The translations under genes and the position numbers were made by a program. From positions 1 to 43,988 of the IMG/VR virus record IMGVR_UViG_3300020438_003368: a stretch of DNA of 43,988 nt. One strand, 5' to 3'. The notes under the pieces were generated by a model, which was given only the letters and a program-made list of their open reading frames with translations, searched no databases and was not told the DNA's origin. The DNA is from a virus. This document shows, one piece after another, positions 1-43,988 of this stretch (its first letter is position 1; every line of letters starts with the position of its first letter).

Positions 1-1
1 C

Positions 2-30
2 TTGACTTAACAGGTCCTTTGGGATATAAT
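2..30 (+). promoter_or_regulatory. sigma-70-like promoter ahead of the fibre cluster
   Basis: TTGACT at 2-7 and a perfect TATAAT at 25-30 are separated by 17 nt. Expected transcription start is near 37, leaving a short leader with GGAG at 39-42 before the ATG at 50. It lacks the A-rich upstream block seen at the - strand promoters, though the window begins too close to judge. It would drive the + strand structural genes. Confidence 0.6.
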
Positions 31-49
31 TTCATCATGGAGAAATATA

Positions 50-388
50 ATGACCGCAGCAACATATGACTTAGTGATTGATCAAGGATCCGACTTTGCC
101 ATTGACCTGACAATTACGGAAGGAGGATCAGCTAAAAATCTTACTGGCTATGCTGGAAGGGCACAGCTGCGAGCAACTCATGCTGCTTCAAGTGTAACCG
201 CAAGTTTTACTGTAAGTGTAGTCAATGCGTCAAATGGAACAATGAAAATGCAAATGTCGGCCGCTACTACAGCGAGTATTACGGCAGGGCGCTATGTATA
301 TGACTTAGAAATTCATACATCAGGTGATGCTGTTGTTAAACGCCTTATACAAGGGAGCGTGACAATAAATCCTGAGGTAACTCGATGA
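50..388 (+). CDS. virion structural protein, BppU-N-like (putative)
   Basis: A 112-residue protein opening the structural cluster. It resembles small beta-sandwich baseplate/fibre adaptor proteins: a short hydrophobic start followed by QGSDFAIDLTI and an Ig-like pattern of alternating hydrophobic residues ending in a GSVTI strand. Proteins of this type are common next to fibre genes in marine phages. No signal peptide, membrane segment or catalytic motif is seen. GGAG lies 8 nt before the ATG. Its stop overlaps the next ATG by 4 nt, so the two products are probably made together. The role as an adaptor is inference. Confidence 0.6.
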   Translation: MTAATYDLVIDQGSDFAIDLTITEGGSAKNLTGYAGRAQLRATHAASSVTASFTVSVVNASNGTMKMQMSAATTASITAGRYVYDLEIHTSGDAVVKRLIQGSVTINPEVTR

Positions 389-801
389 CAGACTCTTTAG
401 CTACAAAGGTTGCAATAACTGAAGAAGTTACGAATATTTCAGTAACAAATAATAATAGTATTGGTGTTACTTTAGACGATACTACGACTACTCTTGTTAC
501 AGTAAACAATCTTGCGCTTCCATCACAATTTCAAGATGCAGCAAATATTGCTGTAACTCCTTATAACACAATTACTTCTTCTAATTTACAGACAGCTTTA
601 CAACAACTAGCAGATCAGAATTTTAGAGGCACAAACGCTCCAACAGGAGGAACTGTATCAGAGGGAGATACCTGGTATGATACAGATGATGATCAATTTA
701 AAGTCTATAGAGAAACGAGTTCAGGGAACTTTGCATGGGTTCCAATAATGGTTGGAAACATCTCACCCGACTCGGACACAGTAGACGCAGGATCCTTTTA
801 G
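385..801 (+). CDS. tail fibre-associated structural protein
   Basis: A 138-residue protein. The first 60 residues are Thr/Asn/Val-rich beta-type sequence. A helical stretch SSNLQTALQQLADQ (about 65-78) resembles the short trimerising helix in phage fibres. The C-terminal part has GDTWYDTDDDQFKVY (about 94-108), a motif repeatedly seen in marine phage fibre proteins. It overlaps the preceding gene by 4 nt (ATGA), implying translational coupling. A structural appendage role is inferred from composition and neighbours. Confidence 0.6.
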   Translation: MTDSLATKVAITEEVTNISVTNNNSIGVTLDDTTTTLVTVNNLALPSQFQDAANIAVTPYNTITSSNLQTALQQLADQNFRGTNAPTGGTVSEGDTWYDTDDDQFKVYRETSSGNFAWVPIMVGNISPDSDTVDAGSF

Positions 802-818
802 GATATTTGGAGTTATAA

Positions 819-1934
819 ATGGCTCAAACAATACAGATTAAAAGAACCACAGGCACTGGGAAACCTACTTCGGTTGCTCAGGGCGAGCTGTTTTATGCCT
901 ATGGGGATAACGGAACTTACGGAAAGCGTCTTGCTATTGGCAATACAAGTGGCGGTGGAAATACTCCAGAGATTATTGGTGGTAAGCACTTCATGGATAT
1001 GCTTGACCATACTGCAGGTAATCTTACTGCTTCAAGTGCAATTATTACTGATTCAAGCTCTCAGATTGATGGCTTACAGGTAAAAAACCAAGGTGGAGTA
1101 AAACTTTTTGAACTAACTGCAAACGGAAGTAGCAATATGCAACTTCGTGCTGCAGCGGCTCTTGCAGGGGATATAACTTATACGTTTCCAGCTGCTCCTG
1201 TAAATGGTAATTATTTAACTACTAACGGCAGTGGAGACTTATCGTGGGGAGCTCTTAGCACAAGTCTCACAATAGGAGCGGATAGCGGTAGTGATGATAT
1301 AGTTGCAGTAGGCACAGATACTCTTACCTTTGAAGGAACTGCAAATGAGATTGAAACTACAGTATCCAACAATAAAATTAATATTGGATTTCCAACAAAT
1401 GTAACAATTTCTGGAAATCTTACTGTATCAGGTACAACTACTACTGTTTCTTCGACTACTGTAAATGTTGCAGACTCAATGCTTGCTCTAGCAACGGGAA
1501 ATACATCTTCTGACAGTATTGATATTGGATTTTACGGAACATATGATGATTCTGGCTCACAAGACGAGTACGCAGGATTTTTCCGTGATGCTGGCGATGA
1601 AAAATGGAAACTCTTTAAAAACTTACAAGCAGCTCCTACAACTACGGTAAATACAAGTGGCACGGGGTATGCAGTTGCAACTCTTATTGCTCATCTTGAA
1701 GATTCAAATACTACTATTACAGGCGGATCAATTACCGGTATTACAGACCTTGCAGTCGCAGATGGAGGAACAGGTCTTTCAGCAGTTGCAAAAGGTTCAG
1801 TACTTGTAGCAAACTCAGCAAACACTCTTTCCGCTCTTGATGGTGGAGGTTCTACAGATAAGTTATTGATCTATAGTCAGTCGGGTGATACCATTTCATG
1901 GTCAAATACTTTAGATGGGGGTACATACTCCTAA
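819..1934 (+). CDS. tail fibre protein with Mtd-N-like attachment domain
   Basis: A 371-residue fibre protein. The N-terminus (MAQTIQIKRTTGTGKP, then GELFYAYG) matches the pattern of the small beta-prism attachment domain at the start of phage adhesins such as Mtd. The middle is Thr/Ser/Asn-rich beta sequence with NVTISGNLTVSGTTTTVSS (about 193-211), a phrase typical of marine phage fibres. The C-terminus has a DGGTGLSAVAKGSVLVAN-type module. The next gene repeats the N-terminal domain alone, so this domain probably marks virion attachment. No enzymatic motif is seen. Confidence 0.75.
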   Translation: MAQTIQIKRTTGTGKPTSVAQGELFYAYGDNGTYGKRLAIGNTSGGGNTPEIIGGKHFMDMLDHTAGNLTASSAIITDSSSQIDGLQVKNQGGVKLFELTANGSSNMQLRAAAALAGDITYTFPAAPVNGNYLTTNGSGDLSWGALSTSLTIGADSGSDDIVAVGTDTLTFEGTANEIETTVSNNKINIGFPTNVTISGNLTVSGTTTTVSSTTVNVADSMLALATGNTSSDSIDIGFYGTYDDSGSQDEYAGFFRDAGDEKWKLFKNLQAAPTTTVNTSGTGYAVATLIAHLEDSNTTITGGSITGITDLAVADGGTGLSAVAKGSVLVANSANTLSALDGGGSTDKLLIYSQSGDTISWSNTLDGGTYS

Positions 1935-2140
1935 TGTCTCAGACAATTAAACTGAAACGTAAATTTACAAGCGGAGCACCTGGTACTGACGACTTAGTAG
2001 AAGGCGAGGTTGCTATTAATACTGCAGACCAAAAAATTTATATGCGGGATGGATCAAATAATATTGTAGAGGTTGCAAATGTAGCAGCAGCTGGAGCAAC
2101 AGTAGATGATGCCACAGCATTGGCAATCGCATTAGGATAA
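1934..2140 (+). CDS. small fibre attachment-domain protein
   Basis: A 68-residue protein consisting almost entirely of a second copy of the N-terminal attachment domain of the preceding fibre (MSQTIKLKRKF, GEVAINTADQKIYMRDG). The ATG at 1934 overlaps the previous TAA by one base (TAATG) and starts exactly at the family N-terminus. A longer in-frame start at 1898 would add 12 residues lying wholly in the upstream gene and is less likely. A stand-alone attachment domain could plug or cap a fibre socket; that is inference. Confidence 0.65.
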   Translation: MSQTIKLKRKFTSGAPGTDDLVEGEVAINTADQKIYMRDGSNNIVEVANVAAAGATVDDATALAIALG

Positions 2141-2144
2141 AACT

Positions 2145-2480
2145 ATGGCAAATACATTTAAAAATGCTTTTGCAGCAAATGTAAATCACTCAGCTTTTGT
2201 TGATTTATATACTGTTGGCTCTAGTACAACTACTGTAATTCTTGGCATGGCAATTTGTAACAAGACAGCAAATGCAGTAGATGTTACAGTTCAAATGCAA
2301 GATACTTCTGCATCAAGCGCAGACTTTCAAGTACTAGACACCGTGAGTATTCCGGGTCGTACTACACTGGAAGTATTAGCGGGGCAGAAATATATTTTAG
2401 AAACTACTGATGTTCTTCGTGTTAAGTCAGGTACTGCGAATGCTATAGACGTAACATTGGGAATTATGGAGATAACCTAA
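2145..2480 (+). CDS. conserved virion structural protein
   Basis: A 111-residue, soluble, beta-rich protein without Cys pairs of note, signal peptide or membrane segment. The pattern MANTFKNAF, GMAICNKTANAVDVTVQM, then IPGRTTLEVLAGQKYILET resembles a small structural protein widespread beside fibre genes of marine myo- and siphophages. It starts 4 nt after the upstream stop and its last base is the A of the next ATG. I do not know its exact virion position. Confidence 0.6.
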   Translation: MANTFKNAFAANVNHSAFVDLYTVGSSTTTVILGMAICNKTANAVDVTVQMQDTSASSADFQVLDTVSIPGRTTLEVLAGQKYILETTDVLRVKSGTANAIDVTLGIMEIT

Positions 2481-2905
2481 TGGCTCTTACAAAAGTAGTT
2501 ACTCGCGCGATAACTGATAATTCTGTAGATATTGTACGTTTAGATGTGTCAGATGGATCAAATGGTCAGTTTCTGAGAACAAATGGGTCTGGTACTCTCT
2601 CCTTTGCTACTGTATCTTCAGATAGTGGACGAGCATATACAGACTGGACAATAAAAACAGGAACATATACAGCAGTCAGTAAAGATCAATTAATTGCAAA
2701 TAGCGGAAGTGCTTTTACAATCACACTTCCTTCAAGCCCTAGTGTGGGTGATACAGTTATAGTAAAAAACGTAGGTGCGGGGACGGTAACAATCGGACGA
2801 AACGGCTCAAATATAGAAGGAGCAGCACAAGACGGTACACTTGAATCTACAAAAGGAATGCAAATTGTTTATGTAGACGGGACTCTAGGATGGAAGGAGC
2901 TTTAG
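2480..2905 (+). CDS. short tail fibre protein (duplicated tip module)
   Basis: A 141-residue protein built from a short N-terminal motif (TDNSVDIVRLDVSDGSNG) and a roughly 100-residue beta-rich module with YTDWTIKTGTYTAVSKDQLI. The same module forms the C-terminal third of the 262-residue protein at 4626-5414, including a 29-nt stretch of identical DNA (2636-2664 and 5145-5173). This copy lacks the long repeat stalk of its paralogue, so it looks like a tip domain on its own. It abuts the next adhesin gene with no gap. Confidence 0.65.
   Translation: MALTKVVTRAITDNSVDIVRLDVSDGSNGQFLRTNGSGTLSFATVSSDSGRAYTDWTIKTGTYTAVSKDQLIANSGSAFTITLPSSPSVGDTVIVKNVGAGTVTIGRNGSNIEGAAQDGTLESTKGMQIVYVDGTLGWKEL
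2636..2664 (+). repeat. 29-nt direct repeat, copy 1
   Basis: Twenty-nine bases identical to 5145-5173, lying inside duplicated fibre modules of two separate genes and in the same reading frame. It marks a relatively recent duplication or an exchange point between fibre genes. Confidence 0.7.
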
Positions 2906-4123
2906 ATGTCATTTAAATTTGGTGGATCAGGAGGCGGCGGAGGCGGCGGAACACCTGCCTCAAATACAATAGAATTAACAGCAAGTGGTTCTATTGCTAA
3001 TGGTAAAGTTTGTATTATCAATACTGATGGCACAGTATCTCAAGCTGGGCCAGTAGCTGGAAAATCAGTATACTTTAATATGTATTGGGGAACTTATCAA
3101 TTTACTTTAGCTACTCCCTTTACTACTGCTTCAACATCAGATGGAACTTATACGGCAGCAAACAGTGCTAGTAATGCTCCGTCAAGCTATACGCAAACTT
3201 CCATTGCTGGACATATAAATTACTCTTATGGTAGTGCAATGAAGCCCGATGGTACAAAAATCTTTTATGCTAATCGACCTAGTACAACTGCAAACTCTTC
3301 TATAAAAGAGTTTCACTTTGGCACAGCTTATGATATAAATACGCTAACATATGACAGTTCTTATACAATTGGAAATAAAACAACTTTTCCAAACGGTGTG
3401 GCAGTGTCACCTGATGGAACAGAAGTTTATGTATGTACATATGGTGATTCAAATATTCACCAATGGACATTGAGTACGGGGTGGGATATTTCTACAGCAA
3501 GTTTTACAAGAACGCATGATGTTGGTAATAATGATTATCTTGGAGGTATTACATTTAAGCCTGATGGTACAAAAATGTATATTTGTGGAGGTGCTTACGG
3601 AAGCGATAAAAAAGTTTGGCAATATACTTTAAGTACTCCTTGGAACATTTCAACAGAATCATATGACTCTGTACTTTTAGACGTTAGTTCTTATGATAGC
3701 AGCCCTCACGGCGTTTTGTTTAATGATGATGGAACAAAATTGTATATTTGTGGAAACTCGGGGTCAACAGTTATTGAGTATTCATTAAGTACTGCTTACG
3801 TTATAAGCTCAGCTAGTTTTGTTTCAGAAGCAGGTACAAGTCCTGCAACTAGTACATATGGTATAGCTTTTGGTAACGGACCGAGCGCTGATAATAATAA
3901 TTATATTGGTATCTCTGATGGCGCTTACACAAACGGTCAAACCGCAACAATAAAAGTAATTGGCAATATAGATACAAACCACTCTGGGTTAACTCCTAAT
4001 GCTCTTTGCTACGCAGATGTAAACGGGACTGTTGTTAGTACCGCGACAGGCTGTACTGTAGGGCAAGCTTTAACACCTACCACTGTTCTAATAAAAGGTC
4101 AATATAAAATGTTGTTTGACTAA
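2906..4123 (+). CDS. adhesin with polyglycine start and beta-propeller-like repeats
   Basis: A 405-residue protein. Residues 7-15 are almost all Gly, followed by a small beta module (GSIANGKVCIINTDGTV). From about 110 to 310 there are four imperfect repeats of about 50 residues with the core xDGTKxYxxG and QYTLSTPWxIS, the pattern of beta-propeller blades. The C-terminus (GCTVGQALTPTTVLIKGQY) resembles other phage fibre ends. A likely role is receptor or glycan binding at the virion surface. It is followed 12 nt later by a chaperone-like gene, the same arrangement as two later sets. Confidence 0.65.
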   Translation: MSFKFGGSGGGGGGGTPASNTIELTASGSIANGKVCIINTDGTVSQAGPVAGKSVYFNMYWGTYQFTLATPFTTASTSDGTYTAANSASNAPSSYTQTSIAGHINYSYGSAMKPDGTKIFYANRPSTTANSSIKEFHFGTAYDINTLTYDSSYTIGNKTTFPNGVAVSPDGTEVYVCTYGDSNIHQWTLSTGWDISTASFTRTHDVGNNDYLGGITFKPDGTKMYICGGAYGSDKKVWQYTLSTPWNISTESYDSVLLDVSSYDSSPHGVLFNDDGTKLYICGNSGSTVIEYSLSTAYVISSASFVSEAGTSPATSTYGIAFGNGPSADNNNYIGISDGAYTNGQTATIKVIGNIDTNHSGLTPNALCYADVNGTVVSTATGCTVGQALTPTTVLIKGQYKMLFD

Positions 4124-4135
4124 TGGGAGTAAAAA

Positions 4136-4456
4136 ATGACTAATATAATAAGAGCCACAAAAGACGGAGTTACAAAAGATTTCAACTCTTTGGAAGATGC
4201 AAAAAAAGAATTTCCCGATAGTGAATACTTAGTTATTACTGACCAAACGTCTAAAGCACAGGCAGCTATTAGAGTAAAAGCAACGCGTGAAAAAGAGTGG
4301 CGAGACTCTGAGTTGGTAAGAACTGATACTATTGTTGCTACAAGTGATTATCCTAATAAAACAAATATGATAGAGTATAGAAAAGAACTTCGTGATTGGC
4401 CTAGTAAAGATTATTGGCCCACAGGTAGACCTGTATTAAAAACAGAGCAGGAATAA
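4136..4456 (+). CDS. tail/fibre assembly chaperone-like protein, copy 1
   Basis: A 106-residue protein. The C-terminal half has the signature of phage tail-assembly-chaperone-like proteins: EWRDSELVRTDTIV, a short linker with Pro-Asn-Lys, then YRKELRDWPSKDYWP near the end. A paralogue sits at 6444-6758 and a third, more diverged one at 11122-11700; each directly follows an adhesin gene. Such proteins are thought to help fold or attach the adjacent fibre. Assignment is from the motif and position. Confidence 0.7.
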   Translation: MTNIIRATKDGVTKDFNSLEDAKKEFPDSEYLVITDQTSKAQAAIRVKATREKEWRDSELVRTDTIVATSDYPNKTNMIEYRKELRDWPSKDYWPTGRPVLKTEQE

Positions 4457-4457
4457 A

Positions 4458-4607
4458 TTGGAAACAGACTTTATGAAATTCTGGCCCGTTTTTGTATCCT
4501 TTATTACTCTTGTGGTAATATTAGCTAAGATGCACTTGTCAATTGAAACACATAACGAAAAAATTAAAACTTTATTTGAGCTTTGGAACAAAAAGTTTAA
4601 CAAATAA
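4458..4607 (+). CDS. small membrane protein (49 aa), TTG start
   Basis: A short frame between the chaperone and the next fibre. Translation from the TTG at 4458 gives METDFMKFWPVFVSFITLVV and onward, with one hydrophobic segment (about 9-23) and a charged amphipathic tail ending NKKFNK. AGGA at 4449-4452 is well placed for the TTG; the ATG at 4473 is an alternative giving 44 residues. One membrane pass plus a charged tail suits a holin- or spanin-like accessory protein, but nothing identifies it. Confidence 0.5.
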   Translation: METDFMKFWPVFVSFITLVVILAKMHLSIETHNEKIKTLFELWNKKFNK

Positions 4608-4625
4608 GAATAAAAGAGATAAATT

Positions 4626-5414
4626 ATGCCATTTATAGGAAGAGGACAAGCCGCAGGTAAAAATACTGTATTATTAGATGCAATTACAGCATCGGCTACT
4701 GCTACCTATAATTTAACTTTAGGAAGTGTAGCATACACTCCTATAGATGCTCAGTCTTTAGTAGTTTCCTTAAACGGAGTAACACAGGCTCCTATAGCAG
4801 GATATACTGTATCTGGTTCTCAGATTGTGTTTGCAAGTGCCCTCACAAGTAATGATGTAATAGATTATATTATAGGTTTTGAAGCAGTTAGTAAGGCTGT
4901 ACCTAATAATGGAGTAACTACTGCAAAAATAGTAGATGATGCGGTTACAACAGCAAAGATAGCAGACGATGCTATTACTTCAGCACTTATTGCAGATGAT
5001 GCAGTTATAGCAGCAGCAATCGCAGACAATGCTGTAGATATTGCAAGGTTAAATGTATCTGACGGCTCAAACGGGCAGTTTTTGAAAACAAATGGTTCAG
5101 GTACTATGTCTTTTGCATCAATAACTGCGGATACTGGAAGACCTTATACAGACTGGACAATAAAAACAGGAACTTATACAGCTGTTGATAAGGATCAACT
5201 TATAGCAAACAATGGAAGTGCTTTTACAATTACACTTCCAGCAGGCTCAGTAGGGGCTACAGTAATTATATGTAATGCAGGAGCAGGAACTGTGACAATT
5301 GGAAGAAATGGAAGTCAAAAGATTAACTCAGCTGCAGAAGACGGCACAATAGCACAAGGTGCTTCTGCCCAGCTAGTCTATGTCGATGATACTATCGGCT
5401 GGTTCGAGATTTAA
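4626..5414 (+). CDS. tail fibre protein with repeat stalk
   Basis: A 262-residue fibre. The N-terminal 90 residues (MPFIGRGQAAGKNTVLLD, then a beta domain) are followed by tandem ten-residue repeats of the type AKIxDDAVTT (about 97-140), a pattern found in trimeric fibre stalks. The C-terminal 110 residues duplicate the protein at 2480-2905. The MPFIG start is also shared with the short 46-residue protein at 6762-6902, so it is probably the attachment motif of this set. Confidence 0.7.
   Translation: MPFIGRGQAAGKNTVLLDAITASATATYNLTLGSVAYTPIDAQSLVVSLNGVTQAPIAGYTVSGSQIVFASALTSNDVIDYIIGFEAVSKAVPNNGVTTAKIVDDAVTTAKIADDAITSALIADDAVIAAAIADNAVDIARLNVSDGSNGQFLKTNGSGTMSFASITADTGRPYTDWTIKTGTYTAVDKDQLIANNGSAFTITLPAGSVGATVIICNAGAGTVTIGRNGSQKINSAAEDGTIAQGASAQLVYVDDTIGWFEI
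5145..5173 (+). repeat. 29-nt direct repeat, copy 2
   Basis: Identical to 2636-2664. Both copies encode the same segment of the duplicated fibre tip module. Confidence 0.7.
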
Positions 5415-5416
5415 TT

Positions 5417-6442
5417 ATGGCAGTATTAGGAGCAGCGGCAGGCGGTGGTGGAGGTGGCCAACTGCCCGTTATAAGTTTTCAAACATCTCGAACATGGACT
5501 CCTGCTTATGATCTAACCGCTTATGTATATGTAATAGGCGGCGGAGGCGCAGGTGCAGCAGTTAAATCAAGTAATGGTAATGCTGGGGGCGGTGGGGCAG
5601 GAGGCTGCTCAGTAAGTAAATTAGACCTTAGCGGTGGCACTGCTTATACAGTTACAATCGGAGCGGCAGGTGCTGCTTCATCAGCAAACGGTGCAGCAGT
5701 GCCAGGTGGCAATGGCGGTGCAAGTTCTCTCTCAGGCTCCGGAATTAGTACAATGGCTGGAAATGGAGGAACAGGAGGCATTGGATCTACTTCGGCAGCT
5801 CCAGGAGCCACAACAGGAGCTGCAGGAGGAACTGCAACTGGAGGAACTCTTGGTAACTTTACTGGAGGTAAAGGAGGAGGATTTCCTTCGGGGACTCAAA
5901 ATTATGGTTGTGCGGGTGGTGGAGCTGTTGGTCTATGGCAAAATGGAATAGATGCAGAACCCACACTTTCTGTTTATTCTTATTCAAGTCCAGGAGCTAC
6001 GATGGGGATAGATATATCAGGTGATAGTAACGGACAACTTGACTTTCAGAAAGCACACGGAGGTTCTACTGGGACATGGGCATATGCCCCGTGGACAACT
6101 GTAGAACCTTTTACTGGTATTTTTACTACGGAGCAGGTAAATGGTTCAGAGGGGATGGCCGGCGGCGCAAATATGTATGGTAATGGTCAGATGAATAGGT
6201 ATTCGGGAGGTTATTCAGAAGGTAGTCCTACAAATCGTGGCTATCTTACTAGTAGTGTATGGTATGGCGGTATTTCTGCTCCTTTTCAAGGAGCAAAAGG
6301 AGTATCTGATGGAACTGTATACGGGCAAAAAGGAACTTCTGGTGGCGGGGGTGGCGGAACCTATTCTTATAGTGGTGCTACTCGATCAGGTGCTGGAGGA
6401 AGAGGTATTATTCTTATTTTTCCAGTGAGTTTAGGGGCATAA
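5417..6442 (+). CDS. glycine-rich adhesin (polyglycine sandwich type)
   Basis: A 341-residue protein. It opens with a Gly tract (9-14), then a beta domain with FQTSRTWTPAYDLTAYVYVIG, then many Gly-rich runs (GGGGAGG, GGNGG, GGKGGGF, GGGGGG) spread over residues 40-325, ending in GRGIILIFPVSLGA. Gly-rich blocks separated by variable sequence resemble phage adhesins whose polyglycine helices display receptor-binding loops. It follows a fibre with a stalk and precedes a chaperone-like gene by one base. Receptor binding is inferred from architecture. Confidence 0.7.
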   Translation: MAVLGAAAGGGGGGQLPVISFQTSRTWTPAYDLTAYVYVIGGGGAGAAVKSSNGNAGGGGAGGCSVSKLDLSGGTAYTVTIGAAGAASSANGAAVPGGNGGASSLSGSGISTMAGNGGTGGIGSTSAAPGATTGAAGGTATGGTLGNFTGGKGGGFPSGTQNYGCAGGGAVGLWQNGIDAEPTLSVYSYSSPGATMGIDISGDSNGQLDFQKAHGGSTGTWAYAPWTTVEPFTGIFTTEQVNGSEGMAGGANMYGNGQMNRYSGGYSEGSPTNRGYLTSSVWYGGISAPFQGAKGVSDGTVYGQKGTSGGGGGGTYSYSGATRSGAGGRGIILIFPVSLGA

Positions 6443-6443
6443 T

Positions 6444-6758
6444 ATGGCAGATATCAAAATAACAAAAGATGGTGTAAGTAATACTATATCTGGTTCTATG
6501 TCTTTTGCACAGGAAGCTTACCCTACAAGTGAAGGATACTCACATGAAGATGTAACTATTACACTTACTTCGGAAGAGGTTGCTCAAGATAAAGAGGTGC
6601 AAGCAAGAGCATGGAGAGATTTAGAACTATACAGGACAGATGCTTTATCGCTTCTTCCAGACCACCCAAAGAAAACAGAAATAGCTGCGTATCGAGTTAA
6701 GCTAAGAGACTGGCCGAGTACCTCAGACTTTCCTGATACTCAGCCAGTAATGGAATAA
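6444..6758 (+). CDS. tail/fibre assembly chaperone-like protein, copy 2
   Basis: A 104-residue paralogue of the protein at 4136-4456. The conserved core is RAWRDLELYRTDALSLLPDH followed by YRVKLRDWPSTSDFPDTQP near the C-terminus; the N-terminal halves have diverged. It begins one base after the polyglycine adhesin and is probably dedicated to it, by analogy with fibre/chaperone gene pairs in other phages. Confidence 0.7.
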   Translation: MADIKITKDGVSNTISGSMSFAQEAYPTSEGYSHEDVTITLTSEEVAQDKEVQARAWRDLELYRTDALSLLPDHPKKTEIAAYRVKLRDWPSTSDFPDTQPVME

Positions 6759-6761
6759 CAT

Positions 6762-6902
6762 ATGCCATTTATAGGAGAACAACCCACAATAGCAGGAAAG
6801 CTAACTATAGCAGCTAGGTCGGGTAATGTGGAAGTCGAAATTACGACAGGGGTTATTACAATAACAGCTCGGTCAGGAACAGTCGAAATAGGAGTAACAT
6901 AG
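6762..6902 (+). CDS. short fibre-related protein (46 aa)
   Basis: A 46-residue frame filling the gap between two annotated genes, starting ATG at 6762 and ending TAG two bases before the next ATG. The start MPFIGEQPTIAGK resembles that of the fibre at 4626 (MPFIGRGQAAGK). The rest contains two related halves, LTIAARSGNVEVEI and ITITARSGTVEIGV. It may be a minimal attachment peptide or the remnant of a fibre whose distal part was lost. Confidence 0.5.
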   Translation: MPFIGEQPTIAGKLTIAARSGNVEVEITTGVITITARSGTVEIGVT

Positions 6903-6903
6903 T

Positions 6904-7680
6904 ATGGCAAATAGATACCCACTTATTATAGACACTACAATAAAAGAAATAGTGGCTGGAGATACTCTTGTTGCTGATAATTTACTCCTGTCTGGTACTA
7001 CTCCTACGCTTACAATAGGAGATGCAGGTGCGGAAGATACAAAGATAGTATTTGACGGAAATGCAAAAGACTTCTATATAGGTTTAGATGACTCAGCTGA
7101 TAAATTAGTTATTGGAGACGGTTCAACATTAGGTACGAATAGCATATTGACTTTAACAGATGACTCTGTAACTATAGGTGACGGAGCTGCTGTAGATACT
7201 AAGGTTGTATTCGACGGAAACGCGCAAGACTTTTATATTGGACTTGATGATTCAGCAGATGATTTAGTAATCGGGCTTGGTTCTACAGTAGGAACAACAC
7301 CGGCAATTCATATTGATGCAAATCAAGTTGTTAAATTTGATGCAGGAATTCAAGAAGAGTCTACAGCACTTACTTCAGGAACTACAGTTGCTCTGGATGT
7401 AAATCTTGGGTCAGTTTTTACACTTACTTTAGCTCATAATTTAGGTACTTTTAATTGGTCAAACCCTGCCGCGTCTGGGTATGCCTCTTCTTTTGTTTTA
7501 AAAGTGATACAAGACGGCACGGGTGGCAGAACTATTTCATGGCCTGCCGCAGTCGACTGGGCAGCAGCAACTGCTCCTACTATTTCTACAGCTGCAAATG
7601 CTGTTGATGTTTTTGCATTTTTTACTGTAGATGGTGGAACTATTTGGTATGGATTTGCACCAGGTATAGGAATGGGCTAA
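6904..7680 (+). CDS. tail fibre protein with internal repeats
   Basis: A 258-residue protein. Two copies of a block of about 45 residues, DTKIVFDGNAKDFYIGLDDS and its near copy with AQDFYIGLDDSADDLVIG, lie at about 45-125. The C-terminal 100 residues are a beta domain ending GTIWYGFAPGIGMG. Repeats of this kind occur in fibres of many uncultured marine phages. The stop is immediately followed by the ATG of the 1142-residue adhesin, so the two probably form one appendage. Confidence 0.65.
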   Translation: MANRYPLIIDTTIKEIVAGDTLVADNLLLSGTTPTLTIGDAGAEDTKIVFDGNAKDFYIGLDDSADKLVIGDGSTLGTNSILTLTDDSVTIGDGAAVDTKVVFDGNAQDFYIGLDDSADDLVIGLGSTVGTTPAIHIDANQVVKFDAGIQEESTALTSGTTVALDVNLGSVFTLTLAHNLGTFNWSNPAASGYASSFVLKVIQDGTGGRTISWPAAVDWAAATAPTISTAANAVDVFAFFTVDGGTIWYGFAPGIGMG

Positions 7681-10600
7681 ATGAGTAGAGTAGCAAATAA
7701 ACTTATTACTAGTGCGTCAGGTTCTGCGGGGGATGCTTACGAGATAGATCAGTCGTTGATATTTGATCAAGCATCAAACAGTCAACTAAGTCGCGTTGTT
7801 TCTTCAGCAGGAAATCGCAAAACTTATACTTTTAGCACATGGATTAAAAAAACTAGTCAAGACGATTGGCAAACAATTATAGCGGTAGACTCTCACATTA
7901 CGGCTGGTGGTAACGATAACTCTGGGTTGTACTTTTATGAAGATACTATTTATATAGTAGATTATGATTATTCCACTACAAACTGGCTGTTACGAACTAA
8001 TAGGTTATTTCGTGATAATTCTGCTTGGTATCACATTGTTTATGTTGTAGATACTACACAAGGAACAGCAGCTAATAGAGTTAAGCTATATATAAATGGA
8101 GTTCAAGAAACTTCTTTTTCAACTGAAACATACCCTGGGGCTGATGTACAGGGTCTTTTTAATTCTACACTTACAGACAGATTAGGTGGTACTTTAACGA
8201 CTCGCGTTGGCAACGGTAGTCAAATTGCAACAACTAACGGAATTGATGGTATTTTAGCAGAAACACATTTTATTGACGGCACTGCGCTTACTCCTAGCTC
8301 CTTTGGTGAAACTAAGGCATCTACAGGTCAGTGGGTACCCAAGGAAGTAACAGGCTTAACTTACGGCACTAATGGATTTTATTTCCCATATCAACAAGGA
8401 GGACAATCTGTATTCTTTGGTACTAATCAAAGAGTTTATATAGACAGTAATAATGCTGCTATAAATGTAGGAACAGGAGACTACACTTACGAGTTTTGGT
8501 TTTATAACACAGGAAACGCTAATAATTATCCTTATATTATAGACTCCGGGGCTAGTGGGAACGCTGGGTCTGTTTATATAGATGTACCAAATAGCGGCAG
8601 ACTTCTATATCATGCATCGCAATCGAGTACTGCAGGGCCTAGTAATGTAGTTTTTGCTACCAGTACCACTACAAATACGTGGTATCATGTAGCCATTTCA
8701 CGTAGTTCTGGAACAACTTCTTGTTATTTGAATGGCACAAGAGGGGCAGAAGTGACTGACAATGGAAACTATAGTAGTCAAAATACTTTTCTGGTTGGCG
8801 GCTACATACCAAACAACGATTATAATTTTACAGGTCTTGTCAGTAATCTAAGAATTATAAAAGGTTCAGGAATTTACTCAGGTTCTTCTATTACAGTTCC
8901 TACCGCTAGGCTTACTAATGTAACCAATACTAGCGTTTTAATTTTGCAAGGTTTAGGAAATTCAGCCGCAGAGGTAACAGTTGGTCCTTCCTTAACAAAC
9001 TATGGTGGGGCTACAGTTGATGTTAGAAGACCCTCTTCTTTTACTACATTGTTGGGAGTAGGGACGGATCATAGTGGTCAAGGCAATGATTATACTCCAG
9101 CTAACTTAGCTAACTCTGACGTAGTAACTGACACGCCTACTAATAATTTTTGTACTTGGAATCCTCTTGATAACGGCAGTACAGTATTAAGCCAAGGTAA
9201 TTTAAAGTTTGTAAACTCTAGTGGAAATTCAGATACAGGCAATACATTTGCTATACCACATACAGGTAAATGGTATTTTGAACATAGATTGACTGTTGTT
9301 GACGCTTATTATGCAGGTTTTCTTTCAAAAGGCTATACAGGGACGGCTGGATCATATAGTGGTTTTACAGCATATCAAATTAAATTTGACGGACAATGGT
9401 ATAATGGAAGTGATTTTGAGAGTTATGCAAGTTCATTCAGCAATGGAGATATTTTAGGATGGGCTATTGATTGTGATAATGGAAAAGTATATGTCAGCGT
9501 AAATGGAACATTTGCTAATAGCGGCAATCCTGTAAATGGTACAAATCCAGCCGATACTTTCACTGCAACTGCTGATTGGAAATTTATAACTTACGGTAAC
9601 TCAGGTTCACAATTTGATGCAAACTTTGGGCAGAATGGAACATTCAATGGATTGGTAACGGCTCAAGGCAATGCAGATGGAGGAGGAATAGGAAATTTCT
9701 ACTATGCACCACCGTCTGGGTTCAAAGCGTTATGCTTTCAAAACCTACCTGATCCAACAATTGCTATATCATCAGAGCATTTTAATACTGTGCTTTATAC
9801 AGGTAATGAAACGGCTCGTTCTATAACTGGTGTTGGATTTGAACCCTCATGGGTTTGGATTAAAGAAAGAAGTGCGGGTGGATCGCATAGAATATTCGAT
9901 CAAGTAAGAGGCGTTAACAAGGTTATACAATCTGATTTAGATACAGCAGAACTTGATAGAACAGAAGTTACTGCCTTTAATTCGGATGGTTTTTCTTTAG
10001 CTGATTCAGTTACAGTTAACCAAGATGGAGTAACGCATGTAGCTTGGAACTGGAAAGCAGGAGGTGCTTCTCCTAGTAAAACGTATGCTGTAAAGGTGGT
10101 TTCAGACAGCGGCAATAAGTATCGTTTTGATGATTATGGAAGCAGTGCAGTAACGCTTAACCTACAAGAGGGAGGCACATATACGTTTGATCAGTCAGAC
10201 AGTTCTAACGCTACCCATCCTCTTAGATTCTCTACTACCTCTGATGGGAGTCATGGTGGCGGCTCAGAATATACAACAGGTGTAACGACTAACGGGACAC
10301 CGGGATCTTCTGGAGCCTACACAAGAATTACAGTGGCTGCTAGTGCGCCAACCCTTTATTACTACTGCACCGCTCATAGCGGCATGGGCGGTCAAGTAAA
10401 CACAAACAGCACATTTGGAGCAACCAACTTGGATGGCTCCATTCTTTCGGTTGTGTCTGAAAATACTACATCAGGATTTAGCATAGTAATCTACACTGGC
10501 ACAGGCTCTAATGCTACGGTTGGACATGAGCTTGGCGTGGCTCCGTCAGTTATATTAGTAAAAAATAGAGAATCTGCTACAAATTGGTTGGTTTATTCTC

Positions 10601-11109
10601 GAAACGATGCAACTGATTATTTAGTTTTAAATGATGCTAGGGCATCAACGGACGAGAACACAATTTGGAATGATACTGCTCCCACTTCAAGCGTTTTTAG
10701 TATTGGAACAACTTCAGGTACTAATACAAGTGGCGATGACATTGTTGCTTATTGTTTTGCAGAAGTTGAAGGCTTTAGTAAGTTCGGAACGTATGAAGCA
10801 AACAATTCAACAAACGGGCCGTTTATCAGTACAGGTTTTACTCCGGCATGGATACTGTTTAAGTATATTGATGGGGCTGGTGAATGGTGGTGGATGTTAG
10901 ACTCTACAAGAGATCCTACTAACTTAAATACTCAAGTTTTATATCCAAATTCTGCTTCTGCTGAAGGCGCAATAGGTAGTAGTGGGGGTGTAGATTTCTT
11001 ATCGAATGGTTTTAAAATCAGAGCAACAAATGGTGGCATTAATTCAGCTAACACTTATTTTTATATGGCTTTTGCAGAGTCACCTTTCAAATATGCAAAT
11101 GCAAGATAA
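7681..11109 (+). CDS. large lectin-like adhesin with cupredoxin-like module
   Basis: A 1142-residue protein, the largest here. Two concanavalin A/LamG-like domains are suggested by TFSTWIKK, WYHIVYVVD, VKLYINGVQETSF (about 50-150) and YTYEFWFYN, WYHVAISRSSG, SCYLNGTRG (about 270-365). A SPRY-like stretch follows (GKWYFEHRLTV to VYVSVNGTF, about 530-620). Residues about 800-910 look like a cupredoxin: H846, C896, H899 and M902 occupy type 1 copper ligand positions (YYYCTAHSGMGG). The last 220 residues are another beta domain. It most likely binds glycans or receptors on the host. A chaperone-like gene follows 12 nt downstream. Confidence 0.75.
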   Translation: MSRVANKLITSASGSAGDAYEIDQSLIFDQASNSQLSRVVSSAGNRKTYTFSTWIKKTSQDDWQTIIAVDSHITAGGNDNSGLYFYEDTIYIVDYDYSTTNWLLRTNRLFRDNSAWYHIVYVVDTTQGTAANRVKLYINGVQETSFSTETYPGADVQGLFNSTLTDRLGGTLTTRVGNGSQIATTNGIDGILAETHFIDGTALTPSSFGETKASTGQWVPKEVTGLTYGTNGFYFPYQQGGQSVFFGTNQRVYIDSNNAAINVGTGDYTYEFWFYNTGNANNYPYIIDSGASGNAGSVYIDVPNSGRLLYHASQSSTAGPSNVVFATSTTTNTWYHVAISRSSGTTSCYLNGTRGAEVTDNGNYSSQNTFLVGGYIPNNDYNFTGLVSNLRIIKGSGIYSGSSITVPTARLTNVTNTSVLILQGLGNSAAEVTVGPSLTNYGGATVDVRRPSSFTTLLGVGTDHSGQGNDYTPANLANSDVVTDTPTNNFCTWNPLDNGSTVLSQGNLKFVNSSGNSDTGNTFAIPHTGKWYFEHRLTVVDAYYAGFLSKGYTGTAGSYSGFTAYQIKFDGQWYNGSDFESYASSFSNGDILGWAIDCDNGKVYVSVNGTFANSGNPVNGTNPADTFTATADWKFITYGNSGSQFDANFGQNGTFNGLVTAQGNADGGGIGNFYYAPPSGFKALCFQNLPDPTIAISSEHFNTVLYTGNETARSITGVGFEPSWVWIKERSAGGSHRIFDQVRGVNKVIQSDLDTAELDRTEVTAFNSDGFSLADSVTVNQDGVTHVAWNWKAGGASPSKTYAVKVVSDSGNKYRFDDYGSSAVTLNLQEGGTYTFDQSDSSNATHPLRFSTTSDGSHGGGSEYTTGVTTNGTPGSSGAYTRITVAASAPTLYYYCTAHSGMGGQVNTNSTFGATNLDGSILSVVSENTTSGFSIVIYTGTGSNATVGHELGVAPSVILVKNRESATNWLVYSRNDATDYLVLNDARASTDENTIWNDTAPTSSVFSIGTTSGTNTSGDDIVAYCFAEVEGFSKFGTYEANNSTNGPFISTGFTPAWILFKYIDGAGEWWWMLDSTRDPTNLNTQVLYPNSASAEGAIGSSGGVDFLSNGFKIRATNGGINSANTYFYMAFAESPFKYANAR

Positions 11110-11121
11110 CAGGAGAAAACA

Positions 11122-11700
11122 ATGTTTGCAATAGTAAAAGATGGAGTAATTACACGGACGGGATTATCTTTCCGGCAATTGTTTCCAAATACAAGTTTTC
11201 CATCTAATGGGCCTAATTCAGCTTTTCGAAGCGAAAACGGTGTCATGGAAGTTGTAAACGCAAAACAGAAAAACAGAGCTTACTACTATGTGACTCAAGG
11301 GGATATTGTGCTTGTAGATGGTGTACCTACGCAACAATATACAAATACTGCTAAACGTCTAGTAGATGAAGACGCTAAAGATTCTGATGGTAAGCAGCTT
11401 TATGTGCAAGTTAAAAATAGTGATGGTGATTGGGTTGATAGTAGTGAAAAAATAATCAATCAAGGTTTAAAAACGCCTATGACTTCTCAAGTCAAAACTA
11501 CAGCTAACAGTATACTAGCTAAAACGGATTGGATGGTAATTAGAAAGGCTGAAAGAGATGTAGCTATACCTAGTGCTACAGTTACGTATCGTGCGGCAGT
11601 AATTACGGAATGTGCAAGATTAGAAACAGCCATTACAAATGCAGCAGATGTAGACGCTTTAGCAGCAGTAATGAGTGCACAAAACTGGCCAGCTGAATAA
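11122..11700 (+). CDS. tail fibre assembly protein, copy 3 (DUF4376-like)
   Basis: A 192-residue protein preceded by AGGAG. The N-terminus (MFAIVKDGVI, then FPNTSFPSNGP) is typical of fibre-assembly proteins. The C-terminus has KTDWMVIRKAERDVAIP, YRAAVITECARLETAI and a final NWP motif, the layout of the DUF4376/tail-fibre-assembly group. It is larger and more diverged than the copies at 4136 and 6444 but occupies the same place behind an adhesin. Its likely job is assembly of the large lectin-like protein. Confidence 0.65.
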   Translation: MFAIVKDGVITRTGLSFRQLFPNTSFPSNGPNSAFRSENGVMEVVNAKQKNRAYYYVTQGDIVLVDGVPTQQYTNTAKRLVDEDAKDSDGKQLYVQVKNSDGDWVDSSEKIINQGLKTPMTSQVKTTANSILAKTDWMVIRKAERDVAIPSATVTYRAAVITECARLETAITNAADVDALAAVMSAQNWPAE

Positions 11701-11740
11701 TTTACGGGCTTAGCCCAATTTTCCAAGGAGGGAATATGAT

Positions 11741-12409
11741 ATGAAAAAACTAATGGCTGTGGGGCTTATTGCTTTAAGCCTCGGAGCTTGTGCGAGTACG
11801 TCCACTACTGAGTATTATGCAGCAATGGAAAGAGCAACTCTAGCACAAGCAAAAGTCCAAGAGGCACGATATAATGCTCTAAGCAGAATTGCAGGACAAG
11901 GCAACGAGGCAGCAACTGCCGCGGTTATGGCACTCGCTATGACAAATCAAACTCCTATAATTCCTCAGGCTCAAAAGTCTGCTGCCCTACAATGGGCTCA
12001 AGTTTTGTCAGGTCCAGTTTCGTCACTCGGAGCTATGTGGCTTTCAAATGATGCAACTAAATCAATGGCAAAATACAATAGTCAGACTCAAATAGCAAGT
12101 ATACAAGCAGATCAAACAAATACTACAGAGTTGTATGGTTTATTGGGTTCTAACTCTAATAATCTAACAAGTGTGGGTTTGGGAGGGTTTAATGCGCTGA
12201 ATACTTCTATGGAATATATAAGTCCGGATATGCCTGATTATTCTACTGACTTTAGTAATATTGATAATTACTTACTAAAAATAATAAATAACTTAAATAC
12301 TACTAATACGCAAGATAATCAAATCTGGGTTCCGGGTGTGAATTGTGTAAATGCAGCTAATCCAGGTATTATTGGGGTTGGAGGTACAGTTACTGTTTGT
12401 CCACAATAA
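11741..12409 (+). CDS. lipoprotein of unknown role
   Basis: A 222-residue protein with a lipoprotein signal: KK, hydrophobic VGLIALSL, then LGAC with C17 as the lipidated Cys. The mature part begins with a helical, Ala/Gln/Glu-rich segment (about 25-60), then Thr/Asn/Ser-rich sequence and a C-terminal pair of Cys (about 205 and 220) that could form a disulfide. AAGGAGG precedes the start by 9 nt. It ends the + strand structural run at a terminator. Phage lipoproteins often act in lysis or in blocking superinfection; which applies here cannot be told. Confidence 0.65.
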   Translation: MKKLMAVGLIALSLGACASTSTTEYYAAMERATLAQAKVQEARYNALSRIAGQGNEAATAAVMALAMTNQTPIIPQAQKSAALQWAQVLSGPVSSLGAMWLSNDATKSMAKYNSQTQIASIQADQTNTTELYGLLGSNSNNLTSVGLGGFNALNTSMEYISPDMPDYSTDFSNIDNYLLKIINNLNTTNTQDNQIWVPGVNCVNAANPGIIGVGGTVTVCPQ

Positions 12410-12410
12410 A

Positions 12411-12430
12411 AAAGGGGCTTTCGCCCCTTT
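12411..12430. terminator. bidirectional intrinsic terminator between convergent genes
   Basis: A perfect 8-bp stem AAAGGGGC/GCCCCTTT with a 4-nt loop. On the - strand it is followed by TTTTTTATT, an ideal U-tract for ending the long leftward transcript. On the + strand the run after the stem is weaker (TTTCATT). It lies 2 nt beyond the lipoprotein stop and 3 nt beyond the receptor stop. Confidence 0.85.
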
Positions 12431-12432
12431 CA

Positions 12433-14703
12433 TTAGAAGTTATATCTAAGTCTGCCCATAATTTGTCTGGGAGGAATTAATTCTATACCTGTTGCACTTA
12501 CCCCAAATACATCAGTCATGCGGGAGTTTACTCCTGCTTTATCTCCTATATTATAAGCCATTAAGTCAAATCCTAGTTTTTCATTGTCTAAGTCATAGCT
12601 AAGTAATATATTAACTATATTATAACTTGGAACTGTGTCAACAGTAGGATTGTTTATTACTCTTTGCTGAAATTCTCCTCTATGAACATACTGTATAATT
12701 CCTGTAAAGAGTCCAGAGGTAAAGAACTTCTCATACTTCAAACTTACATTTCCGGTCATGTTTGGAGTCTTCGCTAAGTCATTTCCTTGTATGTCTTCTC
12801 GGAGTCCATATCTTATAGCTTCTTGGCCAAAAAAGTATGGTTCTGCTTTTACATTGTCGAGAGCTTCGTAGGGCGATTGGATATTCGATTCAAGAAATGA
12901 AACTTTCATATCAAGAGTCAAGGAGTCCGTAATAAGTTGTATAAATTCAACTTCTCCACCTTTTACTTCTACCTCAGGTATATTTGCCACACCTCCTCGG
13001 TATATATCTGGGTCTGTTGCCTGAAACTGTAAGTTCTCGTAATCATAGAAAAATACTGCTACGTTTAATCTACTTCTCTGACCAGCTATTTTTAAGCCTA
13101 GTTCATATGCCATTACTTCTTCATTATCAAAGATAGGAAAAACCATAACTGGAGCATTATCATTATCAAAACCAAATGTGAGATTGCTTCCTCCGGGTTT
13201 AAAACCTTTGGTTGCTGAAAAATAAGTCATGGTTCCTTTCCTCGGATTCCATTCTACTGCTACTCTTCCAGTCGTCTCTGTTAAGTTTTCGTTTAGATTA
13301 TACACCTGCCCTGGTATTCCAAAGAAGTTGGATACAAAGCTGTCCACTGTGTCGTCTGTATAGCGTAGTCCTGTAATTAGGCGTAAGCTATCAGTCATGT
13401 GTAATGTTGTTTGTGCAAAAACTGAGTATGATTCTCGTGTGGGGTATGCATCAGAAATAAAGCCTACTTCAGCTCCATAAATTGCAAAACACGCAGGGCA
13501 CTCAGAGTTATGTACATACGGTGTGAATTGTCCATCTGCTAAACCAATATCGTATACATTATTTACATCTTTGTATTCACGAATATGATTTTCTATTTCA
13601 TGGTCAAGATAAAATGCTCCGACTGTCCAATCCAGCTTTCCAAAAAGTGGAGTATCAGAAATTAGGTTGACTTCAAAAGTTTTTGTCTCAACCATTGAGG
13701 TTTCTGGGTCGTACTCTGCCCGAATATAGGGAAGCCCCGCCCAAAGACCACCAATATGGATGTCTCCAAAGTTGTGCCTATCATTATCTCTTTTGACTAG
13801 TACATCATCTTTTTGCCAACTTGCTATAGCTTTTAGAGTTGAATTAGTAAGTCCAACTTCAAGTATAGCAGCGGCAAGTTTAGAGGTAAGTTGAAAGTTT
13901 GCTTCTGTATCTTGGACTAGTTCTCGAGGATCTGGAGTTTGATCATCAATACCTTTCATCGCAGCTCCGTTATTATCTGCGTCAAAATATTGAGCAAAAA
14001 CTCTTAGACTAGCAATGCCTTTCGTATACTGCCAATCTGTGCGAGCACTTACAGAGCTCATATCATCTAAGTCTTGTCCATTTAGTAGATTTTTGGAAAA
14101 TCCGTCTCTGTTTACAACAGATACAGAGGTTCGTGTAGCTAGATTTTCCGAGAGGGGGGTATTCATAGAGACTCTAAACTTTGTTAGATTATAGTCTCCG
14201 ACGGTGAGATCTCCTGTGGCTCCAAATACATTACTCGGTGCTTTACTAATTACATTTATAGCACCTCCTGTAGAGTTTTGTCCAAAAAGGGTGCCTTGCG
14301 GCCCTCTAAGAACTTCTATTCGCTCAACGTCTATAAAATCTGTCTGAAGAGCGAAAGGAGAGGCTACATAAACCCCGTCTAAGTGATAAGCTACTGATGG
14401 GGCTGCTATTGCATTTTGATTAGTCTCATTACCGATTCCTCGAATTGATATAATCGTTTTGTACCCTTCGTTCTTTGTAACTGTTACTCCTGGAGCTATA
14501 GCACTCAGATCGACAAAGGTATTTATGTTTTTTTGGAGCAACTCTTCTCCTGAGAGAACTGTTATAGCTTGTGATATATCTTTTAGGTTTTCATCGCGTT
14601 TTTCCGCAACTACTACTATTTCTTCTAAATATTCTATCGACAAACTTGGTACTGAAAAGCTTAATAAAATTCCTACTATGAAGAGTTTTGTACCTCTACT
14701 CAT
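12433..14703 (-). CDS. TonB-dependent outer-membrane receptor
   Basis: A 756-residue protein with all parts of a TonB-dependent receptor: signal peptide (about 1-22, FIVGILLSFSVPSLS), a TonB-box-like segment EEIVVVAEKRDEN (27-39), a plug domain with ISIRGIGNE and the highly conserved VLRGPQGTLFGQNSTGGAIN, then a long barrel of amphipathic strands ending in RLRYNF with terminal Phe. An exposed loop carries CPAC. Length and frame are intact. In cells such proteins import siderophores, haem, vitamins or glycans using TonB. The ATG lies within ATGA shared with the 52-residue gene upstream, and GGAGG precedes it by about 10 nt. Substrate cannot be deduced. Confidence 0.92.
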   Translation of the reverse strand: MSRGTKLFIVGILLSFSVPSLSIEYLEEIVVVAEKRDENLKDISQAITVLSGEELLQKNINTFVDLSAIAPGVTVTKNEGYKTIISIRGIGNETNQNAIAAPSVAYHLDGVYVASPFALQTDFIDVERIEVLRGPQGTLFGQNSTGGAINVISKAPSNVFGATGDLTVGDYNLTKFRVSMNTPLSENLATRTSVSVVNRDGFSKNLLNGQDLDDMSSVSARTDWQYTKGIASLRVFAQYFDADNNGAAMKGIDDQTPDPRELVQDTEANFQLTSKLAAAILEVGLTNSTLKAIASWQKDDVLVKRDNDRHNFGDIHIGGLWAGLPYIRAEYDPETSMVETKTFEVNLISDTPLFGKLDWTVGAFYLDHEIENHIREYKDVNNVYDIGLADGQFTPYVHNSECPACFAIYGAEVGFISDAYPTRESYSVFAQTTLHMTDSLRLITGLRYTDDTVDSFVSNFFGIPGQVYNLNENLTETTGRVAVEWNPRKGTMTYFSATKGFKPGGSNLTFGFDNDNAPVMVFPIFDNEEVMAYELGLKIAGQRSRLNVAVFFYDYENLQFQATDPDIYRGGVANIPEVEVKGGEVEFIQLITDSLTLDMKVSFLESNIQSPYEALDNVKAEPYFFGQEAIRYGLREDIQGNDLAKTPNMTGNVSLKYEKFFTSGLFTGIIQYVHRGEFQQRVINNPTVDTVPSYNIVNILLSYDLDNEKLGFDLMAYNIGDKAGVNSRMTDVFGVSATGIELIPPRQIMGRLRYNF

Positions 14704-14858
14704 ACATCTGATTCCTCCGTATTCTTCATCTCTGGCTGCATTTGTGGAGCAGCCTGTTCTTGTATCAGTTTAATAAGATTCATACTTAGTTTTGCAGGAA
14801 GTTCCCCCAAACCTTGCAGAATAATATTAACTTGTTCTATTTCAAATTCAAATTTCAT
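14700..14858 (-). CDS. small conserved phage protein (52 aa) linking nrdB and receptor gene
   Basis: A 52-residue acidic protein starting MKFEFEIEQVNIILQGLGEL and ending EESDV. I recognise the type as a small protein found near replication or nucleotide genes in marine phages, with no known function. Its ATG overlaps the TGA of nrdB (ATGA) and its own TGA overlaps the ATG of the receptor gene (ATGA). This chain makes translational coupling of all three very likely and shows that the receptor gene belongs to the phage operon. Confidence 0.75.
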   Translation of the reverse strand: MKFEFEIEQVNIILQGLGELPAKLSMNLIKLIQEQAAPQMQPEMKNTEESDV

Positions 14859-15814
14859 TTAAAAATGTCCTGCCAATTACCTGTCGTGCTAGCCCGAGAA
14901 TACTCAGTTGCACGGTTTTCAAAAAAATTAGTGTGCTCAACACCGTTTAACATGTAATCCAACCACGGTAATGGGTTTTGCTCACTCCCAAATATCTTTT
15001 TCATACCAAGACCTAGTAGCCTTCTATCTGCAATATATCGAATATACTCTTTTATCTGTTCGGGTGTTAGATCCGGTACTTCGGCATTTTCAAAACACAA
15101 ATCGATAAAAGCATCTTCCAACTCTACTGTGCGCTCTGCTGCACAATAAATTTCATACTTTAGATCATCCGTCCATAGCTCAGGGTTTTCTTTTATGAAG
15201 GTACGAAACAGTTGACACATTCCCTCAACATGCAATGTTTCATCTCGTACAGACCATGTAACAATTTGACCCATACCTTTCATAAGGTTGTGGCGAGGAA
15301 AGTTCAACAGGATAGCAAAACTACTAAATAGCTGCACCCCTTCGGTAAATGCCGAATAGATAGCCATAGTCTTTGCGATATCAACTGAAGTTCCCATACC
15401 AAAATTATTCAAGTGCTCATGTTTTGCTAACATTTCCTTGTGTTCAAAGAATTTTTGATACTCTTCGTCACCAAAACCTAGCGTTTCCAAAAGCAATGAA
15501 TACGCTTCCTGATGTACTGCTTCCATTGCTGCAAACGCAGACAACATCATTCGTACTTCAGGCTGCTTGAATGTAGGTAAGTAATGCTTTGCATACCCAC
15601 AACAAACATCTACATCCGCCTGCGTAAAAAACCTAAAAATTTGACTTATAAGTTTTTTATTTGCAGGAGTTAACTTTTCCCTGTAATCACGTAAATCATC
15701 CGCAAGATTGACCTCATCAGGAAGCCAGTGCATATGCTGTTGAGTTTTGTAATGTTCAAATGCCCAAGGGTAATTAAAGGGTTTGTAATAATTTCTTTCT
15801 TCTAATAAACTCAT
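14855..15814 (-). CDS. nrdB: ribonucleotide reductase, class I small subunit
   Basis: A 319-residue di-iron subunit that generates the radical for reduction of ribonucleotides to deoxyribonucleotides. Metal ligands are recognisable: D67, E98 and H101 (MEAVHQEAY), E158 (FTEGVQLF), E192 and H195 (RDETLH). Y105 is in the position of the radical tyrosine. Somewhat shorter than the E. coli protein (about 375) but complete. ATG with GAGG upstream. It follows nrdA after a 50-residue membrane protein gene and is coupled to the next gene by ATGA. It needs iron, which is notable beside the receptor. Confidence 0.93.
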   Translation of the reverse strand: MSLLEERNYYKPFNYPWAFEHYKTQQHMHWLPDEVNLADDLRDYREKLTPANKKLISQIFRFFTQADVDVCCGYAKHYLPTFKQPEVRMMLSAFAAMEAVHQEAYSLLLETLGFGDEEYQKFFEHKEMLAKHEHLNNFGMGTSVDIAKTMAIYSAFTEGVQLFSSFAILLNFPRHNLMKGMGQIVTWSVRDETLHVEGMCQLFRTFIKENPELWTDDLKYEIYCAAERTVELEDAFIDLCFENAEVPDLTPEQIKEYIRYIADRRLLGLGMKKIFGSEQNPLPWLDYMLNGVEHTNFFENRATEYSRASTTGNWQDIFK

Positions 15815-15823
15815 TCACGTCCT

Positions 15824-15976
15824 CTACCAATTATGTACTACGTTTGCCATTATAAAAAAACAAGTTAAAAAATTAACTAACACAATTCCTGTGCGCAGTA
15901 TCGCTACTATATTATCGTACTCTTCTGTTTTTTCATCTGAGAAACTACCAATAGTATACTTCCAAATAGTCCACAT
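15824..15976 (-). CDS. small membrane protein between nrdA and nrdB (50 aa)
   Basis: A 50-residue protein MWTIWKYTIGSFSDEKTEEY and onward, with one transmembrane segment (about 26-46: IVAILRTGIVLVNFLTCFFI) and a C-terminal NVVHNW. The form W-x-I-W-K-x-x-x-G-x-F-S-D-x-K-T with a hydrophobic stretch and terminal HNW recurs in marine phages, commonly beside RNR genes. Its start lies 2 nt past the nrdA stop. Function unknown; it may anchor something at the membrane. Confidence 0.7.
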   Translation of the reverse strand: MWTIWKYTIGSFSDEKTEEYDNIVAILRTGIVLVNFLTCFFIMANVVHNW

Positions 15977-15977
15977 C

Positions 15978-17747
15978 TTAGCCTTCACAGGCTAAACATC
16001 CTTCGTCGTCTATACTTTCAAAAATGTACTGTCGCAGTGCTTCGTCTGATACTGTCTCTGCTCTTTTTATAGCTTCACTTCTTAAGTAATATAACGTTTT
16101 TACTTTCTTTTTCCATGCCATCATGTGTATAGCATGAAGCTCTTGTTTTGATACATTTGCAGGAAAGAATATGTTTAGAGACTGACTCTGACATATTTCT
16201 TCCTGCCTATCCGCCGCCATTTCTATTATCCAGCGTTGGTCTAACTCTACGGCTGTTTTAAAAACGTCTTTTGTCCATTCGTCTAAAAAATCTAAATGTT
16301 GTACTGATCCGTTATTTGTAATAATACTTTTCCATACTTCGTTTGTGTCTTGATCTAGCTCTTGTAAAGCGTACTCAAGGTACTCATTCTTTAAAAGAGA
16401 TGATCCCGATTTAGTTTTTTGCGTAAATGCGTTAGCCCTGTATGGCTCGATACTAGGAGAAGTATTCCCACAGATAATAGAACTGCTAGCATTGGGAGCC
16501 ACAGCCAAAAGATGAACATTTCTAACCCCATACCCAACAGCATCAGGGGCTTCACCACGCTCCATTGCCAGAGTTTTTGTAGCATTTAAAGCCTCCGATT
16601 TAATATGCTTAAACATTTTTAAGTTAGTCCCTTTTGCCATAGGACTCTCAAAAGGAATGTTATGTCTTTGTAAATACGCATGGAACCCCATTGCTCCAAG
16701 CCCAAGACTTCTTTCCATTTCTGCACTAAATTTAGCTTTTGAGAGTGTATTCGGTGCATTTTCGACAAAGTAACTAATTACATTGTCAAGCATCCGAATA
16801 AGATCAGGGATAAAATCTTTGTGCTCTTTCCATTCATCATACTCTTCTAAATTTACACTCGATAAACAACATACTGCCGTTCTCATTGCATCTGTAGCTA
16901 GTGTTATTTCTGAACACAAATTTGAATGATTTACTTTAAAACCTTTTTCTGCTTGGCACAGGGGCAATCCCGCTTGAACAGTATCACCAAACATAATGTA
17001 AGGTTCTCCAGTCTCCACTCTATTTTGTATTAGTTTTACCCACAGTGTTTTAGCAGAAACTGTTTTAGTAACTTTTTGTGTATGTGGGTCAATTAGATCC
17101 CAAGAGTCATCAAACCCTTCTTCTCTTGTAGCTCCTTCTATGAGAGCCATGAACTCATCGCTAACCACCACACCATGATGAAGATTAACAGACTTTCGAT
17201 TAACATCACCACCGGTGGGCTTACGTACATCCAAGAACTCTTCGATTTCAGGATGAGATATATCCAAATACGCCGCATAACTGCCTCTCCTTGTTACACC
17301 TTGTGAAAACGCAAGCATTTCCGCATCTACAACTTTCATAAATGGTATGACTCCCGTACTTTCAGAGCCACTTGAAGTTTTTGCACCTACTGAACGTATA
17401 GCGCTCCAAGAGCCCCCAACGCCACCACCAACACTAGATAAAAAGGCATTCTCAGTGTAATGCCCGGTAATCCCTTCTCTGCTGTCCTCAACATAATTAA
17501 GAAAGCAACTAATAGGGAGCCCACGGGTGGTCCCACCATTAGAAAGTATAGGAGTAGAAAACATGAACCAAAGTTTACTAGCATAGTCGTACAACCTTTG
17601 TGCGTGCGCCTCATTGTCTGAAAAAGCTTTTGCGGCACGTCCAAAAGCTTCCTGAGGAGAACTTTCTCCATCAACTAAATATCTATCCTGTAGAGTTTTG
17701 TGACTAAACTCTGACAAATAGTTGTCTCTTCTGTAATCAATTAACAC
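15978..17747 (-). CDS. nrdA: ribonucleotide reductase, class I large subunit
   Basis: A 589-residue catalytic subunit. Active-site residues are present: C81 (ISCFLNY) and C293 (redox pair), N276-C278-E280 (NLCSE, thiyl cysteine C278), the radical-transfer pair Y553-Y554 (TLYYLRSEA) and C584/C587 near the C-terminus (CLAC) for re-reduction. It is shorter than bacterial NrdA (about 760) because the N-terminal ATP-cone that mediates dATP inhibition is missing; the sequence starts directly before the catalytic core. GTG start with GGGAG upstream, overlapping the exonuclease gene by 7 nt. Confidence 0.93.
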   Translation of the reverse strand: MLIDYRRDNYLSEFSHKTLQDRYLVDGESSPQEAFGRAAKAFSDNEAHAQRLYDYASKLWFMFSTPILSNGGTTRGLPISCFLNYVEDSREGITGHYTENAFLSSVGGGVGGSWSAIRSVGAKTSSGSESTGVIPFMKVVDAEMLAFSQGVTRRGSYAAYLDISHPEIEEFLDVRKPTGGDVNRKSVNLHHGVVVSDEFMALIEGATREEGFDDSWDLIDPHTQKVTKTVSAKTLWVKLIQNRVETGEPYIMFGDTVQAGLPLCQAEKGFKVNHSNLCSEITLATDAMRTAVCCLSSVNLEEYDEWKEHKDFIPDLIRMLDNVISYFVENAPNTLSKAKFSAEMERSLGLGAMGFHAYLQRHNIPFESPMAKGTNLKMFKHIKSEALNATKTLAMERGEAPDAVGYGVRNVHLLAVAPNASSSIICGNTSPSIEPYRANAFTQKTKSGSSLLKNEYLEYALQELDQDTNEVWKSIITNNGSVQHLDFLDEWTKDVFKTAVELDQRWIIEMAADRQEEICQSQSLNIFFPANVSKQELHAIHMMAWKKKVKTLYYLRSEAIKRAETVSDEALRQYIFESIDDEGCLACEG

Positions 17748-18565
17748 GCAATTCTCCCTTCAATCTCTGCAATGTTTGTATTTCCAATTGCATCGTCACA
17801 ATATGACATTAAATCCATTAGTTCATAGTTCTGTAGTATTCTTTCTCCAGAAATATTTAATTCTTGGATATGTTTATATTTACTTGGTAAAGGTATGGAG
17901 TCATAGATACTCATGGCATCCCCATACGCAATAATTAAGTCTTTTGCCCTCTTTGGTCCAATACCTGTAATGCCAGGAACGTTATCTCCTTTATCACCTG
18001 TGAGACACTTTAGTGAGATATATTGTTCAGGACTTACTTCGTAGTGGTCATACCAGTTTTGAATTCTTATTTCTTTTCTATTGACATAAGAAAACCTACT
18101 TACACCGTTTTGTATAAGTAAGTCCCAGTCACGGTCACTTGATATCAACCATACATTTTTGAAACCATACTTTTCTTTTTCTTTTACTAGGTGTGCTGCA
18201 ATATCGTCTGCTTCTACGCCATCAAAACGAAGAAGAGTTAAAGATTCTCCAAGCAAATCAAGAGTTGCTTGGTATTCCTCAAAAAATTCTTCAAACGCAA
18301 TTTTTTCTTCTTCCGTCTGCGTTGCGTACTTATCTTTTCGATTTTGTTTATAGTCAGGCAGTATTGCTTTTCTATAAGAAGAAGAGCCTCCGTCAGCTGT
18401 AATTATTATATCTTTACACTTATAGGAGTCTGCTAGCGAATGTACTGTCTTTTCATATTCGTATCGAAAATCTGATCTGCCTTGGTGTTTCCATCGAAAC
18501 GCTAAGTTTAAGGCATCAACTATCAGCGTTCCTTCCTTTGCTTGTGAATTAAAACTAAGTGCCAT
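17741..18565 (-). CDS. 5'-3' exonuclease (FEN/T4 RNase H-like)
   Basis: A 274-residue flap nuclease, likely removing RNA primers and 5' flaps; the phage polymerase lacks this domain. Seen are an N-terminal LIVDALNLAFR with the first metal Asp, ITADGGSSSYRKAILPDYKQ (clamp region), FDGVEADDIAAH and SSDRDWDLLIQ (acidic cluster), and the helix-three-turn-helix TGDKGDNVPGITGIGPKRA (about 190-208). It lies in the nuclease/RNR run and overlaps the resolvase-like gene by 11 nt. Confidence 0.88.
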   Translation of the reverse strand: MALSFNSQAKEGTLIVDALNLAFRWKHQGRSDFRYEYEKTVHSLADSYKCKDIIITADGGSSSYRKAILPDYKQNRKDKYATQTEEEKIAFEEFFEEYQATLDLLGESLTLLRFDGVEADDIAAHLVKEKEKYGFKNVWLISSDRDWDLLIQNGVSRFSYVNRKEIRIQNWYDHYEVSPEQYISLKCLTGDKGDNVPGITGIGPKRAKDLIIAYGDAMSIYDSIPLPSKYKHIQELNISGERILQNYELMDLMSYCDDAIGNTNIAEIEGRIAC

Positions 18566-18998
18566 TTATAAATTCTACCTTTTCTTTGTCCAACCACTCA
18601 TTAGCTAAGCATATATAACAAGTCAGTTTAGATATATACATATACTCTGCCCATTCAGGAAGTTGTTCGGTTACTACAAAAACAGGGGAGCGATTATACT
18701 TAAAAAACAAAAGAGGTTTTTGATTGCCTCCCTTTGCTTGTCCTTCAAGTTTTTTCCACCATTTAATTAAATTATTAGTTCTAGGTGCAGAGAATATTTT
18801 ATCTGAAAGAGGACTTTCTGCGTAATTTTTTACTTCAATACAGAAATAGTTTTTTTCATTTGGAACATATAAGTCCCCTTTTAGATATTCTAAAGCTCCT
18901 GACATTGGTACTCGTTCAAATTGAAGACCTGTAACTTCTCGAAGTAAGTCTCGTACTAAGTATTCTCCGCGTGCACCTTTTGCTCTACTGTCTACCAC
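18555..18998 (-). CDS. PDDEXK-type endonuclease, Holliday-junction resolvase-like
   Basis: A 147-residue protein. The layout KGARGEYLVRDLLRE (6-20, conserved Glu), KGDLYVP (metal Asp) and FCIEVKNY (E-x-K) matches the small archaeal Hjc/phage PDDEXK nucleases that cut branched DNA. It would resolve recombination intermediates beside the SbcCD-like pair and the exonuclease. GTG start, overlapping the previous gene by 7 nt. A different PDDEXK nuclease role is possible. Confidence 0.75.
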   Translation of the reverse strand: MVDSRAKGARGEYLVRDLLREVTGLQFERVPMSGALEYLKGDLYVPNEKNYFCIEVKNYAESPLSDKIFSAPRTNNLIKWWKKLEGQAKGGNQKPLLFFKYNRSPVFVVTEQLPEWAEYMYISKLTCYICLANEWLDKEKVEFINGT

Positions 18999-19240
18999 TC
19001 AGATTTCTGCCATTTATCCTTGTATAACTCATCGTCAGGATAGTTATACCCAATCGCATTTAAAGCATTAAGCTTGTCTGAGTACTCTGCAATTTTTCCA
19101 AGCTCTTCTTCGATTGTTGCCATAGTGTCTGGGTGCTCTGCCACGCCTACAGGGTTTTTTATAAAAACCTGTGCATTAATTGTGTGTTTTGCAATCTGTC
19201 CCTCCAAGTACTTTTCCATGTTTTCTTTTATACTACTCAT
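18992..19240 (-). CDS. conserved phage protein of unknown function (82 aa)
   Basis: An 82-residue soluble protein with an N-terminal helical region (MSSIKENMEKYLEGQIAKH) and NPVGVAEHPDTMATIEEELG (about 29-48). I recall this type from marine phage replication clusters but no function. It lies between the Rad50-like ATPase gene (4-nt overlap) and the resolvase-like gene (7-nt overlap), so a role in recombination is possible only by association. Confidence 0.65.
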   Translation of the reverse strand: MSSIKENMEKYLEGQIAKHTINAQVFIKNPVGVAEHPDTMATIEEELGKIAEYSDKLNALNAIGYNYPDDELYKDKWQKSEW

Positions 19241-21030
19241 TCTAACCTACTTATATTTTCTTCTTTTACTACCTCTTTCTTGTCGAGGAGTGGATGAGTC
19301 CAACCATGAGAAACTATATAAGTGTTCAAATCTTCGTTAAGAAGAACTTCTACTAATTTCTCACGCCCTGTGTCGTCTAATACTGCTATAACTTCATCTA
19401 AGAAAAGTATGTTAAGTTTAGACTTAGAGATACTACTCATTAGCTTTCGAATAGCAATCAATGTAGCAGTATTTACTCTAGCTAGCTCTCCTGAAGAAAG
19501 TGCGAGAATATCTACTATTTTGCCATCGTCTTCAACTTGCACATTTAACTTATCATTAGACACTACAAATTCAAGAGTAAACCTTCCATCAGATAGCTCT
19601 GCTAGATAGGTGTTCGCCAATTCTTCTAACTCTTTTACAAGGTTTTCAATCTTATAGGCTAGTAATCCGTTTGTACTAAAAGATTTTTTTAGTATTTCGA
19701 GATTTGAAAGCAGAGCTTCTTGTTTTGCAATTATATCTTGAAACTCTGATAACTCTTTAAGAAAGCTATCAGTTTGTTCTTGTATTACAACTATTCGCGT
19801 GTTACGTTTGGTTCTACGCTGGTTTTCGTCTGCTGTGCTCGCCAACTGCTCTTTTCGTTGAAGTAACTCAACTCGTACGCTCTCCAACTTTTTTTCAAGC
19901 TCGTTTTGATCCAGCGGGGTCGTTGGCAAATTTCGATCAATACTTCGATAAAGGCTTGTCCAATCGCTTTCAATTTTTTGACAACGGTCGAATTCTGTAT
20001 TGTCTCGTTTAATTCGCTTAATTTCTGTTTCAATTTCATAAATATTTTTCTCTGATTCCAATATCTTTCGGGACTCTGTGTCTACAAGAGACTGTTTAAA
20101 GCTCGGGTCAACTTCCTGCTCACAAGTAGGGCAAACATCCCCTAATTTTTCTAGTTTTTCTACGAGGCGTTGAGACCCCGTTGAGACTTGTCTGTGCGTA
20201 CCTACTTCTGCTTGTAAATTATCGTATGACTGTTTTTCAGTTATAGGACAATCTTGTGCCTCCTGTAAATTAATTTGACTAAGCAAGGCAGTTAGTTGAT
20301 TATTTTTTGAGATTTTTTTATTTTTTGCCGAAATATTTTCAATTTCTTTCGACAGATAACGGAACTCTTTCTCTTCTTTTTCCGTAGAAATTTCTAAATC
20401 TAACATGGGTAGTATGTTTGTATCCCTCAATTTGTTATCTACTAACCATTTTTCTATTGTATCTAGCTTTGCTTGTATTCCATTAATTTCTAAAGAAGAG
20501 ACTCTTGCCGCTTCTTTGAAGATATCAAACAATTCTACATAGTTTTCAAGGTGTAATAGATCAATTAAAAACTTCTTTCTGTTTGTATCTGTTGCAGTTA
20601 AAAACTGTAAACTTGCATTTGTACTTTGATATACTAACTGAGAAAAAGTTTTAAAGTCTACACCTATTATTTCTTGTATAGTCTTATAAGTGTTTGTAGC
20701 AGTATGACTAGAGATATCCTCATTATTCTTCTCTAGTTTTACTTTTACGTTTGTTTTTCTGTCAATACTTACTTTATAAGTATCCTCGTCTTTTGTAAAG
20801 GTTAAAGTTATATTGTAACCATTACTTATGTATCTATTGGGAATGTCTGCTTTTTTGATTCCTTTGGAATTTTTATTGTACAGAGCCTCCTCTATAATTA
20901 AAGGTATAGAGGATTTTCCTGTACCGTTTGTTCCAATGATTTGAGTTACGGTATTATCGTCTAATATCAACTCATTGTCAGAACCATAGCTAAAGCAATT
21001 ATTCCACTGTAGCTGTTTTAGAGTAATCAT
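19237..21030 (-). CDS. SbcC/Rad50-like recombination ATPase (T4 gp46 type)
   Basis: A 597-residue SMC-like ATPase. Walker A is IGTNGTGKSS (about 33-42); a long coiled coil runs to a zinc hook CPTCEQEV in the middle and back; the signature LSSGELARVNTATLIAIRK and Walker B ILFLDEVIAVLDD follow near the C-terminus. With the Mre11-like partner next to it, it would process DNA ends in recombination-dependent replication and degrade host or hairpin DNA. The two genes overlap by 32 nt, typical of gp46/gp47 pairs. Confidence 0.92.
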   Translation of the reverse strand: MITLKQLQWNNCFSYGSDNELILDDNTVTQIIGTNGTGKSSIPLIIEEALYNKNSKGIKKADIPNRYISNGYNITLTFTKDEDTYKVSIDRKTNVKVKLEKNNEDISSHTATNTYKTIQEIIGVDFKTFSQLVYQSTNASLQFLTATDTNRKKFLIDLLHLENYVELFDIFKEAARVSSLEINGIQAKLDTIEKWLVDNKLRDTNILPMLDLEISTEKEEKEFRYLSKEIENISAKNKKISKNNQLTALLSQINLQEAQDCPITEKQSYDNLQAEVGTHRQVSTGSQRLVEKLEKLGDVCPTCEQEVDPSFKQSLVDTESRKILESEKNIYEIETEIKRIKRDNTEFDRCQKIESDWTSLYRSIDRNLPTTPLDQNELEKKLESVRVELLQRKEQLASTADENQRRTKRNTRIVVIQEQTDSFLKELSEFQDIIAKQEALLSNLEILKKSFSTNGLLAYKIENLVKELEELANTYLAELSDGRFTLEFVVSNDKLNVQVEDDGKIVDILALSSGELARVNTATLIAIRKLMSSISKSKLNILFLDEVIAVLDDTGREKLVEVLLNEDLNTYIVSHGWTHPLLDKKEVVKEENISRLE

Positions 21031-21958
21031 TAAAAGTCCCTATAATACTAGATATTTTATCTTTGGGAAGCTCTAGTATGTATTCCAGATACTCCGCTAG
21101 TTCTTCACTTATACTCATCTCTTTATCCAATACAAGCGTTGCTTCTGTACTTCGTCTTACAACTTTCTTGTCTAAAAGGTCTGAGTTTTTTACTTTTGAA
21201 AGGTCTTGAATATCACCTTCCAGCTCATAAATTGTATGATGATAGTCACTCGGTATCATCTCATCTGGACTTGTTACGGTCTTTCTAAGCAGTTGAGGTA
21301 GATCAAATCTATCCCACAACCATGTCCAGTTCGTATCATTAATAAGTATGTAACCAGTTTCTACTTCGTTTCTGTGAAAAGAAGTTGTCATTGGACTTCC
21401 TGGGTACACGATATTTCTTTGTGTATTACTATGCGCGTGTAGATCGCCCGCAAAAACTACAGGAAACTCTTCTAGTCTGTCTAAGTCTACCTCTGGTTTT
21501 ACATGTGGGGGTATTTCACCCCGCACATGAGTAAACAAAGGCATTGTAGTATTAAAAGTTTCTATACTGTCTTTTCTGTGTAAATCTGCGTACGGAAGCA
21601 CACCAAACCCTTTATCCGTGTCTACATAGGAAAAGTCCACGACATGGATTAAAGGGTTTATATCTCTACTTACTTGTTTTAATTGGCTGAAAAATGTTTT
21701 ATTCTTCTTAGTAGCTTCATGATTTCCATCGTATATTAGGGTAGGAATACCTACCTGCCTTATAAATGAGAAATACAATTCTAGCTCTTCCATGGTAGGA
21801 AGACGATCAAAAAGATCGCCTCCTATTATATGGGTGCTGCATTGTTGTTCAAGTTCTTTAATCTGTTTAAAGAATGACTTGTATCTATTTTTTGCCCACT
21901 CAACTGGAACATTCTTTTGTCCCAGTTTTAGATGCCAGTCAGCAGTAAATAAGATCAC
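20999..21958 (-). CDS. SbcD/Mre11-like nuclease (T4 gp47 type)
   Basis: A 319-residue metallophosphoesterase. Metal-binding motifs: ADWHL (D7, H9), IGGDLFDR, YDGNHEA and AGDLHAHSNT. It forms the nuclease subunit with the Rad50-like ATPase encoded just downstream. GTG start in GTGA shared with the end of the SSB gene. The C-terminal third carries Glu-rich helices that may contact the ATPase coiled coil. Confidence 0.92.
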   Translation of the reverse strand: MILFTADWHLKLGQKNVPVEWAKNRYKSFFKQIKELEQQCSTHIIGGDLFDRLPTMEELELYFSFIRQVGIPTLIYDGNHEATKKNKTFFSQLKQVSRDINPLIHVVDFSYVDTDKGFGVLPYADLHRKDSIETFNTTMPLFTHVRGEIPPHVKPEVDLDRLEEFPVVFAGDLHAHSNTQRNIVYPGSPMTTSFHRNEVETGYILINDTNWTWLWDRFDLPQLLRKTVTSPDEMIPSDYHHTIYELEGDIQDLSKVKNSDLLDKKVVRRSTEATLVLDKEMSISEELAEYLEYILELPKDKISSIIGTFNDYSKTATVE

Positions 21959-22584
21959 GCTACATTGAACTCTGCTTCGATACTATCTTCATCTACTTCA
22001 GAAGTGTTCTCCTGACGAATACGATCCAGTAACTCTTTTTGAGCATCAGGAGTAGGACGAGGCATAACATCATCCATAGATTTTACTTCAGCAGCAAGAG
22101 CAGCATCAGAAGCCGAAAGTGCACTAGGCTTACACTTGAGAGGCTGTAACTGATACTCTACATTGTAGGGAAGAGGCCCAGTTTTAACTCTCTTAAATTT
22201 GATCTCCCATCCAGTTTCAGGATCGGTAGGATCGCCTAAGTCTTCAGCAGCAGATATGATTTGCTCCCAAAGTTTTTTCTTGAGATTTACAACTTTTACT
22301 TCACCGTTGTCAATACACTGAGTTGCATAGCTCCAGCCACACTTAAGATCGGGGTAGTAATCACGAACCCAGTCTTTTTCTTTGTTGTTGAAGGCTTCTG
22401 CATTGCGATCAAAAGACAGACACTCTAAAGGAATGTTCTTGTCGTTCTCACCCTTTACCCAGTATACATACCTAGCAAGGATGTCGCCCACTACACGGAA
22501 AGAGTTGTCTCCGTCTTTGTACTGAAACGTGCTTATTGAGGTTTTTATAGCAGAACCTTTCTGCTTGTTAAATGATATTGCCAT
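21955..22584 (-). CDS. single-stranded DNA-binding protein (gp32-like, putative)
   Basis: A 209-residue protein with a compact, aromatic-rich core (about 15-150: GDNSFRVVGDILARYVYW, KDWVRDYYPDLKCGW, WEIKFKRVKTG) and a low-complexity tail rich in Asp/Glu (EVDEDSIEAEFNVA). A basic/aromatic core followed by an acidic tail is the organisation of T4 gp32-like SSBs, and it is next to the gp46/gp47 pair. The sequence family is one that marine phages carry as SSB; the assignment is not from a catalytic motif. Confidence 0.65.
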   Translation of the reverse strand: MAISFNKQKGSAIKTSISTFQYKDGDNSFRVVGDILARYVYWVKGENDKNIPLECLSFDRNAEAFNNKEKDWVRDYYPDLKCGWSYATQCIDNGEVKVVNLKKKLWEQIISAAEDLGDPTDPETGWEIKFKRVKTGPLPYNVEYQLQPLKCKPSALSASDAALAAEVKSMDDVMPRPTPDAQKELLDRIRQENTSEVDEDSIEAEFNVA

Positions 22585-22986
22585 TTAATGCTTCTCCGTT
22601 GGGACTTCTTCATATAGAAAATAAAGTTCTTCATTCTCTACATATAGTAGTCTATGATTGTTTAAAAAAATAAAAGGATCTAAAGGTAAATGAATTAGAT
22701 CCAATGTGGTCTTGCCAAATGCTGCATAGTTAGCGTACGAACGTAAACTAGCCATAGCGACATAAATACAGATATCCTTGTAGCTATACTGATAAGCATT
22801 GTACAAAAGAACATCTGGATATAATAGAAAAGATTCCCCCCGAAAGTCAACAGTTGAATACTTATATATCTTATCATATTGATTTTGGGGTATCTCTTTT
22901 TCTACTAACATCTTTAAAACTCGTACTACCTCTGAAGGATTTCCTTTACAAGTTTCAAGTATCTTTTTCCAATTATATAAGAGCAT
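22585..22986 (-). CDS. conserved phage protein of unknown function (133 aa)
   Basis: A 133-residue protein starting MLLYNWKKILETCKGN, with many Tyr and aromatic residues and no membrane segment. Similar proteins occur between helicase and SSB genes in marine phages; no function is known to me. The ATG directly abuts the -10 box of the promoter at 22987-23015, so a transcript from that promoter would begin inside the gene. The full protein must come from transcripts that start upstream, and the promoter may really serve the SSB and nuclease genes. Confidence 0.6.
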   Translation of the reverse strand: MLLYNWKKILETCKGNPSEVVRVLKMLVEKEIPQNQYDKIYKYSTVDFRGESFLLYPDVLLYNAYQYSYKDICIYVAMASLRSYANYAAFGKTTLDLIHLPLDPFIFLNNHRLLYVENEELYFLYEEVPTEKH

Positions 22987-23015
22987 ATTATATCAAAAAT
23001 TATAACTCGTGTCAA
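22987..23015 (-). promoter_or_regulatory. sigma-70-like promoter of the shared family
   Basis: On the - strand: TTGACA (23010-23015), 17-nt spacer, TATAAT (22987-22992), preceded by the A-rich block and TTC common to the set. It starts just after the helicase stop codon. Predicted start of transcription is near 22980, inside the 133-residue gene, so it most likely feeds SSB and the SbcCD-like genes. Confidence 0.8.
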
Positions 23016-23026
23016 GAATTATTTTT

Positions 23027-24310
23027 TTACAGTTCCTCTATTTGATAACCCTGTTTCATATAGTAGCCCATCCTATTGGAAGCCTGTCTTTTTGCAGTAT
23101 TCCCTTTTAGATGTATATCTATTACCAGAGGGTTTCTCTTCCCCTCCTTTTGTCTTATAACTCTGCCTATCAACTGAGTTAACAAAGGGTCATTATTAAC
23201 AGGCGTGCCCAATATTAAACAACTTAACTCATCTAATGAGATGCCTTCTGAGAAAATTGCTTGTGTTCCGAACAACATTGTTGCTTTACCTGTTTTAATT
23301 TTAGACATTAGTGTTTGTCTCTCCTCATGCGGGACTTCCCCCGTAACACATACGGCTTTTTCTCCTGCCAGTTCGGCGCAGGCCTGCAAAAAACGCACTC
23401 TATCACTTACTATTAGCACCTTATGGCCTTTTGTTGCCATTGCAGCCGCTAAAAGTGAAATAGTGTGTATATATTCTTCATTATAAGAGAGTTGTGTTAC
23501 TTTATTTGCCCACGGAGTTCTAGCTCCGTCCATAAATCGTATCTCAGACCTATGAATAAGAATTTTAGGAGCCATATAGTTTTCTTTTGGGGGTTTATGA
23601 ACTTTTTGTCCAAAATAGTCACGAAACACTACATGCTTTCCATCTTTTCTTTCTATAGTACCTGATAGTCCTATCTTATATCTTGCATAGTTTGTATCTA
23701 CTACTTTAGAAAACGTTGGAGACGAGACATGATGCATTTCGTCCAAGATGATGGTTCCAAATTCTTTACGTATAGCTGGAATCCTACGATACAGACTTTG
23801 AGTGTTACCAATAACCACAGGACTGTCAAGATCCAACCTACCACTTCCAATAATGCCGGGGGTAATTCCATATACTTTTTCTACCTCTGTTGCCCACTGG
23901 TTTCTTAGTGGTACTGTGTGCACAATTATAAGGGTTTTCTGTGCTAGCTTGCCAGCAATCGCAAGACCTGTAAAAGTCTTTCCCCAACTGACCCAAGCGT
24001 TTATTATACAGTTGTCTTCAACATCGTCAAAAACTTCTTGTTGACTTTTTCGTAAATCAAACTTAAACTCAGGAAATTGGACAGGTAAGTTTACCCGTTT
24101 ATCGACTACTTCATATTCATTTGGTATTAAATCCGTTCTTCCTATTGGAATACTGACTAAGTTACTCTTAATACGTGCCATATTCTTAATAACTATAGGT
24201 GGATCCTTTGGGTTGAACGAAGGAATAGTATAAGTTAGTTCTTTGCTTAAAACGTCTTTATATTCGTCCGTTACTTCCAAATAAATGCGATTGCTGACTA
24301 CAGCTTTCAT
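23027..24310 (-). CDS. superfamily 2 DNA helicase, UvsW-like
   Basis: A 427-residue helicase. Motif Q-like region FDLRKSQQEVFDD (84-96); a degenerate Walker A, WVSWGKTFTG, with K111 and T112; DEMHH (190-194) as motif II; LSGTIERKDG as motif III; and LIGRVIRQKEGKRNP as motif VI. UvsW-type enzymes remodel branched DNA and R-loops, which fits the recombination genes downstream. ATG start overlaps phoH by 4 nt. Confidence 0.85.
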   Translation of the reverse strand: MKAVVSNRIYLEVTDEYKDVLSKELTYTIPSFNPKDPPIVIKNMARIKSNLVSIPIGRTDLIPNEYEVVDKRVNLPVQFPEFKFDLRKSQQEVFDDVEDNCIINAWVSWGKTFTGLAIAGKLAQKTLIIVHTVPLRNQWATEVEKVYGITPGIIGSGRLDLDSPVVIGNTQSLYRRIPAIRKEFGTIILDEMHHVSSPTFSKVVDTNYARYKIGLSGTIERKDGKHVVFRDYFGQKVHKPPKENYMAPKILIHRSEIRFMDGARTPWANKVTQLSYNEEYIHTISLLAAAMATKGHKVLIVSDRVRFLQACAELAGEKAVCVTGEVPHEERQTLMSKIKTGKATMLFGTQAIFSEGISLDELSCLILGTPVNNDPLLTQLIGRVIRQKEGKRNPLVIDIHLKGNTAKRQASNRMGYYMKQGYQIEEL

Positions 24311-24960
24311 ACGCCCTCTTTTGCTATAATATACTCTTTTACAAAACCGCTTCGTACAATATCCTTTACTCCAAACTCTATGAAATTAAATCTTTTCATA
24401 CTGTTTAAAATTTCAAGAAACTCACCCATTCCATTCTGTTTTAGATCAGACTGGTTGAAATCTCCGCAGAATATTACTCTACAGTTTTCCCCGACTCTTG
24501 TTATAATAGAGTCTAGCTCATGAAAACTCATGTTTTGACACTCATCTATAAGTATAACTGCGTCCCTTAGTGTTATACCTCTTATGTAAGAAGTAGTCAT
24601 AAAATGTACTAGTCCTTTGGTCTTTAATATTTGATATGCATCCCCTCTTGAGAATAAGTCTATTGCTATATCTCTATAGGGTTCTTCATATACTGAACTT
24701 TTTTCTTTTTCGGTTCCAGGTAAAAAGCCAATGTCTCTTGTTGGAACAGCACTTCGCATAATTACTAGCTTTTCATACTGATGTTTTGTCATATCATCAA
24801 AAGCAAGATAGCAAGAAACAAAAGTTTTTCCTGTTCCTGCGCACCCGTGTAATACTAAGTTCTTTGTTGATTCGAAAGCAACAAGTTGATTACTAGTTAG
24901 TGGTTCTATTTCAACAAGCTCTAACCCTGAGCCATTTAAAGTTTTACTGCGTTTTCCCAT
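24307..24960 (-). CDS. phoH: PhoH-like ATPase
   Basis: A 217-residue P-loop protein: Walker A HGCAGTGKT (38-46), the PhoH-type MRSAVPTRDIGFLPG and Walker B AVILIDECQN, then GDFNQSD sensor region. PhoH-like genes are common in marine phages; biochemically the family includes RNA helicase/nuclease-like activities, but the phage role is unsettled. It overlaps the UvsW-like gene by 4 nt and follows a conserved unknown gene by 6 nt. Confidence 0.9.
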   Translation of the reverse strand: MGKRSKTLNGSGLELVEIEPLTSNQLVAFESTKNLVLHGCAGTGKTFVSCYLAFDDMTKHQYEKLVIMRSAVPTRDIGFLPGTEKEKSSVYEEPYRDIAIDLFSRGDAYQILKTKGLVHFMTTSYIRGITLRDAVILIDECQNMSFHELDSIITRVGENCRVIFCGDFNQSDLKQNGMGEFLEILNSMKRFNFIEFGVKDIVRSGFVKEYIIAKEGV

Positions 24961-24966
24961 AAGCCT

Positions 24967-25461
24967 CTATACTTTTCTTCGAGTGTCCTTTAGTTTTACC
25001 TCGGAATACTCATATAATAACCAAGGTATATTATGTAAGTGTAATATACCCGCCCAAGTTCTTCCGTCTTCTGGAGGTCTTGGGATTGTAAAAGGAAAAT
25101 TTATTCCTTTGACCCATAAAAGCGAAGCGACACCTTTCCTATCAACCTTGCGTATCTTAAAATATTTAAGTTTACACAGTAAGGTTTTTTCATAGATAAA
25201 AGGGTCGCCTTGTGAGTCAATAAAAGTATTTCCTGTCTGCTTTAATATTCCAATATGGTTTATTAAAGACTTTTTAAGAGGAAAAAGGTCACGAAAAGGA
25301 GTTTGCACTCTTCTAATGCCTATAGTTCCTCCACTCATGTTCTTATCATCAAGTAATTGATCGTCTAAGAACAGTAGTCCGTCAGAATAACTCCAGTTGT
25401 CGTGGGGTATCTTGTACACTGGAAAGGTTACGAGTGGAACGTCCTTGTACGTAATGATCAA
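24967..25461 (-). CDS. conserved phage protein of unknown function (164 aa)
   Basis: A 164-residue basic, soluble protein beginning MIITYKDVPLVTFPVYKIPH and containing GTIGIRRVQTPFRDLFPLKK (about 46-65), with a C-terminal Trp-rich segment. A TTG start is supported by CGGAG 6 nt upstream. The first 80 nt lie inside the preceding small gene in another frame. Proteins of this kind sit near phoH in marine phages; I know of no function. Confidence 0.65.
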   Translation of the reverse strand: MIITYKDVPLVTFPVYKIPHDNWSYSDGLLFLDDQLLDDKNMSGGTIGIRRVQTPFRDLFPLKKSLINHIGILKQTGNTFIDSQGDPFIYEKTLLCKLKYFKIRKVDRKGVASLLWVKGINFPFTIPRPPEDGRTWAGILHLHNIPWLLYEYSEVKLKDTRRKV

Positions 25462-25618
25462 TACAGTCTCCGTTGAAATAAATTTTTATGTTTGTACACC
25501 CTTGACCTTCTAACATTTTTGCATAAGTATAAGGACCGACACTATGCATATCGCCCCTCATACTGTCTTTCCCATTTTGATGTAACCAAGTTAAGCTATA
25601 CTTACTTATAGCATCCAT
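25382..25618 (-). CDS. small protein with C-terminal QLELF
   Basis: A 78-residue protein, MDAISKYSLTWLHQNGKD, then SMRGDMHSVGPYTYAKMLEG and IYFNGDCIDHY. It ends RQLELF, matching the bacterial sliding-clamp-binding consensus QL(S/D)LF at the very C-terminus. The final 80 nt overlap the start of the next gene in a different frame. The N-terminal 55 residues look like a normal folded protein; whether the tail is functional or follows from the overlap is open. Confidence 0.6.
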   Translation of the reverse strand: MDAISKYSLTWLHQNGKDSMRGDMHSVGPYTYAKMLEGQGCTNIKIYFNGDCIDHYVQGRSTRNLSSVQDTPRQLELF

Positions 25619-25728
25619 CTAAAAATCCCCCAAGCCTGATGTGAGTCAATTAAAATTTCTAAGATATGTAGTCCTATATCAATGTACAATAAAACTAATA
25701 TCACCGTTACTGCTTTGAACTCTTCCAT
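25606..25728 (-). CDS. small single-pass membrane protein (40 aa)
   Basis: A 40-residue frame MEEFKAVTVILVLLYIDIGL and onward, filling the gap after iscA. One hydrophobic segment covers about 7-28. The ATG is preceded by AAGGCG at usual distance, and the end overlaps the next start by 13 nt in another frame. No family is recognised; support is from position, a plausible ribosome site and the membrane segment. Confidence 0.45.
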   Translation of the reverse strand: MEEFKAVTVILVLLYIDIGLHILEILIDSHQAWGIFRWML

Positions 25729-25738
25729 GTGTTCGCCT

Positions 25739-26047
25739 TTATATTGTAAAACTTACCCCACACCCACACGCATCTTGCACGTTTGGATTTGTTACTGTGA
25801 GATAAGACCCTATTAGTTCTTCGTTGTAGTCTATTGTACTGCCAAAGACTGCTACCTTAGCGGCTTCACCTACTACTATGAGATCGTCTACTAATCTATC
25901 AGTAATTTTTAAACCATCACAATAGCCCCAGTTGTACTCAAATCCCGCACAGCCGCTAGGCTTGAGGTCTAAGAGTACATACTTTTTATTTTTCTCAATA
26001 CGTTTGTAATTAAGATACTTCTTCGCACTCGCAGTTATAGTTAACAT
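25739..26047 (-). CDS. iscA: A-type iron-sulfur carrier (IscA/ErpA-like)
   Basis: A 102-residue HesB-fold protein that holds and passes Fe-S clusters to target proteins. The three conserved cysteines are in place: C33 in SGCAGFEY and C94, C96 in CGCGVSF. A further Cys, C43, is not usual. It overlaps iscU by 38 nt and follows it directly, so scaffold and carrier are made from one message. No cysteine desulfurase gene is visible, so sulfur would come from host IscS. Confidence 0.9.
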   Translation of the reverse strand: MLTITASAKKYLNYKRIEKNKKYVLLDLKPSGCAGFEYNWGYCDGLKITDRLVDDLIVVGEAAKVAVFGSTIDYNEELIGSYLTVTNPNVQDACGCGVSFTI

Positions 26048-26420
26048 TTTTACCCTTATAATCTTCTATAGCGGCTTTTATTGCATCTTCAGCTAATACA
26101 CTACAGTGGATCTTGACTGGGGGCAAGGAAAGTTCATCCGCAATCTCGGTGTTCTTGATTTGAAGAGCTGTATCAAGGGTTCTTCCCTTGACCCATTCGG
26201 TAAGGAGAGAACTTGAAGCAATTGCGGATCCACATCCGTAAGTTTTAAACTTAGCGTCTTCAATGATGTTCTCATTATTGACTCGTATTTGTAGTCGCAT
26301 AACATCCCCGCAAGCAGGTGCACCAACCATCCCCGTACCCACGGAGTTATCTCCTGCATCAAGTTTTCCAACGTTTCTTGGTCGTTCATAGTGATCCATC
26401 ACCTTATCAGAGTAAGCCAT
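26010..26420 (-). CDS. iscU: iron-sulfur cluster scaffold IscU
   Basis: A 136-residue scaffold. The start MAYSDKVMDHYERPRNVG is that of bacterial IscU, so the ATG at 26420 is chosen over a longer frame from 26477. Assembly-site residues occur at standard positions: C37 and D39 (GAPACGDVM), C63 (YGCGSAIASSS), H105 and C106; LPPVK before H105 is the HscA-binding motif. The whole is very close to enterobacterial IscU as I remember it, implying fairly recent capture. The tail after about 125 adds NYNCECEEVS with two extra Cys. It overlaps the polymerase gene by 14 nt. Confidence 0.95.
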   Translation of the reverse strand: MAYSDKVMDHYERPRNVGKLDAGDNSVGTGMVGAPACGDVMRLQIRVNNENIIEDAKFKTYGCGSAIASSSLLTEWVKGRTLDTALQIKNTEIADELSLPPVKIHCSVLAEDAIKAAIEDYKGKNVNYNCECEEVS

Positions 26421-28677
26421 ATTGTTTCTCAAATTTGCCCATTGAATAGTCGTCTCCGATATCGAAGTCACAACCAACGGGCGCTCCTGGGATGCTTACA
26501 CCCCTATCATACTGTACCCAGTATTTTAATCTGTTGCAGTATTCTTCTATTTCATGGTTTGGTACTTCTGCAAGAATAGAGTCGTGCACAAGTGCAAATA
26601 TACGAGCTTTCATGTTAGCTCCTTGTATATCATTGTGCATATCTATAGCCCCCAGAAGGTTAATATCGCTAGCAGCAGACTGCACCAGAAAGTTAAGACC
26701 AGACCTAATGCTATGACTTTTGATGCCCGCGTCAGACGATTTGACATTTGGTAATCTCCTTTTTCTGCCAAAGAAACTGTACACAAAGCCGTTCTGCTCT
26801 ATGAACCTGTGGTTATCGTTTATCCACTTCTTGAGTGCATGAAAGGACTGAAAGTAGTCATCGATAACTTCTTTTGCCTCGCTTTGACTAAAAAATGTAC
26901 CCGAGTCTTTTGTTACTTGTTCACTAATCTTCTTTGGGCCAGCACCGTACATAATGCCAAAGGTTACTGCTTTTGCGGCCTGTCTTTCCTTGCTAAATAG
27001 ACTTGCTACATCTTCTACTTCACACGGTAGGCGAAACACTGTCTTCGCAATACTACTATGAAAGTTGCCGCCAGAACGGAACACATCCATAAGTGCTTTG
27101 TCTTTAGCAAGAACTGCGGCAACATAAACCTCGGCTGTAGTCAAGTCCATTGCTACAATCTTGTGACCATGCGTTGCTTTGATACAGCCTTTTACAGCGG
27201 GGTTGTCCCGAGGAAGCTGTTGCATATTAAGCTTACCAGAAGAACTGAGCCTACCGCTAGTAGTACCGTGAAGGTTAAACGATGTCCGTAATCTGCGATC
27301 TCTATCCAGTTGCGGTATGATTTTGTCCAAATAAGTATTTTTAATTTTGGATCGTTGACGTATGTCAAGGATAAGTCCAGGAACTTCGGATTGACTGCTG
27401 AGCTCTCCGAGTACTTCCGCATCCGTAGAGTTTGCTCCCGTTCCAGTTTTCTTCCCAGTTGGGTGCAAGCCAAGGTAGTCAAAAAGAAGGGAACGTAACT
27501 GAACAGTAGAATTAGGGTTAAAATCTTTTCCATTGTGTTTCTCCCACTTTGAAATTGCTGGGTTCTGATACAGTTTTACTACTGCTTCATCGATCTGAGT
27601 TTGCATTAACTCCTGTGACTTGTAAAGTCTCATCTTATCAAAAGGAACGCCGTTGTCCTGTGCGTCTATAAGGAAACGAGTACCTGGGATAAGAATATTA
27701 TCATATACCCACTTAAGTTTAGTATTTTCTTTAATTTTCTTGAACTTATCATAAATAAGATAAGTGCACAAAGCATCCATTGCTGCGTATGTTTTCATTA
27801 CGTCAAACGGAATAGACCCCCACTGGAAGTCTCCTTTTAGGATGCCGTTTTCTTTTCTATATTGATCCATCCAATCATACATAGGCTTCTCGTAGTCGCC
27901 ATATGGTGTAAATCGAATAGATAACTGCTTTAGACCGTGCCCTCCGGGATTCTCGTCTATGAGATAGTGGAGCAACATGGTGTCTTCTATTCTTGGAAAT
28001 TCAAAGTTGAAGTGGTACTGAAAGAACGCCACGTCAAACTTTGCGTTATGAAATACTACTCGCTTTTTATTGAATAGCTCTTGAAGCAACTTTTCGCTTT
28101 CTTCATCAAAACAGTCTGTTGAAATATAAGCTCCTCTACAGCCGTCGTAGCAAAGCGAAATGCCCAATATGTGCCCATCGCGAGGATACAGCCCAGTTGT
28201 TTCAGAGTCAAGCGCAATAAAAGTGCCAGAGTGTGCAATGGCTTTTCGAATGAAATCGTTACATTCTCCTGTATCTTGAATCCCAAAGGCAATCGATTCA
28301 TCTATTATAACCTCCTCTATTTCTCCATTGATGTATTTTATAATACTATCCTTAGAGTCTTCCCATGTTTTGCGAGCTTCAGGTTTGAACTTAAGCATCG
28401 CAGGATTTATTACTGGCAAAAACTTTTTCTCGACTTTCTTACCAGAATATTCTGTAACTGAGTTTATTTTTGTAAAGTATTTTAATGCATCACTTCCAAC
28501 TAGAACAACCCAGTCGTATAGCTCATCATCAAAATCAATATCACAATCTCGTTTTAATACTTTCTTTATAGTAGGATCAGAACATAATTGATACTGGTCA
28601 AACTCAAACGCACCATCAAATTCTCTTTTGAAATCAGTCCTACTTGGTTTAGTTTCTACTAAGGCAACTCTAGCCAT
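26407..28677 (-). CDS. polA: family A DNA polymerase with 3'-5' exonuclease
   Basis: A 756-residue replicative polymerase. Proofreading domain: D157/E159 (ALDSETTGL), N211/D215 (HNAKFDVAFF) and YAAMD in Exo III. Polymerase domain: motif A MDLTTAEVYVAA (about 510), motif B RQAAKAVTFGIMYG (about 565), motif C ALVHDS (about 695). Motif B has Phe at the position of E. coli F762. Motif C has HDS instead of the usual HDE. The first 125 residues, with VVLVGSDALKYF and PVINPAMLKFKPE, resemble a uracil-DNA-glycosylase-fold domain. The 5' nuclease is a separate gene. Confidence 0.92.
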   Translation of the reverse strand: MARVALVETKPSRTDFKREFDGAFEFDQYQLCSDPTIKKVLKRDCDIDFDDELYDWVVLVGSDALKYFTKINSVTEYSGKKVEKKFLPVINPAMLKFKPEARKTWEDSKDSIIKYINGEIEEVIIDESIAFGIQDTGECNDFIRKAIAHSGTFIALDSETTGLYPRDGHILGISLCYDGCRGAYISTDCFDEESEKLLQELFNKKRVVFHNAKFDVAFFQYHFNFEFPRIEDTMLLHYLIDENPGGHGLKQLSIRFTPYGDYEKPMYDWMDQYRKENGILKGDFQWGSIPFDVMKTYAAMDALCTYLIYDKFKKIKENTKLKWVYDNILIPGTRFLIDAQDNGVPFDKMRLYKSQELMQTQIDEAVVKLYQNPAISKWEKHNGKDFNPNSTVQLRSLLFDYLGLHPTGKKTGTGANSTDAEVLGELSSQSEVPGLILDIRQRSKIKNTYLDKIIPQLDRDRRLRTSFNLHGTTSGRLSSSGKLNMQQLPRDNPAVKGCIKATHGHKIVAMDLTTAEVYVAAVLAKDKALMDVFRSGGNFHSSIAKTVFRLPCEVEDVASLFSKERQAAKAVTFGIMYGAGPKKISEQVTKDSGTFFSQSEAKEVIDDYFQSFHALKKWINDNHRFIEQNGFVYSFFGRKRRLPNVKSSDAGIKSHSIRSGLNFLVQSAASDINLLGAIDMHNDIQGANMKARIFALVHDSILAEVPNHEIEEYCNRLKYWVQYDRGVSIPGAPVGCDFDIGDDYSMGKFEKQYGLL

Positions 28678-29497
28678 ATAACTTCTTCCTTAATTTATCT
28701 ACTTGAAGTTGACTAAGCGCACCCGGATCTGTATCTTGTAGAAAGATATTCCGAGCTACGAGACCAGCTTTCTCACACTCAGTCGATAATGTTTCTGCGG
28801 CTTTTTGTCCCGCATCGTCTCCATCAAAGAAGACTTCTACATACTCTGCCCCTTGTACTCGGAGCATTGATAGCTTTGTTTCATTGTAGTTATTTGTTCC
28901 AAAGCAACATACAGCATTTGTAAGACCTTTGTCATGTAAATTTATCATGTCAAAGATACCTTCTACCAAGATAACTGAGCCTCGAAAGAACTCTACTATT
29001 GGAAAGAAGGGAAGTTTTGCACCTGGTGGTGTAAACTTATACTTAGGTCTTCCATCTCCTGTATGTCGTCCCTGAAATGCAACTACACGCCCTGCTATGT
29101 CTCTTATAGGAAAAACAATTCTTCCTACATAGTCTGAAGCAGGGTGTTGAAACGCTTCAAACTTTCTGTAGGTTTCTGGACGAATATTTCTCCAGTTTCC
29201 TACATACGGTAAACTATTTTGAGGGAAGGACAAACCAACACTTTCAGAGCGCTTTTGTAAAAGTTTTTTCTTAAAGAGTTCCCTCTTCTGTTGTAATTGG
29301 TTTGCCCTTTCTCCAAAATGGTTAAACAAACTTCCTTTGTAACCACATGAAAAACAATTAAAGATACCAGTAATTTGATCAACTCTCATACTAGGATTCT
29401 TATCTTCGTGTTCTGGATTTAAACAACGTACCAGAAAGTCTCCTCCTTTCGGAAGAAAGTAAATGTTTTTATCTTGTAAAAGTGTTTCTACATTCAC
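28670..29497 (-). CDS. DnaG-type primase
   Basis: A 275-residue primase making RNA primers for the fork. An N-terminal CHC2 zinc finger has C25, H30, C48 and C51 (CFSCGYKG). The Toprim core has VILVEGIFDMINL and FFDGDDAGQKAAE with the metal-binding Glu and Asp. It is shorter than bacterial DnaG because the C-terminal helicase-binding domain is absent. GTG start in GTGA shared with the upstream small gene; overlaps polA by 8 nt. The helicase is encoded separately at 30199-31554. Confidence 0.9.
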   Translation of the reverse strand: MNVETLLQDKNIYFLPKGGDFLVRCLNPEHEDKNPSMRVDQITGIFNCFSCGYKGSLFNHFGERANQLQQKRELFKKKLLQKRSESVGLSFPQNSLPYVGNWRNIRPETYRKFEAFQHPASDYVGRIVFPIRDIAGRVVAFQGRHTGDGRPKYKFTPPGAKLPFFPIVEFFRGSVILVEGIFDMINLHDKGLTNAVCCFGTNNYNETKLSMLRVQGAEYVEVFFDGDDAGQKAAETLSTECEKAGLVARNIFLQDTDPGALSQLQVDKLRKKLYG

Positions 29498-29652
29498 CAG
29501 CTAGGATTCTCATCTTCATTGTCAGGGTGTGGTTCATTTTCTTTGGGTGGCTTGGATTCATCTTCTCCGTTGCGACCCCGCTCACGATTTCCATCGGAGT
29601 TCAGTTCAGTTAAGTCTTGTTGTGTAAATTTAAAGTCAGGTGCTAGTCCCAA
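29494..29652 (-). CDS. small acidic protein (52 aa), probable TTG start
   Basis: A 52-residue frame directly before the primase: MGLAPDFKFTQQDLTELNSD, then a low-complexity hydrophilic tail full of Glu, Asp, Asn, Pro and Lys ending PSW. There is no ATG; a TTG at 29652 has GGAGG 10 nt upstream, and an ATT three bases earlier is possible. Its TGA overlaps the primase GTG (GTGA), the coupling used by real genes in this run. It is probably disordered. Function unknown. Confidence 0.45.
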   Translation of the reverse strand: MGLAPDFKFTQQDLTELNSDGNRERGRNGEDESKPPKENEPHPDNEDENPSW

Positions 29653-29846
29653 AATTTTGTGCCCTCCGGTACCATTCTTGGAGTACAGTACGCAGTTACT
29701 AAAGCCTGAGTGCCTCTGTACTTGCGTGTTGTATGTCCACGTTCTATTCTATCGGAAAAATAATTACATCTATTTATATCACGAAAGTACATATTTGTAG
29801 TCGGCTCTTTTTCACCGTCTACGATTACTACAAGAAGAAACGCCAT
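29643..29846 (-). CDS. conserved small phage protein (67 aa)
   Basis: A short protein MAFLLVVIVDGEKEPTTNMY with FRDINRCNYFSDRIERG and ALVTAYCTPRMVP. The pattern of a hydrophobic start, YFxDxxxCxYF and AYC near the end is one I recall from small proteins of marine phages. The ATG at 29846 fits the family start; a GTG at 29852, overlapping the previous stop, would add two residues. No strong ribosome site is visible for either. Function unknown. Confidence 0.6.
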   Translation of the reverse strand: MAFLLVVIVDGEKEPTTNMYFRDINRCNYFSDRIERGHTTRKYRGTQALVTAYCTPRMVPEGTKFWD

Positions 29847-29851
29847 TAACA

Positions 29852-30136
29852 CTACTTGCCGATATCCTCTATGCTGTCTTTACTAATTACTTGGTAAGCA
29901 CCCTTGTTATACGCAGGTGCAATTGTATATCCAGAAGAAGCCTCTACCTTCCAGTCCTGTCTAGGCACGGGCTTGTAGGGCGTGAGAGGTGCTGACGGAT
30001 AGTCAGGTGTCTCTCTTCTAGTTACTGGATCTTCTGCATGGAGTTGCATAAACTGAACCCTTCTCTTGGAAGGATTAGAAAATGTTTTTCTCTTTCTACC
30101 ACTGGGTGAATATCTGATACTGCCTTTCACAATCAT
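29852..30136 (-). CDS. conserved basic phage protein (94 aa)
   Basis: A 94-residue, strongly basic protein: MIVKGSIRYSPSGRKRKTFS at the start, a Pro-rich middle (DYPSAPLTPYKPVPRQD) and a C-terminal YNKGAYQVISKD. The GRKRKT start followed by a YNKGxYQV end occurs in small proteins of many marine phages near replication genes. TGGAGG lies before the ATG, and a family promoter at 30161-30189 gives it a leader of about 20 nt. Function unknown; nucleic acid binding is possible from charge. Confidence 0.65.
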   Translation of the reverse strand: MIVKGSIRYSPSGRKRKTFSNPSKRRVQFMQLHAEDPVTRRETPDYPSAPLTPYKPVPRQDWKVEASSGYTIAPAYNKGAYQVISKDSIEDIGK

Positions 30137-30160
30137 AAAGCCTCCACATTTTGAATATAT

Positions 30161-30189
30161 ATTATACTAAATTTATATACAAATGTCAA
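30161..30189 (-). promoter_or_regulatory. sigma-70-like promoter of the shared family
   Basis: On the - strand: A-rich block, TTC, TTGACA (30184-30189), 17-nt spacer, TATAAT (30161-30166). It starts directly after the helicase stop and should drive the basic protein, primase and polymerase genes. A ribosome site TGGAGG follows in the leader. Confidence 0.85.
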
Positions 30190-30198
30190 GAACTATTT

Positions 30199-31554
30199 TT
30201 ATATGTCGTTTATTTCTTCACCAGTTTTTTGATCACTATCCTCTTTCTCGCTAGGAGTAAGTGCAGTTTCTGGACCGATTTTAAGGGTTTCCCAATCCAT
30301 TGTAGAAGAGAAAGAACGCATAGCGGCTGCTCTCATTTTTACACAGTTGAAGGTAATACAATTATCTTCTTGTGCCCAAGTTTCAAGACTGTATGCGGCA
30401 TCAGCAGCATCCAGTATTCCCTTGGCAAAGCGAGCTTCACCGCTAGCGTCAGTTTGGTATGGCGAGAATACTGGGGTTTCGTACTCTTGTGCCATACTTT
30501 TAAGTGCCTTACTAACCTCTATCTGTTCCGTCCAATCATATTGACCTCCCCGAGAGGGCATACTTGAACGTTTTACTTGATTGATGTAGTCAACGATAAT
30601 CACGCCAACATCCATCTTACTTTTTACTTTTTTATCAAGTTCAGATCGTATCTTGGAGATAGTCAAGCTAGGGTCATAAATTACATCTAACTGTTGAGTT
30701 GGGAGAAGCTCACAGCTAGTTTTTAATTTATCGTGAAACTGCTCAAAGTTCCGATGTTCTCGGTACTCTGCAAGTCTCTCTTGACTGTCTTTGTATCTTC
30801 CAGCCCACCATCCAGCTACCATTTCCCACTCAGGTATGCTGAGGTTCTTTGTGCGAAGCCTAGAAAAGGGCACGCCAGTGGCAATCGAACAACACCTTTG
30901 CAGTATTGCACGACTATCCATTTCAATAGTGAAATATAAGGCAGACTTACCAGAAGCATATACGCTGTTAGCAATATTAGCACAGGTAATAGATTTCCCT
31001 GCCCCTCGACGGCCACCTACAAGGATCAAGTCTCGGGGGGAGAACGTGATCTCTTGATCGTGGTCAGTATTTAAGCCAAGAGGCAGGTACTTTCCAATTT
31101 CCTCATCTGGTTCAAACAAGGGAATACGTTGCATACTCTCTTGTGGTTCTTGAAGCTCTACTTTGTCTTCGATATCAAGAACTATTTGATGTAGATGATT
31201 CACTGATTCTTCTGCATCTTCAAAAGATATAGAATTATCAACATATTCCTCAAGAGAATTGAGTATCTCTTTCTGAGTATACTCATTCTTGAGGTATTGT
31301 AGAAGCATATAGGGTTCGGCTTCCACATCAACAGCATCTATGGCAAAGAGTAATTCTTTGGTAGATGTGTCACGGATCTCGAACTTTAGATCCTCTATCG
31401 TTGGGAGCTGGTGAAACTTCTCGCAGTGTTTATCTATCTCTGTAAAGAGACGATGGTATGCAGAAGGCAAATAGTGCTTGCGAGTGGAAGACCAAGACTC
31501 AAAGTCTTGCAGGTCTAAGACTTGCTTTAGGTAAGCACTAGCTATATTCACCAA
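30199..31554 (-). CDS. replicative DNA helicase, DnaB/gp41-like
   Basis: A 451-residue RecA-fold helicase that unwinds DNA at the fork. Walker A is GRRGAGKS (181-188), Walker B VGVIIVDYINQV (about 312-323), with a downstream SKALKSMAQEYETPVF segment and Arg/Gln-containing YQTDASGEARFA as the H4/arginine-finger region. The N-terminal 140 residues are helical and would form the hexamer collar. Translation starts at TTG (31554) or the next codon GTG, after a GGGGGA ribosome-like site. It lies just past an intrinsic terminator, so it may rely on read-through. Confidence 0.88.
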   Translation of the reverse strand: MVNIASAYLKQVLDLQDFESWSSTRKHYLPSAYHRLFTEIDKHCEKFHQLPTIEDLKFEIRDTSTKELLFAIDAVDVEAEPYMLLQYLKNEYTQKEILNSLEEYVDNSISFEDAEESVNHLHQIVLDIEDKVELQEPQESMQRIPLFEPDEEIGKYLPLGLNTDHDQEITFSPRDLILVGGRRGAGKSITCANIANSVYASGKSALYFTIEMDSRAILQRCCSIATGVPFSRLRTKNLSIPEWEMVAGWWAGRYKDSQERLAEYREHRNFEQFHDKLKTSCELLPTQQLDVIYDPSLTISKIRSELDKKVKSKMDVGVIIVDYINQVKRSSMPSRGGQYDWTEQIEVSKALKSMAQEYETPVFSPYQTDASGEARFAKGILDAADAAYSLETWAQEDNCITFNCVKMRAAAMRSFSSTMDWETLKIGPETALTPSEKEDSDQKTGEEINDI

Positions 31555-31564
31555 TTCCCCCGAT

Positions 31565-31601
31565 AAAAATACAGCCGCAATGACCCCTCACTACGGCTGT
31601 A
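31565..31601 (-). terminator. intrinsic terminator before the helicase gene
   Basis: On the - strand an 8-bp perfect stem TACAGCCG/CGGCTGTA with a 16-nt loop is followed by TTTTTAT. It lies after the Myb-like repeat gene and 11 nt before the helicase start, so it probably reduces helicase expression relative to the gene upstream. Confidence 0.7.
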
Positions 31602-31620
31602 GAATTAACACTATTTTAAT

Positions 31621-32352
31621 TTAAGATGCTGCTGCTTTTTCTTTTTTAGCCGCACCATCATAATCAGACGCTGTAAGCCCTCTTCGGGTCAACATAGTCT
31701 TTACGCCTCGTGCAGTTTTACCGATTTGCTCTGCAATCGCTTCAACTGTCATTTCGGAGACATCACCTAGATCGGCAAGAGGATCGCTCTTTGCTGAGCC
31801 TTTGGTATGCTCTTGGCGGGGGATAGCATCAATGTCGCCAGAACGTAATAGGCTGAGAGCCTTACCACGTACACTGTTTACACTTCGATCAAGGGCTTCT
31901 GCGATTGCTTCCACAAACGCTCCGTCATTGACCATAGTTACGAAGGTTACTTCCTCATCAGGGGAGTAAGTTCGTACAGTCTCCACTTTGGGAGCTGGCT
32001 TAACATGACCAGTAAGTTCCATAGATAGAATCTTACCTTGAATAGACTTAGCACTAAATGCTCCGCCTTCAAAATTATCTGCAATCTGAGCGTAGGTGTA
32101 CTCACCGCTGTTGTCAGAAACAAAAGCTGAAAGAGTAGATTCTTGGCTTTCAGAAAAAGCACGAGTGCTCTTTGCTGAAGCAAGTTCTACTTCAAAGCCC
32201 ATCTTTCTCAGCTTGCTAGAAACTGATCGTGTAGTAGTCTCAAGTTGATCTGCTGCTTCTGCAACAGTATCTTGAGATACTGGGGATTCATCACCGACAA
32301 AATTAGTGAGCTCGTCGGTACGCTCATCAGTCCACTTAGGCAGTGTTGCCAT
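31621..32352 (-). CDS. Myb/SANT-like repeat DNA-binding protein
   Basis: A 243-residue protein of four related helical repeats, each ending in a recognition-helix-like phrase: TTRSVSSKLRKMGFE, SAKSIQGKILSMEL, SVNSVRGKALSLLRSG and TARGVKTMLTRRGLT. Repeats 1-3 begin with W/F/Y-[TS]-x-[DE], as in Myb/SANT domains. A Lys/Ala tail follows. Such proteins are frequent and highly conserved in marine phages. It probably binds phage DNA in transcription or packaging; that is inference. It is followed by a terminator and overlaps ligase part 2 by 17 nt. Confidence 0.65.
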   Translation of the reverse strand: MATLPKWTDERTDELTNFVGDESPVSQDTVAEAADQLETTTRSVSSKLRKMGFEVELASAKSTRAFSESQESTLSAFVSDNSGEYTYAQIADNFEGGAFSAKSIQGKILSMELTGHVKPAPKVETVRTYSPDEEVTFVTMVNDGAFVEAIAEALDRSVNSVRGKALSLLRSGDIDAIPRQEHTKGSAKSDPLADLGDVSEMTVEAIAEQIGKTARGVKTMLTRRGLTASDYDGAAKKEKAAAS

Positions 32353-33103
32353 TTTGTTCTCCTATCAAATCAATTAGATTTGTTATTATTGTAATGCCCT
32401 TATCTCGGGCGTTCTTTGTTTTTGCGGATTCTATTCCTGACTCATTGACAAGAATAGTTACGTCCTTTGTTATTGAACTCTTTACTTGGTAGCCCTTACC
32501 TTCCAAAGCATTTGTAGCATCTGCCTTAGTTTTATAACTCGAAAGTTTACCACTAATACAGACTACCCCTGCGGTTAAGATAGGCGTGGGCTTTTCAAAA
32601 GTCCAAGTAAAAGGTAGTTTCTCTAAGTTGCTTAAAAACTCCTTTGAGTACCAGTTAAGCAGGCTCTCAGTAGCTTTCGGCCCAAGACCTGCTTTCTTAC
32701 ATTTGTCCGCAGTAAGATCAAAGAGGTTACTGATTTGGGTGGACAATTTTTGTGCCGCAGTCTTTCCGATTAAAGGAATACTAAAAGCTGGTAATACTTC
32801 ATTCATACTAGCTTTCTTTGAGCTGTTTATTTCTCGTAGAAGTTTTATTGCTAGCTTTTCAGAGGAAAGAGCATCTCTTAACTCCAGATAAGTCATATCG
32901 TAGATAGACTGAAAAGAGGAGAGGTCTAGCTTTTCAATGCTCTTCGGGCCGAGACCCTTGATCTTTAGTGACTTTGCGAAATGCTCAATTCGTTTCTGAA
33001 CTTGTGCAGGACACAGAGTGTTTAAGCAATAAAGCAAGTCATTCTTCCACTCAAGTGAAGAATCACAAGAGGGGCAAAATTCTGGAGCAATTATCGCTTG
33101 CAT
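32336..33103 (-). CDS. NAD-dependent DNA ligase, C-terminal part
   Basis: A 255-residue protein corresponding to the distal half of LigA: a four-Cys zinc finger (C10, C13, C26, C31), helix-hairpin-helix repeats (IKGLGPKSIEKL, LIGKTAAQKL, GLGPKATESL) and a BRCT domain (about 175-255, VVCISGKLSSYKTKADA). It has no adenylation residue and must work with the part encoded at 33162-34115. The split falls between the OB fold and the zinc finger; T5-like phages also carry a two-gene ligase. Confidence 0.88.
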   Translation of the reverse strand: MQAIIAPEFCPSCDSSLEWKNDLLYCLNTLCPAQVQKRIEHFAKSLKIKGLGPKSIEKLDLSSFQSIYDMTYLELRDALSSEKLAIKLLREINSSKKASMNEVLPAFSIPLIGKTAAQKLSTQISNLFDLTADKCKKAGLGPKATESLLNWYSKEFLSNLEKLPFTWTFEKPTPILTAGVVCISGKLSSYKTKADATNALEGKGYQVKSSITKDVTILVNESGIESAKTKNARDKGITIITNLIDLIGEQNGNTA

Positions 33104-33129
33104 AAAGATTTCTCTGAAAATGAAAATAT

Positions 33130-33158
33130 ATTATATCTAAATTTAGGTTTCATGTCAA
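33130..33158 (-). promoter_or_regulatory. sigma-70-like promoter between the ligase halves
   Basis: On the - strand: TTGACA (33153-33158), 17-nt spacer, TATAAT (33130-33135), with the shared A-rich upstream block. It begins right after the stop of the adenylation half, giving the zinc-finger/BRCT half its own transcript with a leader of about 20 nt. Confidence 0.85.
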
Positions 33159-33161
33159 GAA

Positions 33162-34115
33162 TTATTTTTCCTCAACTCGTCGGACAATACGAGGGATAAT
33201 TTCACCACTTCGTATGACCTCGACCTGACAACCAATTTCAAGTCCTAGCTCTTCGATGTGAGCCATATTATGTAGGGTTGCCCTTGACACAAGAGCATCA
33301 CCAATCATTATAGGACTAAGAATTGCTACTGGTGTAACAACTCCAGACTTGCCTGTTTGCCACTCAACTCTTGATAGCGTAGTTATTACGCCTTCTTTTT
33401 GAACTTTAAAGGCAAGAGACCCTTTTGGGTGGTGAGAGGTAAACCCCTGCTTTTCCCAATAAGGAATATTATCTAGTCTGAATACTTCTCCATCGGTTGG
33501 GTACTCTTCGGAATCAACGGACAGAACCGTGGAAAACCCTAAAGAATACAACCACTCGAGTAAAGCATGCCAGCTTTCAATGAACCCATGAGGCTTCATA
33601 TCGTACGCAACAAATCGTAATTCATTGCGTCTCTTTGCAAAGTCTCTTACTAGCTTGAGGTTTAGCGACCCCGCAGCATAGTTACGAGCATTGGGTATGG
33701 ATTTTGGAGCAACTAACTCTCCATCGATTTGAACCTTTTTTGTAAGATTAATCTTTGAAGGAACCATTAGCTCCATCTTATTAGATACGTCTATGCCTAT
33801 CTTTCCATTCCCACGGGTAGTAGCTCTAATGAACTTTCCCTTATCATATAGTATTGATACGGCAGAGCCGTCTAGTTTAGGAGTAGCAATTACTTCTTGT
33901 CCCTCGTGTGAGGCAACCCATAGTGCAAGCTCATCCTCTACAAAGGTTTTCTTTAAAGACATTAGAGGAAACGCATGACGAACTCCAGAGTCAGGAGTGT
34001 ATCCTATCTCTTCAAGTCCGTCATAAAGTGCGTCCCATTCAACATCACTCAAAGGGCTGTTGCCACCTTCGTAGTATTGTTTTGCTATTGATTTTTTGTC
34101 GGTGTTTTCATTCAT
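33162..34115 (-). CDS. NAD-dependent DNA ligase, adenylation and OB part
   Basis: A 317-residue protein that seals nicks using NAD. It contains an Ia-like start (YYEGGNSPLSDVEWDALYD, 14-32), the nucleotidyl-lysine K80 in ATPKLDGSA, TRGNGKIGIDVS, IDGELV and the downstream SLAFKV motif, then an OB fold with GVVTPVAILSP and VIRSGEIIPRI. The remaining LigA domains are in the neighbouring gene. Its ATG lies 8 nt after a -10 box, so it may be translated from a nearly leaderless message. Confidence 0.92.
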   Translation of the reverse strand: MNENTDKKSIAKQYYEGGNSPLSDVEWDALYDGLEEIGYTPDSGVRHAFPLMSLKKTFVEDELALWVASHEGQEVIATPKLDGSAVSILYDKGKFIRATTRGNGKIGIDVSNKMELMVPSKINLTKKVQIDGELVAPKSIPNARNYAAGSLNLKLVRDFAKRRNELRFVAYDMKPHGFIESWHALLEWLYSLGFSTVLSVDSEEYPTDGEVFRLDNIPYWEKQGFTSHHPKGSLAFKVQKEGVITTLSRVEWQTGKSGVVTPVAILSPIMIGDALVSRATLHNMAHIEELGLEIGCQVEVIRSGEIIPRIVRRVEEK

Positions 34116-34123
34116 ATAAACAT

Positions 34124-34152
34124 ATTATACTAGAAAATAGATAAAGAGTCAA
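34124..34152 (-). promoter_or_regulatory. sigma-70-like promoter, nearly leaderless
   Basis: On the - strand: TTGACT (34147-34152), 17-nt spacer, TATAAT (34124-34129); the ATG of the ligase gene starts 8 nt further on. The A-rich block contains the TAA stop of the PC4-like gene. The predicted leader is 0-2 nt. Confidence 0.8.
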
Positions 34153-34155
34153 GAA

Positions 34156-34473
34156 TTATTTTGGCTTATCGTGAAGATAAAGTGCATCAATTAAGTCCTT
34201 AAAGTGTTCTTCAATCAATGCTTTTGATTCTGCCAAAGATAAAATCTCAGTAAGAGCACGAAAAAGTTCTCTTGAATTTTCAAAAGTAATAGGCAATGCT
34301 ACTCCTTCAGGTGTAGGTTTCCATTCCTCATTGAAGTCTAAATAATACTTTCTGATGTGTAGATACTCTACTTCTCGGAAGGTGTTTACGACTACTCGTA
34401 CTTGTACTTCCTTCTCTTCATCATAATGTATTACATGCTCATAAGTAGGGGCTGCTTCATGTATCTGTATCAT
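34156..34473 (-). CDS. PC4/YdbC-like ssDNA-binding coactivator (putative)
   Basis: A 105-residue protein. The central VRVVVNTFREVEYLHIRKYY followed by WKPTPEGVALPITF fits the PC4 pattern (beta strands ending in IRxYY, then a conserved PT-x-x-G before the next strand). A C-terminal helix (about 68-100) would complete the dimer. PC4-fold proteins bind single-stranded DNA and can tune transcription. It overlaps the upstream gene by 4 nt and its stop is inside a promoter block. Assignment is by pattern only. Confidence 0.6.
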   Translation of the reverse strand: MIQIHEAAPTYEHVIHYDEEKEVQVRVVVNTFREVEYLHIRKYYLDFNEEWKPTPEGVALPITFENSRELFRALTEILSLAESKALIEEHFKDLIDALYLHDKPK

Positions 34474-34736
34474 CGATCATTCTTCAACACAGATGCAAGA
34501 GGCATCACACTTGTTACATTCATAGGTTTCAGTAGGCGATAAGAATCCGTATCCCAACAAAACAATAATAAAGTTTCTGGGGATTCTTTCGCTCGGTTCT
34601 TCTTGTCTCGAATGTATTGAGTACTAAAGTCCAATGTACATACATTGTATTTTAGTTTCTTTGAGTTCTCACTACGGTAAGTAATGATAGCATCACCATA
34701 CTCATCAACAAGTTTGGCTAGTTCGTCCTTTTTCAC
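34470..34736 (-). CDS. conserved phage protein of unknown function (88 aa)
   Basis: An 88-residue protein: MKKDELAKLVDEYGDAIITY, KYNVCTLDFSTQYI and ETLLLFCWDTDSYRLLKP. It looks like a compact alpha/beta domain and is of a kind conserved beside PC4-like genes in marine phages, as far as I recall. GTG start with AAGGAG 4 nt upstream. Cys and Trp positions suggest a structured core but no catalytic motif. Function unknown. Confidence 0.6.
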   Translation of the reverse strand: MKKDELAKLVDEYGDAIITYRSENSKKLKYNVCTLDFSTQYIRDKKNRAKESPETLLLFCWDTDSYRLLKPMNVTSVMPLASVLKNDR

Positions 34737-34789
34737 GATGCTCCTTAGCTAGGTGGGTAAAATCTTTTACTGCCCTACGCTTAAGAAAC

Positions 34790-34817
34790 AAAAAGACCTC
34801 GGGAATCTCACCCGAGG
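34790..34817 (-). terminator. intrinsic terminator
   Basis: On the - strand a perfect 7-bp stem CCTCGGG/CCCGAGG with a 7-nt loop is followed by TCTTTTTGTTT. It lies 3 nt beyond the Myb-like gene at 34821 and separates it from the 88-residue gene. About 50 nt without further signals follow before that gene. Confidence 0.8.
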
Positions 34818-34820
34818 GTA

Positions 34821-35249
34821 CTAGTCGGCCAATAGACCTGCAAAGTATTGAGCTGCTTTCCCTGTCATCTTGGATATTATATCCTCATCAGGGGTTAAAC
34901 CTTTGTCTACAATCGCAGCTGTGAGTGCATCCTGAGCGGCTTGCTTAGATATGCGTGTACCACCTGAGGAAGTCCCACCACCATTCCCTGTAGCTTGAGC
35001 CTTCTTTACATAGACTCCTGCTTTGGTTAAGATCATGCGAACACCATTAGGGCTTTCACCTAACTCGTCTGCAACGAATTTTACAATCTCCATAGATGTT
35101 TCTGGAGTTGGGCTTTCTGCTTCGTACATTTCTACTGCTTGTGCTTTTCTTTCGTCATCCCACGCCATTCTGCGTTTCCTTCTGTTAGTTTTCATTCCTG
35201 GGCACGTACCCAGATAGTCTATTTGTTGCTGATAAAATCGATCACCCAT
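34821..35249 (-). CDS. Myb/HTH-like DNA-binding protein
   Basis: A 142-residue protein, basic at the N-terminus (KTNRRKRRMAW). A single Myb-like unit spans about 27-82: WDDERKAQAVEMYE to ESPNGVRMILTKAGVYVKK, closely matching the repeats of the 243-residue protein at 31621. A Gly/Ser linker (about 90-100) leads to a C-terminal helical part. The ATG at 35249 has GAGG 6 nt upstream; a TTG at 35261 would add MRKP. It is a short transcription unit of its own: promoter 35275-35304 before, terminator after. A regulatory role is inferred. Confidence 0.65.
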   Translation of the reverse strand: MGDRFYQQQIDYLGTCPGMKTNRRKRRMAWDDERKAQAVEMYEAESPTPETSMEIVKFVADELGESPNGVRMILTKAGVYVKKAQATGNGGGTSSGGTRISKQAAQDALTAAIVDKGLTPDEDIISKMTGKAAQYFAGLLAD

Positions 35250-35274
35250 AGGTTTCCTCAATTTTGATAACAGT

Positions 35275-35304
35275 ATTATACTACTAATTTAGCATTTATG
35301 TCAA
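35275..35304 (-). promoter_or_regulatory. sigma-70-like promoter (18-nt spacer)
   Basis: On the - strand: TTGACA (35299-35304), 18-nt spacer, TATAAT (35275-35280). The TGA stop of the 2OG oxygenase gene lies within the -35 box. It should drive the Myb/HTH-like gene. Confidence 0.8.
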
Positions 35305-35852
35305 GAACTTTTTTTCGCATCTGTCCAAATAGTTATCGAATATTTTTCACCCTCTTTCAACTCTGTGCTATTATGGGGGTGTGTTATCTCACTAGGCCAA
35401 ATTAGTAAATCTCCTACTTCTACTTCTTGATTTGTTACAGATTGTCTAGGAAAAGTTAATACTCCACCTTTATAATTATTATTTAATTTTATGCTACCAC
35501 TGATGTAACTATCGTCTACATGGGTTTTTAACTTTGTCTGAGTTTCTTTTGAATACTTGACTATAAATATATCTTTTACGGTGACTTCAGTATTTAATGC
35601 CCATACATCAGCCATTGTACGAAGAATCATAGTTTCAAATCTATTTTTTATTATATCATATAGATCAGGAAAAGATTCTTTTAAGTGCACATCATGTGTA
35701 GAATATGCAAAACGTTTATTTGACCACTTATTATAGACACTAAATAAATCATATAGTACGCTTGTATAGTCTGGTACTAAAAATTTTGTATGAAAAATTT
35801 CTGATCTTGGTACTAATTCATCTAATATATGCTTATGAAACACTTGATTCAT
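35301..35852 (-). CDS. 2-oxoglutarate/Fe(II)-dependent oxygenase
   Basis: A 183-residue protein of the prolyl-4-hydroxylase-like type. Iron ligands are H111 and D113 (THVDDSYISGS) and H160 (HPHNSTELKEGEKY); K170 stands where these enzymes hold the 2-oxoglutarate carboxylate, usually an Arg or Lys. The double-stranded beta-helix strands IKLNNNYKGGVLTFP and VEVGDLLIWPS are clear. The substrate could be a protein or nucleic acid and cannot be deduced. It overlaps the DNA-binding gene upstream by 4 nt. Confidence 0.85.
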   Translation of the reverse strand: MNQVFHKHILDELVPRSEIFHTKFLVPDYTSVLYDLFSVYNKWSNKRFAYSTHDVHLKESFPDLYDIIKNRFETMILRTMADVWALNTEVTVKDIFIVKYSKETQTKLKTHVDDSYISGSIKLNNNYKGGVLTFPRQSVTNQEVEVGDLLIWPSEITHPHNSTELKEGEKYSITIWTDAKKSS

Positions 35853-36499
35853 ATTTTTTCTATATCAATACCATACTCTTCCAAGTGACTTAACTTTCCA
35901 AGGTCACAGGCTAGTGCAGCGCCATAAAACCCTGCTGTTAACGAAGAGTCGGTGTCTTCTAAGACATATATTGAGTAGCACTTGCTTTCGTACTTTTCTT
36001 CGTACATAGGATCTTCATATTGTTTTTCTACTATGGAGGGTGCGTGGTAAAAAGCAGACCATACTCTTTCTCCTATAGAGAACTCTTCTGCCATGCACTC
36101 GTCTGGCAAGAAAGCATAACCTTTTCTCTCCTCTACACGAGCAGGTCGTGTTGGAACTCCTACTCTTTGAAGTATTGCTTTTACAAACCCCGCCGAGCGG
36201 TACATAGCTTGAGATATTTCAGATACAGACTCTCCGCGAAGATAAGACTGTATTGCGTCTTTTATCTCTAAACTACTGGCAGGTTTACCTTTTAGCTGAG
36301 CTTTTCTCGTCGCTCTAAAGTTTTGTCTGTCTTCGAAGTCCTGTATAATATTATTAAGTCTCGTAGTATTATACGAGATATTAAGTATCTCACACGCTTC
36401 CTTCTTCGTTATCGGCTTCTCTGCTGACAACAATTCTATAACGTGGCGGATATTCTCTTGTGTCAGTTTCTCGTGTTCTTTCTTCTTCACTCTCGCCAA
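35849..36499 (-). CDS. HTH DNA-binding protein conserved in phages
   Basis: A 216-residue protein with two helix-turn-helix-like regions: ITKKEACEILNISYNTTRLN (30-49) and a second around SVSEISQAMYRSAGFVKAIL (about 95-114). The second half (about 125-216) is acidic and aromatic, perhaps a sensing or dimer domain. TTG start with GGAGG 9 nt upstream. Its first 110 nt overlap the end of the preceding gene. Likely a regulator or an accessory replication protein; unproven. Confidence 0.65.
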   Translation of the reverse strand: MARVKKKEHEKLTQENIRHVIELLSAEKPITKKEACEILNISYNTTRLNNIIQDFEDRQNFRATRKAQLKGKPASSLEIKDAIQSYLRGESVSEISQAMYRSAGFVKAILQRVGVPTRPARVEERKGYAFLPDECMAEEFSIGERVWSAFYHAPSIVEKQYEDPMYEEKYESKCYSIYVLEDTDSSLTAGFYGAALACDLGKLSHLEEYGIDIEKI

Positions 36500-36812
36500 T
36501 TAATTGATCCTCCAACTTAAATAATAAACAACACATTGCATGAGCAAGGTGTGATAACCCCGTCTCTTCGTCTACATCTTCACCATCTATGTGTGCAAAA
36601 ATGTGTCTAAGAGCTGCACTTGTGTACCTGTTTTGTAGGTCATCTACTTTCCTCCAGTTATGAGGATCGTACTTCTCTGCCCCAAAGGTTAATACTTTTC
36701 CTACTTCGTTTATAGACTTAGGAGGCAGTAAATATAACTGTGGTTTACCTCCATCATACTTTCTTCCTTCACTCATTTCTCTTGCCTTTTCAAAGTCTAT
36801 TCCACCGCCCAT
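36390..36812 (-). CDS. dATP/dGTP diphosphohydrolase-like (MazZ, DUF5664)
   Basis: A 140-residue protein. GRKYDGGKPQLYLLPPKSIN (16-35), VLTFGAEKYDPHNWRK and ALRHIFAHIDGEDVDEETGL with SHLAHAMCCLLFKLE are the conserved blocks of the family containing MazZ of cyanophage S-2L, which hydrolyses dATP and dGTP. The acidic/His residues HIDGED and DEETGLSH would bind metal. The last 35 residues are a charged extension lying over the start of the next gene. TAATG junction with the gene upstream. It may adjust nucleotide pools; no purZ is seen here. Confidence 0.75.
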   Translation of the reverse strand: MGGGIDFEKAREMSEGRKYDGGKPQLYLLPPKSINEVGKVLTFGAEKYDPHNWRKVDDLQNRYTSAALRHIFAHIDGEDVDEETGLSHLAHAMCCLLFKLEDQLIGESEEERTRETDTREYPPRYRIVVSREADNEEGSV

Positions 36813-37387
36813 TATACTCTAGTTATCCTTTCTTCATACTCTGCCTCTTCTTCATTCCACCACGGAGGCTTTTCTCTATACTTCCAAGAAGCAAAAGTAG
36901 CTTTGTCTTTGTGGTAAAATTTACGATAAGCTTCTACAGCGTCTGCTCCTTTAAGTCCTTCTGGCATAGCTTGCGCATAAGCAGTGGGTCCAGCTCTTCG
37001 TAAGTGTAGTAGCTCTGGTAACCTGAGAATGACATCATGCACGCTCTTATGCGATTTTCCATATCTATATCCGTATTCTTCGTTGAGGGCCAAAGCATAG
37101 CAAAAAAGCCATTCATAGTTGTCAAGGCTAGTCCTAGCCCATATAGTACAAGGGTGATTTTCCATAGTCGGGAGGTACGGGAAGTCTCTTGGTTCATTTT
37201 TCTTCTGCTTTCTAATTACTGCTAGTTCTTCTTTGTCGAGTTTTCTAGGGATAAACCCTAGAAACTTATCGACCCAATGATTCGTGCACAGCATTTGTGC
37301 AGCCTCTAAAGGCATTTTGACTATATGCTTGTCAACGTGGTACTCTGCACACTTGTCATGGTTTTCGTCTAATATAAAAATATTCAT
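36812..37387 (-). CDS. conserved phage protein of unknown function (191 aa)
   Basis: A 191-residue protein. The N-terminus MNIFILDENHDKCAEYHVDK continues as HIVKMPLEAAQMLC; further on are HPCTIWARTSLDNYEWL and EYGYRYGKSHKS. The strict spacing of Cys, His, Lys and Glu in the first 35 residues suggests a catalytic or metal site. Proteins of this type are frequent in phages, but I know of no assigned function. The ATG follows a -10 box by only 6 nt, so the message is predicted to be leaderless. Confidence 0.65.
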   Translation of the reverse strand: MNIFILDENHDKCAEYHVDKHIVKMPLEAAQMLCTNHWVDKFLGFIPRKLDKEELAVIRKQKKNEPRDFPYLPTMENHPCTIWARTSLDNYEWLFCYALALNEEYGYRYGKSHKSVHDVILRLPELLHLRRAGPTAYAQAMPEGLKGADAVEAYRKFYHKDKATFASWKYREKPPWWNEEEAEYEERITRV

Positions 37388-37393
37388 GCGAGT

Positions 37394-37422
37394 ATTATAC
37401 CAAAGAATGTGTATGATGTCAA
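37394..37422 (-). promoter_or_regulatory. sigma-70-like promoter, leaderless start
   Basis: On the - strand: TTGACA (37417-37422), 17-nt spacer, TATAAT (37394-37399), then 6 nt and ATG. The TGA of thyX lies in the -35 box. Predicted transcription start coincides with the ATG. Confidence 0.85.
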
Positions 37423-38087
37423 GAAATATTTACAGCGTCTCTAACAGATGGAAAGTGGTGTCCTATAACGTTCCAACATTCTTTTGCAATATCTGCGTGT
37501 TCTTGTTGTGTTCCGTTTTCACTTCGTAACTGGCAATAATGAATCCAGCTACGCAGGTTACCTGCCATATACAAAGTAGTACCTGTCATTCCTTCTGGAA
37601 GCAAAGCTCTTGCTTGTTCTTTCGCAATACCATCCTCTAAGGCTTCTTCGTATGCTGCTCGACTTGTGGTAAGAACTTTATGTTGTGCTATACTAAACGT
37701 TTCATTTATTCTGCGATGCTCTTTATCTTGATGACACATAGGAATACTGTTCTGCCTATTCTTCTTGTCTTGAAGGCGGGCTTCTCGAATCTCGAAAACA
37801 TTTGACACAGCATATCTTTGGCTAAACTCTTGAAAAGAAAAGCTTCGATGTCTTACTATTTGGTGGGAGATATCTCTCGTGGTTTGTATTTCCAACGTAA
37901 TAGATACCATTTCGAAGGGACTCCAGTGGTTATGTTTTATTAGGTACTTCAACAACCCCGCAGCAGTTTTACTATTGTTTTGATTATCAGGATTACTTAC
38001 TCTCGCACAGTAAGCTATAAACTCATCAGCCGTATGACACCCTGTAACCGCAGACGGCTTGCTTAAAGAAACTAATTGTACTTTCAC
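37419..38087 (-). CDS. thyX: flavin-dependent thymidylate synthase
   Basis: A 222-residue enzyme converting dUMP to dTMP with FAD and methylene-tetrahydrofolate. The ThyX motif is RHRSFSFQEFSQRY (79-92), with Gln at a position usually Asn. NHWSPFEM (53-60) and a C-terminal NLRSWIHYCQLRS with dUMP-binding Arg residues are also present. The GTG at 38087 is chosen because it gives the family N-terminus MKVQLVSLSKP and overlaps the endolysin TAG as TAGTG. It complements RNR in making DNA precursors. Confidence 0.92.
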   Translation of the reverse strand: MKVQLVSLSKPSAVTGCHTADEFIAYCARVSNPDNQNNSKTAAGLLKYLIKHNHWSPFEMVSITLEIQTTRDISHQIVRHRSFSFQEFSQRYAVSNVFEIREARLQDKKNRQNSIPMCHQDKEHRRINETFSIAQHKVLTTSRAAYEEALEDGIAKEQARALLPEGMTGTTLYMAGNLRSWIHYCQLRSENGTQQEHADIAKECWNVIGHHFPSVRDAVNIS

Positions 38088-38536
38088 TAAACAACATTCT
38101 CCATTCTTTCCATTAATCTTTCTGCTCGTTTTCTTACTTGTTTGTACCAACGGGAGTCTCTTCCCTCAACGGCAGCACCCTTCCAGTCTTTTGCTAGTAT
38201 AGCTTCATTCATTTTTACGAATTTGGACAGTCTGGGTCTGCCCATGTTAAACATCATATTGACCAAGATCTGCTGGACTTCGTCTGGGAAATATCTAAAT
38301 ACCCCTTCTCCGTATAGAGCGTAACATTCTCTTTGGGCAATATTAAGGTCTGCATCGAAACACGCCCTGACTCGTTCTTCAGTAACTGGAGTTCCAGTCG
38401 GCCTTCCGAATTCCTCGTCGTCTTCGAGGATAAGATGACCGACGCCAAAGGTTGGATAGCCGAGGTGGTCATTGTAGATTCCATACACTACTCCTTCATC
38501 AATTTTAAGCTGTTCGTAAACTGCTTCTCTGTTCAC
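38087..38536 (-). CDS. endolysin, T4-type lysozyme (GH24)
   Basis: A 149-residue muramidase that cuts cell-wall glycan. The T4 lysozyme catalytic triad is preserved with identical spacing: E14 (KIDEGV), D23 (YNDHLGYP) and T29 (TFGVGHL). No signal peptide is seen, so it needs a holin. GTG start shared with the end of the coiled-coil gene. It sits downstream of the spanin genes, completing a lysis block; an additional wall hydrolase lies at 41492-41950. Confidence 0.9.
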   Translation of the reverse strand: MNREAVYEQLKIDEGVVYGIYNDHLGYPTFGVGHLILEDDEEFGRPTGTPVTEERVRACFDADLNIAQRECYALYGEGVFRYFPDEVQQILVNMMFNMGRPRLSKFVKMNEAILAKDWKGAAVEGRDSRWYKQVRKRAERLMERMENVV

Positions 38537-38706
38537 ATCATTTTCCCGTTTGGATCGAGTAGATGGCGTTTAATCCACCCTTCGATCTGCTTTCTTTGTT
38601 TTTCTACTTCTTCTGCTTGAGACTGTACTTTTGCCTCAAGGTCATCAATTCTTTTTTCTTGAAATTTCAGTTTATCACTATGGTGTTCTATTTCCCATGA
38701 TTTCAT
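38533..38706 (-). CDS. small coiled-coil protein (57 aa)
   Basis: A 57-residue protein starting MKSWEIEHHSDKLKF; residues 11-45 form a clear heptad coiled coil (EKRIDDLEAKVQSQAEEVEK), ending KHLL-like WIKRHLLDPNGKMM. The ATG at 38706 overlaps the upstream TAA (TAATG); an earlier in-frame ATG at 38730 lies inside the upstream gene. Within the lysis block it could be a chaperone or regulator of lysis, but no family is recognised. Confidence 0.6.
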   Translation of the reverse strand: MKSWEIEHHSDKLKFQEKRIDDLEAKVQSQAEEVEKQRKQIEGWIKRHLLDPNGKMM

Positions 38707-38996
38707 TAGTATACCTTTACTAGATTCCAATTCATTGGCTCTGTTGATTTAATTTCTATGACTTGGTTTTCATTATCTTTAAACTTTATAAAGTTAGGTT
38801 TTAAACTATACAACTTTGTAGCTTTATAATGCTTAGGTGTTCTACTATAGATTTCATTGCCTCGTTCATCTACTACTTTTGCAGCAGCAAAGTAGATTGT
38901 TAATTTATATTCTTCATAAATAACGGTTTTCCACCAACGTACAAGAAAGTTATCTTTTACTTCGTGTTCAATTTTTTCTTCAACTTCTTCAGTCAC
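38706..38996 (-). CDS. conserved phage protein of unknown function (96 aa)
   Basis: A 96-residue protein MTEEVEEKIEHEVKDNFLVR, then WWKTVIYEEYKLTIYFAAAK and a basic, aromatic C-terminal half (KHYKATKLYSLKPNFIKF). The GTG at 38996 is preferred over ATG codons at 39038 and 39029, which lie deep in the upstream gene. It overlaps the o-spanin-like gene by 8 nt. Its place in the lysis block suggests co-expression; function unknown. Confidence 0.6.
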   Translation of the reverse strand: MTEEVEEKIEHEVKDNFLVRWWKTVIYEEYKLTIYFAAAKVVDERGNEIYSRTPKHYKATKLYSLKPNFIKFKDNENQVIEIKSTEPMNWNLVKVY

Positions 38997-39411
38997 TTTG
39001 CAACTCGTCGTTCTTCTCCAACCATTCATCAGATTCATCTGCTGCTTCCGTTGCCTTCCTGTAATATAAAATGATTTCTTTCTGTTGTCTTATATACCTA
39101 CGAATCTCTTGTAGGTTATATGCCATATTCTCATACCCTTTTGGAGTAAGAGCCATTACTACAAAGTCTCCTCCCAGTAAGTTCTCTACTTTCGCTACTG
39201 ACTCTTCCCAGTTATTTTTTGTTATCACAAACCACTCAACATTCTCTAAGCCTATCTCATTAGGCAAAGGAGGTTGGTATATATCAACTTTAACTTCTTC
39301 TGTGATTACCTTTACGGGAGGTGGCGGTGTAAAGTCTACTGTTGGTAATAAACTACATCCACTACTTAACGCTATCGTAAACGCGCTCACTAGCGCTATT
39401 GTCGGCTTCAT
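38989..39411 (-). CDS. o-spanin-like outer-membrane lipoprotein
   Basis: A 140-residue lipoprotein: MKPTIALVSAFTIALSSGC gives a signal peptide with lipobox SSGC and C19 as lipidated residue. A Pro-rich stretch (FTPPPPVKV, about 27-35) follows, as in Rz1-type proteins, and the C-terminal half is helical (about 95-135). It overlaps the i-spanin-like gene by 50 nt, the overlapping arrangement common for spanin pairs. It would join inner and outer membranes at lysis. The assignment is by architecture. Confidence 0.6.
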   Translation of the reverse strand: MKPTIALVSAFTIALSSGCSLLPTVDFTPPPPVKVITEEVKVDIYQPPLPNEIGLENVEWFVITKNNWEESVAKVENLLGGDFVVMALTPKGYENMAYNLQEIRRYIRQQKEIILYYRKATEAADESDEWLEKNDELQSD

Positions 39412-39814
39412 CTAATTCCCTGCTATCTGCTTCCACTTGTCGGAACACATCTTTTGTGCCCTTATTTATTCGTGGTTCAATAAGTCCTGGCTTTCTACGA
39501 GCCAGATTTGTTAAGTTATGTCTTTTAAATATACTTAAATACTGTTGTTTTTCAGCCGCTAATTGACTGTTTTTGTTTGTTAAATCTGCAAACGCTTGAG
39601 CCTGCTGCTTCATCTGCTGTTCCATCTTACGAATAGTTGATTCGTTAGTCTGTGCGGCAGTTTGAAGAGCTACATTATTTTGTACTGCTGCTGCAATCTC
39701 CATTTGCTGTTGGTTGATGCGGTTATTCTTTTCATTTAATACTACTTTATGATAAGCAAACCCCGCACCGCCAACAACTAGGACGATTGGAAGCATTTTG
39801 ATCATTCCAAGCAT
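39362..39814 (-). CDS. i-spanin-like inner-membrane protein
   Basis: A 150-residue protein with one N-terminal membrane segment (MLPIVLVVGGAGFAYHKVVL, 7-26) and a long periplasmic coiled coil rich in Gln, Asn and Glu (about 30-95), then LARRKPGLIEPRINKGTKD, a phrase typical of marine phage i-spanins. It pairs with the overlapping lipoprotein gene. Several ATG codons (39814, 39805, 39796) are possible; the first is kept. Confidence 0.65.
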   Translation of the reverse strand: MLGMIKMLPIVLVVGGAGFAYHKVVLNEKNNRINQQQMEIAAAVQNNVALQTAAQTNESTIRKMEQQMKQQAQAFADLTNKNSQLAAEKQQYLSIFKRHNLTNLARRKPGLIEPRINKGTKDVFRQVEADSRELDEADNSASERVYDSVK

Positions 39815-39832
39815 ACTATTTTACCTTAATAC

Positions 39833-40111
39833 TTACAGTTGTGTAAGTACTTTTTCGCCTGAATATTCGTCTATTGTGCATCGAATTTTCTGTTTGCCTT
39901 CAGGTAATGAAAGCATAAAGTCAATTCTGAACTCTCCTCGCGCATCCTTTATTCTGGATAAACGATATCGAGCAGCTCCGAAATATTCTGATTTTATTTC
40001 CTGTTTACACAGTGTGAATGCCTTATTTTTATCGATTGCTTTGGCCTGTATTGGTTGCGTGACTAGTAGGGCTAGGGTTCCTATTCCTATCAAGGATAGA
40101 AATCGTTTCAT
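39833..40111 (-). CDS. exported protein of unknown function (92 aa)
   Basis: A 92-residue protein with a clear signal peptide (MKRFLSLIGIGTLALLVTQPIQA, cleavage after about 23). The mature part is basic, with two Cys (about 35 and 78) able to form a disulfide in the periplasm, and ends SGEKVLTQL. AGGAG lies 10 nt before the ATG. It heads the lysis block, so a periplasmic lysis or exclusion role is possible. About 80 nt upstream hold no gene or clear signal. Confidence 0.6.
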   Translation of the reverse strand: MKRFLSLIGIGTLALLVTQPIQAKAIDKNKAFTLCKQEIKSEYFGAARYRLSRIKDARGEFRIDFMLSLPEGKQKIRCTIDEYSGEKVLTQL

Positions 40112-40189
40112 AGTGCTTTTCTCCTGTTAACTTAGCATAGTTGCTAGTTTTACTACTTTTATTTGCCCAATAAAAATAGCGATTTTGAG

Positions 40190-40351
40190 TCAGATATTTA
40201 CCTCGTCTTGGTCAACGTCAAGATGACCTGTGTCAACGAGATAATCTACTGCATGTTGGATGCCGACTCTTCTTCCAACAAAGTAGCTATGCATTCCGCA
40301 ACCTATAAGACATAATGTAAATACTGCAAAGGCTGCTACTGTGGTTTCCAA
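40190..40351 (-). CDS. small membrane protein (53 aa), TTG start
   Basis: A 53-residue frame translated from TTG at 40351, with AAGGAG 7 nt upstream: METTVAAFAVFTLCLIGCGM, then FVGRRVGIQHAVDYLVDTGH and an acidic end. The hydrophobic segment covers about 5-26. A membrane segment followed by G-x-x-x-G-x-x-x-x-V-x-Y-L-V-D and an acidic tail is seen in small proteins of marine phages. It is first after the promoter at 40392-40420. Function unknown. Confidence 0.55.
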   Translation of the reverse strand: METTVAAFAVFTLCLIGCGMHSYFVGRRVGIQHAVDYLVDTGHLDVDQDEVNI

Positions 40352-40391
40352 TTTACTCTCCTTACGATTTTATTATTTTCAGAATGTAGAT

Positions 40392-40420
40392 ATTATAATC
40401 GAAATGACATGAAATGTCAA
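40392..40420 (-). promoter_or_regulatory. leftward member of divergent promoter pair
   Basis: On the - strand: TTGACA (40415-40420), 17-nt spacer, TATAAT (40392-40397), with the A-rich block upstream. The -35 boxes of this and the rightward promoter are 35 nt apart. It drives the lysis, thyX and later genes. Confidence 0.85.
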
Positions 40421-40455
40421 GAAAAATTTTTACCATGTACTTTAAAAAATAATTC

Positions 40456-40484
40456 TTGACAAACATACTTGTTTTGTGTATAAT
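40456..40484 (+). promoter_or_regulatory. rightward member of divergent promoter pair, leaderless
   Basis: TTGACA (40456-40461), 17-nt spacer, TATAAT (40479-40484), then 6 nt and ATG at 40491. The upstream block AAAAAATAATTC matches the - strand promoters. It is the only promoter of this family on the + strand and should drive the bS21/MazG segment. Confidence 0.87.
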
Positions 40485-40490
40485 ATCCTA

Positions 40491-40676
40491 ATGAGAAATT
40501 ATAAAAAGAAACCGTGGAGCATGAAAGAGAAGGGGATACTTGCAAAGTATTACTACACTTGTCCAAAACAGGAAGTTTATTTACTACTACCGGATCGTAC
40601 TCCAAATGCAATAGCAAAGCAAGTTTTATACTTGAGGAAAAGAGGATGGCCGTTTAAACGTGAAAGTAAAGGTTAG
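40491..40676 (+). CDS. Myb/SANT-like small DNA-binding protein
   Basis: A 61-residue basic protein: WSMKEKGILAKYYYTCPKQE, then LLLPDRTPNAIAKQVLYLRK and RGWPF. This is one Myb-like unit (initial Trp, three helices, recognition helix around NAIAKQVLYLRKRG) like those in the larger proteins at 31621 and 34821. The ATG at 40491 is used because the earlier in-frame ATG at 40476 lies within the promoter -10 region. The predicted mRNA start coincides with the ATG. It may bind near the divergent promoters. Confidence 0.6.
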   Translation: MRNYKKKPWSMKEKGILAKYYYTCPKQEVYLLLPDRTPNAIAKQVLYLRKRGWPFKRESKG

Positions 40677-40872
40677 AAACAACAATGTTGAAAGCGCAGT
40701 ACGCGTGTTTAAAAAGAGGTGTAATGAGGTGATATTTGAATATCGAGAAAGAGAATACTATGAGAAGCCAAGCGCCAAGCGGCATAAAAGGAAGCAAGCT
40801 GCTAAGAGTCGAGAAAAACGACGGCAAGAAAAAGAAGACATCTTCCATGGAAAAAATAAAAAAATTATTTAA
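40660..40872 (+). CDS. rpsU: phage-encoded ribosomal protein bS21
   Basis: A 70-residue protein matching bS21: KVKVRNNNVESAVRVFKKRC, EYREREYYEKPSAKRHKRKQ and a Lys/Arg-rich helix. The RxxEYYEKPS-like segment followed by KRxKRK is diagnostic of the family. bS21 sits by the 3' end of 16S rRNA on the small subunit and affects initiation. Phage copies are thought to favour phage messages. GTG start overlapping the Myb-like gene by 17 nt. It is on the separate + strand segment with MazG. Confidence 0.88.
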   Translation: MKVKVRNNNVESAVRVFKKRCNEVIFEYREREYYEKPSAKRHKRKQAAKSREKRRQEKEDIFHGKNKKII

Positions 40873-41038
40873 TCGTAGAAAAGGCTGGCAATGGACAGAG
40901 CCTGATCCCGATGAAGTCTCCATAGACAACGCTTACAAAACACGTTGGATATGGTATCACACAATTCTAGCACTTGAACTACTTATGGTAAATATACTAC
41001 TTGTAGGTGTTATCATAGTGTTAGCAATTAAACTTTAG
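40847..41038 (+). CDS. small membrane protein (63 aa)
   Basis: A 63-residue protein MEKIKKLFNRRKGWQWTEPD with IDNAYKTRWIWYH and a transmembrane segment (about 38-62). The ATG at 40847 fits the start of a small protein type seen in marine phages; a longer frame from 40736 would be buried in the bS21 gene. It overlaps bS21 by 26 nt. Topology predicts a basic cytoplasmic N-terminus. Function unknown. Confidence 0.6.
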   Translation: MEKIKKLFNRRKGWQWTEPDPDEVSIDNAYKTRWIWYHTILALELLMVNILLVGVIIVLAIKL

Positions 41039-41046
41039 GAGTTATT

Positions 41047-41433
41047 ATGCAACAGGGAACTAATTTTGAATTAGTTGGGGATTTTATGGAATCAATGGAT
41101 CAAGAAGTGCGTATCAAGCCTTCTTTTCCTGAGGGAGACATACAGAAACTTAGATTTGATTTGGTAGAAGAAGAACTAGATGAGCTTCAGTACGGTATTG
41201 ACAATCAAGATATTGTTGAAATTGCGGACGCACTTACCGATCTTTTATATGTAGTGTACGGAGCAGGTCATGCTTTTGGAATAGACTTAGACGAGTGTTT
41301 TTCAGAGGTTCACCGAAGTAATATGAGCAAACTTGGTCCAGATTTTAAGCCAATAAAAAGGGAAGATGGAAAGGTATTGAAACCTGACACATACTCCCCT
41401 CCTGATCTTAAAACTATATTGGCAGGTCAGTAG
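41047..41433 (+). CDS. mazG: MazG-like nucleotide pyrophosphohydrolase
   Basis: A 128-residue enzyme of the all-alpha NTP-pyrophosphatase fold. Metal-binding residues are in VEEELDELQYG (41-50) and EIADALTDLLYVVYG (58-72): E42, E45, E58, D61 and D65. Phage MazG proteins hydrolyse dNTPs or (p)ppGpp-like nucleotides; the true substrate here is unknown. Preceded by AGGAG. Its end runs 14 nt into the oppositely oriented tRNA-Trp gene. Confidence 0.88.
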   Translation: MQQGTNFELVGDFMESMDQEVRIKPSFPEGDIQKLRFDLVEEELDELQYGIDNQDIVEIADALTDLLYVVYGAGHAFGIDLDECFSEVHRSNMSKLGPDFKPIKREDGKVLKPDTYSPPDLKTILAGQ

Positions 41434-41493
41434 GGACTTGAACCCCAACAAACGGTTTTGGAAACCGGTATGCTACCATTACATCACTGACCT
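41420..41493 (-). tRNA. tRNA-Trp (CCA anticodon)
   Basis: A 74-nt tRNA on the - strand: acceptor AGGTCAG paired with CTGACCT, discriminator G and encoded CCA end, anticodon CCA at 41459-41461 in loop TTCCAAA, T-arm with GTTCAAG. The anticodon arm closely matches enterobacterial tRNA-Trp, though its first pair (27-43) is a C-U mismatch. Its 5' end overlaps the sleB-like stop codon by 2 nt. Confidence 0.9.
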
Positions 41494-41950
41494 AATTCTC
41501 TGAGTAAAACCTATGGTCGCCTATTGTCGTATGATGACTATATGCGTCAGCCCAGTAGGGATTTACAGTATTTGCATGATACCAGTATATGTTACGGGGC
41601 AGTACTGGTGAATCTTTATTCTTTAGCCTCACATATGCAATCATTGTACACAAATTAAAAGTAGATAAGTCACTTCTTTTTGGGGTGTCAGATAGTCCAT
41701 CACAAAACCAACTAAACTGACAAATCCACTTTCCTCCCGCATTTTTTCGTTGCTTTACTACTTCACAAACTGTGCCAGGCCATCGCTTGTCTTTTACTCG
41801 ATTGAGCGTTACATCTGCGACTGCGTACATTCCTTGAATGGATTGGTTTCTAGCTTCCCAATAGATATTTTGTGCTAGACATTTTACTTCGTCTGCCATT
41901 ACCCAAGTACTGCTCGCCACCAAAGTGATGGCTACTATTACTCCTCTCAT
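41492..41950 (-). CDS. cell wall hydrolase, SleB-type, with signal peptide
   Basis: A 152-residue exported hydrolase. Signal peptide 1-19 (VIVAITLVASSTWVMA); mature part starts DEVKCLAQNIYWEARNQSIQ with the conserved Glu (E32), then VADVTLNRVKD and a C-terminal segment with His and Tyr. The family cleaves peptidoglycan (lytic transglycosylase-like). The ATG at 41950 is chosen because a longer frame from 42058 would be read from tRNA-His. Four Cys may form disulfides. Being exported by itself, it does not need a holin. Confidence 0.85.
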   Translation of the reverse strand: MRGVIVAITLVASSTWVMADEVKCLAQNIYWEARNQSIQGMYAVADVTLNRVKDKRWPGTVCEVVKQRKNAGGKWICQFSWFCDGLSDTPKRSDLSTFNLCTMIAYVRLKNKDSPVLPRNIYWYHANTVNPYWADAYSHHTTIGDHRFYSEN

Positions 41951-41975
41951 TTTTAGACTCCATACTATAAATCTC

Positions 41976-42052
41976 TGGGGTGAATGATGGGGCTTGAACC
42001 CATGACCACCGAAATCACAATTCGGAACTCTACCAACTGAGCTACATTCACC
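41976..42052 (-). tRNA. tRNA-His (GTG anticodon)
   Basis: A 77-nt tRNA on the - strand, including the extra 5' G (-1) opposite C73 that marks tRNA-His. Acceptor GTGAATG/CATTCAC, D-arm GCTCAGTTGGTAGAGT, anticodon loop TTGTGAT with GTG (42016-42018), perfect CCGAA/TTCGG stem, T-arm with GTTCAAG, and encoded CCA. Confidence 0.93.
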
Positions 42053-42076
42053 CCGCAAATTACCTTAGGTATACTA

Positions 42077-42337
42077 CTACCCCGCACTTCTTTGATAATA
42101 CATATCTTCTATAGCCTGTATCTCTATGGGTGAACGAAAAGAGTCCACTATCATAGGTATTACTCTACATTTGTACTTACCTCCGTAAGGCATATTAGCC
42201 CTACGGTGTTCCTCTAGTGTCCCTGCAAGTACTGCTTTCCTTTCGGTTTCAAACAGTCCTACAACATATATCGCGTCTCCCCAGCCTCCATTATCCAGCA
42301 TGGAGTGCAACACAGATAAGTGTAATTTAGTAGTCAT
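42077..42337 (-). CDS. unknown phage protein (86 aa)
   Basis: An 86-residue protein MTTKLHLSVLHSMLDNGGWG with DAIYVVGLFETERKAVLAG and KCRVIPMIVDSFRSP. The pattern suggests a small alpha/beta domain. AAAGG lies before its ATG, inside the end of the preceding frames. No family is recognised. It lies 18 nt ahead of the tRNA-His end in a run of very small genes. Confidence 0.55.
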   Translation of the reverse strand: MTTKLHLSVLHSMLDNGGWGDAIYVVGLFETERKAVLAGTLEEHRRANMPYGGKYKCRVIPMIVDSFRSPIEIQAIEDMYYQRSAG

Positions 42338-42584
42338 AGTTTAACCTTTTGAAGCGACGCGTGGTGAGTTTGGCTTTCGCTTTGCACGATAGCTTCCGTG
42401 AGATACAGTCTTTCGACCGTTTCGTCTCATTACTATTAATTGAGGTCTGGTTAGATCCTCTCGTATGGTACGTTTCCCCATAGTTTTTCCACTCCTGTTT
42501 TCCGTGTTCGATTAATGTTCTAGCTTCACATAAGCTCTGAAGAATACTCTGAAGCTCTTGTCTGTTCTTTCTTTTTGATGGCAT
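42327..42584 (-). CDS. small basic protein (85 aa), end uncertain
   Basis: An 85-residue frame. The first 35 residues (MPSKRKNRQELQSILQSLCE, ARTLIEHGKQEWKNYGE) look like a real helical protein. The rest is Ser/Asn/Lys/Arg-rich with no clear fold and overlaps a 46-residue frame that has its own start and better gene spacing. Either both frames are translated or the second half is an incidental extension. Function unknown. Confidence 0.4.
   Translation of the reverse strand: MPSKRKNRQELQSILQSLCEARTLIEHGKQEWKNYGETYHTRGSNQTSINSNETKRSKDCISRKLSCKAKAKLTTRRFKRLNYDY
42341..42481 (-). CDS. small basic protein (46 aa) nested in another frame
   Basis: A 46-residue frame: MGKRTIREDLTRPQLIVMRR, NGRKTVSHGSYRAKRKPNSP, ending ASKG. 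ATG at 42481 with AGGAG about 11 nt upstream; its TAA lies 3 nt before the next ATG, the usual spacing in this run. It is very basic, suggesting nucleic acid binding. It lies inside the 85-residue frame at 42327-42584 in a different phase, so one of the two may be spurious. Confidence 0.4.
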   Translation of the reverse strand: MGKRTIREDLTRPQLIVMRRNGRKTVSHGSYRAKRKPNSPRVASKG

Positions 42585-42723
42585 GCTTTCTCTCTGTAAG
42601 CCACACTCCGACTTCCTTAGGCATTCCCATTCCTGTACACAGGATCATTGCCTCACTCCATCTTAGCCCATCGTATTGCATACCACCTACGGTTATAAAC
42701 CAATCATACTGTTCATCTGTCAT
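42526..42723 (-). CDS. small phage protein of unknown function (65 aa)
   Basis: A 65-residue protein MTDEQYDWFITVGGMQYDGL, with RWSEAMILCTGMGMPKEVGV and a charged C-terminus that overlaps the next frame by 59 nt. The first 45 residues look like a compact helical fold. Its start overlaps the preceding stop by about 11 nt. No family recognised. Confidence 0.5.
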   Translation of the reverse strand: MTDEQYDWFITVGGMQYDGLRWSEAMILCTGMGMPKEVGVWLTERKHAIKKKEQTRASEYSSELM

Positions 42724-42850
42724 CTAACTTCTTTCCTTCTTTGCGAAAGCGTTTATTATATCTACGCTTGATTTTTTTGAGTTCTCCTTTACCCCAGCGA
42801 TAATACTTTCGTGCCTTAGTAAGAGCATCGTATTCGTCTCCGCCTTTCAT
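42713..42850 (-). CDS. small basic protein (45 aa)
   Basis: A 45-residue, strongly basic protein: MKGGDEYDALTKARKYYRWG, then KGELKKIKRRYNKRFRKEGK. The ATG at 42850 has AGGA 6 nt upstream; a longer frame from 42898 overlaps the micro-gene before it and is rejected. The form MKGGDEYDALT plus a Lys/Arg-rich helix recurs in small marine phage proteins. It probably binds nucleic acid; function unknown. Confidence 0.6.
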   Translation of the reverse strand: MKGGDEYDALTKARKYYRWGKGELKKIKRRYNKRFRKEGKKLDDR

Positions 42851-42860
42851 AGGTATCCTG

Positions 42861-42935
42861 TTACTCAACAGTAATAAGGTCGTTCTTCGGGCCGCCATAC
42901 GCTTCCCCTATCTCATATACGTTCAAAAATTTCAT
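42861..42935 (-). CDS. micro-protein (24 aa)
   Basis: A 24-residue frame MKFLNVYEIGEAYGGPKNDL plus ITVE. The ATG forms ATGA with the end of the 46-residue gene upstream, AAAAGG lies 5 nt before it, and 10 nt follow before the next gene. The VYEIGEAYGGP core resembles longer small phage proteins that continue after GGP, so this may be a shortened version. Confidence 0.4.
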   Translation of the reverse strand: MKFLNVYEIGEAYGGPKNDLITVE

Positions 42936-43072
42936 AGATACCTTTTCTTGTGTTTGTCATAGCCACGCTTTCCTCGTTTCTTACGGTCTACTTCTTTTCT
43001 TCCGCGAAAAGGAGTGTCACTAGAGAAGAGAAGGAAATGTGCCCTTGTTTTTGCTTTATTAATTTTTTTCAT
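42932..43072 (-). CDS. small basic phage protein (46 aa), leaderless
   Basis: A 46-residue basic protein MKKINKAKTRAHFLLFSSDT, PFRGRKEVDRKKRGKRGYDK and a Lys/Arg end. The first half with FLLFSSDTPF is of a type I recall in marine phages. Its ATG is 7 nt past the -10 box of the promoter at 43080-43108, so its mRNA is predicted to be leaderless. Function unknown; nucleic acid or ribosome binding is possible from charge. Confidence 0.55.
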   Translation of the reverse strand: MKKINKAKTRAHFLLFSSDTPFRGRKEVDRKKRGKRGYDKHKKRYL

Positions 43073-43079
43073 ACTGCGT

Positions 43080-43108
43080 ATTATATTACGATATACATCT
43101 TATGTCAA
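43080..43108 (-). promoter_or_regulatory. sigma-70-like promoter, leaderless start
   Basis: On the - strand: TTGACA (43103-43108), 17-nt spacer, TATAAT (43080-43085), 7 nt to the ATG at 43072. Preceded by the shared A-rich block, directly after the 67-residue gene. Confidence 0.85.
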
Positions 43109-43126
43109 GAACTATTTTCACCAACT

Positions 43127-43330
43127 CTACATCCAGCCTTCTTTTTTTGCTTTAATTTCCCATGCTTTCTCGAAGCCTTCGCCATGTGCATATGAAAACT
43201 CTTCGTTGTGCCAAGCTCTATTGAAGTAGCCCCAATAACAATCGTACATCGTTTTCTCACTTACATTTAAGTGACCTTTCGTCTTGTAAAACATCTCACA
43301 AACTTTTTTACGGCTTGGGTATTCATCCAT
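43127..43330 (-). CDS. small phage protein of unknown function (67 aa)
   Basis: A 67-residue protein starting MDEYPSRKKVCEMFYKTKGH, with YDCYWGYFNRAWHNEEF and a final WEIKAKKEGWM. Many aromatic residues suggest a compact helical fold. The ATG at 43330 overlaps the ppk2-like stop (ATGGATGA), so the two are probably co-translated; a longer frame from 43414 lies within the kinase gene. No family is recognised. Confidence 0.55.
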   Translation of the reverse strand: MDEYPSRKKVCEMFYKTKGHLNVSEKTMYDCYWGYFNRAWHNEEFSYAHGEGFEKAWEIKAKKEGWM

Positions 43331-43925
43331 TGCAAACCCTAATGATTGCTTCGGCAGCTGACTTGATGCCACTCTTTTTATCGTTGTAGTCAAGAACTTG
43401 CCACTCACTGTCAATTACACGCTCTTTCAAGAGTGTCATTCTATCGTAGTGCGACAGTGCGTTTTCATCATTCTCTGAGAACTTCCAGTAAGTCAGAGGA
43501 GAGTTCTTTCGTGTATCAATTCTGTACCTTTGCTCTTCCTCTGTGATAGATAGCCATAGTTTCACAAAGGTGGTGTTCTGAGCTTTCTCCCAACTTTTGT
43601 ACTCGTCTAGGAAGGTTTTGTACTGCTCTTCTGTGCACCAGCCATTTAGCTTTTGTACCATAGCTCTGGAATACCAAGAACGATCATAAAATACAATCTG
43701 ACCTTTCTGGGGCATTTTCGTACTCCAGTGGTCTAGCCAGTTCTCCATAGTGTCTTTACTTGGTTTTGTAGAGGGAACAACCGAGTACCATGCAGGGGAT
43801 AAGTATTGGGTCAAAGCTCGTATCGTACTTGACTTTCCAGCCGTGTCTCTGCCTTCTAATACTACTGCTATACGTTTATTGTTGTTACTTGCGATCTGAT
43901 TTAGTTTTGCTAATAATTTTTTCAT
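43323..43925 (-). CDS. polyphosphate kinase 2 (PPK2) family protein
   Basis: A 200-residue P-loop kinase. Walker A is EGRDTAGKSS (24-33), Walker B VFYDRSWYSRA (78-88) with D81 and R82, and the lid module has LWLSITEEEQRYRIDTRK then YWKFSENDENALSHYD, all as in PPK2. The family uses polyphosphate to phosphorylate nucleoside mono- or diphosphates, or the reverse. It is shorter than typical bacterial PPK2 (about 230-300), missing the N-terminal extension. The ATG is 6 nt beyond a -10 box. Class, and hence substrate, cannot be settled by eye. Confidence 0.87.
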   Translation of the reverse strand: MKKLLAKLNQIASNNNKRIAVVLEGRDTAGKSSTIRALTQYLSPAWYSVVPSTKPSKDTMENWLDHWSTKMPQKGQIVFYDRSWYSRAMVQKLNGWCTEEQYKTFLDEYKSWEKAQNTTFVKLWLSITEEEQRYRIDTRKNSPLTYWKFSENDENALSHYDRMTLLKERVIDSEWQVLDYNDKKSGIKSAAEAIIRVCNG

Positions 43926-43931
43926 GTTTGT

Positions 43932-43960
43932 ATTATCTCACCATTTAGCGAGAATGTCAA
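43932..43960 (-). promoter_or_regulatory. sigma-70-like promoter, leaderless start
   Basis: On the - strand: TTGACA (43955-43960), 17-nt spacer, GATAAT (43932-43937), 6 nt to the ATG of the PPK2 gene. The shared A-rich block is slightly changed (AAAATAACTC). The remaining bases to the window end hold nothing assignable. Confidence 0.78.
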
Positions 43961-43988
43961 GAGTTATTTTCCATTTACTGTAAGAAAA

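Follow-up and report, generated by a model that had tools for sequence, protein, structure and literature searches.

Introduction

The auxiliary genes with which phages support the nutrient supply of an infected cell are usually seen as acting in the cell interior, at the inner membrane or in the periplasm. At the outer membrane, the marine megaphage Mar_Mega_1 encodes a SusC-like TonB-dependent receptor (TBDR) that was proposed to be an auxiliary metabolic gene for carbohydrate or nutrient uptake (PMC9723777), and viral contigs from oxygen-minimum zones carry the genes glnK-amtB-ompL (PMC8115048). A survey of metabolic genes encoded by viruses of the global ocean mentions neither TonB nor porins in its main text (PMC11360552). 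While nutrient-uptake auxiliary genes of phages are already known, we found neither a phage purine receptor nor a phage cassette slot for outer-membrane proteins described in the literature within reach, most subscription papers and supplements lying outside it. Here we analyze a TBDR gene that is joined to the ribonucleotide reductase genes of a marine phage. The stretch of DNA studied, a 43,988-base IMG/VR virus record, is called the window throughout.

Results and Discussion

The receptor gene lies on the minus strand of the window at 12433..14703 and encodes an intact TBDR of 756 amino acids, here called type A, as judged by ORF call, Pfam and Foldseek. A signal peptide of about residues 1–22, MSRGTKLFIVGILLSFSVPSLS, was recognized by eye (14638..14703, minus strand), and the TonB box-like motif LEEIVVVA was read directly at residues 26–33 (14605..14628, minus strand); its EEIVVVA part is conserved in all four phage copies of the receptor. 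The plug domain follows at residues 40–148 (14260..14586, minus strand; PF07715, 1.7e-17, 64.3 bits against a cut-off of 23.9). The beta-barrel extends from about residue 160 to residue 756 (12436..14226, minus strand), with a PF00593 match at residues 262–719 (1.4e-35, 124.5 bits), long strands predicted across residues 161–755 and a C-terminus that reads ..RYNF, hence with the terminal Phe. The structure prediction that had been suggested by an earlier, sequence-only reading of this DNA returned a barrel fold with FyuA (4epa) as the best Foldseek match (E 1.4e-27, TM 0.64/0.76), although the AlphaFold model is of modest confidence (pLDDT 57.5, pTM 0.63), better in the barrel and poor in the plug. 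With signal peptide, TonB box, plug and Phe-ending barrel all present, the gene is confirmed to encode an intact, full-length TBDR, as that reading had claimed.

The neighboring genes are those of nucleotide metabolism. Upstream of the receptor on the same strand are nrdA, the large subunit of ribonucleotide reductase (15978..17747, PF02867, 1.6e-113), nrdB, the small subunit of 319 amino acids (14855..15814, PF00268, 1.6e-75), and orf52, a 52-residue gene with no assigned function (14700..14858). Both junctions of orf52 are ATGA overlaps, visible as tcat on the plus strand, with nrdB at 14855–14858 and with the TBDR gene at 14700–14703. The tightly coupled part is nrdB-orf52-TBDR; between nrdA and nrdB there is a gap of 163 nt in the window. 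An intrinsic terminator ends the operon at 12431–12410 on the minus strand (9-bp stem, T tail, fold energy −15.2 kcal/mol, z −3.5 against shuffles). The link to nrdB through two overlaps and the strong terminator, both noticed in the sequence-only reading, hold in full, while the interval 12433–14858 that it had given comprises the TBDR gene together with orf52. The latter is kept in relatives with and without a gene behind it and is perhaps an nrd accessory.

The minus strand of the window forms a replication block with a DNA polymerase, a DnaB-type helicase, a primase, an NAD ligase, a 5′-3′ exonuclease, nrdA and nrdB, while structural and tail genes occupy the plus strand. The DNA polymerase has its closest counterparts in T5-like phages of Aeromonas and Vibrio (42–44% identity). 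A PhoH gene is found at 24307–24960. Convergent with the receptor locus lies a gene for a probable lipoprotein of 222 amino acids (11741–12409, plus strand, lipobox LGAC), which many relatives keep regardless of what the receptor locus contains. Two tRNA genes, tRNA-Trp and tRNA-His, were seen within 41420–42051 (minus strand); a cell wall hydrolase ORF (41492–42058) was called with a start that takes in tRNA-His, and its real start is probably further downstream.

Type-A receptors of 82–90% identity were found on four other viral contigs, the same set in two viral-contig searches. The order nrdA-nrdB-orf52-TBDR is common to the window, L002/L003 and L005. With 100% identity across 11.9 kb, L002 and L003 were counted once, as one population; L005 is 94% identical to L002. 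All of these contigs come from other metagenomes than the window and have its nrdB-orf52-TBDR junction. In L004 the strand is switched: the receptor gene (82%) converges with nrdB, and a peptide deformylase gene overlaps and follows it (L004:9929–12636), an arrangement that represents a relocation of the TBDR cassette. Omega (dN/dS) amounts to 0.04–0.07 for the TBDR and to 0.05–0.07 for nrdA, with synonymous sites near saturation, so the phage TBDR is under purifying selection. As a host-type metabolic gene that has phage flanks and is maintained by selection, it qualifies as an auxiliary metabolic gene. That only five type-A viral contigs were found, the window included, could speak for a non-functional passenger or an assembly chimera. 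Because contigs assembled separately share the junction, the constraint on the gene is this strong and the borders against an empty site are clean (see below), we nevertheless regard a chance insertion or mis-assembly as having next to no probability; the GC content of the gene (38%) is also that of the phage (39%). An assembly artefact in particular is ruled out by the junction recurrence and the empty-site alignment, and the assertion that this is a genuine phage gene stands.

The relatives brought to light what could not be visible in one sequence, namely the modular, slot-like nature of the locus. Alignment of the window with the empty-slot relative L010 defines a variable cassette interval of 12427..14727: homology breaks off at 14727 (orf52 end) and returns at 12427 (terminator). 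With the porin-bearing phage L009 it stops at 14712 and resumes at 12444. For a survey, 80 loci were retrieved by nrdB alone, 69 of which had at least 700 nt downstream. An outer-membrane protein gene occupies the exact slot in 12 of these 69 (type-A TBDR in 2, type-B TBDR in 4, TorF-family porin in 6) and is absent in 57, frequencies that depend on the contigs reached by the searches. The type-A TBDR is therefore optional for these phages, since most relatives have no slot gene. Type-B TBDRs have 813–816 amino acids and are unrelated to type A, with about 25% identity. The slot porins (194–195 amino acids, TIGR02001/PF09694) were modelled with 12 strands (pLDDT 88.6), and the predicted structure resembles KdgM-type porins. 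Searches with the slot proteins furnished further cases, among them TBDR-B and porin in tandem (L127/L128); the alignment of L039 with L127 places the porin directly behind TBDR-B. The slot is thus found with a type-A TBDR, a type-B TBDR, a TorF-family porin, TBDR-B plus porin, or empty, and the ATGA overlap with orf52 is retained in most occupied slots.

A second, unrelated phage group, distinguished by a terminase and portal of its own, has a type-B TBDR (60% identical), with a TorF porin behind it in L133. Genes for polyphosphate kinase 2 (PPK2) lie in the window at 43323–43925 (minus strand) and at L133:2643–3263 (minus strand); both TBDR-bearing phage groups thus carry PPK2. TorF-family porins were also seen in viral contigs of other contexts (L159–L183), several of them beside a terminase, as in L171; the porins of L174, L176 and L178 have other neighbors, which in L174 include a redoxin gene.

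Among bacteria, the nearest relatives of type A belong to SAR86, to PS1/OCS116 alphaproteobacteria and to other marine gammaproteobacteria, mostly at 55–63% identity. The type-A receptor occurs in 104 of 199 SAR86-order genomes, usually as a single copy, and in the tree the bacterial relatives at 57–64% identity make up one clade. The phage clade is sister to this sampled bacterial clade and not nested in it, with modest support (97/65). The TBDR stands between an NCS2 permease (PF00860, divergent) and a phosphoribosyltransferase (PRT) in 20 of 20 loci from the SAR86 order, and likewise in PS1/OCS116 wherever both flanks were available (nine loci). The other marine gammaproteobacteria, represented by seven loci, have the permease near the receptor in a different arrangement. 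In each of 10 SAR86 genomes tested, PF00860 is single-copy and adjoins the TBDR. The closest solved relatives of the SAR86-type permease are the adenine/guanine permeases AZG1 and AZG2, and those of the PRT are purine PRTs. In one neighborhood guaB and guaA accompany the receptor (L235), and in another guanine deaminase, HIU hydrolase, OHCU decarboxylase and ureidoglycolate lyase are nearby (L093). The phage TBDR is related over its full length (about 60%) to these permease/PRT-flanked receptors, and we consider its sequence-based assignment to the purine family well supported; the phage copy itself has nrdAB as its operon partner and neither a permease nor a PRT beside it. No paper was found that describes the bacterial receptors as purine transporters. 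Purine-usage genes were reported to be absent in SAR86 by Braakman et al. 2025 (PMC11698098), who searched with homologues of operons that they had noticed. Adenine/guanine-type NCS2 permease, purine-type PRT and TBDR stand together in SAR86-order loci L200–L219 and L230–L236, and this locus may have been missed by that search.

The bacterial relatives of type B have purine genes in eight of nine loci, including a purine nucleoside permease, adenosine deaminase, NCS2 permeases, nucleoside hydrolase, (8-oxo)guanine deaminase and a PuuE-like deacetylase, with urease in one locus. One gammaproteobacterial purine locus (L237, G593) contains three tandem type-B TBDR genes. The TorF porin of SAR86 heads a torF-glnK-amtB set in five of nine loci read, with the families confirmed for two loci. 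From this gene context of the bacterial relatives, both TBDR types of the slot are purine-linked and the porin is ammonium-linked.

A phage-like nrdA was sought in 203 SAR86-order and 18 PS1-order genomes, where we detected just homologues of 53–56% identity; neither this search nor the tree, in which the phage receptors branch outside all sampled bacteria, linked the phage to a host. The searches against bacterial receptors and phage genomes that the sequence-only reading had proposed gave the bacterial relatives described above and nearly no full-length match in phage records: among 50,697 of these, none was found beyond records of an Acinetobacter "phage MD-2021a", annotated with bacterial-type receptors, which are probably bacterial contigs. 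No TorF porin match was found among isolate phages. In the viral structure library (E<=0.001), the sole TBDR-fold match was a SusC-named protein of an uncultured marine phage.

Taken together, we think it likely that the receptor is a phage-made outer-membrane purine importer that feeds dNTP synthesis alongside the phage NrdAB. The gene would be transcribed during infection at the end of the nrdAB operon, and the new receptor would reach the host outer membrane via the host Sec and BAM machineries, to be energized by the host TonB-ExbBD. Scarce dissolved purines, presumably the nucleobases hypoxanthine, guanine, adenine or xanthine and possibly nucleosides, could then enter the periplasm through the receptor. 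The host inner-membrane permease and PRT would convert them into purine nucleotides, which NrdAB would reduce for phage DNA synthesis; a gain of nitrogen may be a second benefit. In favor of purine import are the intact, constrained gene with its ATGA coupling to nrdB, the purine permease and PRT that flank its bacterial relatives, the purine-locus relatives of the unrelated type-B TBDR from the same slot, and the recurrence of type B in the second phage group. Against it stand the phage's lack of a permease or PRT of its own, the substrate being read from gene neighborhood at about 60% identity with a phage clade that branches outside the sampled bacteria, and the slot gene being absent in 57 of 69 relatives.

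The sequence-only reading had also raised the exchange of surface receptors and a decoy against rivals, in which a phage-made receptor would displace, dilute or mimic the host receptor, so that surface presence and not transport would matter. TBDRs such as FhuA do serve phages as receptors, the DNA polymerase of the window is closest to T5-like ones, and the solved complexes of FhuA with T5 pb5 and with Llp are among the fold matches of the window TBDR. A precedent also exists in phage PA-2, whose own receptor is replaced by a porin that the phage encodes. A decoy, however, needs neither TonB box nor plug, and because both are highly conserved here and the two unrelated slot TBDRs both come from purine-linked families, with the porin ammonium-linked, we judge this reading less likely than purine import and indeed improbable; the strong overall constraint and the placement with nrdAB speak against it as well. 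The same reading's idea of nutrient uptake fared better, since the receptor appears able to alter uptake, but not with iron as the nutrient, the closest relatives being in purine salvage and catabolism loci. Uptake of siderophores or haem during infection would fit the generic siderophore-receptor models that are the top NCBIfam matches and FyuA as the nearest solved chain. Yet the score for TIGR01783, 125.7 bits, falls short of the curated cut-off of that model (223.5); every specific siderophore or haem model stayed far under its cut-off, and the closest relatives adjoin purine genes, while genes for siderophores were not noticed in the neighborhoods read. An iron receptor was rejected on these weak, generic matches and seems very improbable. 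Purines may finally be the cargo while the benefit lies in supplying nitrogen to a host starved of it, and not in nucleotide precursors. The slot can instead hold a porin of the TorF family, whose SAR86 members head torF-glnK-amtB operons, the type-B relatives lie in catabolic loci with the PuuE-like deacetylase and, once, urease, and marine viruses with glnK-amtB-porin are known (PMC8115048). In SAR86, on the other hand, the genes around the type-A receptor serve salvage and not catabolism (permease, PRT and, once, guaA/guaB). As the phage gene also shares an operon with nrdAB, nitrogen as the main benefit is in our view unlikely. Purine import for phage DNA synthesis remains the reading that we prefer.

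Conclusion

In summary, the virus appears to rebuild the outermost, TonB-energized uptake step for a substrate that its own operon needs. We lean slightly toward a broader picture in which several unrelated marine phage lineages possess a dedicated outer-membrane nutrient slot, where purine TBDRs and ammonium-linked porins are swapped at a fixed operon position, so that infection would remodel the host outer membrane for the import of nitrogen-rich nucleotide precursors that match the local nutrient supply. The analysis provides a purine substrate hypothesis for a receptor family present in about half of the sampled SAR86-order genomes and in PS1/OCS116, and makes it a testable question whether an infected cell is a stronger sink for dissolved purines.

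Compared with known systems, the phage receptors are nearest to bacterial ones: type A resembles the purine-locus TBDRs over the full length (57–64% identity) with plug and barrel intact, and type B resembles a gammaproteobacterial family from larger genomes (58–60% for the closest loci). They differ in that the phage copy sits in an nrdAB-orf52 operon without permease or PRT. Among phage families, PHROG phrog_5687, which is unannotated, matches the plug regions of both type A (E 2.1e-28) and type B. The receptor of Mar_Mega_1 (PMC9723777) is likewise a marine phage-encoded TBDR proposed for nutrient uptake, but it is of the SusC (carbohydrate) type, belongs to another type of phage and shows 13% identity in a structural alignment. 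The viral glnK-amtB-ompL genes (PMC8115048) are similarly a marine nutrient-uptake set that includes an outer-membrane porin; there, a Bacteroidetes OmpL is combined with an inner-membrane transporter, whereas here a TorF porin or a TBDR stands alone in an nrdAB operon.
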